64,000 nt of DNA. It comes from Panopea generosa (Eukaryota > Mollusca > Bivalvia > Adapedonta > Hiatellidae). The DNA is taken from NCBI GenBank assembly GCA_029582155.1, contig CM055898.1, positions 25,335,339 through 25,399,338 of the forward strand. The letters run 5' to 3'. Numbering within the stretch: position 1 is the first letter of the stretch; every line of letters starts with the position of its first letter. Below are positions 1 through 64,000 of this stretch, in pieces. The translations under genes and the position numbers were made by a program. The notes beneath the pieces are model-generated. The model ran no database searches. It was not told the DNA's origin and was given only the letters and a program-made list of their open reading frames with translations.

Positions 1-212
1 CCGAATGTATTACCGTACGAAAATATAAATATAAAGTACCATTTTAAACTTCATATTTCAGAAATTATTTACATTTTTAATTTGATAAAAATATTATTAA
101 TTTTTGTATTCATAAACAATCTTAAACAAAAATATCATCTGATATTGTACTTGGAACTGTTCCTATTATACATTAAGTTACATTTTGTCTCATAGCCCAA
201 AATATTATGCAG

Positions 213-377
213 GGTCCTCCGCGGCTGGGTGGTCTAAGGCGCCGTCTCAAGATCACTTGCCTCTTATCGCTAAGGTCGTAGGTACGAGTCCCGCTCGTGC
301 CAGTTAACTGCGGAAGGACGATTCATTCTGAGGTCTTCCTCCATCAATAACGCTGGATAAACCATATATAATTTGAA
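213..377 (+). mobile_element. SINE family A, tRNA-Leu-like head, 3'-truncated copy
   Basis: The first 75 bases resemble a tRNA-Leu gene: 'ggtggtctaaggcgccgtct' matches the Leu A-box region, and 'ggtacgagtccc' is a B-box-like stretch. The body that follows ('ctgcggaaggacgattcatt', then 'ctggataaaccatatataa') is the reverse complement of the bodies of the copies at 10.3, 26.3 and 59.2 kb. The 3' end stops before the 'ggcgttaaacccc' segment present in those copies, so this one is truncated or decayed. No clear target-site duplication. It is a retroposon head, not a functional tRNA, because the anticodon and D arms do not fold properly. Confidence 0.75.
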
Positions 378-459
378 AGAATGAGGTACACGAATCCGCA
401 AAAGTAACTCTGTATAATGAAGAAAAATTAAATCATTTTTTTTAAAAATATTTTGTGTT

Positions 460-1145
460 TTTTTTTTTAGTTATACTTTATTCTTTTAAAAATGTAAATT
501 TTGTTTTTCAATTTAACAATGTTCGCTTAATAAAACATCATTAAAGTGCACATAAACATCGAAATATGCAGTTTTCATTTAATGAATATTTATCCTGGTT
601 TCAACAGTGAAGACATTCTTGACACAAGGCAATATTTAACCCTTTACTTCATATAGACGTCTTTGGACACTTCTAATATAGACGCCTTTGGACATCTCTA
701 ATATAGACGCCTTTGGACATCTCTAATATAGAAGGCTTTTGAATTATTGGTTTAATTATGCATATATTAACTGACAGAGTGGAAAACAGTGCATGAAGTG
801 TTTTCAAAGGCCTTCTGTGATTGGTGTGTGAAAACCCGTATCTATGGAGTAAAGGGTTAAACATAGACATATGTACATATTTTATTTCAAGAACAGAATA
901 AATATATATGTGTGGCAGGAGTGTCTTCATAATAAAATAAAGTTATTAAATGGAAAAAAGGACATAATTCGGGGAAATTAGCATTTTTCTTAATTTTAAC
1001 CGTCTTTGGGGTCATTCTATGAATAGAAAAAAAATGAAATTTAAAAATAAAATATACATGTTTTAAAAGAATGAAGTATATTTAATACAAATTCACCAAG
1101 CTTTACTGAAAATAAAGTATTTAAAAGAAATGAATGTGTCCTTTT
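460..1145 (+). repeat. Dispersed repeat R1, copy 1 (interrupted by a MITE)
   Basis: Read forward, this segment aligns over several hundred bases with the reverse complement of 11570-11975. Examples: 'gaaaaaaaatgaaatttaaa' here against 'gaaaaaaaataccattaaaa' there, and 'tgaagacattcttgacac' against 'tgaagacacacttgccac'. By eye identity is roughly two thirds. The copy is split at 636-860 by the piggyBac-like MITE. No coding potential is visible. It may be a non-autonomous DNA element or part of a longer transposon; the class is not resolved. Confidence 0.6.
640..856. mobile_element. piggyBac-like MITE (217 bp) in a TTAA target
   Basis: The element is bounded by TTAA at 636-639 and TTAA at 857-860. 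Its ends are inverted repeats: CCCTTTACTTCATA on the left, and CCCTTTACTCCATA when the right end is reverse-complemented, with one mismatch in 14. A TTAA duplication next to CCC-starting termini is the signature of piggyBac-superfamily transposition. Inside are three imperfect copies of a 26-27 bp unit (648-728, 'atagacgcctttggacat') and subterminal inverted repeats ('agaaggcttttgaa' at 729 against 'ttcaaaggccttct' at 804). No transposase is encoded, so it would be non-autonomous. The R1 copy at 11.8 kb lacks it. Confidence 0.75.
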
Positions 1146-2162
1146 AAGCTTATTTATTGATATATTGCATGTGTAGTTTATTACAGTAATAACAGTGCTG
1201 GCAGTATTTCATAATCTCGTTTTATATTTTAATTAATACATCATCTTACATATAGTATAGATATAACTGACACTTATTTCATATGTTTCAATAAAATATA
1301 ACCAATAATATACCCAATACGTTTTATGACAATCGACTACTTTATAGAGATAACAATATTCACTATTTGCACGTCCGACGTGTTTTTTGGTGATTTTTTT
1401 TACTTTAGAGTTGTTCCCTTAAAACAAATAAGTTTACTTAGGTACCAAATCGATAAATGAGCATTAATTTATAAACACTTCACATAATGTTGTACTTATA
1501 ACAGTTTTAATCTAAAAAAAAATGACAAATTATATAAGGTAGCAACTAGTCGCATTTGCTTTATCACAACGTCTTCTGTGTGTTACAATGCCATACACAG
1601 TTTTTATTATATTATGTAACACTTCAAATATTCGTATAATTCATATTTCAATGACAAAATGTAACTTTGTTTTACAATATTTATCATTACTTTAACAATG
1701 ACAATATATTACAATGAGTATTATATCAGTAGGCTATGTTAATATGCCAATAAGTTCCCGCATGTCCATGATTTTGCGCAAAAAAAAACCAAAAAACTTT
1801 CTGTATTTTACCACTTCTAAGTTGTTATTGTCTGTTTTCAAATGCATCTACCGATACAGACAGACCAACAATTCTTAATTAGATTCGATGCTTATATTAA
1901 AGAAAAGGAAAAGCAAGCGTCTAACAACATGTAGTTAATCTGTGTCACTAGATGTACAAACTTTAAAACGTCTAATAGAACAGACGACTTACTAACCATT
2001 TTCACGTGTAATTCACATCCGTCACGATAACGATATACCTCGTCTTGAACATTCGTCACGTTTAAAAGTTTACACTAGCTATTATATCTGCATTATAAAT
2101 ACATCCCAGCGAAGCAAATATATTATAAATGTAAATGCAGTTATCTTCATATCGTTTTCCCC
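1146..2162. other. 3' flank of the Toll-like receptor, no gene seen
   Basis: AT-rich DNA downstream of the receptor stop codon on the minus strand. The receptor 3'UTR should lie here. An AATAAA on the minus strand occurs at 1603-1608, but which polyadenylation site is used cannot be told from sequence. No other open reading frame or repeat stands out. Confidence 0.5.
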
Positions 2163-5100
2163 TCATACTGGACGAGGTGTAAACGTGTCACAGTTAACAT
2201 GAATATTTTTCCATGGTTCTTCATACCTTGCCGACGGTTCTGCAGTTTGATCTTTTATTTCTTCATATATGTTTGAACTATGCTGTGATCCGCCGGCGGC
2301 GTAATCATAAGTCTGTGAAGTTTCTGATGACGCCGGAACGTATTCGACTATACTCGGTAATGGTCGTGAAACAACTGAACGGGGTTCTTCATATGCCTGG
2401 TTATCCATCATTGTAGTCGAGAGTCTCGCGAGATCTGTACTGGCGTACGGGTGTGCCTCTGCACGTGCAACATCCCTGTCAACTTTACCAGGCTCTGGAA
2501 GAGCGTAAAACAATTTGTCCCAAAACCACGCATCGCTATATTTAATGCAATTGTCAGTTTTCATGAACGACAGCATCACAGGGTCTAACTTTGTTTTGTC
2601 TATTTTTCCTAAAACAACAAGAATAAGTCTCCTGCCACAGTCTAATTTTACGCGTTCAACAACGAATTTTAACCAGGGATTGTCTGAAATATAGTCACTG
2701 GACAATACAACTACCACTCTGTGACTCGAAGTCACTGCGTTTTCGATAAAATTTTGAACCGAGCTGCCTATCGGACAGTCCCGATGCTGTACAAGCAGGC
2801 GATACTTTGGTTTTCCTCGCTCAAGTCTCAGAGCCAGTTCTCTTATGACGTAACTATCGTCACGTGGATGATACGAGATGAACGCATCGTAGTGACGTGA
2901 TTTGTCAAACATAAGCTCCTTGTCGGGCGACTTACATTTATACTTAGTAAACAGCCAACACCTGACAAAGTCTCGTCTACAGATCACACCGATCACGAGA
3001 ATGATGATGAGAGTGGAGGCTATAATCACAGGAATGAATATCTTTAACCGCGAGCCCATAAATTCAGGACTGATACCTCGGCGCATCACGGAGCTGTCTA
3101 TATCATTTGAACTGTTATGCGTCACAAATTTTATGGTAGAATTAACTCTCTTTGTTGAGGTCAGATCCTCGACGCCATTGTTTTGATAGCCACATTCGGT
3201 GCCGTATTCTTCCAAAGTAGACACAGTGTTAACACTATTCAAAGAGTTGATACACCTAAAAGTAAGGGCAGAACTACCCAGCGCCGCTGCGTCTGCCGTG
3301 TTGATGAATGCCTTCTGGTTAAATTTAGCCGAGAAATATAAGATACAGTTGCATGACCAAGGATTTGCAAAAAGTGTTAGGTCTCTGACTGTAAACACGA
3401 TATGTGACGTGTAGTCGTCCATGTATTGAAGATAATTGTTGGAGAGCCTCAGCGTCTTCAGAGACGACATGTAATCAAACACTCCTGTTTGAATGTAAGA
3501 TATATGATTGTGATCGAGGTAAAGCGTCTGCAAGTTGGTCACTCCATCGAACACGCCGACTTCTAGTGCTTTAATGAAGTTGTGATCGAGATAAAGACGT
3601 CTGAGTGAATACAGACCGGTAAAGGACCTGTTGAAGAGCTGCTCAATACTGCTACCATTGAGAAACAAGGACGTGAGATTTGACATGCCTATAAAGCTGT
3701 GACTAGGGACGGTAACCAAATTGTTCCCACTGATATCAAGTTTTGTTGTCATCCGAGGTATGAATTTATCAATTGCTGTGAGGTTTTTCCTCGAGCATGT
3801 TGTATAATGCCGTGTGCTAAAATCCGCACTGTTAAAACATTCGCATTCGGAAGGACAGCTGTATTTACAATCACACGCTTCGTAATCGCAGCAAGGGCAT
3901 GTTTGTAAACACAACTTTTCGTACTGACAAAGAAATTGGGCTTCCGGTATAGACTGAACTGGGGCTTCTGGGTAATTGTACGCCCCAGTGCAGCGCGTGA
4001 TATTTAGATTGACGATGATTGGTCCGCGGGTTGACTGGTCCCATTTCTTTAGCCATAACAAATTGCAGTCGCATTTAAGAGGGTTTTGATCCAGACGAAT
4101 TCCCGTTTGAGCAAATCTGCCAGTTGAAACGGCTAACGCAGATTTTGTTAACGTAACAATCATGTTATATCGGAGGTCAATCATTCGTATTTGATTCAGA
4201 CCGTTAAAAGCATTTGGTCGGATATACGCTATTTCGTTGAATGAAAGATCGAGCATTTCCAACGACTCGGGGAACGTGTAACGCTGGATGGTGTCCCGGA
4301 TTTCATTACTGCTTAAATTCAGCTCCAGGAGACCGTTCATGTTGGCGAATGTTTTACCTATCGTCTCAATGCGGTTTCTGTTTAAAAGAAGTGTTTGAAG
4401 CTTTAGACCCATGAACAATGATGGGTGAACATACCGGATCAAATTTTTCGATAAATCTAAGTTGTCCATGGATTCACACGATATAAAGAAGGAGTCACTT
4501 AGTTCAGAAATCTGGTTGTTTGACAAATTTATATCTTTTACGTTGCCTTGTCCAATGAACATATCGTCTGGTAGTTTACCAAGAATGTTGTTTCGCGCGT
4601 CAAAGACGAGAAGCGAAGACAGTTTTTTAAGAGAAGGAAGATCCATAAGATAGTTGGATGACACATTTATGTGGGTCAGTGCAGTCAGGGAGTTCAGAAT
4701 GTCAACATTCATACTGTATATGGAATTATCTTGCAATTGTAAACTCGTCAAATATAGCAATCCGTAGAACGACCCATTATCCACTGTGTGAAGCTGATTC
4801 CCGGCAATATTAAGGGATCTCAGACGCTGTTGGTTTTGAAACATGTGATCTGGAATCTTTACTATGTAGTTGTTTGCGACATTTAATTCAATCAGTTCTG
4901 TTAGGACAGAAACAGCATCTGCCATAAACGTTGTCAGTCGATTAAAGCTTAGATTCAACAACAAGAGATTTTTAAGGGTAGTTAAGCGTGACCACGCGGT
5001 ATCATTCAGAGCGTTTCGTTGAAGTTGAAGCTGAAGTAGACGCTTGGAATGCAAAAAGATGTCGTCTGGAAGATACGAAATATTATTTTCAGACAGATCG

Positions 5101-5909
5101 ATTTCTTGAATATCGGTGTTCATTTCAATAAATGCATCAGGAATGTCGGAAATATTGTTTCGTGATAAATCTAAAATTCTCAAATGCAGGAAATGTCCAA
5201 ATAGATTATCGTCGGCCGAAATAATAATTTCATTATCATTCGCTATAAAAGTTTTGATATTTGGAAACACCAGCCCGTGGAATTTTATTATTGATAAACT
5301 TTGCAATTTGTTGCCGGAGATGTCGATGAGGTGAAGATTTTTCAGAGAAGACCTCGTACTTCCGCACGCCAATCCAGTGTCCTTGAAAGATGATAATGAA
5401 TTTCCGGTCAAGTTGACCGACTGCAAACCACTCAATAGGCAAAGGTTCGGAATCTTTATCAATCCGCTGTTAGCGAGCACCATTTTTTCTATCCCGACAA
5501 CGCTTTTTAAAGCATCTGGGTGAATTTGAAGATGGAAATTTGATGCAGAATGAATTGAGATGTGTCGCAAATTGTGCAAACCTCTAAATGCATTCCTGTG
5601 AATATATGTTAGTTTACAGTTATTCATGGAAATAGACTCCACAGTTTGTAAGTATGTAAATATGTCGTCTGTTAAATCGACTGGTACGAAAGACTCACAA
5701 TCTATGGTCAAAGAAACCTTGTCGGTTGTACTGGACAGTGAATACAGTTGGAACTCCTTTAAATCTTGGACGAAGCATTTAATCTGTAAAACTACCTCTG
5801 AATTCACCATAACATCGTTGCAGACACATAACGCCGGGCATTTTCTCGAGTTTGGAACTGCAGACGACATATGCAGACACAAAAATATAAAAATTGCAGC
5901 AGACTTCAT
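2163..5909 (-). CDS. Toll-like receptor, protostome (two LRR-CT) type, intronless coding region
   Basis: A 1248-residue type I membrane receptor. From the ATG at 5909 (MKSAAIFIFL...) the order is: hydrophobic signal peptide (about 1-18), LRR-NT cysteines (about 24-45), some 20 LxxLxLxxN-type repeats (about 85-600), LRR-CT beginning CDCNLLWLKKW (about 613-661), a second cysteine-rich LRR-NT (about 667-705), about five more LRRs, a second LRR-CT (about 853-906), one membrane helix (about 955-978), a TIR domain (about 1004-1140) and a tail of roughly 106 residues. TIR box 1 is YDAFISY, box 2 is HRDCPIGSS, and box 3 is FWDKLFYALP. Paired LRR-CT/LRR-NT blocks are typical of Drosophila Toll and many molluscan TLRs, unlike most vertebrate TLRs. 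Known family role: ligand-induced dimerisation and recruitment of TIR adaptors such as MyD88; the ligand is unknown. The open frame runs 16 codons further upstream without an ATG, and a splice acceptor lies there, so the ATG at 5909 is the start chosen. The tail is rich in tyrosine motifs. No frameshift or stop is seen. Confidence 0.93.
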   Translation of the reverse strand: MKSAAIFIFLCLHMSSAVPNSRKCPALCVCNDVMVNSEVVLQIKCFVQDLKEFQLYSLSSTTDKVSLTIDCESFVPVDLTDDIFTYLQTVESISMNNCKLTYIHRNAFRGLHNLRHISIHSASNFHLQIHPDALKSVVGIEKMVLANSGLIKIPNLCLLSGLQSVNLTGNSLSSFKDTGLACGSTRSSLKNLHLIDISGNKLQSLSIIKFHGLVFPNIKTFIANDNEIIISADDNLFGHFLHLRILDLSRNNISDIPDAFIEMNTDIQEIDLSENNISYLPDDIFLHSKRLLQLQLQRNALNDTAWSRLTTLKNLLLLNLSFNRLTTFMADAVSVLTELIELNVANNYIVKIPDHMFQNQQRLRSLNIAGNQLHTVDNGSFYGLLYLTSLQLQDNSIYSMNVDILNSLTALTHINVSSNYLMDLPSLKKLSSLLVFDARNNILGKLPDDMFIGQGNVKDINLSNNQISELSDSFFISCESMDNLDLSKNLIRYVHPSLFMGLKLQTLLLNRNRIETIGKTFANMNGLLELNLSSNEIRDTIQRYTFPESLEMLDLSFNEIAYIRPNAFNGLNQIRMIDLRYNMIVTLTKSALAVSTGRFAQTGIRLDQNPLKCDCNLLWLKKWDQSTRGPIIVNLNITRCTGAYNYPEAPVQSIPEAQFLCQYEKLCLQTCPCCDYEACDCKYSCPSECECFNSADFSTRHYTTCSRKNLTAIDKFIPRMTTKLDISGNNLVTVPSHSFIGMSNLTSLFLNGSSIEQLFNRSFTGLYSLRRLYLDHNFIKALEVGVFDGVTNLQTLYLDHNHISYIQTGVFDYMSSLKTLRLSNNYLQYMDDYTSHIVFTVRDLTLFANPWSCNCILYFSAKFNQKAFINTADAAALGSSALTFRCINSLNSVNTVSTLEEYGTECGYQNNGVEDLTSTKRVNSTIKFVTHNSSNDIDSSVMRRGISPEFMGSRLKIFIPVIIASTLIIILVIGVICRRDFVRCWLFTKYKCKSPDKELMFDKSRHYDAFISYHPRDDSYVIRELALRLERGKPKYRLLVQHRDCPIGSSVQNFIENAVTSSHRVVVVLSSDYISDNPWLKFVVERVKLDCGRRLILVVLGKIDKTKLDPVMLSFMKTDNCIKYSDAWFWDKLFYALPEPGKVDRDVARAEAHPYASTDLARLSTTMMDNQAYEEPRSVVSRPLPSIVEYVPASSETSQTYDYAAGGSQHSSNIYEEIKDQTAEPSARYEEPWKNIHVNCDTFTPRPV

Positions 5910-5918
5910 CTCAGCGTT

Positions 5919-5936
5919 CCTGAAAAGAGAAATCGA
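5919..5936 (-). promoter_or_regulatory. Predicted 3' splice site in the receptor 5'UTR
   Basis: On the minus strand the sequence just before the start is a pyrimidine tract ending in CAG (ATTTCTCTTTTCAG|G), with the AG at 5921-5920, ten bases upstream of the ATG at 5909-5907. This fits a 5'UTR intron ending immediately before the coding exon, a common arrangement in TLR genes. The donor and first exon were not identified, so the promoter may be kilobases away at higher coordinates. Confidence 0.6.
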
Positions 5937-5959
5937 TGGAGTTTTGATAAATGGCAATC

Positions 5960-7064
5960 AGATTTTTACAACAGCAACAATTTATATTGACATTAAATAA
6001 TCGATCATTTATAGCCTCAACCGTTTAATCGAATACACTAATACATGTGTTCATATGTATGCAGTAGATCAATACATATAATACCTTGTTCAAACATATT
6101 TTATTTCTAGTATCATTTACAGAAAAAACATGAACAATATTTACAAATTGTAATGGTTAAGAACGAAAATATATAAATCTTCACCAAAATATGTCATACC
6201 TATTATCTTTTATTTCAAAACGTTTTATCAAACGAAAAAGTACGAATGCTTTATTTGAATTGTACTAAAACCTTTTAAAATATCATTCACAAATAGATAT
6301 ATTCCCATTTATCACGATACAACAAACCTTTTAAATATCCATTTTGTATATTAAATTTCACAGGGAGGTTTCTCTGTAATTCATTGTAATTTGCGTTTGC
6401 TCTTTCGTTCTTGACATCTCAAAGTGATAAAAACTAAACATCGCTTAAATATCATCATGATAATGATATCAAATCGAGTAAATAACTCTTAAAAAAAACA
6501 ACATATGTATTTCCTACATTAGTGCCTATATAGCCGTATTTAAAGAGCAAACGTGTTTGTACGGGGGTGGAACAGAAGTGGCGACAAAAATTTTAAGTAG
6601 GTCTATTTGCATTTCATGAGAAAATAGTCCAGAGTCGGAGACATGAAAATAATGAAAAAAGTCATGTATCTGCAGTATATATTTATAACGTCTATTGTAT
6701 CCAGGACTATGATTCAATTAAATGAAAGTTTACATAAAATCGTTCATCAAACAATCAATCAATGGTTAAAAGGCACATTTATAGGCATCTTTAACAAAAA
6801 GTGTGAATATGTAATTATTTTTATCGCTATCTTACAAGCGCATCTAACTTAAGGGAAATAATAATTTGTAAGTTGTATTCCTTTCCTTTAAAACTAGCCT
6901 GCTACCATAAGTAATAGTAAAACTGTAATTATTTGTGAAATATGAAGTGACACATAGTTTATTTTACCATCGGCACTTACATATGGTTATATGTCCATAT
7001 GAGCTCATTAAATTTTCCGTGGACGTACATTGTAACAGAAATACAAATTCGAAAGTATCTCGAC
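5960..7064. other. Presumed 5'UTR intron or upstream region of the receptor; no gene
   Basis: AT-rich sequence with no supported coding region. If the acceptor at 5921 is used, part or all of this stretch is intron. I could not pick a first exon or TATA box with confidence. Confidence 0.4.
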
Positions 7065-7830
7065 TGATTATATGGTGGTTAAAAAATACATATACCAACA
7101 TAACATACATAACTGGTGATTACCAAATACATATATCAATATAACATAGATAACTGATGATTACCAAATACATATACCAACATAACATAAATAACTGGTG
7201 GTTAACAAATACATATACAAACATAACATAGATAACTGATGATTAACAAATACGTATACCAACATAACATAAATAACTGGTGATAAACAAATATATATAC
7301 CAACATAACATACATAACTGGTGATTACCAAATACATATACCAACATAACATAAATATATGGTGATTACCAAATACATATACCAACATAACATAGATAAC
7401 TGGTGATTAACAAATGCATATACCAACATAACATAAATAACTGGTGATTAACAAATACATATACCAACATAACATAAATAACTGGTGGTTAACAAAATTA
7501 GTACATATACCAACATAACATAAATAACTGCTGATTACCAAATACATATACCAACATAACATAGATATATATATAGATTATATATATATAACTGGTGATT
7601 ACCAAAAACATATATCAACATAACATAAATATATATATGTGCATATATAACTGGTGAATAACAAATACATATACCAGCATAATATAAGTAACTGATGATT
7701 AACAAATACGTATACCAACATATCATTGATAACTATACTGGTCATATACAAATATAAATACCAACGTAATATTAATAACTATACCGGCTATATACAAATA
7801 AAAATACCAACATCATTTACTAGACTGGTT
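7065..7830. repeat. 41-bp minisatellite
   Basis: About 17 tandem copies of a unit of about 41 bp containing 'aactggtgatta', 'ccaaatacatataccaac' and 'ataacata'. Successive units start at 7111, 7152 and so on. Units from about 7735 are degenerate. Length varies where short AT runs are inserted (7560-7640). Frames read through it only because of composition. Confidence 0.9.
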
Positions 7831-9344
7831 ATTTACAAAGACACAATACCACTTTTGGTGATTGAGTGATAAAAAGAAGAGTGCATTGAATAATTTACTC
7901 ATGGTTAGTAGATTTATGTACACACTGCAATATCCAAAAGTATTGGTCAAAAGTGTACATATTCGGCCAATTCCGCTACAGGAGAAATCGTCGATATGTT
8001 CGAATGATCCTCACAGAATGTAACACTAACAATCAAGTGGTGATGAGCAATGTCAATGAGCAATCGTACAAATATCAAGCAATGTTAAGTAAACTACTGG
8101 TCACACTCGTTCAGTGAGTTTTCCTATACCGTGTTGTATTGTGGTTGATAGTTACTCGATACAGAAATGGGCTTAATTTTGTCCGCTCCTGGAGACAGCT
8201 CGTCTGATATTTCTCTTATTTGGTTTATAAAATGTGTGTGGAATGATAGTTGTACCGTTTTCTGCTTTTGTAGAGGAAACGTTCATGCTTTAATATGAAA
8301 CTTTCTTTAATGTTATTTGTATATGCTTTCTTTTCTGTACATGCTTCGTATGTGCAACACAAACCTATTGATTTGGGAGCATTTTCAATCAAATTTTGTA
8401 TTTTTGGCTTTTATTAATATAACTTCAGTGACATGTATATAAATTAGACGTCAGGAGTTTTAATGGTAAATAAAAAATAGTTTATTACTGAAAAATTGTC
8501 AATTAAAACACATTTTATAGCAGTGTGGTCAAAAAAGCAAATATTAATATAATTTTTGAAAAATTCCAAAAGGCGTAAATATTATAATAAAACTTTCAGA
8601 ATTATTTTAATATAGACATTTGGCACATATTGGGTCAAGTTATAACATACATACATATTTTTATGAACATTTCAATCATTTATGTCATATATCAAAAGCA
8701 TTCTATTGAATTTCCCGTTAAAAAAAATAATACATCGAAAATTTTAAATATATAAAAATCAAGACAATGACCTTTATATGACCTTTGCATAAAGAGCATT
8801 CGAAAAGACAGCCGAATTACGCGTACATGAGAAACCAGAGCTGTCAACAGGATATACAAAATGTCAAACAGTTAAGTGGTCGCACATTCAGCTAACATTT
8901 TAATATAATTGGCGTGTTTTTGATATTTCAATGGTGCCAATTAGAGGAAAGCACTGTATCATTTTCGTATAGCAGGAGTGTATCCAGACGTAGACTGGTG
9001 AACACACTTTGATATTTGAGATTGGTTGTCTAATGCTGTTACATATGCCGACTGTCGGGATACACTAATATCATTCCTGTCGAATAACACGACATCATGA
9101 TACACATTGATGCCACTGCCGTCATCATAAATACACCAACAGTGGAAACCCATTACCAGGGCTGCTGTCAAATATATCGACAGTCGAGATACACGACAGA
9201 CAGCTGAAACACACCGATACACCATTGGTGTCATGTACGTGTATTTACTGAAACGCTCGATACCATAATTATAGGTATAAACTGTTTACATAGCAGATGT
9301 TCACAAACAACATTTTATAATGACATAAACCAAAAACAGCGCAT
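7831..9344. other. Unique AT-rich sequence, no gene seen
   Basis: No coding region, RNA gene or repeat recognised. The longest open stretch on the minus strand (8959-9234) shows no recognisable domain. Confidence 0.4.
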
Positions 9345-9508
9345 TGATGTTGATGGTGATGATGATAATGGTGTTGATGAGGATGAGGATGATGATGACG
9401 ATAATGGTGTTGATCATAATCATCATGATTATGCTGTTGTTGTTACTCTTGATGATCATATTGATGGTGATGCTGCTGCTGCTGCTACTGTTGTGATTTT
9501 TGTTGCTT

Positions 9509-9569
<61 letters not shown>

Positions 9570-9600
9570 CAATGATGATGATGATGATAATAATGATGAC
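9345..9600. repeat. GAT/GCT trinucleotide microsatellite
   Basis: Imperfect (GAT)n with GGT and GCT variants. The purest block, about 27 GAT units, runs from about 9508 to 9588. Confidence 0.9.
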
Positions 9601-10315
9601 GATTTACAATTGACGATGAAAATGATTTAATGAAAATACTGATACAGTTATAAATACAATTACGATGATACTGTAAATATAATTGAGTGGTAGCATCAAA
9701 AAATGGGATATTGATATTTCCGGAACCTCAGAAAAACGGATTCTTTCCGGTGAAATATCAACGCCATTGCCGTTGAATTCATTTCCTCCCGGAGCTAACT
9801 GTTACAGACCATTTACAAAATCAATGGCTGGCAAGTAGAATGAAATAAATCAAACTTGAATAAAGAATATTAGCTTTTGCGATATTATCCTAGCCAGGCC
9901 ATCTGGGGTTTTACTGTAGCGGTATTATTCATGAAATAATTGTCCGCCATTGAACAATTGTATTCCAGCAAAGTATAATTTTAGATAGGAAATTAGTTTT
10001 TCAGCAATTGAGAATATGCAAATATTGTCTTCAGAGATATAGATTCCGCTACTGATAAAGTAAACAAAAAATTTAAGGAAATGATAAAATTGCAAAACAA
10101 ATAACGATGTTGATATGTATTCACGTAAAAGCCTGCACATATTTCATACCGTAATGTTAGAAGGTAGTTAGCAGTCGGTAGTTTTCGTTATTATACTAAC
10201 GATTTAATTCAGTATATATCTCTTGTTTATACGAAAACTGACGTATCTTCATTTGAAACTCATTCTTGTAGGTGGTTGTTTTATATATTCGGTTAAATTG
10301 CCTTCTTCATTTTGA

Positions 10316-10559
10316 ATTTTTTTTTTGAATGGGGTTTAACGCCATTTTCAACATATTTCAGATTATATATGGCATATCCAGTTTTACTGGTGGAGGAAGA
10401 CCTCAGACTGAGTAGAACCAATTTCCTTCTGCAAGTAACTGAAAACGTTCACATAAAGTTTTTGGAGCGAGCGGGACTCGAACATACGACCTTAGCGTTG
10501 AGAGGTAAGTGATCTTGAGAAGGCGCCGTAGACAACTCGGTCACGAAGGACCATTCCTT
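10316..10559 (-). mobile_element. SINE family A, near full-length copy with target-site duplication
   Basis: On the minus strand it reads: tRNA-Leu-like head ('ggtccttcgtgaccgag', then a 'ggcgccttctcaagatcact' region and a B-box-like 'gttcgagtcccgctcg'), a body with 'gaggtcttcctcc', and a 3' end 'ggcgttaaaccccattc' followed by an A-run (T-run on plus at 10318). The 10-bp direct repeat TTCATTTTGA flanks it at 10306-10315 and 10560-10569, indicating retroposition. Confidence 0.85.
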
Positions 10560-11048
10560 TTCATTTTGAGAAAGAAACAAAACATATCTGGTGATAAGTC
10601 TTTACTGAACATAATTGTTGAAGACATTTCTAAATTATAACATATTAATTTATAAGGGCAAATAAAATCGATTCCGAAACTACCTACTGGTATGTTACTG
10701 AGAATTCGGCCGAATAACCACTCACCTTCAGGTGAAATATTCATTGTTTTAGTTTGTACTCATTTATTTTAGCTCAAATGCGATACAACTCAGAATTGAT
10801 ATTAACCGCTCTTGAGTCCGCATTCTGGGTAGAACCAGTACCCAGAACTGTTTTAACGGAACAACGCGGGACTGGTGTGCTTATCCTATAGTATTTTTTC
10901 TATTGATTTATTTTGTTTAATAAAAATAAATATTCATTAGTTCAGTTTGCGGGTATTGCAAATAAACCTGTTAAATTTTAATATAACGTAGGTTGTTAAA
11001 TTCGTACTCTGTCAATACAGTATGTTGTATTTTGAGATGAGAGTAATT

Positions 11049-11051
<3 letters not shown>

Positions 11052-11080
<29 letters not shown>
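11052..11080 (+). repeat. Poly(G) tract, 29 G
   Basis: An uninterrupted run of 29 G on the plus strand. Such tracts are rare, prone to length error in assembly, and can form quadruplexes. Confidence 0.85.
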
Positions 11081-11086
<6 letters not shown>

Positions 11087-11569
11087 TAAAGTTTCCGTTG
11101 TTTCTGTTTTTTTGTTAATGCATAAATTACATTGCCTTTTAAAATACAACAATAGTCCTTACATAAAATACTGGCGCGTTTCAAAAGAGTCCATTGCACG
11201 GCATTGAATGCATTTTCGTGGCATTGTTGCATAAAGAGCATGCATTGATACAATTAATTAATAATTAATTACTATGACGCTGTGGGGAATATTTAAATGT
11301 GTTACTATCGAGAATCTAATTTGCAGTTATAAATGTTATGTGACAAAGTATTGATCATTGCAGTTCTAGACGTGTTCATTATAATATATCCTTGAACATG
11401 GTTGTGTTCACACAGAAATACAAACAACACACATGTTATATACTTTACTTATATACTTGTTCCAACCGACCAGACACCTGACTTTTATGCATCTTAACTT
11501 TTATGTATTTTATCAAAAAAAGTATCAAAACAATTTTTTTCAAAGGACCAGGTTCACGAAGCCCCAATA

Positions 11570-11975
11570 TTGACCCTGTAAAGTACATTTCTTTTACATA
11601 ATTATTTTTCAGCAAAGTTTGATGTGTTTGTTTCATACATACTTCGTTCTTTTAAATGATGTATATTTTAATTTTAATGGTATTTTTTTTCTAATCATAA
11701 AATGACTCAAATGAGGGCAACATTAAGGAAAATGCTCAATTTCCTCATTTTTGTCCGTTTTTTTGGCGTTTAAATTACTTTTTATAAGATGAAGGCCTTC
11801 TTGCCAGACAAAGATATATTCATTCTTATACATTCTGAGTAATATGCATAAATATTGTCGTGTGGCAAGTGTGTCTTCAGTGTCAAAAACATGAAACATT
11901 AATCTAAGATGGCTTAAAATGTAGAAAACATTTTTGTTTAAAAGAATAAATTTATATTAAAATAAAACCATCAAT
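11570..11975 (-). repeat. Dispersed repeat R1, copy 2 (no MITE insertion)
   Basis: Its reverse complement aligns with 460-1145 minus the MITE. Where copy 1 carries the TTAA-flanked insertion, this copy has an uninterrupted 'aatatttatgcata' (the TTAT corresponds to 11848-11851 on plus). It therefore serves as a paralogous empty site. Confidence 0.6.
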
Positions 11976-12894
11976 GGCACCAGAACCAGTAAAACACATC
12001 AAATTTTTATTTAATCATTGAATTTTCAGGGTCATTTTTTAATATCAATACACAATTGTATGTTGATGTATATATATTAATAACGTGTTTCAATATTCTG
12101 ACAAAGATGTTGGAAATACGAAAGGGGCGAGTTGGCTCTTCTCTTCAGTACATATGTATATAAAAAATAATTTTGGCCGTTCAAGACTATATACTCAGAT
12201 ATTGAAATTAATTAATGTTGTACATATTGTGTGATCAAATTTACTACAACTTATAATAATTCAATTAAGATAAAGAAAACATAAAGTACTTAACATAATG
12301 ATGGAACATAAAGTGCATTTAGTATGTCTTGATAAAACTCTGATATAGGAAAATAACCTGATACAGGGAAGAGCAGTAAGTGCCAAACTATTTCTATGCA
12401 GGTAATTATTATTATTTAATTCCGTTCGAGAATTCATAAGTAAATAATGGAATACGTATAGCTTTGACGGTTAGAATAATAATGATTGCTTTATAAGCTG
12501 CAACAACAAATCATCAGTACAAAAGAAAATGTACTCATTAAGACTTCAAAGTCTTTAATATACGAGTAGTTATCTGTTTTATCAGTGAGAAGTAAAAATA
12601 AAAACTGACTGTAGCAAAACGCTAAGATGCACTTGATCATGAAGCATTAGGTACTTGCTACAATAAGACGTTTTATTCTGTTTATAACGATGACAGCAGT
12701 GCAATTGGTTAACTTTGAGATTAATTTTGTGGGCCCAGTCATGTGTTTTCCGGCTCCATATACATGTAGTCAAATGCGTATAACTAACATACCAGTAATG
12801 AAACAGCTTCTACCAACACTGCTACTTATCTAATTACTACTGCTGCTATGGTTGACTTTAAAAATTGTAGTTAATTTGCCTTTACTGTTTATGT

Positions 12895-13915
12895 GTTTTT
12901 GCTAATGGTACTTGTAATGGTTTTGGTGCTGGGGATGGTGATTTTACTGGTTCTGGTGCCGGTGATGGTGATGTTACATGTTAATTTACTGGTTCTTGTG
13001 CCGGTGATGGTGATGTTAAATGGTGATTTACTGATTCTGGTGCCGGTGATGGTGATCGTGTTTTACTGGTTCTGGTGTCGGTGATGGTGATGGTGATGTT
13101 AAATGGTGATTTATTGGTTCTGGTGCAGGTGATGGTAATGGTGATTTTACTGGTTCTGGTGCAGGTGATGTTGATGGTGATTTTACTGATTTTACTACCG
13201 GTGATGGTGATTGTGTTTTACTGGTTCTGGTGCCGGTAATGGTGAATTTAAATGGTGATTTACTGATTCTGGTGCCGGTGATGGTGATTGTGTTTTACTG
13301 GTTCTGGTACCGGTGATGGTGATGGTGATGTTTAATGGTGATTTACTGAATGTGGTGCCGGTGATTGTGATGTTAAATGGTGATTTACTGATTCTGGTGC
13401 CGGTGATGGTGATTGTGTTTTACTGGTTCTGGTGCCGGTGATGGTAATGGTGATGTTAAATGGTGATTAACTGGTTTTGGTTCGATGTTAAATGGTGATT
13501 TACTAGTTCTGGCGCCAGTGATGGTGATGGTGTTTTACTGGTTCTGGTTCCGGTGATGGTGATGTTCAATGGTGATTTACTGGTTCTGGTGCCGGTGATA
13601 TTGATGTTCAATGTTGATTTACTGGTTCTGGTGCCGGTGATGGTGATTGTCTTTTACTGGTTCTGGTGCCGGTGATGGTGATTGTGTTTAAATAATTCCG
13701 ATGCAGGTGATGGCTATAGTGTTTTACTGGTTCTGGTGCCGGTGATGGTGATGGTGATGGTGTTTTACTGGATCTGGTGCAAGTGATGGTGATGGTGTTT
13801 TTCTGGTTTGGGTACCGGTGATGGTGATGGTGATGGTGTTTTACTGGTTCTGGTGCCGGTGATGGTGATCGTGTTTTACTGGTTCTGGTGCCGACGATTG
13901 TGATGGTTCTTGTTC
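12895..13915. repeat. About 42-bp minisatellite, GGTGAT/TGGTTCTGGTGCC type
   Basis: About 1 kb of diverged units built from 'tttactggttctggtgccgg' and 'tgatggtgatgttaaatggt' in varying order. Shorter sub-repeats (GGTGAT) expand locally. Plus strand is G/T-rich. Confidence 0.9.
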
Positions 13916-14345
13916 CGCTTGTTACTTGAACTGTTATTGTAACCGTTGCTTATATCTAAATTGATACTGGTGCTGCTGCTGGTACTGATTCTACAACTTC
14001 TGTTAGTATTGCTACTGCAACAACTATAATTGCTACTTCTATTGATGTGACAAATGTTTCAACAATTATTAATTATTCTACTATTTCCATTGCTTGTTTA
14101 TATGAATGCAGCTGCTATTGCGATTGGTTTTATGAATGCAACTTTTTCTGTGCTACTATTTAACTAATACTGCTGATAAAGTTACTGTTGGTGCTACTGC
14201 TACATGTAGTTAACTGCGTCTGTCACAGCTGGTGTTACTACCTCGGCCACTACCGATGCTACAATTACTCCAAATTGTCAGTGATATTGGTACTTCGATT
14301 GTTGATATAAATGCTGCTAAATCCGTGTATGCTGCCACAGACCTT
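13916..14345. repeat. Cryptically simple region rich in GCT/ACT
   Basis: Degenerate continuation of the preceding array, dominated by 'gctactg', 'tactggt' and 'tgctgct' words without a stable period. Probably an old, decayed trinucleotide repeat. Confidence 0.5.
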
Positions 14346-15655
14346 ACTTATGATAATTTTATTAATACTGACATGTTCCATATTTCATAATTTCTAGTTG
14401 CACGAAGCCAACACTTTATTTTTGAAAATTATAAAGTTTACAAGTTTTAAAAATGTTAAGTATATAATCAGGACAGTCTGGATCCGATCCCGGGCTTTGT
14501 TAAATATGTTATATGCGCGTGCCACCATCAAATAGTTTGCTCCAGTCTGGAGTAAAAGGCGCCGATCTTTCTGGTCGTTCCAGCCATTCTCTGACATACA
14601 CTAATTATCTACGGAAGAACTGTAATTTTGTCCTAATTAGATACATATTTCCTTCCCGGAGATTACGATAGAAGCAAAACTAATGGTCTCACTACACTAG
14701 TATTGCCGTTAAGTACTTCAAAAGAGATGATGAATGTGGAAAAAGAAAGTTTAATGATTTTATCTTTTTTCTTCTCTTTTTAATGGAACAGATATTGGAG
14801 GCAGAAGCAGAAAGTTATTTTTTTATTTTCATGAACGGTGATTTGCCTTTTTACATCATACGTTATTGTGTTGAATTACCAGTATTTTAGAAAGTGGCCA
14901 CAGAAAATACACGATTTCTAACCAACTCTGTCTCAATTTAGACATGACGTGTCAAATCACATATTGGTCAAACTGTCTACATATACCTATATATTACATA
15001 ATATTATATTACCCTGCAAATTGAAAGGCATCAAATGGCTAATGGACATGGAATTTAAAATATATATGGTAAGTATTTTATTTACTGATAACTGCAGATC
15101 TTGCAATAATCTATAAAGAATATTTAGATTTTTCACTGTCATTGAACATTAACATCACCGTGGAACCGTGTAGGAAATGTAATAGTGGTGTGAGACGAAG
15201 AAAAAGTGCAACGGCCGCATAACTGATATAATCAGGGGGTAAAGAAACGAAAACATTTAATGGGGAAGTTCTCTAAGATAATTATCGAAATCCTTAATTA
15301 TAAATATCAACCAGTCGAATCAACTTTATGAGAAATCAGTGTACTCATGCCAATATATGATATAAATATATACGCAGGTTAGCATTTATAATTGCCAAAA
15401 GGCAAGGTCATCTCTGCCAATGATTACTTTGTTTATAACATTGTATTAAGTGTCCACCTCACTTAAAAGGTCAATGGGTTCTTTTTCCAACAATATTACA
15501 AGTGTAAAGGGTACGTTTCGTACTTATTTATTTTAAACATACAATCAAACTTGTGTAAGTGGTCCCCTCTATTAAGCAGCCACTTGTCTTTAACAGTCAT
15601 ATTTGCTATTTTCCATTTCTATGCTTAAAAAGAAAATTAATTTGTTTTAAGCAAC
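14346..15655. other. Unique sequence, no gene seen
   Basis: AT-rich; only short open frames without recognisable domains. Confidence 0.4.
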
Positions 15656-15667
15656 AAACCTGGTTTA

Positions 15668-15675
15668 GTAGTAGC

Positions 15676-15755
<80 letters not shown>

Positions 15756-15827
15756 TAGCAGCGGTAGAAGTAGAAGTAGTAGTGATAGTAGCAGTAGTAG
15801 TAGAAGTAGTAGTAGTAGTAGTAGTAA

Positions 15828-15866
<39 letters not shown>

Positions 15867-15895
15867 AAGTAGTAGTGGTGGTAGTAGTAGTAGCA

Positions 15896-15929
<34 letters not shown>

Positions 15930-15978
15930 AAGCAGTAGTAGTAGAAGCAGTAGAAGTAGAAGTAGTAGTGGAAGTAGC

Positions 15979-16055
<77 letters not shown>

Positions 16056-16065
16056 AGGTAGTAAT

Positions 16066-16155
<90 letters not shown>

Positions 16156-16215
16156 AAAGTAGTAGTAGTAGTAGTAGTAATGTAGTAGTAGTAGTGGTAG
16201 TAGTAGTAGTAGTAG

Positions 16216-16278
<63 letters not shown>

Positions 16279-16372
16279 AAAGTTGTAGTAGTGGTAGTTG
16301 TAGTGACAGCGGCAGCGGCAGCGGTAGCAGTAGCAGTAGCAGTAGTAGTGGTAGTAGTGTAGTAGTAAAAGT
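15668..16372. repeat. TAG/AGT trinucleotide microsatellite, about 700 bp
   Basis: A very long (AGT)n tract with scattered GGT, GCA and GAA variants, ending in a GGCAGC/AGCAGT block (16308-16346). All three frames on both strands are open over long stretches because of composition, giving false poly-Ser, poly-Val and poly-Thr proteins. Confidence 0.95.
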
Positions 16373-16379
16373 AGCTTCC

Positions 16380-17005
16380 TTCCATGAATTATATTATATT
16401 GTACTGCATTTAATTATCCAGCTCGTTACTACAAACTGTGTCGTTTTATTGCTTATTACGTACATTCCATGCTTGTAATTATATCTTTAATTTGTTATTT
16501 TATACTTGATTAGAATTCCATATGTTCTTGAGAAGCCTTAATTACAATAATGCGCGGAACCTAAATTGGACAAAGCACCAAACTTTTATATTTAACTATT
16601 TTGTTACATTAAAGCTGCTCACAGAAATTTTTAAATTTTGTTCATTTAACTCCATTTCTAAAAATTACATAAATTATCTACATGAATATTCATCTGTGAA
16701 ATAAGAAAAACCTAGTATGTTTACAGACCCTTAGTTTTATTTCTATTCTGTAAAGGGGAATAATTCTTGTAAATGCTTGGAAGGCATTTTATTTCGCATA
16801 TTCATGGTTAAATATATTTTAGTTTGATCATTGTATATCGGTCTATATACCAAATAAAATTCCAAAGAAAGTTCAATTTGTCTTTTTAAGACTTTTTCAA
16901 AAACTAGAATGACATCACTAATTATATACTTCCACATGCTTGTACGGAGGTGTAAAGATTGATTAGATGTGTGAACAGGAGAAGAACGCCATTTCAACAT
17001 TTCAT
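16380..17005. other. Unique AT-rich sequence, no gene seen
   Basis: No domain-like open frame, RNA gene or repeat recognised. Confidence 0.4.
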
Positions 17006-17007
17006 GA

Positions 17008-17315
17008 CTGCATCGTGGTCTACTAGTAGTGGTAGAGCGTCTGCCTAGCATGCGGAAGGTCGTGGATTCGGTCCCCGGCCGGTTCATAATCAAATACTTG
17101 AAAAATTATACTAAAAGTTTCCTCGCTTGGCGCTCAGCATTTAGAGGATAGTTATAGGTGTCAGCGTAATGTGATTGGGTAGGGTATCATACTATGTGCA
17201 TGCGGCTTTATGCGCCATTGTGGCAGCGCTCAAAATACTATCGCAAGTAGACACAGTCGCGATATACTGTAACTGAAATGTGGTTGAAAGCGACGCTTAA
17301 CACCATACAGCTACA
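17008..17315 (+). mobile_element. SINE family B, copy 1
   Basis: Head with Pol III-like boxes: 'tagtggtagagcgtctgcc' (A box region) and 'ggtcgtggattcggtcccc' (B box region), with the arm 'tagcatgcgga' between. The body matches the copy at 45.9 kb along its length: 'cgctcagcatttagagga', 'gtaatgtgattgggtagggt', 'atcatactatgtgcatg' and 'aaagcgacgcttaa'. Clear target-site duplications are not seen; a short 'tcaacatt' occurs on both sides. Confidence 0.75.
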
Positions 17316-17577
17316 TCAACATTGCCAAGTGTACCTTTAAAGCTGGCTGTTGTAGCACTAAGTACTGCCTAATTACTAAATTAATGCCAAATGCAAACGT
17401 TCATAAATATAAACACGCCCCTCTCTTTGCTCAGTCCAGCATGTAGATTTGATAGTCCGACATTTTCTTCGATATTATGGCTGTTTTGTTTCCCATTTCA
17501 CACGCATCAGTACCTCTATCATAATATGTAGTCTATATACCATGTACATAACAACTTTATACGTGTAAATACGGGGT

Positions 17578-17599
17578 GGGGGGGGGGGGGGGGGGGGGG
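17578..17599 (+). repeat. Poly(G) tract, 22 G
   Basis: Uninterrupted G run immediately before the truncated SINE A copy. Same strand as the 29-G run at 11 kb. Confidence 0.85.
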
Positions 17600-17607
17600 C
17601 TTGGGGT

Positions 17608-17690
17608 TTGGGTTAATGGGGTTTAACACCATTTTTAATACATTTCAGGTTATATATGGCATGTCCATGGACGGAGACCTCAGACTGTGA
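17608..17690 (-). mobile_element. SINE family A, 3' fragment
   Basis: Only the 3' body is present: 'gggtttaacaccatttttaa', 'caggttatatatggcatg', 'gagacctcagactg' on plus. The tRNA-like head is missing, as expected of a 5'-truncated or deleted copy. Confidence 0.65.
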
Positions 17691-17964
17691 CCACCCGGAC
17701 ACGGAGGAATCTAAATCCAAGTGTAACTATATACCTGATTATAAAACAAAAAAAATATAGTTCACATCTTTTGTGATAGATGGTAAAAGCGGCATGCTTA
17801 ATAGATGCTTTTGAACAATTTACCAGAGTTACGCACCTTTGCAAAAATACTAGTTAACATTGAAATGAAAGTACTGCAAACGTATTTTGGATATTTTTAT
17901 TTCACCAAGTAGATGTTCAATATCCAGTCATAGTGTTTAAGTAAAAAAAGTATAATGAATGATT

Positions 17965-18040
17965 TGGGTTTTACGGCGTACCAACAAATTGTTGGTATCG
18001 ACGCCGACAGGAAAGTAGATTCCAGGTTCACTCTACATGC
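17965..18040. repeat. Short dispersed repeat E, copy 1
   Basis: Similar to 25525-25600: 'gggttttacggcgtaccaac' against 'ggcttttacggtttaccaac', then 'gacgcc', then 'ttccaggttcactctacatg' against 'ttctaggctcattctgcatg'. Probably a fragment of a retroposon 3' end; no full element could be delimited. Confidence 0.5.
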
Positions 18041-18559
18041 ACAAAAACAATATATTAACATACAGATTAAAAGATCACATTAACAAATAAATATGCAAAA
18101 TAAAAATTGCTGCGTTACCCTTTAAAAAGAAGTACCACATTCGTTCATATTTTCCTTTCTATTTCTTTTTCTTTTCATATGAAAATAATCACTTACGAAT
18201 GGCAAATTGCTGCTTGGCATCTGTGAGTATGTCGGGGATGTTAACATAACTCTGGTATTCCGACTCCGGTTTAGATATCATCACCTCTCATTGTTATGAT
18301 TGACGCGGATGCAGATTAGTATGCACGTGTTTATGACATTCGGCGATATATACTGGTAATTACAGGGCAAGGAAGGAGCACGTGCCGTTTACCATAGATA
18401 TATGAAAGCGTTCGGATGTTGCTTGGCAGTTTTCTTTTTAGTTTTTGTAACATTTTTACATTATCTGTTTTATTAAAAAGAATTACTTTCATTTCTATCA
18501 TGCTAAAACAGTCAGTAACCGTATAATAATGTTTTCTTTAATTACAGTGTATTTAAAAG

Positions 18560-18860
18560 TTATGAATACCATGTTCGTTCGTGCGTTCATTGTTTTATTC
18601 GTTTTTTCGTTCGTTCTTTCTCGTTTTCATTATTTCGATCGTTCGTCCGTCCATCCATCAATTCGTTTGTTCATTCACGAATTCGTTCGATTAGTCGTTC
18701 GGCCATGTCATTCATTCATTCGTTCGTTCGTTCGTTCGTTCGTTCGTTCGTTCGTTCGTTCGTTCATTCATTCATTCATTCACTTATTTATTCACTCACC
18801 CATCCATTCATTCGTTCATTCAATGATTTCATTCATTTATCTGCTTACTCAATCATTCAT
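18560..18860. repeat. TTCG/TTCA tetranucleotide microsatellite
   Basis: Pure (CGTT)n at about 18719-18763 merging into (ATTC)n. The open frames across it (Ser-Phe-Val-Arg repeats) are composition artefacts. Confidence 0.9.
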
Positions 18861-18960
18861 TCAGTTGTTCATTATTTTCAAAATCCATTTATTCAGTTTA
18901 AATGTTTTATATCATACAGTGATGGTTAAAAGTAATATTTATCGTTTACAGCAATAAAAG

Positions 18961-20520
18961 AAAATATCAAATCTATATTAAAGATTATAAAATCATCAAC
19001 AATTTTGGAAAATCGTGGAAGTATGCAATTATAACTCTTATTTTCGCGTGTAATTAAAAAATACAAGTAGCTGTTACGCAAATACAAAGAAGAAATCACT
19101 AACGAATAATAGACATGTCTAATTAAATATTATTTATTACCATCTTCGACACCAAATTTCGATTTCCAAACACCTTGAATTGCATGCGTGAATGTTTTGC
19201 TAATGGTGAAGAACCCTGTATTAGATTAGGACGGCTGGGTTGCAGAAAAGAAAGAACCTAAACAGCTAAAGTTAAAACAGAAGACCTGGTGCAAACACCA
19301 GAGAACAGCCATTTCACCTACCATCTGTGCAGTATCCTTTTCATTTTCGATGGCCGTAAAAATATCCCAGATTCCGATTTTATTGTTGTGTGTTTTCCAC
19401 ATGAATTGAACAAACTACGCATCTGTATTTGTTCTGTTGCAAACTGCGCATTATTATGTTCAAACTTAATTTCCCATCTTTTCAATTTCGCCTTCCGTCG
19501 TGAAAGCCTTAGTCTTTTTTTATGCTTTGTTGCAATTGCGCATGAACTTTCTTTTCATACAGAAGTTGAACGTTTGATGTCGCACGTGAGTCAATAATAG
19601 CGTTATGCGCGCTCATTAATCTTTCCAATACACATCACTCAAAATGCAGATTAAAAATAAAACGCCTCACATAATGTTAATCCGTCTTTGTTCAGTCCTT
19701 CGCTGAGTCAAAAGATAAATCCAATACTTGCGTGAGATACTGTGTCTTTGTGCTTTTTACATCGTTTGCACGTGCGGTGTTTTCAACATTAGTTCTTACA
19801 TAGCAGTGATAACACGTTATTTAACTGATTGACAGCATTATAATCAGTGAAATATCACATGTTGTTTTTTTTTGTTTTGCAAAAACTCTCAAAAACAGAA
19901 CAGTACAAAACGCTGTCGTAACTGAGACTTTTTTTTCTTATCTTTCTCTTCCAAACAATTGTTTTGGCAACGGAGACTTTTAGTTAATTATTCGCCTAAT
20001 CACTGTCAGTATACACTACATAAGGTGCACGGCTTACGAGTACAATCAAGCAAATGGGCAATAAAATGAACAATATTGTAGTAAACTTTGCCAGAATATG
20101 CGCATGTATATTATCCTCCTTTTAATTCTTGAAAACATCACATCAAGTTTATCCAGTCAAATGAGTATCCACTCTGATGGCGCCGACATATTACTGAACA
20201 AATAAAACTGTCTTGACAGACTCCACTTGACGCCTGGAGCTGTATTGGATATCAGACAGTCTTCTACTACTAGCTCTGCAAGTACAAAATGGATTCGTGC
20301 GTGAAGACGACACGCAGCGTGATATGTACTCTGCGCATTGGGAGTCAAATTTTCGCGTATCCAATAATTGAAACAGATTTGTCATCATTAAACGTCACCA
20401 ATTTGTACTTTACTGAAATGTGAGATTGCAATTTTGAATCAAATAATCGATTTCATCTTTTTTACGCTCAGTTTAGTGAAATTGAAATTCGCAGAGTGTA
20501 GCAATATTCACCGGTGCATT
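18961..20520. other. Unique sequence, no supported gene
   Basis: Contains a 102-codon open frame (19289-19597, plus) without recognisable domain or homologous look. I do not support it as a gene. Confidence 0.4.
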
Positions 20521-20524
20521 ATTT

Positions 20525-20827
20525 CTAGAAGTAGTGATAGAAGTATCATTAGAAGTGGCAACACATAAGCAGTAGGATAAGCAGCATCACCAATCGTAGT
20601 ATTAAAGCAGAGTGAATATATAAAGTAGAAGCAATAGCTAGTTATGCAGCAGAAGCAAAAGCACTACCAGTAAAATCATCGTCAGCAGCAGAATCAGTAG
20701 CAGTAGCAGAAATAGAAGCTTTAGCAGTTACCGTAGAAGTAGCAGTTACAGTAGCAGAAGCTACTGCATAAGTAGTTGTAATTGTAGTAGTAGAAGAAGT
20801 AGCAGCAGTAGTAGTAGTAGTAGTAGC

Positions 20828-20873
<46 letters not shown>

Positions 20874-20963
20874 ATAGTATTAAGTAGTAATATTATTAAC
20901 AGTAGTTGTTGTTGTAGTAGTAGCAGTAGTAGTAGTTGTAGTAGTAGTAGTAGTAGTAGTAGT

Positions 20964-21035
<72 letters not shown>

Positions 21036-21095
21036 AAATAGCAGTAGCATTATCAGAAGCGGTCGCAGTAGCAGTCGCAGTAGCAGTAGCTGCAA
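20525..21095. repeat. TAG/AGC trinucleotide repeat, second locus
   Basis: Degenerate 'agaagtag' and 'agcagtag' words from 20525 pass into nearly pure (AGT)n between 20805 and 21035, then GCAGTA. Same motif and strand as the 15.7 kb tract. Confidence 0.9.
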
Positions 21096-21099
21096 TATT

Positions 21100-21904
21100 A
21101 AAGCAGTATATATCACAATTCACGTGTCTTTTTAAATGCGTTAATAAAACGAAATAAGTCATTTCCACGCATTGTAAAAAGCTTGTATCAAATAGTTGTA
21201 AACGACAGACAATCGATCCGTTTGATAAATGTCAATATACAAACCCGGAGTTAAAATCCAATTTCAAAATCAATCTCTTTTGAATAATTTCTCCTGCTTT
21301 CTAGTATATCAAAACTTCTCATTTTCCTGTCACAATAATGACACACCATATATTAATACGGAAATTTCTAAATGTAATATGGTCACGCAGCAGACGACTC
21401 TTAGATAAAGCAGACGATAAAACTAGAAGTGGTTGGAAATCTGAAATATTGATCTTAAAGAGAATATTTGATTTGTGACATCATAAAACATGTGTCTTCT
21501 CACGTTCAAAATTGTATTAATGATGGGTAATTATTCGAAATGCCGTTAATGAGGCACTATTAGGGGTTAAAAATCGTGTCAAATCTTCAAAACTTCTTTC
21601 TTGGAGAATTCCATACGAATACAGTTTTCTTTTCAATCGTGTTGTGTTAGTCTGTGTGTTATGGAGAAAAAAATCCAGATGTGTGTATACAGACCAATAT
21701 CTCTAATTATTTTATACAAATAATTATATTTATGAGTATAAGCGCGTTAAATGAAGTGTATGATAAATGCTTTCTGGAAAAAAACAACCTCTATTGCAAA
21801 TAGTCTTTTTTTACATAAAATTGCACATTTTATTATAAAAGATAATTCGCTACATTGTCATTGCTTTTTAGTCAGATAAAAGTCAAAGGTATTAAACCTG
21901 TGGT
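21100..21904. other. Unique AT-rich sequence, no gene seen
   Basis: Nothing recognised between the TAG repeat and the 25-bp satellite. Confidence 0.4.
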
Positions 21905-23285
21905 AGCGTATAAATATGCATCATATTGTAGCGTATAAATATGCATCATATTGTAGCATATACATATGCATCATATTGTAGCGTATACATATGCATCATA
22001 TTGTAGCGTATAAATATGCATCATATTGTAGCGTATAAATATGCATCATATTGTAGCGTATAAATATGCATCATATTGTAGCGTATAAATATGCATCATA
22101 TTGTAGAGTATACATATGCATCATATTGTAGCGTATACATATGCATCATATTGTAGCGTACAAATATGCATCATATTGTAGCGTATACATATGCATCATA
22201 TTGTAGCGTATACATATGCATCATATTGTAGCGTATACATATGCATCATATTGTAGCGTACAAATATGCATCATATTGTAGCGTACAAATATGCATCATA
22301 TTGTAGCGTACACATATGCATCATATTGTAGCGTATACATATGCATCATATTGTAGCGTATACATATGCATCATATTGTAGCGTACAAATATGCATCATA
22401 TTGTAGCGTATACATATGCATCATATTGTAGCGTATACATATGCATCATATTGTAGCGTATACATATGCATCATATTGTAGCGTATACATATGCATCATA
22501 TTGTAGCGTACAAATATGCATCATATTGTAGCGTATTAATATGCATCATATTGTAACGTATACATATGCATCATATTGAAACGTATACATATGCATCATA
22601 TTGTAGCATACAAATATGCATCATATTGTAGTGTATACATATGCATCATATTGTAGCGTATACATATGCATCATATTGTAATGTATACATATGCATCATA
22701 TTGTAGCGTATACATATGCATCATATTGTAGCGTACAAATATGCATCATATTGTAGCGTATACATATGCATCATATTGTAACGTATACATATGCATCATA
22801 TTGTAGCGTACAAATATGCATCATATTGTAGCGTACACATATGCATCATATTGTAGCGTATACATATGCATCATATTGTAGCGTATACATATGCATCATA
22901 TTGTAACGTATACATATGCATCATATTGTAGCATACAAATATGCATCATATTGTAGCGTATACATATGCATCATATTGTAGCGTATACATATGCATCATA
23001 TTGTAGCGTATACATATGCATCATATTGTAACGTATACATATGCATCATAGTGTAGCGTACAAATATGCATCATATTGTAGCGTATACATATGCATCATA
23101 TTGTAGCATATACATATGCATCATATTGTAATGTATACATATGCATCCTATTGTAGCGTATACATATGCATCATATTGTAGCGTATACATATGCATCATA
23201 TTGTAGCGTATACATATGCATCATATTGTAACGTATAAATATGCATAATATTGTAGCGTATGAATATGCATCATATTGTAGCGTG
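21905..23285. repeat. 25-bp satellite array, about 55 units
   Basis: Highly regular head-to-tail array of 'gcgtatacat' + 'atgcatcatattgta' (25 bp). Nearly all variation is in the first ten bases: tataaat, tatacat and tacaaat variants, plus acgta, gcata and atgta. The ATGCAT core is nearly invariant. The first units are mostly 'tataaat', later ones 'tatacat' with regularly spaced 'tacaaat' units. Confidence 0.97.
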
Positions 23286-23739
23286 GTGATTTAAAAAACT
23301 GTTTTGTACCCTTAATTTGTATATTATTAATTAAGCACTAGTAAAAACAACTTAAAGCATACATTTTATAACACTAACGTTGTTATTTTTTTAAAATAGA
23401 TTAAAAAAAAATAGTAGTAGCCTTTACCAGTTTCAATGTATACCACGCCTGACATCTGTCAGTGAGCTATGTATAGTTTCTTTAAATATACTTCTTTTTG
23501 GTGAACCGTATCTCTCGTATGACAATAGTGTTATAATATTCGAGCCAGTTCACAAACATTTTTTATCTACCAGTCTCTTCTCCTTAAACATGTCTGAAGA
23601 TTTCAAATTACGTGGGCAGGTCAGCCCGTTTTTTTCAACCTTTCGTCCATGCTTTTCAGAACACGTCCATAATTAATTATTGCTATTAATATGTGATTTC
23701 GTTTGATATACATATAACTATCATCATTTTAATCACTTT

Positions 23740-23972
23740 TCTGTTTTTTAATTTCTCGCGTCGTTTTCTAAGTTAGAACTAATGTTCCTAACAATATGTT
23801 AAGATATTTTATTAAGTAGATTTTAAATTAGGTAATGTTAAAAGCAAATTAATATTATGTCATGGAGAAATATTTTTTTTAAGATTATATCTTCCATTCT
23901 AATCCAAGGTTATCCTTAAAACTGTATGTATGTAAATTTGAATGAATAAATATGTTTAAACCAAGAAAAAAA
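23740..23972 (+). mobile_element. Retroposon 3' end with poly(A), copy 1
   Basis: On plus it ends with an AATAAA at 23945-23950, 'tatgtttaaaccaag' and an A9 run at 23964-23972. Its reverse complement aligns with 26401-26680, for example 'ttcattcaaatttacatac' and 'taacatattgttaggaac' against 'taacatactgttaggaat'. The polyadenylation signal plus A-run point to an RNA-copied element, such as a 5'-truncated LINE or a processed transcript. No coding remains were recognised. Confidence 0.6.
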
Positions 23973-24436
23973 AACATGACACGCTCTCAAATCTCGCGTT
24001 GGGCTTGGGGCTGTCACATTCAAAACATTTGCATAAAGGACATTAAAAGTTAAAACATGTTCAATAACGGTTATGCAAAATCAATATGCTTTTTTTGCGG
24101 ACAAAGTAACGGGCTAAACATTGATTATTAAATGTGTGTTACTGATGGAGAAGATTGACTCATGTAACATTAATTAAGAGCTGGCTGTGTCACACTGACA
24201 GCTGTAGCAACTTTCATATTGCTCAGAAAGTTAGATTCGTTTTTCAATATTTAAGTGACTGTATTACTCTTCAATATTAGAGTCAAAGAAGGATAGAAAT
24301 AGAGTTAATGTCATATGAAAACTGTTTTTGTGTTTATTGTTTTAGTTGTTTTTGTATGTTGTTTTTTGTTTTATGTTTTTTTGTGATGATTGCAATATGA
24401 TGGTACTAATAATAATGTTTATTTTGATAAAGATAT

Positions 24437-24509
24437 CAATTAATGATAATGATGATGATGGTGGTAATAATGATGCTTATGATGGTGGAGGTGATGATGA
24501 TGATGGTGG

Positions 24510-24541
<32 letters not shown>

Positions 24542-24810
24542 GTGGTAATGACGACGACGTCGGCGGCAGTGGCGGCGATGATGATGATGATGATAATGAT
24601 GATGATGTTGACGACAATGATGATGATGATAATAATGATGATGATGATGATGTAGTGGTGATGGTGGTGCTGGTGGTAGTGGTGCTGGTGACGACGACGA
24701 CGACAACGACGACTGTGACGGTGACAATGAAGATGAAGATGAAAATGAAGATGAAGATGAAGATGAAGATGAAGATGAAGATGAAGATGAAGATGAAGAT
24801 GAAGATGAAG
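24437..24810. repeat. GAT/GAC and GATGAA microsatellite
   Basis: (GAT)n with GGT, GAC and GGC variants from 24437 to about 24720, then (GATGAA)n hexamers to 24810. The poly-Asp open frame across it is a composition artefact. Confidence 0.95.
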
Positions 24811-25524
24811 ATGATATATATTGATCTTTTACGTTTCGTATAAAACATCACAATTACAACCTTACCTTTTTTCATGATAATATTCTATAAAACATCCATT
24901 ATAATTTCCAAAGTTTTTTTGTGAATTCAGTGCATGTGCAATACAAATGTTTTCAATAGTCTAACAATTTCACGTCCGATCGTAACTTGTTTTGATGCCT
25001 ATTAATCGCGAATCCGTGAAAATGTAAGAAACTCCCTAAATATCTATCGTTCACTAGATACGCTGTGGTGAAGTGTGGCTTCCATCAAATAGTTAAATGA
25101 ACCTGAACTCGACATATCAGCTAACATATGTATCACTGCACTTGGGTACTCAACATCCTCGGCCCGGATATAGGAGGGTTATTTAGAAAGTACGCGCAGG
25201 AAATAAGTACTTTACGTTTTAAAGTTTGACATACTTAACTAAGGTATTGCTAAGTGCACGCAGAGAAAGGGTTATTTTAGCTCTCATGTCTATGAATTTA
25301 TGAAATGTGTTGTTAGACGGACGGTCGGGAGAAGGGGCATAATATGTGTAGTCAAAAATATTTTTTGCATCAATCTTGATTTTTTTGTTAAATAGTTCGT
25401 TATGTCATATAGTGATGTACTTAAGAAAATGATGTTACGTATAGTTATATACTTAAAATAATGATGTTACGTAAAGTGGAATATTAAAAAAAATTATGTT
25501 ACAAATTCCCTTTGAATGAATATC

Positions 25525-25605
25525 AGGCTTTTACGGTTTACCAACGGGAAATATTTTATGACGCCAATATGAAGAACGTTTCTAGGCTCATTCTGCATGA
25601 AAAAA
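25525..25605. repeat. Short dispersed repeat E, copy 2
   Basis: Diverged match to 17965-18040 as described there. Confidence 0.45.
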
Positions 25606-26335
25606 ACTAGCAATTTACATACATATTGGGAGAAATTCTTTACAGAATGAGCCTAGAACGTAAGTACCAAAAGAACTGAAGAGATATGCAATACTCAGCT
25701 CCTCTGACATGCATGAGGCTACAGTGGGCATATCCTTGCCATCACAGGGGTTAATCATTTTTAAATGAGAATGTTGACATTCATACCGAATTCATACGTT
25801 TATAAACGCATAATGCATTTAAGTGAATAACTTTAAAAAAAAAAACATTGTCCATAAGTATTTACCTGGTTTTCGGTATTCTTCGCAAATATGTCCGGGC
25901 GTTTAAGCGCTTTTTCCGTGTAGCAATTCGCAAGTGCGATAATGCCGATTTAATAATGTGTCGGTATCGGTTTATCAACAATAATATCACTATTTACAAT
26001 CAACTGACGGATATTCACGAGTGCCAGGTATAAACGTACTGACAATATCACAATCCGTGTTCTTTACAGTCACGTTCATGGTTCGTTAGCCCAACATAAA
26101 AAAGACGAAAAAACATATATTCACCATCAATAGTTCTAAGCTGTATCGATATAGTATGAACTATTACATGTGTGGTTTTGATTTAAAAAAATACCACAAA
26201 TATATTTTAATTATTTAAACTGAACCATCAGTTTGTCCTGATTTCCTCGTAATTTGTTTGTTTTTTAAAAAATAAATCGAGAGTAATCTGGCAATACTTT
26301 TTATTTAAGGGTTTGAGTTATTGTTGTTGTTGTTT

Positions 26336-26851
26336 TAAAGGGATTTAACGCCATTTTCAAAACATTTCAGGTTATATGTAGTATATCCAGTTTTATTGGT
26401 TTAAACATATGTATTCATTCAAATTTACATACATACAAATCAGTTTAAGTATAAATATGGATTAGACAGGAGGAAAAAATCTTATAAAGTTCTTTTCCAT
26501 GTCATTATTAATTGTGAACAGATTTGGCAGTTTATTAGCAATTTAATTTATGCTCTTAACATTACGAATATAACCTACTTATATAAAATATAAATTATTT
26601 AATAAAAATGTTTTAACATACTGTTAGGAATATTGGTTCTTAAATATAAGAAACTTAGAAAATAAAGTGAGAAATAAATTCCAGTTCTATTGGTAGAGCA
26701 CCTCAGAATGAATCTGAGTAGAACCACCGTCCGTCTACATGTAACCTGAAAACTCTCTCACAGTGTTTGGAGCGAGAGGGACTCGAATCTACGCGGTGAG
26801 ACACAAGTGATTTTAAGACGGTGCCTTAGACCAGTAGGCCACGGAAGGCCC
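26336..26851 (-). mobile_element. SINE family A, interrupted copy
   Basis: The 3' part (26336-26400) and the 5' tRNA-Leu-like part (26695-26851) belong to one minus-strand element. They are separated by a 280-bp insertion with a 14-bp duplication of the SINE's own sequence. The tRNA-like head reads 'ggccttccgtggcctac' then 'ctaaggcaccgtcttaaaat', with 'gattcgagtccctctcgctc' at the B box. Confidence 0.8.
26401..26680 (-). mobile_element. Retroposon 3' end, copy 2, inserted in a SINE
   Basis: Homologous in opposite orientation to 23740-23972. It is flanked by the near-perfect 14-bp repeat CCAGTT(T/C)TATTGGT at 26387-26400 and 26681-26694, which is the target-site duplication. The poly(A) expected at the low-coordinate end is absent or lost. 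Confidence 0.75.
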
Positions 26852-27559
26852 TAGTCATTTATAATATGGCATTATTAATCTTAAGGCATTTCTATAGGAA
26901 ACTTTAAGTTTAAGAACAAACAAATATATGTTTTTAATACAGAATTAATGCTATGAGACTAGTTTTGAAAGGATGAATGGAATACAATATATGCAAAAGA
27001 TTATTTGAAAAAAAATCAAGATATGCAATGTAAGATATATATATATATATCGAGATAGTTATTTGTGAACAACCAGTAATAACTTTACAGATAAGACCAC
27101 GACCACTGTGCCTAGTTACAATACAAAATGAATACACAAATAGAAGGCATATATAATTATATATATACATGTAATACATATTTAGATTATATCAAATGAA
27201 AAAGGAATGTGTCCCTTTAAACAACTCAAGCGGGATGGGCATTTAAAACCCAAATATTTCAGCACACGCCATTCTAATGGAGGGTAAACCGCGCGGAATT
27301 ATACGGTTCACCACCTAGCATCCTTTCGTACTTGAAACTGCTTAGAGATTCAGACATATTTACAAATTGTTGAACTTCGTATTAAAAAGAATTAAATTTT
27401 TGATTACTTCTATTTTCATAGAAACAACAGCAGATTATTTTGAATATTTGAAAGTATTTATAACAATGACGATTTGTTTTTCGTAAAATAGTTCATATGA
27501 ATCACCCGGCATACTTATTCCATGTCAATGTTGCAGTAGGTCAGTGTGTTTATCCAGAA

Positions 27560-27636
27560 CAGAACGGAATGGAACTGAATTGGAACGGAACGGAACAACG
27601 GAACGGAACGGGACGGGACGAGAAGGGACGGGACAT
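27560..27636. repeat. GGAAC pentanucleotide repeat
   Basis: Imperfect 'ggaacggaac' and 'gggacgggac' words over about 75 bp, G-rich on plus. Confidence 0.8.
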
Positions 27637-27639
27637 ATG

Positions 27640-29105
27640 TTTTATTAGAAATACAGAAAGTAAAACATCACAAAATAAAGAGTACACACTCATTATAATA
27701 AAGTAGGGTCACGTATCTTTGTAAATCGGATGAAAAGCGAAATTACAAGACTTTGAAAAATCTTTTCATTTACATCAACTAAGTATGTCATTGCACTTTA
27801 GAAAAAGTAAGCTGTTGTATTCAAATGTCGATGTGGTGATGCGGAATCAAAACAGATCGATATTTTAATGACGCGATGCTTAAGCAACATGACGAAGTGG
27901 TGATATCGATGAATCGATGGATCAAATGTGTGAAGGTGAGAGAGCGATTTGGCGACGAAACAGTGGATGTATCGATATTATCAAAACGATGGTAACAGGA
28001 ACTAGTAATGTTCTACAGAACCGCAATTACGACAGACTACGGACGTCGGACCATCACTAGAGCCCTTCTGTCGCCAAGGGAAAGCGAAAAGGAGAGGAAT
28101 GTCTTGTCTGTCCGACAATTTATAGCGCTGAATACAGTATTTCCATATCTCCACATGTTAGACCAAGTATAATGGATTGGATGGGGCATTATGTGACACA
28201 GCTATGATTGTGCCGTCTCAAGCAAACATCCACATCAAGAAGCGACTGTAAAATTGTTAATCGAGTCCAACAACGTACACACTATGATACAATTCAACGT
28301 TTCATATCAAGTAAAATGCTCTTATCAATAAATACCTTATTTTTCGGAATTGATAAACAAAAAAACAAAAAGCCGAAACTGAAACTACTTATCATTCATT
28401 CCTTATGATGCAGCACGAAAGGTCAAGTGCGTGAAGTGCACGTCAGAAAACAAATGCAACCTTATCTAACGCATGCAGCTATATAAACATCCACTTTGTA
28501 GATAAGTGAATATTTGAAATGCATCATCCGGCTGGTTCCGTTTTTATTAAACGTAACAAGAATATACTATCGTCCTCTGTAATTTGATTATCTCTTCCAG
28601 TTCTTCTCTGTATGTCTTTTATGATTAAGTTAATAGACCAAAACGGCCTTCTGTTTAACGTCGCTGTGAAATGTTTCATATAGATTGAAAACATATATGC
28701 TGTAGGAAAAGTGTACGCTTGATTTCTCTTTAAAAGAATCAATGGCCTGCCAACATTTTCATTTTTAGCCAAATTATATTGAATGCAAGATAAATGATAA
28801 AATAAAATATTATCATTTCAGCTAACGAGTTTCATAAATTCCACGTCGATACTCATGAGATTTAAGAGTAATTAAATATCATCAATACTTTATGTCTGAA
28901 TTATGGAGTCTTTATGCAAAACTTACCAAAATAGTACTGAGATTATATCAAATAAAAAAAAATAAAAAATAGAATTGAAAATGCAGCACTTCGACACACG
29001 AACATTCCAATTTCCATGAGGTCCTCAACACCATATTGCTACAAGGCACATTGTTGTGTTTAACAATAAACTTACTACAGAGGAGTCGTTGTAAATGAAT
29101 AATTC
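27640..29105. other. Unique sequence, no supported gene
   Basis: Short open frames on both strands without recognisable domains. Confidence 0.4.
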
Positions 29106-29109
29106 TCTA

Positions 29110-30045
29110 AAAATTTACACTTTGAGACGATGAAGCGAAAACATCTACATTATGGGACCATATAGCGAAAACATCTACACTCTGGGATCACAAAGCGGAA
29201 ACATCGACACTATGGGACCACAAAGCGAAAACATCGACACTATGGGATTATGAAGCGAAAACATCGACACTATGGGACCATGAAGCGAACACATTGACAC
29301 ACTGGGATCACAAAGCGAAAACATCTACACTATAGGATCATAAAGCGAAAACAGTTACACTATGGGACCACAAAGCAAAAAACATTGACACTATGGGATC
29401 ATGAAGCTAAAACATCGACACTATGGGATCATGAAGCGAAAACATATACACTATGGGATCATGGAGCGAAAACATCTATACTATGGGAGCATGAAGCGAA
29501 AATATTTACACTGGGGATCATGAAGCGAAACCATCTAAAATTTGGGATCATGAAGCGAAAACATCTACTCTATGGAGCATGAAGCCAACATATTGACACT
29601 GGGGATCATGAAGCGAAACCATTTAAAATTTGGGACCATGAAGCGAAAACATCTACTCTATGGGACCATGAAGCGAAAACATCTACACAATGGGATCATA
29701 AAGCGAAAACATCTACACAATGGGATCATAAAGCGAAAACATCGACACTATGGGATCATGAAGCGAAAACATCGACACTATGAGATCACGAAGCGAAAAC
29801 ATTGACACTATAGGGTCACAAAGCAAAAACAACTACACTATAGGATCGTGAAGCGAAAACATCTACACTATGGGATCACGAAGCGAAAACATTGACACTA
29901 TAGGATCACAAAGCGAAAACAACTACACTGTAGGATCGTGAAGCGAAAACATCTACACTATGGGATCATGAGGCGAAAACTCCTACACTATGGTAAAACA
30001 TACTATCATGAAGCAAAAACATCTACACCATGGGTTCACAGAGCA
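29110..30045. repeat. 30-bp minisatellite, about 31 units
   Basis: Unit 'atcatgaagcgaaaacatct' + 'acactatggg' with variants (ccacaaagcg, gacactatag). Because 30 is a multiple of three, frames stay open across several units, but substitutions and single-base slips break them, so it does not look coding. Confidence 0.93.
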
Positions 30046-30084
30046 AACAGTTAGGGACATCGTGCTGTGTGTTTGTCAACAAAA

Positions 30085-30310
30085 AAGATTTTACGATGTT
30101 GACAGTACGACATCACGACAGTACGAATGTGGCAAAGCCAATGCACGATGCACTTGGCAGCTCGACGAAACGACAGCGTGAAAATAACAAAGCGATATCA
30201 CGAGGGTGATAGTACGAAAGCACGACAATGATAAATTATGATACGACGATGGGGAGATCACGCAGTTCGACAGCGCGATAATAAAAAAAGCAACGACAGT
30301 GTTTTTAATA
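30085..30310. repeat. CGAC-rich degenerate repeat
   Basis: Irregularly spaced 'cacgacagtacgac', 'gcacgac', 'tacgacga' words. Probably a decayed short-unit array adjoining the 30-bp minisatellite. Confidence 0.4.
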
Positions 30311-30416
30311 CGACGGTACCTTGACAAAGTGATGGCGATATTGATTATAGCTGGTATGAATTGCATTCGTATTATATCAATTTGGACTAATTCTTTTTTC
30401 ATAAAATGGTGAATCA

Positions 30417-30417
<1 letters not shown>

Positions 30418-30448
<31 letters not shown>

Positions 30449-30472
30449 TTGTTGTTGTTGTTTTTGTTATCA
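30418..30472. repeat. GTT trinucleotide microsatellite
   Basis: (GTT)n with TTT interruptions. Confidence 0.9.
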
Positions 30473-31073
30473 TGATAAAGTCACAGAGCAACCGAACCCA
30501 CGAATTCCTGGATCCATTACAAATACCCTGCCACCAAGCAACCACAGTAAAGGTTGTGAGTAGAATGATTAATGTCTCTAGTTACTTTATATTTCGGCGA
30601 ATATGCGCGGTTCATAACATCAATCTGTCATGAGTACGGTGCTGTTGCACGTTCATGGACCGCCAAAGTAAACAGTTTTCAGATACACGTATCACGTTTA
30701 ACGGTTTTATCGCAAGACATTCCACTCATGAAAGCCAAAAATAAAACTTTCATTTTAACGTTAGTTTAACATACACGTAATGAACTCTCTATGTTTAATC
30801 AGACGTTCGACTACTTCACAGGAAGGACTGTTACGATGACGATAGCAACATATATTATAAAAAGCACGTGGGAGACAGGTTGTTTATGCTTCGAATTATC
30901 ATCAAAATGATATGCACCACGGTCTTATTCGTGGACAGTATATGTCATGTGCACCTGTAAAAACAGGGTGACTCAATCAATGCATTTATGTTCTGCAGGC
31001 CTCACGGACCTAGGTTCAATCTGCATATTCTTTCATGATGTTTTGTTGTTTTTAATCCATTTATCAATTTGTT

Positions 31074-31075
31074 TA

Positions 31076-31113
<38 letters not shown>
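31074..31113. repeat. GTT trinucleotide microsatellite, second tract
   Basis: About 12 GTT units, same strand as the tract 650 bp upstream. Confidence 0.9.
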
Positions 31114-32581
31114 TGATGTTCTTTCTGCTGATATTGTTGATGTTGTTTACACATATGCAGTGAGTCTACAATCGTCCTTCTGGTTAGCGATATACTACCT
31201 TTATGAGTCGGCCCGCCGTAAAACCTCATTTTCATTATTCACTTGTTTATAAGTCACATGTTGTGAAATATCTTAATCGGAAAATGGTTATTTTATACAG
31301 ATTTATATTAACGTTTGAGCATGTAGGTATCTTATGAATACTTTTTTAAATGTTTTATTCAAAATTCTTTGCTCAAGCGCAAAGCAATGAAACGCAATTT
31401 AGGACTAAATAAATATAATATTTTCTGATCAAAAACAACGTTATACATGAATTCTTGCTTGAAAAATCGGTGTAAATATCCCATATATTAAATATTATAA
31501 ATGTCACGTGACCCCATCAAAGTTACATAATATACTCGTTATGTTAAAATCATCGTTATAATAACTATTACCAAATGCATTTTTATCCATTTTTCAAGTT
31601 TAAGATAAACATCTTCAAGCAACGCGAGCACTTTAATAATTCGATATGCCCGTAACACACCCTTCCTTATCTTGATTCCCACGAGACTATTCAGAATGTT
31701 TAAAAATAATCACTGCAAAAACACACGTAACACGTGGCTTCTAAAAGTACAGTTTTAAAACGTACTGAATTTACAGGTCAATATGTCTATTGACTTGGTA
31801 AATTACTTGTATACGGAATTCAAATTATCATATATTATTTTAACATTAAACACAAAAGAAAACTTATGACAGGTACTACCTATTACTACACTGACAGTTC
31901 ATCAATTAATTCTGGAGCAGAGGAAATAAGCGCTAATATAGTTTTAAACAACAGTAGTAAAGTGGTACATCAAAATAATTAACCAATTATTTTTGCATGC
32001 TGGCGTACTTATCTTACAGTCTGTCGGGACTACTTTTATGTACAAAGCCACGTTTTATGACGTGACGACGAGGGATGAACGAAGTTCCATGAAACCATTA
32101 ACAAGGTTTGAGCTCCCCTGTGACAGTTTAGCCAGTCCTGTCACCACTGTTATATGTGTGCACGTTTGTGATTATTCTATATTTATATCATGTATGTGCT
32201 GTTGTGGTGACCTTGACCTTAACCTTGACATTGACCGTCGAATGTTACGCCACGTGTTGGGCATACAATTAATAAAAAGGTCAATATTAGAAAATATACG
32301 AGGGTTGATCCAGAATTAACGGGGGAATAAAAACAAAAGAATGTTTCATATAGTTTCTAATATTTAATAAATTATATAAATGAATGTTATAAGCTATTAT
32401 ATTATCCATCACAATGATCAATTTTAATTAAAGTACAGTATAAGTATAGGACCGATTAATACAAGAGAAAAACAACGTATAACTTTGATTTTTATCAAAT
32501 TACAACCAACAACATGAATAAACAATTCGTGGCCCTGCTGGTGGCTCAGCCGTTTTGACGAACGTTTCACTTCTCAGTTAA

Positions 32582-32797
32582 GAATTACCTCCTTTACATG
32601 GCGGTAGCAAGATTATTACGCCCAAGAAATTAGAGCTGTGTAAAGCGAATGGGCATTGTGAAATTGTGAAAAAGCAACCTGGTCAACACCATGTGATTTT
32701 CTGCATAACTGGACCAACAGAGGACTCTTTATGGGAACAAAGCACTATTAGAATCGGTATTAATGTTCCAGTGTTCCGGAAGTGCATTTCGCTATAG
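32582..32797 (+). pseudogene. Coding-like fragment of 71 codons without ATG
   Basis: Bounded by TAA at 32579-32581 and TAG at 32795-32797, with no ATG in the frame. The translation has balanced, protein-like composition (contains KKLELCKANGHCEIVKKQ and FCITGPTEDSLWE). The I-x-GP-x4-W-E pattern loosely recalls ubiquitin-conjugating enzyme E2 folds, but I do not see the active-site cysteine region and the resemblance may be chance. Could be an exon piece, a decayed retrocopy, or random. Confidence 0.2.
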
Positions 32798-33104
32798 GTG
32801 GAGCAATACAAAATTAATTGTTGTGCGAGACGTCCAGTGTTTTACCAGTATTCAGATATGCAAATCCAAAAATCTTACAGGTGTCGATGATAAGATGTCT
32901 CTTTTGAAAATATAGACCTGCATCTAAATGTATGAATTTATCTGGTTCATTTTTAAAACGGAAACCAATATGTCTGTCCTTTTAATTTTACATTTTAACA
33001 GAAAAAACAAAATGTGTCTTCTTGTGAAGAAATTGGCACCTGTGCATTATCAACAAGTACTTACAACCATTTTGTTATACCGGCATCTTAATGCCTACAC
33101 CGAT

Positions 33105-34545
33105 ATACTTTCTGTTGGTCACGGCGGTTTTCGGTACAGGATTGCGATTAGTCAACGGATATTTACACTGCTATACTTTGTGCTGGACATGGTGGTTGCC
33201 GGTATAGATCGGAGATTAGTCAACGGACATTTACACTGTTATACTTTGTTATGGCCACGGTAGTTGTCGGTATAGATCAGAGATCAGTCAACAGGCACTT
33301 ACACTGTTATACTTTGTATTGGCCGCGTTGGTTGTCGGTATAGATCGGAGATTAGTTAACAGGCATTTACACTGTTATACTTTGTAATGGCCACGTTAGT
33401 TGCCGGTACAGATCGGAGATTAGTCAACATGCACTTACACTGTTATACTTTGTATTGGCCGCGTTGGTTTTCGGTATAGATCGGAGATTAGTCAACAGGC
33501 ACTTACACTGTTATACTTTGTATTGGTCGCGTTGGTTGTCGGTATAGATCGGAGATAAGTCAACATACACTTACACTGTTATACTTTGTATTGGCCGCGT
33601 TGGTTGTCGGTATAGATCGGAGATTAGTCAACATGCACTTACACTGTTATACTTTGTATTGGCCGCGTTGGTTGTCGGTATAGATCGGAGATTAGTCAAC
33701 AGGCACTTACACTGTTATACTTTGTATTGGCCGCGTTGGATTTGGTATAGATCGGAGATTAGTCAACATGCACTTACACTGTTATACTTTGTATTGGCCG
33801 CGTTGGTTGTCGGTATAGATCGGAGATTAGTCAACAGGCACTTACACTGTTATACTTTGTATTGTCCGCGTTGGTTTTGGTATAGATCGGAGATTAGTCA
33901 ACATGCACTTACACTGTTATACTTTGTATTGGCCGCGTTGGTTGTCGGTATAGATCGGAGATAAGTCAACAGGCACTTACACTGTTATACTTTGTATTGG
34001 CCGCGTTGGTTTTGGTATAGATCGGAGATTAGTCAACATGCACTTACACTGTTATACTTTGTATTGGCCGCGTTGGTTGTCGGTATAGATCGGAGATTAG
34101 TCAACATGCACTTACACTGTTATACTTTGTATTGGCCGCGTTGGTTTTGGTATAGATAAGAAATTAGTCAATGGACATTTACACTGTTATACTTTGTGTT
34201 GGCCACGTTAGTTGTCGGTATAGGTCGGAGATTTGTCATACAGAAGTTTACACTATTTAACGTTGTGGTGGCCACGTTGGTTGTCGGTATAAATCGGAGA
34301 TTTTTTATACAATCTTTTACACTAGAATACTCTGTGTTGGCCACGGTGGTTATCGGTATAGCTCAGAGAATAACCAACTTGCATTTACATTGTAATACAT
34401 TGCGTTGGCCAAGTTGATTGTCGGCATAGATCTGCGATTATTCAACGGAAACTAACACTGTTATATTTTGTGTTGGACGGGGCAACTGTCGGTATAGGTG
34501 TGAGATTATTATCCTGACATTTACACTGTTAGGCTTCGTGTTAAA
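33105..34545. repeat. 68-bp minisatellite with dimeric higher-order structure
   Basis: About 21 units of 'ttggccgcgttggttgtcgg' + 'tatagatcggagattagtca' + 'acaggcacttacactgttat' + 'actttgta'. From 33659 to about 34150, 68-bp (gttgtcgg) and 66-bp (gttttgg) units alternate. Units at both ends (before 33290, after 34150) are the most diverged. Confidence 0.95.
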
Positions 34546-34549
34546 TACC

Positions 34550-35555
34550 TGTGATAGGTCAATGTGTGCTCAGACAGTTTTGCTTTGTATTGGCCACGGC
34601 GGTTTTCGCCAGATGTGTGTAATCAGCGGCACTTAATCCATTATTCTTTGTGTTGGCCACGGTGGTGGACGATATCATTGTTTTATCAAATGACGTTACC
34701 ATTATCTGAAAACACTCCAGACATTTTAATGCAACAGCTTCGAATATTACAATAATGATGATAATAATAACAATAACGATAACACCAGCAATCATTTGTC
34801 GATATCAGACGATAAAACAAATATTCAGACGTAAAAAATCTCAATTTGCGTGTAAATTATATAAGAGACACTCATCTAAATGAAGGTTAATAATCCACTT
34901 ACGCATGATTGCATGACGGATGCTGTACTTCAGGACTCGCGTATAAAATGCACAGTACGTTGTAAACGACCGCGTAATTCATTTTATGCTAGACACCATT
35001 CCTAATTGAAACGGATAAAATTCTAGTTATGTTCACCGTGCAGGTGCATCTGTTTGCCTCCTATTTCAGGGATGTAGCTTGCTTAAGTTGGGTGTGCAGG
35101 CACGGGCAGTGTAGGGAGTCTGGGGGCATGCCCACTGTTCATTTTTTATATATGAACTTGAAACTTGAAATATTTACAGCTATTACTCATGGGTCATATG
35201 ATTGAGCAAAATGTACGTTAACGTGCAAATATACACAGAAACTTATTTTACAGCATTATCAAACACAATAAACACAACTTTTCACCACATGTTTCCCCTA
35301 AGGCTTATCATCCAATCACTTTTTTATTGCATTTTTTTGGCGTTTTTAGTTTTTATCATTTTTTTCGGAGAAAGGTATAGGCCCGAGCCTACACGGTATT
35401 CCGGAAGATACGCTTCTGTATTCTTCAGAATCACTTACAAAGTTAAAAGCAAAACATTTGTCATCATTCATTTTCTTAAAATACATATTCTTAAATGCAA
35501 AATACACTAAGCATAGTAACTGAATCAAGATATATAACTCTGTCCATTTAGGTCC
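34550..35555. other. Unique sequence, no supported gene
   Basis: A G-rich patch (35085-35135, 'gtgtagggagtctggggg' with 'catgccc') may be a DNA-transposon remnant, but only one end is visible. Confidence 0.4.
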
Positions 35556-35559
35556 GATC

Positions 35560-36095
35560 TTGACAGATGGGAAACAAATATGTAAACTTAATATATATGT
35601 AAATCATTCAACTGTGACTGATGGGAAACAAATATGTAAACTTAATGTATATGTAAATCATTCAACTGTGACTGACGGGAAACAAATATGTAAACTTAAT
35701 GTTTATGTAAATCATTCAACTGTGACAGATGGGAAACAAATATGTAAACTTAATATATATGTAAATCATTCAACTGTGACAGATGGGAAACAAATATGTA
35801 AACTTAATATATATGTAAATCATTCAACTGTGACAGATGGGAAACAAATATGTAAACTTAATGTATATGTAAATCATTCAACTGTGACTGATGGGAAACA
35901 AATATGTGAACTTAATGTATATGTAAATCATTCAACTGTGACTGACGGGAAACAAATATGTAAACTTAATGTTTATGTAAATCATTCAACTGTGACTGAT
36001 GGGAAACAAATATGTAAACTTAATGTATATGTAAATCATTCAACTGTGACTGATGGGAAACAAATATATAAACTTAATGTATATGTAAATCTTTG
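35560..36095 (+). repeat. 54-bp minisatellite, ten units, continuously open frame
   Basis: Ten near-identical 54-bp units ('actgtgactgatgggaaaca', 'aatatgtaaacttaatgtat', 'atgtaaatcattca'). In one plus frame each unit encodes the 18-residue block TVTDGKQICKLNVYVNHS, and the frame stays open through to 36141. Differences are mainly third-position (ACT/ACA, GAT/GAC) or I/V, with one K to E and one C to Y. No signal peptide and no clear flanking exon structure, so I list it as a repeat rather than a gene. Confidence 0.9.
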
Positions 36096-36144
36096 TGCTA
36101 AAGCCCTAGCCTGCTTATGTCGTCGTGGTCTACTCTTTTGAAGC

Positions 36145-39100
36145 ATGGGTTGAAAAGTTCGATTTAAGGTGATTTAAACGTAGAGAAAATCGTCCGCTGA
36201 CCCAGTCGTGTTAAACTTCCAAAGTCGTTTTTAGTTTTAATTTCAGTGAGTTTTACTCTTCCAGATGATAAAGTAGAATACATATTTATTTGATCACTGA
36301 GAGACTTTGCAAACAAACAAAAATATAAAGCACATTACATTATTAGTACATAATAAAGTACGGGTTTTGTTTACAAATTAATGTTCGTCTCTTTCGGCAG
36401 AAAACGGGGAGTTACGAAGCTTGTTCGGAAACGCGTCGGTCGATAATATATGATCAATTCACTTCAAAGAGGAACATAGTATGGGGAACTGTAGGGGATG
36501 CGGTTAAAAATTAGATAACTGCTTGCAGTTAAATAGTTTTTAAGAACGCCTCCTCTATTACCCTCAGTGTATTAATGAACTGGAACCCACGAGCACGTAA
36601 GCGACGAATCGTTTATATAAAATAAAAAATAAAATTACTTTTTTAAAAACTGTACTAAACAAACCACCCTTGGTAGCCTCTCAATATTGACTACGATAAA
36701 GTGATTTGCGACGTAATAGCGTGTGCGATAGTATCACGCGTATGTTCAGGGAAGGATCCTGAGCAAGAGTTACTAGATTAAACTAGTATTCTGTGCTCAT
36801 TGTTTTTCAGTGCGTATGAATATTATAATGCGTACTACGTTCAATAGTTTTATTGCAGACATCAATATTATATATTTTAAACAAGAAAACCCAATTACTA
36901 TACAATATATTAGTGAAGCCATAACTATTCTAATCTTGTTAATGAACCCTTATCTAACGGTCTTAATCCGCACACTGGCACTGCAGTTTCTGAACACTGG
37001 CGGAGGGTCAGTTGGAAAGCAACCGCGTCATTACGGAATTACAAAAATGTAAGCAAAAGTTAAAAGTTCGGTCCGCTCGTCTAAGAAACACACATTTCGA
37101 TCAAAGTTATTTATTTTCTCGCTGTTTTAAAAACAGTCACTAAGGGGTCTACAGGAATGGTTTAAGCAATACTATAAACACATTTAATTACAATCATTTT
37201 TGTTAATTGTCAAAAAGTGTGCATTTCGGAAGTTTAATGACGCTTTGATATAATAATATCAGCAGATAGAAACAAACCAAACAATAACTCCCTAAAATTA
37301 TATTATGAACATTGTATTATGTCATTTTTTTAAAAACATGTTGCATAACATACATCAAGCGCTACAATTATATTTAATTTGATACCTGTTTGAAAAGCCA
37401 TCTAAGCTTTGAACTTTTGTTTTTGGGTGCATGTTTCAGCCAAAGTTTAAAAAAAATATTGAATCGATTTTGAAAAATAGAATACTTGTATTTACAACTA
37501 AAAGAAACAGTTCAGCTGATACAGTATTAATGTTTTTCCTAAACATTTTGTTCACAAAATAAAACAAAAAACGTTGGCTGAAATAATCAACAAGAATAAC
37601 GAAATATGACGGAACTGGCCGAGTATTTACGATTGACGTATTTCCGGCTAAATAAGTCGAACAAACTTTTGGTTTTGTTTTTCAAAAAGAGTAAAACTGA
37701 AAGAAAGAAATCAGGAAAGCTTTTAAAGTATCCTTGTTCTTTGGAATTATAAATACGTTTCATTATTTATATCAATTGAAATAAAAACATCTGCTGGCAT
37801 ATTCATTTACGCACACTCAAACACGATCTTTGCCGGCTGATTCATACATGGAATATGTCTTAGCTTTAAAACTGAACATTTATTATTGTTATCGATTATC
37901 CATTTGTATCACCAAACTATGAGAGAACCTTTGTTCTCTGTAACAATGACGCCAAACCGTCTCCTCAAAGCGAGTGTAATGTCAGAGAGTTAGATTTAAT
38001 TAGGTTCAGTTACTGATAATATGTTACACGACCACGTGGTACTGTCTCTTGGATTTTTTTTCATCGCATGGCAGATTTTCATAATTTTTTTTCTTGTTCT
38101 TTCGTATGTGTTTGTTTTCCTTGTGACATTGGATGCCATGCTTAAACAATCATGCGTACTTTCTCAACTCCGTCATCCTTTGTTTTGTCAAATACATTGA
38201 ATGTGTTATAATGAAAATAAATATATAATAGAAAATAAGCCATGCAGGCTACGACATCGTTCATAAATGGTCACGTAGGTTGGCCGTCGGTTAAGCAGTA
38301 TGAACTCTATTTACATAGAAGCATGCAAATAAACCAATCTTATCAAAGTGGAGAAGGTGTTAATCAGCTTCCAGTATGTATAAATTACACATTTCTAAAG
38401 TTATAAAATTCGTCTTATTCCAAATAGAGTTGACCATGAGAGCCTTCTGGCCTCACACCACTATTATCTCCCTTGAGTACTCCGCACCTACAGATGAAGA
38501 GGGTAGAAATAAAACTGTATTTCTCTTTTTCTCTATTTTCAGGGCTTTGCACTTCTGTGATTTATTTTTGATACCATGTGCTAAATGGTCATTTTTTTAG
38601 AATTCACCACTGAAAATTTGATGCTGTTGCCAGATTTCTGGGCAATTATGTGTATTTTCATTTGGTTCAAACCGCATCGTGTGTGAATAGTTGAAATATC
38701 ATTTCTAGTGAAATTGATAGGTATCGCAAAATCATTGAATTTTAAAATAAAAATGATCAAGGTATGCTTTTTTCCTTTATAAATGCATGTGTTAAACCAG
38801 ATTTTGAGCCCAGACACATGTTACAACTTCTTTTTTTCTTTTACTGTGTTTTCAACATAACTATTACAATGGAGCGCTATAGGAATTGTAATCGTGGTAT
38901 GAGACGTGAAGTATCTCTTGGACTCTATGAACCACTTGTAGCATCACAAATTGAGTGGTTAAATGCAGCTTTAGAGAAGAGATGCGTATAGAACCTTACT
39001 CCCGATTTATGTAAAAAGCTTAATATAAAAGTGTCCAAATGAAAACATCTCCCAGGGGCATACGTTGTGGCAGAGCTTTAATTACCTTCAATTACTGATA

Positions 39101-39770
39101 AAAAATTTCAGGATCATATGGTCTTGTCCCTTGTTTTCCTTTTCATTTTCATCGTATGGCGTATTCGTTATACAGTTTTATACATTTTGTCTGATTCTTT
39201 ATATGCGCCAAGTTTTTACATGAGTTGGATCCCAAACTTTAGCAATCGTAGAAACCTAACCAACTTGTCTTCCCCATCCTCCGGTATTAGGTTAAGGGGT
39301 TCCGAATGGTGCTTCAGTTGAATATTGTGTCACAGCCAGCTTAGACTTCAGATTTATTAAAATTGCCATATCGTGATTGTTTTATTATAAAAAAGGGGCT
39401 AACTTGACCAAGTATGATATCTTGATGTAGTTCAAGTCTGATGTAATTATAAGCCTGTATATTTCGTAAAATATGTGCTTTGGAAGACAAAACAAAAACA
39501 CAAAAGTTCAGCATATCATTATTAGTATTATTAATGTAAAATGAATTCTGAAACCAGTTAACCATAGTTCTTTATTTTCTTTTATGTAAGTCCACACCTC
39601 CTACCACCCAAGGGACAAAATGTGCCTGTACACAGACGAATGCGCAAGCAAAAACGCGTGCCAATAAACAATAATAAACTCTCTACATAAAAGGTTGTTA
39701 AGTAAGTCAGTTACCAACCATGTAGTCTTGTTTTAAGCTTATTTATTTTACATTGATTGTGAAGTAAGTT
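36145..39770. other. Unique AT-rich stretch, no supported gene
   Basis: No recognisable domain, RNA gene or repeat. A short frame at 38764-38991 (plus) looks mildly protein-like at its end but has no identifiable family. Confidence 0.4.
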
Positions 39771-39779
39771 CTTACAACT

Positions 39780-39965
39780 TAAACAGATCACACTCGAAGT
39801 CTTCCTGGGTGGAACCAGTAGAAACGATAGGCAGATACAGTTCTTGCTCAAGAATAACCACACATAGCTGTGGCGGAGGATAGAACCAACTCATTCCCAA
39901 ACTTCGATTTGATGACTTACTACTGGGCCACGCGCTCAATCTTGTAGTCAGTTTCCTTTGAAATA
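39780..39965 (-). mobile_element. Possible tRNA-headed SINE, unassigned
   Basis: On minus it reads 'gcgcgtggcccagtagtaag' and then 'gagttggttctatcctccgc', resembling A and B boxes, followed by 'ggttccacccaggaagac'. Only one copy in the window, so family membership cannot be shown. Confidence 0.35.
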
Positions 39966-40825
39966 AACTACTGTGCTCGTGCGATCGTTTCGCGATCCAG
40001 GTATCACAAGTCACACGAGCACAGGTTTTTATATTACAGCATATGTTTACTATACTGAGCGTACAAGCTAACCCGCAACCTGGCATTTTATGTATTTTCT
40101 CAAATGTTCAATGAGGTTTGGCGTTGAACAAGACAGAACGTTTAAGATAACAATGGCAAAGTCTAGTTGATCTAATTTCATCGTAAATGGAATAATTTTA
40201 TAATTTTTGAAATGGGCAGTCAAACAAACCATTTTTCACACGATAGTTAACAAAACAGGTATTGGAAATACAAAAGTAGCGGCTAAACTATTCCGTTTAG
40301 TATTTTTCTTATCGACATATACTCAATAAATAAAAAAATAAAGCATAAACTTTTTTGTTTCTGACATCATATCACGAAGTTGTCTGCTTGCGACAGCTAC
40401 ATTTAGGTTTCGGTTTCATTCTCAGATTTCAAGATTGTTCAAGGGTTTTATTTCAATCAATGTCCATTAAGAGCACGTGCTTATTACTGAGAATTTGCTA
40501 TGAATAAACAATACAAATTATAAAATAAACATCGTCATAAAACAAACATATGCTGATGCACACTTATTAGTAATCAATTTACATCTGGTGCACTCATAGC
40601 AGAAAAGCATGTTTTTGCTAGATGAAAAAGATTTTATATGTGTATTTCACAATAAAATGTCAGTCACACAGTCAGAGTTTTTTATCAGTGCCATTTATTC
40701 CGTAACGACATAGTACTACCATCGCATAATGGCGGTTATAAATAGTCCTTGTTTTTTTTCTTCTTTAAAAATGCATTTTGATCATTTGTTTTATTTGAAT
40801 GGCATTATTGATGTATTTTGAACAT

Positions 40826-41400
40826 TTTGAATGCATCGTCATGTTTGAATTATGAAATAAGAAAAAAAAATGATGCTTGGAATTTAGGGTATGAATACAT
40901 GATTTCAGAAGTCTACTTTCACTTTGTCAACAGTGTACACACTGAGCAGAAAAAAGGTCTCTTTTATGACACATGACCCCTTCTTTTCTCATCATATTTT
41001 GGTAGTGTAGAGGTTGACAAACAGTAAAATGTAAGTTTCACTTCTTTCATTTGGGTCTTTTTATGAATGACAATGATTGATTGAATAGTAAGCGTCATTT
41101 TTATGCCATCGAGGTTTAACAGACGATCAGTTAACCTAACCACTGTTTCCTGGGATAAACAAGCACACCCTATCTCCGCAAGTAACTGATAACTTTCCCA
41201 CTTGATTCAGTGATGAGAGACGAATGATAATGAGACACAATGTCGTACATCAATCATCACGGAGACTGTTGCCGGGCGAGGAATTCGAACTCAGGACCCC
41301 TGGATCGATAGTCAGACACGTAAACGACTGAGCTAATCGGGCCCGGCCTTCAAATATTTATTATTTACTATAGAATAAAGAACAAAAATCAATGGCGGGG
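40826..41400 (+). repeat. Dispersed repeat F, copy 1, split by a SINE
   Basis: Outside the SINE at 41074-41347 this segment matches 53046-53335 at high identity: 'gtctactttcactttgtca', 'atgacacatgacccc', 'gaggttgacaaacagtaaaa', 'tatagaataaagaacaaaaa'. No coding content seen. Confidence 0.8.
41074..41347 (-). mobile_element. SINE family C, copy 1
   Basis: The minus strand starts with a tRNA-like head ('gccgggcccgattagctcag' ... 'gagttcgaattcctcgcccg'), then 'cagtctccgtgatgattg', a body containing 'aagtgggaaagttatcag' and 'gatggcataaaaatgacgct', and ends in a short TCAA/ATCA tail. The paralogous copy of its host repeat at 53.0 kb lacks it. Confidence 0.85.
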
Positions 41401-41683
41401 AAACACCTACACAAATCATTGCATGGTGGTAATCATGTCCAACCCAATCATTTTGACACCGGACAGACCGGTCTTACAGTCATCCTATAATTATAACAGC
41501 GCCTACAATGCAGAAATTCAAAAACACCTGGGGCACTTTTCACGAACGTTCGTAGTTTACTTTTTAGCGTAAATTTTGAAGTTACGAACAAACGTCGGGA
41601 AATTTATTCCGAGTTTTGCTTACGTCATTTAACGAATATTAGTAAACCTTGCAAATAGTATTCTTCTTAAATTTTAAAAAATT

Positions 41684-42950
41684 ACTTGGCAAATGAAACG
41701 TTTCCAGGTGTAACAATTGGTTTGTACAAAGGTAAGTGAAACGTTCCCAGGTGTCACAATTTGTTTGAACAAAGGTTAGTGAAACGTTCCCAGGTGTCAC
41801 AATTTGTTTGTACTAAGATTGGTGAAACGTTTCCAGGTGTCACAATTGTTTGTACTACGATAAGTCAAAAGTTCCCAGGTGTCACAATTTGTTTGTACTA
41901 AGATTAGTGAAACGTTCCCAGGTGTCACAATTTGTTTATATTAAGGTTAGTGAAACGTTCCCGGTGTCACAATTTGCTTGTACTAAGATAAGTGAAACGT
42001 TCCAAGGTGTCACAATTTGTTTGTACTAAGATTAGTGAAACGTTCCCAGGTGTCACAATTGTTTGTGCTAAGATAAGTGAAACGTTTCTAGGTGTCACAA
42101 TTGTTTGTACTAAGATAAGTGAAACGTTCCCAGGTGTCACAATTTGTTTGTACTAAGGTTAGTGAAACGTTCCCAGGTGTAACAATGTGTTTGTACTAAG
42201 ATAAGTGAAACGTTCCCAGGTGTCACAATTTGTTTGTACTAAGGTTAGTGAAACGTTCCCAGATGTCACAATTTGTTTGTGCTTAGATTATCGAAACGTT
42301 CCCAGGTGTCACAATTTGTTTGTACTTAGATTAGCGAACCGTTCCAAGGTGTCACAATTTGTTTGTACTTAGGTTAGTGAAACGTTCCCAGATGTCACAA
42401 TGTGCTTGTACTAAGATAAGTGAAACGTCCCAGGTGTCACAATTTATTTGTACTAAGATAAGTGAAACGTTCCCAGGTGTCACAGATCGTTTGTGCTAAG
42501 ATAAGTGAAACGTTCCCAGGTGTCACAATGTGTTTCTACTAAGATAAGTGAAACGTTCCCAGGTGTCACAATTGTTTGCGCTAAGATTAGTGAAACAAGT
42601 CCCTGGTGTCACAATTGTCTGTGCTAAAATAAGTGAAACAGGTCCTTAGTGTCACAATTGTTTGTGGTAAGATTAGTGAAACGTTCCCAGGTGTCACAAT
42701 TTGTTTGTACTAAGATTAGTGAAACTTTTCCAGGTGTCACAATCGTTTGTGCTAAGATAAGTGAAACAGGTCCCTGGTGTCACAATTGTTTGTGCTAAGA
42801 TTAGTGAAACGTTCCCAGGTGTCACAATTGTTTGTACTAAGATTAGTGAAACGTTCCCAGGTGTCATAATTGTTTGTGCTAAGATTAGTGAAATAGGTCC
42901 CTGATGTCACAATTGTTTGTGCTAAGATTAGTGAAACAGGTCCCTGGGCT
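41684..42950. repeat. 43-bp minisatellite, about 29 units
   Basis: Unit 'gtgaaacgttcccaggtgtc' + 'acaatttgtttgtactaaga' + 'tta', with slips of one or two bases. A distal subtype ('gaaacaggtccctggtgtca', 'gtttgtgctaagat') predominates from about 42590 to the end, showing local spread of a variant. Confidence 0.95.
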
Positions 42951-42959
42951 ATAACCTTT

Positions 42960-44080
42960 ACACGTGCGAGGCTGGTACGTTGCAGCGCCTCCTCAATTAA
43001 ATTGAAGTAACGTTTGGCGATGGCATTGTGGACTTTTCGACTTTTCATCGTCGTTTTTTCGTTGTTTCGACTTAACTTGATTTATTTAAATAACCGCGAT
43101 GGTCCCCTACGGGACACCGTAGCCACCAGATTAGGCACACGCCCGATAGGTAATTCCTGGATGCGCAGCTGATCTCTCAAGCAACTGTTTCCGTTAAATC
43201 GCCTTTTATGTTCGATTTATTAGAAACTAGTCACCATCAAGACTAAAACATCTTATAAATATGTCTAATAACTTGCACATTTGCATTAACACTGCAATCA
43301 ATCTATTTGATTCACACCAAAAACGAAGCAAACTGTCTCTTATGTTTTGTTGATGTGCTCGCAATACTCGGCCAATTTTGTCATCCGGTTTCGGTATTAA
43401 TTTGAATTATGCGGGAATTGGTACCGGGGAAATTTCTGTGTAAATAATTCTGACTATCAAAACGAATTTGATATTCTCTTTTTGATAATATTCCAATCTT
43501 TTAAAAAACGATTATTTTAACGATGACACTCTCTATGTGGTTGACAATGTATAGTTTCATCAAAGAAACTGTCTTCGTGAAACATGGAAAAAGCCTGTAG
43601 CAAACAATAAATATCGGTGGGAGCTACGCTGTTATATGTCAGATGTGTGTACTTGCCAAGGCTACAGCTCCCACTAACTGAATAATTTTATGTAACTAGT
43701 GGGATGTATCAACAGATTTAACACATATTTTCTCATAGATACGTTAGTGGAGATAGTATAAATGTTCCATATAATATATCTTGTGGCCGTGAAAATATTA
43801 TAACAATGACATTACAAGTGGAGATTTTAACACATAATTGGTTAGATAACATGTTTATGACATTTAAAACAGAGATACGGTATAACAGCTTGCGCGTTGC
43901 TATTGGCAATAAAATGTCATACATTTCCATGACAAATGTTTCTCTAACAGCTTTTGTTGTGCTCAATACGATGACGAATCACAGCAGTATCATAATTGTT
44001 TAGCTCGAGTATCCGGCAAACGTTATGGAGCTGCTTCATATGTCAAATCAGAATATTGTTATCTTAAATAGCTTGTACTT
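42960..44080. other. Unique sequence, no gene seen
   Basis: Only a short hairpin ('gtgggagct' at 43619 with 'agctcccac' at 43667) stands out; no gene recognised. Confidence 0.4.
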
Positions 44081-44084
44081 CGTC

Positions 44085-44642
44085 TCAGTGTCAGCCTCTG
44101 TCTCTGCCTCTGTATCGGTCTCTGTATCGGTCTCTATATCTGTCCCTGTCTCTGCTCTTGCTTCTGTTTCTGCCTCTGTCTCTTCCACTGCATCTGCCAC
44201 TGCCTCTGCCTCTGCCTCTGCGTCTGTCTCTGCCGCTCTCTCTGTCTCTACCACTTCCTCTGCCTCTGTCCCTGTCCCTGCCTCTGCCTTTACCTCTGTC
44301 CCTGCCCCTGTTTCCCTGTCCCTGACCCTGTCCCTGACCTTGACCCTGACCATGTCCCTGTCTCTGCCACTGCCTTTGTATCTGTTTCTCTCTGTCTCTG
44401 CCACTACCTCTACCTCTTTCTCTCTCACTGTCCCTGTCTTTGACCCTGTCTCTGTCTCTGTATTATCTCTGCTTCTGTCACTGCCTCTGTCTATTCCTCT
44501 GTCTCTGTTTATCTGCATCTGTCTCTGTTCCTGTCTCTGTTTCTGCACCTGTCTTTGTATGTGTCTATTATCTGCCACTGTCTCTGCCTCTGCCTCTGTC
44601 TCTGATTCTGCATCTACCTATACCCAGCCTCTGTCTCTGTTA
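44085..44642. repeat. CT-rich minisatellite (CTCTGTCTCTGC type)
   Basis: About 560 bp of 6-bp-based words (tctctg, cctctg, ccctga). Since six is a multiple of three, a 210-codon Ser/Val/Ala-rich frame and a long minus frame are open; both are artefacts of the period. Confidence 0.93.
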
Positions 44643-44659
44643 ACAGGTACAGCATGACT

Positions 44660-45215
44660 AGGTGTGAATACAGGGTTATTACTTTATCATAAATTATTGT
44701 AAATGTTTCTGGCCTAGGGACTTGCCCCAGAAGTCATGGTACCAATGCTGGATTCCTGACGAGCTCCGTTTTTGGGTGACTGCTAGCCTAATTGTGCAAA
44801 GTGCTCCTCTGTAAGAATGAATCCGTGGTGTCTTTGATCCATCTGAAAGCGACTCTAATGCGCCACCTGTACCCAGTGGCCAGTCTACGTATCTTCACTG
44901 GGCTGGTAAACCAGTCTAAGCTTCACTGGACGGGTTCATTCAGAAACATATGTAGACCGGTTACTATATGCAGAGTAACACGTAAAATTGGTTCAATGAG
45001 GTTCTGTTATTTCAGAAAGGGTAGCTGGCGGTGCATATCAACTTATTTATTTGTTAACCGATTTTAGAAACGTTTACATGTTTAGAAAGCTTGTTTTCGA
45101 AACAGAAAGATAATTAAAATATGTTCACGGCACATCATGGTACAGAAATATCAATATCATCCGATTTAGTCAATTTAATGAAACACCAAAAGATTGTTGA
45201 TTGTATTTTTTAAAA
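44660..45215. other. Unique sequence before the tRNA genes, no gene seen
   Basis: A 91-codon plus frame (44792-45067) has no recognisable domain. Confidence 0.4.
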
Positions 45216-45220
45216 GTACA

Positions 45221-45312
45221 CGCCCAACGGGGGACTCGAACCCCCGACCCTCAGATATCTGAGTGAATTCAGCTTTAAAAGTCTGATGCTCTACCGACTG
45301 AGCTAGCCGGGC
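45221..45312 (-). tRNA. tRNA-Lys(TTT) with 19-nt intron, copy 1
   Basis: Minus strand: acceptor GCCCGGC pairs with GTTGGGC (two G-U pairs), discriminator G at 45221. The D arm is GCTCAGTCGGTAGAGC, the anticodon stem TCAGA/TCTGA with loop CTTTTAA, and the T arm GGGGG TTCGAGT CCCCC. The anticodon is TTT. A 19-nt intron sits between positions 37 and 38, the canonical site, and contains CTGA...TCAG. Removing it leaves a 73-nt tRNA almost identical to animal tRNA-Lys(UUU). Pol III A and B boxes are intact, and a TTTT terminator follows within about 10 bases. It decodes AAA/AAG. Intron removal would need the tRNA splicing endonuclease. Confidence 0.92.
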
Positions 45313-45505
45313 GATATATATTATGACTCTAAGGGTTGCTCAGACAAGAAATATCGGGGTAATGTATGATTTCCAGTTATATAGTACAGACGGACATAAA
45401 TTAGTTTGTGCGACATGTGTTGAAAATCAATATCAATTCATGAGATATTAAACATACTAGTTGCTCATGTATCTATATAAAAATGACACGATGTCAAAAA
45501 CAGAA

Positions 45506-45703
45506 TACGATGCAACTATGCAATTTGAAATTTAGTTTTAATCTGCCTGCCTGTCTGCCTGCCTGTCTGCCTGCCATCCTGCCTTACGATGCAACTATGC
45601 AATTTGAAATTTAGTTTTAATCTGCCTGCCTGCCTGCCTGCCCGCCCGCCCGCCCGTCCGTCCGTCCGTCCGTCTGTCTGTCTGTCTGTCTGTCTGTCTG
45701 TAA
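45506..45703. repeat. 79-bp tandem duplication ending in a graded tetranucleotide repeat
   Basis: 'tacgatgcaactatgcaatt' begins at 45506 and again at 45585. Each copy ends in TGCC-type repeats. The second passes through TGCC, CGCC, CGTC and TGTC blocks in order. Confidence 0.9.
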
Positions 45704-45876
45704 TTTGTTTTAAGGGACTTATCGATTATAATGTTATAAAAAATTCTACAGGCTTTCGAATAGAAAAAATCAAAATCAGTTTTTAATATATAATCCTTTG
45801 TTGTTGTTGCTGATGTTTTTTTTTGTTTTTTGTGTGTGTGTGTGTTTTTTTTTTTGGTGTGGGGGTCATTTAAGCA

Positions 45877-46168
45877 GCGTGGTATAGTGGTAGAGAGTCT
45901 GCTTCGCATGCGGAAGGTCGTGGGTTCGATCTCCGATCGGGTCATAACAAAGACTTTAGAAATGGTACTAAAATCTTCCCTGCTTGACGCTTAGCATTTA
46001 GAGGAGAGTTCTAAGTCTGGTCGACCCGGTATCAGTATAATGTGACTGGGTGGGATATCATATTATGTGTCTGTGGCATGTTACTCCAGTTTGACAGCGC
46101 TTAGAATACTGTCTGAGGTAAACACCGTCGCAAAACGACTAAAAAATTGTTGAAATCGACGCTAAATT
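45877..46168 (+). mobile_element. SINE family B, copy 2, with target-site duplication
   Basis: tRNA-like head ('tagtggtagagagtctgctt', 'ggtcgtgggttcgatctcc') and a body matching 17008-17315. The 9-bp repeat ATTTAAGCA flanks it at 45868-45876 and 46169-46177. The element ends 26 bp from the mature 3' end of tRNA-Lys copy 2, beyond that gene's terminator. Confidence 0.85.
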
Positions 46169-46194
46169 ATTTAAGCAAAATGTTTAAAAACATA

Positions 46195-46287
46195 CGCCCA
46201 ACGAGGGACTCGAACCCCCGACCCTCAGATATCTGAGATTTAATCAGCCGTAAAAGTCTGATGCTCTACCGACTGAGCTAGCCGGGC
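46195..46287 (-). tRNA. tRNA-Lys(TTT) with 20-nt intron, copy 2
   Basis: Same exon sequence as copy 1 except one T-stem base (CCCTC, keeping a G-U pair). The intron is 20 nt at 37/38 and differs in the middle, but again has CTGA near its start and CTCAGAT at its end. A TTTTT terminator lies four bases after the gene (46186-46190 on plus). The acceptor stem and boxes are intact, so it should be expressible. Confidence 0.92.
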
Positions 46288-46289
46288 GA

Positions 46290-47585
46290 TATTTTCACAT
46301 AGAGTATATAACATAAACAAGGACAGCTGACTTTAATCTGTGTAATGATAAGATAATTATTAATCATTAATTAGGTTACACATGAAAAACAGTTTATATT
46401 CAAATAAATATCAATATTATCAGAGATATACATCATCAGCATTGCACACCAACCTCCACCATTCGAATGAGCCGCCTTTCGGAGCATGTGTCACCTGACG
46501 GCTATTATCTGACTCGAGTTGTCAAAATGTCATATATATTCAACCAGTCGGTGGAAGAAAATAAGCAAAAACTCGAATCACACGTGATATATATCTGAAG
46601 ATTCAGCCAGCCTTAGTGCGACATATTGCACGTCTCTATGGAGCCTTGTAAAGATTTTTATTTTGCGTCTCCCGAGACAGCAGATCAGATATCAAAATAA
46701 TAAAAAAAAAAGCTGTCCATTCACGCCTTATTTCTGCTGACATTTTGGTCGACGGATGAAACAGCCGTATTGTACTTTAAACTTAGGTTTTGGGCTTACC
46801 CAAAGGCCATAGCAGCTATACCAGATTTCTGACGCTATTCCCTAATAGTGATTTGCCCCTAAGTTCAATTTATTATTCGATTTTAATATTCTTTATTCTA
46901 GTATTTCTACGCAAGAACCATAATGCAGTTCCAGCGAAGCTGACTGAGTTCTTGAAAATCGATCAAGAATAACAGAATAAAAATATATAGAACCTGAAAT
47001 ATACATGTTTTCCCTTTCAATTATGAGACTGAGAAACCTGGCGTTATTATTTGTTTGATTTTTCAGCAAAAAATAAAAAAATAAATATTTTGGGAATCTT
47101 AGGAAGGATTCGTCTGTTCAACGCCGAGAGATTCGTCTGTTCAACGCCTATGAACTCGCCAGTGGAATAGGGTTAAAAAATAGAATTAAATTCCTAAACA
47201 AAACCAAAGTCACGTGCACATTACCATAAATTAATTATTACTGGCGATAGTAACACATACAATTTTAAAAAGATCAATCATAAGGTCTACTATGTTTGGA
47301 AACACATGTTTTCGTACTATTTTACAGATCGTGATGAAAAGATCCAACAGTATTGGAAAATAAAACGTTTAACCAAAATACCAAAAGTAAATGTCTAACC
47401 TTACATTCTTTGACCAGTATGCAACCAAAGTGCGCTATTTATAACATTTTAGTACATGCATACTGGTCATTGTGTAAATAAATATGCTGTTTGCTTTAAT
47501 TACAAACAGGCCAAACAAACAAGGAATTGAATACGCTGCAACATTATTTAACATAAATAAAAAAAATGGAAAAATAATAAAAATA
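46290..47585. other. Spacer between tRNA-Lys copies 2 and 3, no gene seen
   Basis: AT-rich. A short direct repeat ('gattcgtctgttcaacgcc') occurs at 47107 and 47130. No coding region is supported. Confidence 0.4.
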
Positions 47586-47587
47586 TT

Positions 47588-47680
47588 CGCCCAACGAGGG
47601 ACTCGAACCCCCGACCCTCAGATATCCGAGTGTTATTCAGTCTTAAAAGTCTGATGCTCTACCGACTGAGCTAGCCGGGC
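47588..47680 (-). tRNA. tRNA-Lys(TTT) with 20-nt intron, copy 3
   Basis: Exons match copy 2. The 20-nt intron ends CTCGGAT instead of CTCAGAT; CTGA can still pair with TCGG through a U-G pair, so the short intron stem is kept. A TTTTT terminator lies a few bases downstream on minus. All three genes share orientation and lie within 2.5 kb. Confidence 0.92.
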
Positions 47681-48090
47681 GATGTGTCCATATGATGCGA
47701 TTAAACATTTATATATATGTCAATGAAGTTGCACTGTACATCTATATGAAGTACATTTAGTAAATAATATAGTTTTATATCTATTAGTTATAAATAATCT
47801 ACACCATTTTAGTATTATATAAACCTATGACATACACCCTGTATCGGCAAAATTTGTGACAGTGACACGCTATATATAGAAAATTCAAATAAGCTTATAC
47901 TTTGGATAACTGCCAAAACTAACTGATTGATCACATGCAGTAAGTTTACACGTAAAATACAAGCAAGCACAACACGTCAGTCGTTAAAAAGTTAAATTTT
48001 CCACTACAGCAGTATTCAGTTATAACAGTATTTTTGTTTTGATTTAAATAACTGTTGTTTAACGAATTTTTAACGCGGTTATGATAAAGT

Positions 48091-48258
48091 CACTGGCGGA
48101 TCGGGAGTTAGTAGGCGTCAGACCCCCATGTCCTGGATTTCATTTTTTCAAACGGCATCACTTTTAACTAAAATGGTAAAATTAAATACTTGGACACCCC
48201 TCTTTCCAAATGATTTATACTTCTCCCCTGGCTGAAAATCCTGGATCCGTCCATGTAC
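48091..48258. mobile_element. Possible small DNA transposon (MITE)
   Basis: The ends carry imperfect inverted repeats: 'cactggcggatc' on the left and 'catggacggatcc' when the right end is reverse-complemented. GGCGGATC-type termini occur on some hAT-like elements. A target-site duplication was not found. Confidence 0.35.
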
Positions 48259-48259
48259 A

Positions 48260-49530
48260 CTACAGTGCAACACAGCGCAGCGTATGTTTACACAATATAA
48301 CTAGGCCACTGCGCCAGTCCACCGTAGGCGTACAGTATAAATAAATTATCATTTTAATTTCATATATTTGGTAAAATCTCTTTATTGTTTAACATATCTG
48401 TAATATTTAAAATAGGCTATATATAGTCCATGGTGGGATCCATTTGACTCGATGCCCGGAATAGTCCCTTCTAAAAACAATTTTGCTAACTTTAAAAATT
48501 AATTCTCCATCCTAAACTCTGTCTTAGGCTCAATTCCACCAAAACGCCCGTTTTCGTTCTCACTTGAATGGGAACTTAACCATAAACTCGTGAAATAGTT
48601 TAACACGAATGCGCTTTCAAAACTTGTTCTATTTTTATTATACTTTCTATCGTATATCCAACGACTTGTATAACATTATTCATATTCAAAAACTGAGAGT
48701 AGTGATCAAACCATCAGTAAATGTCATTGTTGATCATTGTTGAAACAGCGACTGCGTCAAAACGCTGAACAGCCATCACGCGCACGCGTTTTGATGATAA
48801 CTTGCATGACGTTGCATATTAAAGCAAAATGAAATCGTGGAGGCAATGACATATCTCTGCCCAGGTGCAAACGCTTTTTTAATTGGGAAATGAAATACAG
48901 AAGAGTTCATTTAGATATATTGCAGCAGGAATGTACCGACAATTAAAAGGTAAATATAAAAACTTCATCTCCTACAATTATCCCTATATAATAATGTTAT
49001 CGGCGAGATGTTCCGAATGCTATAATATATCAACACATTCCCAACATTCCCAACAATAGATGTTCGGTGTTAGCACATGTAACAGGGATTTTGCCTTTTG
49101 TCAAGCTGACTCAGTGACGTTATTAGACAATATGTCGTTTTCTTATTTCTGATATTAATTGCATTTGCATTGATTTCTTTATCAGCACCGCGGAATCGAT
49201 TACTACTACCATAGGCCAAGCTTTTTTTCATAGATGTACATGTGTCGCACCGGCATGTTGCTTGCTTAATTAATAGAGGCATTGATTTTTCTATAAAAAA
49301 TTGAACTTGAGTTATTGTCATGTTAAACGTTTCATGTACCATTAAGTTATGTTATTCCTTTATTCCATTTTACAGCAGATTTTCTTTTGTTGTTTAAGAC
49401 AGCTATGTCAACGTGTATGCATGTTAATATAACAACTTCTAAAAACATGTCGTGATTTGAACCAAACGGCAATGTTTAAATCAATTATTCACTTTAACAC
49501 AACAGATCACTCTTTACACCTTTGCACATC
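48260..49530. other. Unique sequence, no gene seen
   Basis: No coding or RNA gene recognised. Confidence 0.4.
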
Positions 49531-49534
49531 TAGG

Positions 49535-50555
49535 AGTATTACTATAGGAGAAGTTGTGTAGGAGTATTACTGTAGGAGTATTACTATATTATTACTACAG
49601 GAGTATTACTGTAGGAGTATTACTATATTATTACTACAGGAGTATTACTGTAGGAGTATTACTATATTATTACTACAGGAGTATTACTGTAGGAGTATTA
49701 CTGTAGGGGTATTACTGTAGGGATATTACTGTAGGAGTATTACTGTAGGAGTATAACTATAGGAGTAGTACTATAGGAGTATTACTGTAGGAGTATTACT
49801 ATATTATTACTACAGGAATATTACTGTAGGGATATTACTGTAGGGGTATTACTGTAGGAGTATTACTTCAAACGTATTACTGTAGGAGTATTACTGTAGG
49901 AGTATTACTGTAGGAGTATTACTGTAGGAGTATTATTGTAGGAGTATTACTGTAGGGGTATTACTGTAGGAGTATTACTACATGAGTATAACTGTAGGAG
50001 TAGGTTTGTAGGAGTATTACTGTAGGAGTATTAATGTAGGAGTTGTATTATAGGAGTATTACTGTAGGGGTATCACTGTAGGAGTATTACTATAGGAGTA
50101 GTATTGTAAGAGTATTACTGTATGAGTATTATTGTAGGAGTATTACTATAGGAATATTACTGTAGGAGTATTATTGGAGGAGTATAACTGTAGGAGTATT
50201 ACTGTTGGAGTATTATTGTAGGAGTATTACTGTAGGGTATTACTGTAGGAGTATTACTGTAGGAGTACTACTGTAGGAGTATTACTGTAGGAGTATTATT
50301 GAAGGAGTGTTACTGTAAGGATTTTACTGTAGGAGTACTACTGTAGGAGTACTACCGTATGAGTATTACTGTAGGAGTATTACTACAGTAATATTACTAT
50401 AGGAGTATTACTGTAGGAGTATTACTATAGGAGTATAACTGTAGGAGTATTACTACAGGAGTATTATTGTAAGAGTATTTCTGTAAGAGTTTCACTTAAG
50501 GAGTATTACTATAGGAGTTTTTTCTATAGGAGTATTACTGCAGGGATATTACTCT
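49535..50555. repeat. 14-bp minisatellite, about 70 units
   Basis: Tandem 'gtaggagtattact' with 'ataggag', 'acaggag' and 'gtagggg' variants. A 'ctatattattactacaggag' variant phrase recurs in the first 300 bp. Confidence 0.95.
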
Positions 50556-50619
50556 CAAACGATGTTTTAATATGACATTTCTGTTAACAAAATATTAATA
50601 ATTATGTTCAATTGTTTAT

Positions 50620-50714
50620 GTTTATGCTGTTGTTGTTGCTGTTGTTGTTGTTGTTGTTGTTGTTGTTGTGGTGGTGGTGGTGGTGGTGGTAGTGGTGTTG
50701 TTGTTGTTTTGTTG

Positions 50715-50745
<31 letters not shown>

Positions 50746-50795
50746 CGCCGTTGTTATTGTTGTTGATGATGTTGTTGTTGCTGATGTTGCTGCGG
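50620..50795. repeat. GTT/GGT/GCT trinucleotide microsatellite
   Basis: (TTG)n, (TGG)n and (TGC)n blocks in succession; open frames across it are artefacts. Confidence 0.93.
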
Positions 50796-50849
50796 CGGTT
50801 TATTATGTTCAAAGACAAACACATATTTAGTTTATATGAGGTTTAATTT

Positions 50850-52395
50850 CTACACGAAAACTAAAGGAAAAACATGAGAGCAAAACAAACGAAAACAATA
50901 AAACCCTTTGAGCTGGTTGCAGATGATGAATTGAATCTGCTCTAATACATGTGTTTCAATGGACTTTGTTTCACTGAACTGTGAGTATATCAAACGTGTA
51001 TCTGCAGTTTATGTTGAAATCATTTTGACATCATTAATGAAATGTAAGGTATGTGTTTATATTTTTCATTAAATACAGCCATTGGTTCAAATCCAGCTTG
51101 GTCCTAAAACTTTATGCCAAAATCTGTGTCGGTTATTTCAGTGCGGATGAACCGTGGTTCCACTAAGATTCACTCTAAGATCATTCCACTATAACCCCAT
51201 CCCCACCCCCGCAAATAAAACTGGGTATGCCATATATTAACATGTTGTGTGCTGAGTGTTGAGTTAAACCCATCCATACATCGTTCTTGTTATTTATGTA
51301 TTTCACGTGTAATACACGTCATTGGTAATTAGCCTTGTATTCAGTAGGATACTTATATGATAAATCAAAAGGCGTAATCAAAATTTCTTATCTGTGTAAT
51401 ATATTTTTGACTTTTTCTATCATTTGATTGGATATGGGGTTGTTTGTGTTTGTACAAACCCGGTTCTAATACCGGATTTTAAGTCGATTTAACTGTACCT
51501 GGCAACTTTCGGCAGGTGACCACCCAAACAAAGACACATATACACACAACTCCGACTCTGCCCTCTCCCCAGAATCCGCTTTTGGTACATGTAATAAAGA
51601 AATGAAAGAAAACCCCCATCTGTTACAGTTTAAAGTATTTATATTGTATGGGCATTACAAACATAAACATCTTAGGAACTAGACGACATATTCAATGGAC
51701 CAGAAATCATTCACAAGCTTGTGATTGGGCATATCACAGCTGTTCGTCACGGTCCAGTGAGCGACCGGAATCTGTGACAGCTACAGTGCGAGATTGGTCC
51801 TTATACCTTCATAAATGTTTTACCACTCTGTATTGATTTTACATTTACGAAGGTGGCGAAAAGCAATAAAAACAAAACAAAAAAAAAAAAAATAACTTAA
51901 AATTGCTTTTGTTCGCGACCGTTATGTATCGGCTTCGATGTCGAATTTCCGGTAATTTGAATCGATATCCGGTGAATGATTGGCTGATAAAATAAGAGTG
52001 ATTTCGTTTCATTTTATGTGGATTTTATTGACAAAAAATACTGAATTTAAATAATTAAATGTGTGTTTATATGAAATATTTCTGACGATATTATTATAAG
52101 AATACCGATATTCGAGAACCGTGACTGTAACGAATGCAGCATGATTGTTTAATAGAGGGGTTGGGGAGTGGGTTGGTCATGCTTAATTCAAAAATCACAC
52201 TCGAAACACAATATCCAGGATTCACATATGAAAACAAATTAAAGAACAAACACTTGACTCAAACCCTTTCAAGCCGATCTTAAACATTTTGGGGCTTAAA
52301 AAAAGATAATTTAGACTTAAAGAATAAACTCGTGACTCAACCACGAAATTGAAAGTATCTATGCATATTTAAAGTACAACGTTACTTTCATTCAT
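50850..52395. other. Unique sequence, no supported gene
   Basis: Short frames only; no recognisable domain or repeat. Confidence 0.4.
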
Positions 52396-52409
52396 TTTCT
52401 TATTGCGTT

Positions 52410-52675
52410 AATTGATTGAATATTTAGCGTCATTTTTATGCCATCGAGGGCTAACAGACGATTATTTAATAACCTTATCCACCTGGGATCCTAGAAAATT
52501 AACCAGTACTCGAGCACACCCTATCTCCGCAAGTAACTGATAACTCAGTTTCCCACTTGAATCAGCGGTGAGAGTCACAGGATAATGAGACACATTGTCG
52601 TATCTCAATCATCACGGAGGCTGTGGCCGAGCGGGGATTCGAACACACGACACGACTAAGCTAGTCGGGCCCGGC
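52410..52675 (-). mobile_element. SINE family C, copy 2, with target-site duplication
   Basis: Same head, body and tail as copy 1, with a small deletion in the tRNA-like head. Flanked by CTTATTG(C/A)GTT at 52399-52409 and 52676-52686 (11 bp, one mismatch). Confidence 0.85.
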
Positions 52676-53045
52676 CTTATTGAGTTGAGCGTGAATAGAA
52701 GTTTTGTAACTTTGGACGCTGGCTGACATTAACTCTTTCACGCCGATCAAAAACGTATCTGGATGTAAAAAGATAATTTTTCAGTTGGGGTTTTGGTATG
52801 GGTGTAAAACTATTTTCATCTATTATCCTCATGTCTGTCTAACTTCCTGCCTGACTGCCGGTCCCACAGACGGTGGATACGTACAAGACCAACTTGGACG
52901 TCAGGTGTACAACGGGCGTCACGTGAGCAACACTAATGAACAGCCTGCATTGTTGATGAGTGTAAGCTCGGATGCCTCATTCGCGGTATAAGGCACATAT
53001 GTCAAGCGGTAGTGAACGCAAATGGTGGTCACACACGATTCTGAT

Positions 53046-53335
53046 ATTTTGATAGCATTGTCATGTTTGAATTGTGAATTTAGAAAAAAAAATGATGCTT
53101 GGAAATTGGGGTACGAATACATGATTTCGGAAGTCTACTTTCACTTTGTCACCAGTGTACGCACTGAGCAGAAACAATCTCTTATATGACACATGACCCC
53201 TACTTTTCTCATCATATTTTGATAGTGGAGAGGTTGACAAACAGTAAAATCTTTCATTTGAGTTTCTCTATGAATGACAAACCTTCAAACTTTTATTATT
53301 AACTATAGAATAAAGAACAAAAATCAATGGTGGGT
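53046..53335 (+). repeat. Dispersed repeat F, copy 2, empty site
   Basis: Matches both flanks of copy 1 (40.8-41.4 kb) as one uninterrupted segment. At the point where copy 1 has its SINE this copy reads 'gaatgacaaaccttcaaac'. Confidence 0.8.
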
Positions 53336-53859
53336 TTACACCAAAGAGAAATTGGGTGATTGTTTTAAATCTTAAAAAGGACCCAAAATTGATTAATTTA
53401 AAATTATGAACAAAATAAACAACTTGTAGAGGACATTTTAAACAACATTTTGTGATAAGTACAAATTTGATATTTTAAACGTTTATTAATTTACTAAAAT
53501 CGTCTTTTTTTGCTTAAAGTAAATATTACTGGTTTTCCACGCGACACCGATATCAAAATTGGGTATGATAGGTATAGCAATATCAAACATGAGAATTTCA
53601 AAATCACTACGCTAGCTTTTAATTTCACGTTTACTTTTCTTTTTGAAAAATCATTGAATCATTCAACGGAAATCACTGACGTTTCCAATTGTTTCTGATC
53701 TCTGCTGGGGGGTGGGGTTGGGGGAAGGATTCTTAGCACTGAAAATGTTTGACGTCATTGCCAGTCACAGTATGGTGGAACGGGAGAAATAAATGGAAAT
53801 AAAAATGATCTCGTTGAATTGCATTCGTTTATCCTTTTCCACAATAACGTTAATGTATT

Positions 53860-53932
53860 TCCGTGTGTGTGTGCGTGTGTGCGTGCGTGCGTGCGTGCAT
53901 GCGGCGTTTGTGTGCGTGCGCGCGTGCGTGTT
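53860..53932. repeat. GT/GTGC microsatellite
   Basis: Alternating 'gtgtgtg' and 'cgtgcgtgcg' over about 70 bp; a Z-DNA-prone sequence. Confidence 0.85.
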
Positions 53933-54694
53933 ATTAATTGTTTCGTTTTTTCCCCTCAGTTTTTAAAATCAGCTTAACACACACACGACACAGGGGTTTG
54001 TCACGATTTTTAACAAGTGTAATGATCTTTAAAACAGCAAACATGTTTTTGTGACATGTCAACTTGATGTGCTCGACCTTTGTGTTATTCAAACACAAAC
54101 TCCTTTTATTTTATATAAAATGACTAACTGTAAAATACGTTCCCATGAATACATGTGACGCCGCTGTCATGCAAATTTCTAATCAATTTCCTGGTAATCT
54201 CTCTCACTGTAAATATGATCTCCAGAAAAGCCAGTGTTCTATCAAAATAAAGATCCATTTAGTTGCTGACTTAATACGTTCAGAGTAGCTTTTCGGTAAA
54301 GAGTATTTGCATGTTCAACATCTGGATGACAAATGATGTTTTCAAGCGAGAAGAATTTGTTACCATTTTAACACTGATGATTGACTGATATAAAAGATGA
54401 TAAATCCTGTTCACGCACGAACTGGTTCTAGCATTCACAATACACATGGCGTAGATGGGACAGTATGTTTATCTCCATACCCTGCATAATTTGACATTTC
54501 GTCAGACTGGTTATCTTACCCAAGGAATGGCTCCTTATTCAAATACCGTTATCGCATATTTGGACTTCGTCTATTTCTATTCCCTGGTGTCGTCACCCGA
54601 TTTCCCGCGTATCGACATTTCGTTGTTGTCCTATTCCGCGGATGTGCTTTCCTCCCCCCTCACACACGCTGGAAAATGAATGAAAAGTGTTGGT

Positions 54695-54925
54695 GCGAGC
54701 CTGTAGCTGTAAGCTTGGTCGGTAACGGGCTGGACTGTCAATCCAGTGGTCGTGACTTAGAATCCCAACCTTGACAACAGTCTCTGTAATTATTGGACAT
54801 GAACTTGTTCTATAACCATGAGTCCCCCACCTCAGGTTAGTGCGACGTCTAGTTTACCGCTTCTGTATCGGATTACAGGAACGACCATTAGGGGCGCTGC
54901 TACACCCGCCGTTAAATTTTAAACT
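54695..54925 (+). mobile_element. SINE family D, head shared with family C
   Basis: tRNA-like head with 'gctggactgtcaatccagtg' and 'gtcgtgacttagaatccc', then 'caacagtctctgtaattattg', close to the family C junction 'caacagtctccgtgatgattg'. The 3' body ('gacgtctagtttaccgcttc', 'ggaacgaccattaggggcgc') is unrelated to C. Confidence 0.6.
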
Positions 54926-54929
54926 GAAA

Positions 54930-56540
54930 TTCTGTTTAAAAAGGCGAAAACATACAGCCAAAATGCTTGGTAATAATTAAATGCAAGCTGATTGAGCTAG
55001 GGCCTTACTTAAATGAATCATGATGAATAATTAATGACAGTCTGATTAGAAAATTACTGGAATTAATATTTCTGTTTTTTAAAAGTATTAGATTGCTCAT
55101 AACACAATATCAACAAACGAATAGTCTGTAGTACTGACCAAGCTCTCCCGATTGCGTGCGTTAAATAGCAATGTTGGGAAAGCCACATTTGAGCACATGA
55201 TCAGTTGTTTCAACAGAAAGTTTGAATGACGTAACAGTTTAGCAAGCGTTCAATTGATATGAATTGTAAGTCCTTGCTTTTTCGTTGGGATAAATGGACC
55301 TGGTTGGGGAGATATCAGATTCTTGGAGAGACTAACAATCGAACGGATGGGCTCTACACTATGACCTGCCGGCACTGTAAATCGCCCAAATCTCTGGCGG
55401 ATTCCCAAAATATTGCTCAGTTCTTTGATCCACCTATGGAAATGGATACACCATTGGTTTGAATATTAGTCAACGTCTTCTGGTTGCTTTATGTCCTCCT
55501 TTTAGAACAACGGTTCAAACTACTTTTCGTATGAATTTATTTATATAAAGTATTTTATTACAAAATAGTTGAGTTAAAACGTCCATTAAAAAGCGACGCT
55601 TGATGCGTTTTTGCACTAATGGAACGAAAAGTTTCACAGCCACGGCATTTCCCCTCAAATTATTAATATAATATTACCATGGTAACGGAGATTTACACGC
55701 CTTGTTCCTCATTTCACCGGAATGGTCTGTCTGCTATTTTATCTCTAAGATCAATACTATCGGGCATTTGGGGTGAACTATAGTAGGATTATTTAAGGTC
55801 ATCAGAAATATCAAAACGATACAACATAAACTTGTTTCTGCTTCAGCAAACTATATCACTAATTTTAGATTTCTGGTGTGAAAACCAGAGAGATAAAAGA
55901 AACATTTGAATAGTTTCAGAGACACATACAAACTACCAATATACAAAGTCGAATCCTGGATTTGTGTGAATTGAATTTCAGGGACGGAGGGAGCAGGTTC
56001 GGATCAAATATAGCAGGGGGCCTTATATTCGATATTGGTGGCTGAAATACTATTTTGGGATCTCCAAGAAGATGAGGGTTTGGATACCCTGTTTTCTTGG
56101 ATCTAACAAAGATACAGACATGTACGTGACAATGACAAAGGTGCTCAGCACCATTATCGTTTGCGTGTGTTTGTGGGTTTCTTTCTTTATTAGTAAAAAA
56201 ACAAGCGTTCAACATTAGGCGGTACATGTCAGTCTTTAACCCATTTGACTCATTACACTCACCTCTGTCATTTGCCCGAACTACTTTCGGACACTCAAAT
56301 GATGACAGCCATTTCAAATCCATATTAATAGCGAAATCGCTCTGCGTAAAAAAACAACAAGAAACTAGTTTATCATTTATTCCTGTAAAAGCTGCTTTGT
56401 TCTAATGTAAAATAGTGATGATCTGATTGTAGTTTTGTTGTCTGGTTTTAACAATATGACAATAACTGTGTAAACTGTAATTACTAAGTTTAGTAAAAAC
56501 ATCCTGGCATTAAGCTTTTTGCAGAGGTGAATGAGTGTAA
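54930..56540. other. Unique sequence, no supported gene
   Basis: Frames at 55259-55462 (plus) and 55916-56323 (minus, 135 codons) have no recognisable domain and no visible exon signals. Confidence 0.4.
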
Positions 56541-56543
56541 CGA

Positions 56544-56829
56544 TTGATTGATTGATTGAAAATTTAGCGTCATTTTTATGCCACCGAGGGCTAACAGACG
56601 ATCAGTTAATCCAACCACTGTTTCCTGGGATTAACCAGTACTCGAGCACACCCCGTCTTCGCAAGTAACTGATAACTTTCCCACTTGAATCAGTGGTGAG
56701 AGACAAATGATAATGAGATACAATGTCGTATATCAATCATCACGGAGACTGTTGCCGGGCGGTGGATCCGAACTTACGACCCCTGGATTGACAGTCAGAC
56801 GCGTACCGACTGAGCTAATCGGGCCTGGC
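56544..56829 (-). mobile_element. SINE family C, copy 3, perfect target-site duplication
   Basis: Full-length copy with tail (ATTG)n at the low-coordinate end. The 13-bp repeat ATGAGTGTAACGA flanks it exactly at 56531-56543 and 56830-56842, which fixes the element's boundaries. Confidence 0.92.
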
Positions 56830-57110
56830 ATGAGTGTAACGAACGATAAGATTGCGATGGAGATTGGGTACATGTGATAAAACGGCACTGATCACCTAAT
56901 TTCGCTTAAACAACCTATCAGCCATATTCCTTCGGCGTCAGATTGACAATAAGTATACGCCCTGTCACAAAGACACAGACACATGGTATGATATATGGGA
57001 AACCGTTTGACTTTTAAATACCAATTTGTGGCATCAAAAGTTTGAATGTCTGACATCACGTATTTGAGCAAGGCCTATTTTTGACTGAATCGGGTTTATA
57101 AATCATATTA

Positions 57111-57388
57111 GCGGTTAGCTTAGTCTGTAGCGCGTCTGACAATCATTCCAGAGGTCGCGAGTTTGAATTCCCGCCCGGTCACAGTCTCCGTGACGATTGA
57201 TTTGCGACATTGCGTCTCCTTGTCATTCGTCCCCTACCATTTATCCTCATGAGCAAATTACCATTTACTTGTACTTGCGTACATGAGTGTACTCGAGTAC
57301 TGGTTAACCGTCAAGGATCCTAGGACCGAGTGGTTAGGTTGACTGGTCTGTTAGCTGTCGATAGCACAAACTTACGCTAAATATTTAA
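57111..57388 (+). mobile_element. SINE family C, copy 4, opposite orientation
   Basis: Head 'gcggttagcttagtctgtag' with B-box region 'ggtcgcgagtttgaattccc', junction 'cacagtctccgtgacgattg', body 'gtactcgagtactggttaac', ending 'acttacgctaaatatttaaa'. More diverged than copies 1-3. Confidence 0.75.
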
Positions 57389-57450
57389 ACAAATCTTCCG
57401 TAAATGTTGAGTGCCTAGTAATGGTGTTTTTAGTAATAGTTTAAGGTATT

Positions 57451-57522
57451 TGGCCGAGGATCGAACCAAAATTGCCTGCATGTGAAGCCGAGAGGCTCTA
57501 CCCCTGAACGACTGCTACGGTA
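57451..57522 (-). mobile_element. tRNA-like sequence (tRNA-Val-like), probable SINE head
   Basis: Minus strand: 'gtcgttcaggggtagagcct' (A box region), 'ggcttcacatgcaggc' (loop with CAC) and 'ttggttcgatcctcggcc' (B box region). The acceptor ends do not pair well, so it is a retroposon head or tRNA pseudogene rather than a tRNA gene. Confidence 0.5.
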
Positions 57523-57529
57523 CCAAAGT

Positions 57530-59190
57530 AATGTGATTTGACCGAGATTATGTCATGTTTACATGATAAATTTATAATGCCGTCGTTTTATAACAAACAG
57601 AACATAAAGCTCGCAATGTGTGAACGGTTATCAACTTGTTCCTCTTTAGATTAAAAAAAAATTGATTATCATATTAATATAAATTTCAGTATTTACGTCT
57701 TAATTTTTTTTCTTTTTCTATGTATCAATCAATGAATTAATGATTCGTGGTTTTACAGCGTTCTGACACAGAAACGTTATTTAAGATAACAAAAGGAATT
57801 AATTTACAATAAAACGACGATCCAAAGGAACAAACAAAGGGAACGAACATAACAACAAAAGGAACGAACATGACATCAACAGGAACGAACACGTTTGGGT
57901 ACACTTTTTTGCACTTGGTACATACTTGTTGATAATGTATGTTCAACAGATATAATTCAATTATTAAACAAATATTTTTAAAAAGATATAATATAAAGAA
58001 GTTGCACTCTTTACCAACTTTTCCCTGAAAACTAACAACATTCAGTAGTTTTCACAGAAAACATCGAAATGAGAAGAATTTTCTACAAAAAAATAAAGTG
58101 TTGATAATCGAAAAGCTGTGTAAACCGTTTCACGAAGCAAAATTATTTTCACTTGAGTCGACGAGACATACAATGATTCTGAGACAGACGCAATTGTGGT
58201 TATTTGTTTAGCTGTGTGACTCTTCCGGAGAATCAATATTGTCTAATTTCCAAAAACGCACCAGGACAAAATTGAATTTGGCACCCTTGGAATATTTCCC
58301 AATCAGAAAATCGAGTACGGAATAATGAGATTTTGGTGAAATTGCTTTTTAATTTCGCGCTCAGAACACTGGATATTTGCAAATGAATTCTGAACTATGT
58401 CTCATTTATATTGTTTTTCTGAGTCATAGCAAGTTCTTTTTGTTGTCTTTCTTGAAATACTCAATGAATAAAGACTCAACCGGCACGTGTTTCTATATTT
58501 CCTTAAAGGAGCCGCATTGCCAATTTTTGTTTTAAAGCTTTTATTCAATGATGACAACATATACTGAGCTCATAGATTAATGGTATATTCACTATCATAA
58601 TTTATGTTAAAACTTTAAGTAGTATTTTAAAAGAAACATTTTTTTTAACTAATTTATTGAGGGAAGCTGAAATCTAACGAACACATCGGACGAGAAATCC
58701 TACATTGTCTACACGTGCTGAAGTTCGTAGTCAGAATCGACACATATTTTGTACTGTTTTCTGTAGCATTATGCTGTGTTTTCCTGACTATTTACTGTTG
58801 GTACTCTTTTGATTAAAACACATTTGTTTGATTTATATATTGTGTTAATCACAGCTTAGTAATAACGACGGTGTGAAATCATCTAGTTCTGAAACAAACG
58901 TAACATTACTTTTGGCTATGTTAATGAAGTATATTAAGATACAGGCTTTCGTTTTACTAAATATCTCAACTAAAGTTTTTCCTCAACTCAGATTTTTGAA
59001 ATGTTATAACATATTTTACACTGACAATTTTGCTTGGTATCCATTACCTACCAGTAAAGATGTATTTTTATATTAATTATGTGCAGTCCTTTAATGTGTA
59101 ATGAGATGGAGAAAGGCTTTACAGAAATTGAGAATTTTGATTAAGGAACATTTCAGCTTAAAATTTTAGTGAAACCGGGCTTTATAGGTC
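57530..59190. other. Unique AT-rich sequence, no gene seen
   Basis: No supported gene or element beyond a weak 'ttttacagcg' similarity to repeat E at 57751. Confidence 0.4.
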
Positions 59191-59232
59191 CTTGGATATA
59201 CTAAAAAAAATGATACAGCATATCTAAACTTT

Positions 59233-59488
59233 GTTCTTTTTGAATGGGCTTTAACGCCATTTTCAATACATTTCAGGTTATATATTGCATATCCAGTTTT
59301 TTTTTGGTGGCGGAAGACCACAAAATGAATTTAAGTAGAACCATTATCCTTCCGCAAGTAACAGACAAACTTTCTCACATAATGTTTTTTTTTGAGCGAG
59401 CGAGACTCGAATTTATGACCTTACTGCGGCGGTGATAGCTAAGTGATCTTGAGACGGTTCATTAGACCATTCGGTCGTTGAGGACGCT
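59233..59488 (-). mobile_element. SINE family A, full-length copy with very long duplication
   Basis: Contains every part of family A: 'gaatgggctttaacgccatt', 'caggttatatattgcatatc', 'aagaccacaaaatgaat', and the tRNA-Leu-like head ('ctaatgaaccgtctcaagat' on minus). Flanks 59191-59232 and 59489-59530 align over 42 bp with a few mismatches. Confidence 0.85.
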
Positions 59489-59534
59489 CTTGGAATATGA
59501 TACAGAAAATGATACAGCATATCTAAATTTTATT

Positions 59535-60604
59535 AAAAACAAAACAAATTTCAGGTTATATGCATATCCAGAGTCGATAAAGGAAGGGGATTAATTTCCA
59601 CCAGTCATGGCATATTAGATTGTGTTTTAAGATAAACAACAAAAGTACCGTCCGCACCTAACCATTAAACAAAAAGAAAAAAACAACAACATGTTATACC
59701 AAGTTTACCTTTGTTTATTTACACGGAGATTGCTTACACTCGCAAAACGATGATAACATCTTTCGTAGTCTTGATCATCTCCGACACTTGATTTTCTATA
59801 AAAATAAACGTCCACTCACGATCGTTCAAATGATATTGCTGTAATGTTTAGAGACAGTTTAATGGCTTAAGTTTAATGATTTGCTTAACTAAAACAAACA
59901 TGCCTTTAAGAAAAGAAATCGTAGAAGATGGTCAAGACTATACAGTGTTATAAAATAAAGCGTAAAATACAGAATGTTTTTGATTTTGATGGTACTCTGC
60001 TCCATATTGCGTTGTATTGACTTGTCTCATTTTGAACAGAGTACCTAACAGGAAATCAAAACCTATCTTAATACTTCGACTAGCCTCGATAAGGCAAGTC
60101 AAAAACTGCTAAATACCGGTAACTCTCGCTGACATTTTATCATTTACGTGTTGGAGTGAGCGCCCTTGGAGCAACTGGTGTTACTTAGAGAGCGTCCCTA
60201 CCCCCGGACCGGCTTGTGGTGTGTGCGTTATACATTTTACAAATACAGCTTCTGGGCAACGTAAAAGCATTGCTTCTTATAAACTGACTCAATAAAAGAG
60301 GGTCTGATATACCTAGGTTGATAGACCTGTTTTTTTTATCAGACAGCAATATATTGAGCATATTCTCTAGAAGGCGATTCAAAACCAGCTGCCAGTTTTA
60401 TTTTTATATTTAAATCGCTAATTTATTAAATATCATAACAGTTGATAACAATATATTAAACGCCAGTTCCACGTTCTATCGTCAATACATAATAAATTTA
60501 CCAGAAAGCGATGTTGGGCATTCGTCTGAACCATTTTCTTAATCGCTGATTTATGTTTATTTAAAAAAATGACAAGAAAGAGAACTATAATTTCACTTAT
60601 TATT
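59535..60604. other. Unique sequence, no supported gene
   Basis: No recognisable coding region or repeat apart from a short family A-like fragment near 59549 ('tttcaggttatatgcatatc'). Confidence 0.4.
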
Positions 60605-60609
60605 AACTA

Positions 60610-62965
60610 CTCATATTGATATGATTGGTGATGCAGTATCAAAAGTGTGAAGTACGGTATGGTGATGCAGTATCAAATATGTGAAGTACGGTATGGTGAT
60701 GCAGTATCAAAAGTATGAAGTACGGTATGGTGATGCAGTATCAAAAGTGTGAAGTACGGTATGGTGATGCAGTATCAAAAGTGTGTAGTACAGTATGATG
60801 ATGTAGTTTCGATATTGTGTAGTACGGTATGGTGACGCAGTATCTATATTGTGTAGTACGGTATGTTGACGAAGTATCAATAGTGTTTAATATGGTTTGG
60901 TGATGCAGTATCAATTTTGTGTAGTACAGTATGATGATGTAGTTTCGATATTGTGTAGTATGGTATGGTGACGCAGTATCTATATTGTGTAGAACAGTAT
61001 GTTGACGAAGTATCAATAGTGTTTGTTATGATAATGTGATGCAGTATCAATATTTTGTAGTAAGGTATAGTGTTGCAGTATCAACACTTTGAAGTGCGGT
61101 ATGTTGATGCAGCAGCAATAATTTTTAGTATGGTATGATGGTGAATTATCAATATTGTGTAGTACGCAGTATTAATAGTGTGAAGTATAGTACAGTGATG
61201 CAGTATCAATATTGTGTAGTGCGGTATGTTGATGCAGTATCAATATTGTGCAGTATGTTGTAGTGATGCAGTATCAATATTGTGCAGTACGGTATTGTGA
61301 TGCAGTATCAATATTGTGCAGTACGGTATGGTGATGTAGTATCAATATTGTGCAGTACGATATGGTGATGCAGTATATCAATATTGTGCAGTACGATATG
61401 GTGATACAGTATTTATAGTGTGTAATATAGTACAGTGATGCAGTATCAATACTGTGTAGTGCGGTATGGTAACGCAGTATTAATAGTATGTAGTATAATA
61501 CAGTGATGCAGTATCAATTTTGTGTAGTGCGGTATGTTGATGCAGTATCAATATTGTGCAGTACAGTGTAGTGATGCAGTATCAATATTGTATATTACGA
61601 TATGGTGATGCCTCAACAATGTTGTGTAGTATAGTATGGTGATGCAGTATCAATATAGTGTAGTACGGTATGGTGATGCAGTATCAATATTGTGTGGTAT
61701 GGTATGGTGATGCAGTTTCAAGTTTGTGTAGTGCAGTATGTTGATGAAGTATCAGTATTGTGTTTGTATGGTGTTGTGTTGCATTATTAATATTGTGTTA
61801 TACGTTATAGTGATGCATTGTCAATATTGTGTTGTCCGGTATATTTATGCAGTTTTAGTTCATTCAGTACGGTATGGCGATGCAGTATTATTATTGCAGA
61901 GTACGGTTTGTTGATACAGTATCAATCCTGTATAGTACGGTATTGTGGTACATTATCAATATTGTGTAGTACGGTATGGTGATTCAGTATCAATATTGTG
62001 AAGTACGGTATGGCGATGCAGAATTATTATTGTAGAGTACGGTATGTTGATGCAGTATCAATCCTGTATAGTACGGTATTGTGGTACATTATCAATATTG
62101 TGAAGAACGGTATTGTGATGCAGTATCAATATTGTGAAGTACGGTATTGTGATGCAGTATTAATATTGTGTAGTACGGTATTGTGATGTAGTATTAATAT
62201 TGTGTAGTACAGTTTGGTGATGCAATATTAATATTGTGTAGTACGGTATTGTGATGTAGTATTAATATTGTTTGGTACGGTATGGTGATGCAGTATTACT
62301 ATCGTGTAGTACGGTATGGTGATGCAGTATCAATCCTGTTTAGTATGGTATGGTGATGCAGTATCAATCCTGTGTAGTGCGGTATTGTGACGCAGTATTA
62401 CTATCGTGTAGTACGGTATTGTGATGCAGTATCAATCCTGTGTAGTACGGTACTGTGATGCAGTATTACTATCGTGTAGTACGGTATTGTGATGCAGTAT
62501 TCATATTGTGTAGTATGGTATGGTGATGCAGTATCAATCCTGTTTAGAACGGTATTGTGATAAATCATCAATACTATGTGGTACCGTATGGTGATGCCGT
62601 ACCAGTAATGTGTAGTACGGTATGGAGATGCAGCATAAATATTATGTGGTACGGTATGGTGATGTCGTACTAATATTGTGTAGTACGGTATGTTGGTGCA
62701 ATATCAATAATATGTAGTACGGTATGGTGATGCCGTACCAATAATGTGTAGTACGGTATGTTCATACAGTATCAATGTTATGTGGTACGGAATGGTGATG
62801 CGGTGTCAATAGTGTGTAGTAAGGTATGGTGATGCGGTGTCAATAGTGTGTAGTAAGGTATGGTGATGCGGTGTCAATAGTGTGTAGTAAGGTATGGTGA
62901 TGCAGTAACAGTTTTGTGTAATATGGTATGAGTATGCGGTATCTATATTATGTAGCACTGTATCC
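60610..62965. repeat. 34-bp minisatellite, about 69 units
   Basis: Unit 'tatggtgatgcagtatcaat' + 'attgtgtagtacgg'. Subtypes cluster: 'aaaagtgtgaag' (60640-60790), 'caatcctgtgtag' (62320-62560) and 'gcggtgtcaatagtgtgtag' (62796-62900). The array is the longest repeat in the window. Confidence 0.96.
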
Positions 62966-62969
62966 ATGT

Positions 62970-64000
62970 TGTAAAGACCGATCCTATTACTTAACTCTGT
63001 TATGTGCAATACTCTATGAATTGAACGCGTGATACTTGATGCTGATGCAGATATATAGTCTTGGGTATGGTATAGTGGTACTGTTTCAATACAGTTATAA
63101 ATACAGGGTATTTTAAGTTGCAAAATTTAATGAAAAATACATTTTTTGCATAGTACTATGTTTTAGTATATCGACACATGCAAAGGGACGTAAGTCAATT
63201 ATAAAACTCATAATGAGTGTTATCTCCCATCATACATCTCGTGAGTATTCAACACAAGTCAATAAAGTTTCTACTTATATTCATTTTTCTAATGCATACT
63301 CTTAAACAATGATTTACCGCACAAATCTAAAGCTGACGATGTATTAAATCCAATGTATTTGGTATGCAAGAAGAAATAGTTAATGTCTTTTTTCTGTTCG
63401 TATAGAATAATCCCTTTCCTGAGTTATTCCTCGGAATGGCAATTTCTATCCAAAACAAAACCTTTATACTGTTACCCGCTGTAGCGGTAAACAGTACTGA
63501 TTTTTACGCCATTTTATAAAGGCTGCCAAAAACTAAATCCCGCGATTCTGTGCTGATCGATCTTTAGTGTTTTACGTGAGACAGGACTAATTGCAACCAG
63601 AATGTACATGTACATTGTGGCCTTCGTACAATTATCAAAATAAGAAAAAGACAAACTTGGTACTAAATGACAACATACATTTATAGTAATATTTTTTATA
63701 AAACAAAAAAAACAAAAAACAACACAAATGGAAACTTTAAAATGTCTTAATTTTATAAGAAAATTTTCGTTAATTTCTTATCTATTTTGTCTTCCTTATT
63801 TCACCTACATTGTAAAACAACGGGAAGCACATTGTTACAATAGGCTTTAAAATAGCATTCGATGTAGTCTTTGTACTTTTTGTCAGACGCACAACCGGAA
63901 GTTAAATCATACAACCAAACCTATATCACACAACGGAAGTTAAGCCGTAACACGTGATACAACTAACATTAAGTTATCCAGTTCTGAAACTTCGCTAAAT
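62970..64000. other. Unique sequence to window end, no gene seen
   Basis: AT-rich, no supported gene or repeat. Confidence 0.4.

Follow-up and report, generated by a model that had tools for sequence, protein, structure and literature searches.

The locus examined here raises the question of whether three tRNA-Lys(UUU) genes of the bivalve Panopea generosa, each carrying a short intron, are working genes, and whether the reading of AAA codons in this animal would then depend on tRNA splicing. The usual intron-bearing tRNAs of well-studied animals are those for Tyr, Leu, Ile and Arg, with tRNA-Tyr as the standard carrier. Yeast tRNA-Lys(UUU) also carries an intron, at the same position and of similar length. 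The genes lie in a window of 64,000 nucleotides (C5:25335339-25399338), the whole stretch of DNA that was analyzed. The genome searched comprises 1,474,161,289 bases in 39 contigs; among the 26 contigs with a size shown, 19 measure 42-101 Mb and the remaining seven at most 8.6 Mb.

The three genes, their introns, the junctions to the 3' exon and the downstream T-runs were located on the minus strand as follows (intron sequences in gene sense):

45221..45312 (-), 5' end at 45312: tRNA-Lys(UUU) copy 1; Rfam RF00005, 57.8 bits; intact by the stem test
45257..45275 (-): 19-nt intron at 37/38 in copy 1, AAGCTGAATTCACTCAGAT
45250..45263 (-): 14-base palindrome spanning the intron/3' exon junction of copy 1
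45212..45215 (-): T-run past copy 1, Pol III terminator-like
46195..46287 (-): tRNA-Lys(UUU) copy 2; Rfam RF00005, 56.1 bits; intact by the stem test
46231..46250 (-): 20-nt intron at 37/38 in copy 2, CGGCTGATTAAATCTCAGAT
46224..46237 (-): 14-base palindrome spanning the intron/3' exon junction of copy 2
46186..46190 (-): T-run past copy 2
47588..47680 (-): tRNA-Lys(UUU) copy 3; Rfam RF00005, 56.1 bits; intact by the stem test
47624..47643 (-): 20-nt intron at 37/38 in copy 3, with TCGG for TCAG, AGACTGAATAACACTCGGAT
47617..47630 (-): intron/3' exon junction of copy 3, imperfect palindrome CTCGGATATCTGAG
47579..47583 (-): T-run past copy 3

The first-pass annotation had described three same-strand tRNA-Lys(TTT) genes with introns of 19-20 nt at 37/38, and both the RF00005 matches and the exon alignment bear this out. 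Once the intron is removed, each copy is a 73-nt Lys body with a TTT anticodon, a complete cloverleaf and all stems paired, which differs at 7-8 of 73 positions from a human Lys-UUU sequence. The T-stem base of copy 1 is also present in some other intact Lys(UUU) copies. The T-run starts 4 or 5 nt 3' of each gene. Within the introns, CTGA begins at base 4 and the 3' end reads TCAGAT (TCGGAT in copy 3), so that the CTGA near the intron start and the TCAG or TCGG near its end are present as had been claimed. The same is true of the 14-base palindrome at the 3' junction of copies 1 and 2, CTCAGATATCTGAG, which is made up of the final seven intron bases and the first seven exon bases.

The exons of the three genes are highly similar, with pairwise differences of 1, 1 and 0 of 73 (72-73/73 identical), whereas their introns and flanks are divergent. 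Between the 500-nt flanks, only short mutual matches were found (E ≥ 0.015), and a single flank match of 118 bp is an overlap between two extracted flanks; the flanks are thus unrelated. The trio recurs at C5:25829613-25832036, about 450 kb from positions 45221-47680 of the window, with 93.7-98.7% identity over four long blocks. Comparison of the two trios, with gaps set aside, gave 0 differences in 219 exon positions, 2 in 59 intron positions and 99 in 3383 flank positions (exon versus flank, p = 0.004). The second trio may be a segmental duplication or, within the assembly, a haplotype duplicate. Under either origin the contrast between exons and flanks holds, and a haplotype duplicate would reduce the count of intact genes by three.

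The window contains several other features. A long single open frame at 2163-5957 (-) has many LRRs and a TIR domain and is of the Toll-like receptor type; together with the tRNA bodies and with RtcB, which plants and fungi lack (PMC6614914), it fits an animal host. A pair of SINE-like sequences headed by a tRNA (45885-46166 (+) and 17027-17300 (+)) shares 73% identity, and the former is located between tRNA-Lys copies 1 and 2. Two tRNA-like relics with a common tail (56824-56769 (-) and 41342-41277 (-)) represent another SINE-like family, with several similar places in the genome. Minisatellite arrays are very numerous (e.g. 21903-23284, 41694-42937 and 60626-62963); TRF returned 57 rows, some of which overlap.

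To place the trio within the whole Lys(UUU) set, the genome was searched with an exon-intron-exon pattern, which matched exactly at 47 places versus none in a reversed control. At ≤ 16 exon mismatches, 63 copies were collected, and 62 were retained after C11:62524442 was dropped because of a broken alignment. Seven truncated intron-bearing copies (one on C2 and six on C11) fall beyond the exon cutoff and hence outside the 62. A copy was considered intact when all stem pairs were standard and the anticodon arm and six T-loop positions were as in the reference. By this definition, 31 of the 62 copies are intact and the other 31 are degenerate, including C11:62490800, which has a 7-nt intron. Every intact copy (31/31) carries a single intron of 19-23 nt at 37/38, and 30 of these copies have TTTT within 6 nt downstream. 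The intact copies are distributed over C11 (15), C5 (7), C1 (5), C2 (2), C4 (1) and C8 (1). Counts of repeats from the genome searches are lower bounds. A genome search with RF00005 scored 63 of 287530 candidates, which is no survey, and no counts were taken from it. An exact-pattern search of viral and prokaryote collections gave no matches, a result that is uninformative for an animal gene.

Several of the copies are arranged in arrays. One region of about 83 kb (C11:62451902-62535246) contains 15 of the intact Lys(UUU) copies alongside numerous decayed ones, and seven Asp(GTC) calls are interspersed. In the Lys(UUU) array at C1:38147094-38156574, the intron terminates in TGAC, replaced by TGGC in two decayed copies, and the G at the third position from its 3' end, G(-3), is kept. 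A further tRNA array with a spacing of about 280 bp is found at C9:62676714-62679307. When introns were allowed, ARAGORN called Lys(ttt) for 6/6 copies on C1 and for 6/44 copies elsewhere; the other 38 were called Val, Ile, Leu, Ala or unknown, and a 3-nt intron was often assigned (e.g. 46194-46288). This mislabeling of most Lys(UUU) copies outside C1, presumably caused by the self-complementary intron end, is a pitfall for annotation.

If intronless Lys-TTT genes were the main expressed set, as the first-pass annotation allowed, such genes should be found elsewhere. Genome-wide searches with the anticodon arm, with exon 1 and with the anticodon stem left open recovered no intact intronless Lys(UUU) gene (for the open-stem places at two mismatches, among the matches listed), and the intronless TTT copies that were examined are broken, as judged from stem counts or by eye. 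The intronless Lys(UUU) arm had no sites at 0-2 mismatches and 12 at three mismatches; the surroundings of eight of these twelve were judged by eye to be tRNA-like repeat relics. Exon 1 matched exactly at 55 sites, of which 47 belong to the 62 copies, six are truncated intron-bearing copies and two are broken intronless relics on C18, so an intron is present at 53/55. Nineteen further sites matched exon 1 with one mismatch. The C11 array accounts for 13 of them, all with an intron (one of 7 nt), and none of the other six looks by eye like an intact Lys(UUU) gene. The open-stem search gave 370 places at ≤ 2 mismatches, which were mostly other tRNAs or repeats among the matches listed. Its sole exact place is a decayed copy of a Lys(CUU) array with a TTT anticodon, in which 2/4 D-stem, 6/7 acceptor-stem and 4/5 T-stem pairs are retained. 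Six further TTT places at one mismatch have at least two broken stem pairs each, based on a fixed 73-nt threading, and the remaining ones were judged from the arm sequence alone.

The tRNA-Lys(CUU) of the same genome serves as an internal control: it shares the amino acid family and a similar body with tRNA-Lys(UUU), whereas the intron was found in Lys(UUU) only. At ≤ 2 mismatches, the Lys(CUU) arm was found at 61 intronless sites (one with a TTT and one with a GTT anticodon), and the same kind of search found no intron-bearing Lys(CUU) arm genome-wide. Since these 61 sites were recovered, the arm search is able to find intronless lysine tRNA arms. Gene integrity was checked in three of the 61 sites, namely two with a C in the anticodon (L065 and L066) and the TTT copy, and all three are imperfect; the TTT copy, the only one with that anticodon within two mismatches of the Lys(CUU) arm, has 2/4 D-stem pairs. 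A tRNA array with the Lys(CUU) arm, often at a spacing of about 925 bp, is located at C2:38249732-38260028.

The introns themselves vary, and some of their positions are constrained. Based on 24 distinct introns of intact copies, the only invariant bases in the last nine positions are C(-7), G(-3) and A(-2). G(-3), the expected partner of C32, is present in 31/31 intact versus 24/31 degenerate copies, seven of which have lost it (Fisher p = 0.011). Pairing of CTGR with TCRG at the two intron ends was compared outside C1, with C11:62490800 (7-nt intron) also left out, and is present in 26/26 intact versus 17/27 degenerate copies (p = 0.0007). These p-values, and that of the exon-flank contrast, are optimistic because tandem array copies share descent and are not independent. 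The earlier claim that the pairing of the intron ends is kept therefore stands for the intact copies outside C1. It does not extend to the five intact C1 copies, which have an intron 3' end of ...TGAC, lack the palindrome, keep G(-3) and use different pairing registers (3 to 6 pairs in four distinct introns). As these intact copies have another 3' end and other registers, neither the exact CTGA/TCAG pairing nor the palindrome is required. The exact junction palindrome occurs in 22/31 intact copies; a role as an essential signal was ruled out by its absence from the other nine. In tRNA-Tyr of the same genome, 35 intron-bearing matches (25 distinct introns), counted irrespective of gene integrity, have G(-3) in 35/35, and G(-3) is the sole invariant among the last eight positions of the 25 distinct introns.

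These observations are best read as ordinary introns of the TSEN/RTCB type that are fixed across the Lys(UUU) set. For the window, we infer, with a probability of about 0.9, three working nuclear tRNA-Lys(UUU) genes with canonical 37/38 introns that would be transcribed, cut and joined, and on whose splicing AAA decoding would depend. In the fly (PMC6614914), the cut sites follow from a proximal pair that involves C32: the 5' cut lies 6 nt away, and the 3' cut is at a 3-nt bulge. The spacing and the possible C32-G(-3) pair agree with this rule in 31/31 intact copies at the level of sequence, and by the fly rule all intact copies should be TSEN substrates. In such a scheme, Pol III would transcribe the window genes, as suggested by their intact tRNA bodies and T-runs. 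TSEN would cut the precursor by a ruler that sets the end of exon 1 at 6 nt on from C32 (C32 counted), while pairing of C32 with intron G(-3) would leave three nucleotides bulged at the 3' cut. The two exon halves would be ligated by RTCB to give an ordinary 73-nt tRNA-Lys whose anticodon is UUU, and the intron would be released in free or circular form. For the enzymes, RtcB gave five exon matches on C10, three of which have one internal stop, and the TSEN family gave a single exon on C11 (34.7 bits versus a cutoff of 27), assigned to the family and not to a subunit. tRNA-Lys(CUU) is unable to read AAA under the decoding rules. As every intact Lys(UUU) copy found carries the intron, which was found in no Lys(CUU), and as Lys(CUU) does not serve AAA, the decoding of this codon should depend on tRNA splicing.

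Two other origins of the window copies were weighed against working genes. They could be silent pseudogenes or relics of tRNA-derived repeats, with the tRNA being made by intronless genes elsewhere. Half of the 62 aligned copies are indeed degenerate, tRNA-like SINE relics occur in the window and in the genome, and the two relics on C18 are intronless and of the Lys(UUU) type. Yet in the window copies every stem is paired and a T-run follows, their exons are conserved relative to the flanks in the duplicated trio, they lack the shared flanks expected of SINE or LTR copies, and no intact intronless Lys(UUU) gene was among the matches listed in the genome searches, which makes this origin very improbable. 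A tRNA-derived SINE or pseudogene with a decayed body and a shared tail was ruled out by the intact stems and the lack of a common tail. The locus could also be a copy of a mobile element of the Helenus type with a tRNA-like LTR, as bivalve Helenus LTRs contain tRNA-like sequences and a legend aligns molluscan tRNA-like sequences with Aplysia tRNA-Lys-TTT (PMC10886601). In the window, the tRNA bodies are complete and the flanks of the three genes are mutually unrelated, so the genes do not lie in shared LTR sequence; a Helenus LTR was rejected on these flanks, and we regard this origin as barely credible.

A further reading concerns the introns of working genes: the intron ends and the palindrome could form a regulatory fold switch. 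By pairing with the two halves of the anticodon stem, the intron would block TSEN until the precursor refolds. Predictions with ViennaRNA lend this some substance. For 22/22 distinct precursors outside C1, the anticodon stem is open in the minimum-energy structure, which also counts against the preferred reading, and the intron of copy 1 is predicted to pair with both anticodon-stem halves. A cloverleaf with the intron looped out is possible, yet it is not the minimum-energy fold in 26/27 distinct precursors. Outside C1, the mean energy gap to the cloverleaf is 8.0 kcal/mol versus 3.8 for shuffled introns, and the intron pairing in all intact and only part of the degenerate copies there points the same way. 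On the other hand, only 10/20 distinct introns outside C1 exceed 95% of their own shuffles, those on C1 equal theirs (0/4), nine of the intact copies lack the exact palindrome, and 4/5 C1 precursors open the stem without it. The spliced tRNA itself has a gap of 2.2 to the cloverleaf in the same model, which leaves out modifications and bound proteins, and the array copies are of common descent. The open-stem fold is probably a side effect of letters of the anticodon stem that recur in the intron ends, and a regulatory switch is unlikely. The same applies to the most far-reaching version, an animal lineage in which the whole supply of the only AAA-reading tRNA is under splicing, the rival fold regulates maturation in most copies and AAA translation is tied to TSEN/RTCB, which we consider a doubtful proposal.

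Working genes with ordinary introns thus remain the preferred reading, and they can be compared with known systems. Canonical eukaryotic tRNA introns are a known kind (PMC4090602). The Lys(UUU) introns resemble the canonical TSEN-cut 37/38 introns of animal tRNA-Tyr(GUA) in position, length range and fixed G(-3), and differ from canonical animal tRNA introns in their carrier, since Lys(UUU) falls outside the usual set. The type of intron is ordinary; its carrier is unusual for well-studied animals. The intron of yeast tRNA-Lys(UUU) is found in the same isoacceptor at the same position and has a similar length, whereas the ligation route differs: in plants and fungi, which lack RtcB, the exons are joined by healing and sealing, and animals use RtcB (PMC6614914). 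The gain of the Lys(UUU) intron is likely independent of yeast. A literature search gave no report of molluscan tRNA-Lys introns among the matches listed, which are mostly outside subscription journals and provide weak evidence. This absence from the listed matches means little, as GtRNAdb contained a single mollusc, Aplysia, in 2023 (PMC10886601).

The intact copies with varied introns beside decayed ones form a natural experiment that reveals which bases are important, G(-3) foremost, with the intronless Lys(CUU) as a contrast. Should every working Lys(UUU) gene carry the intron, the reading of AAA would be limited by TSEN or RTCB activity. tRNA splicing would then gain a direct hold on translation in this animal beyond the Tyr, Leu, Ile and Arg carriers.
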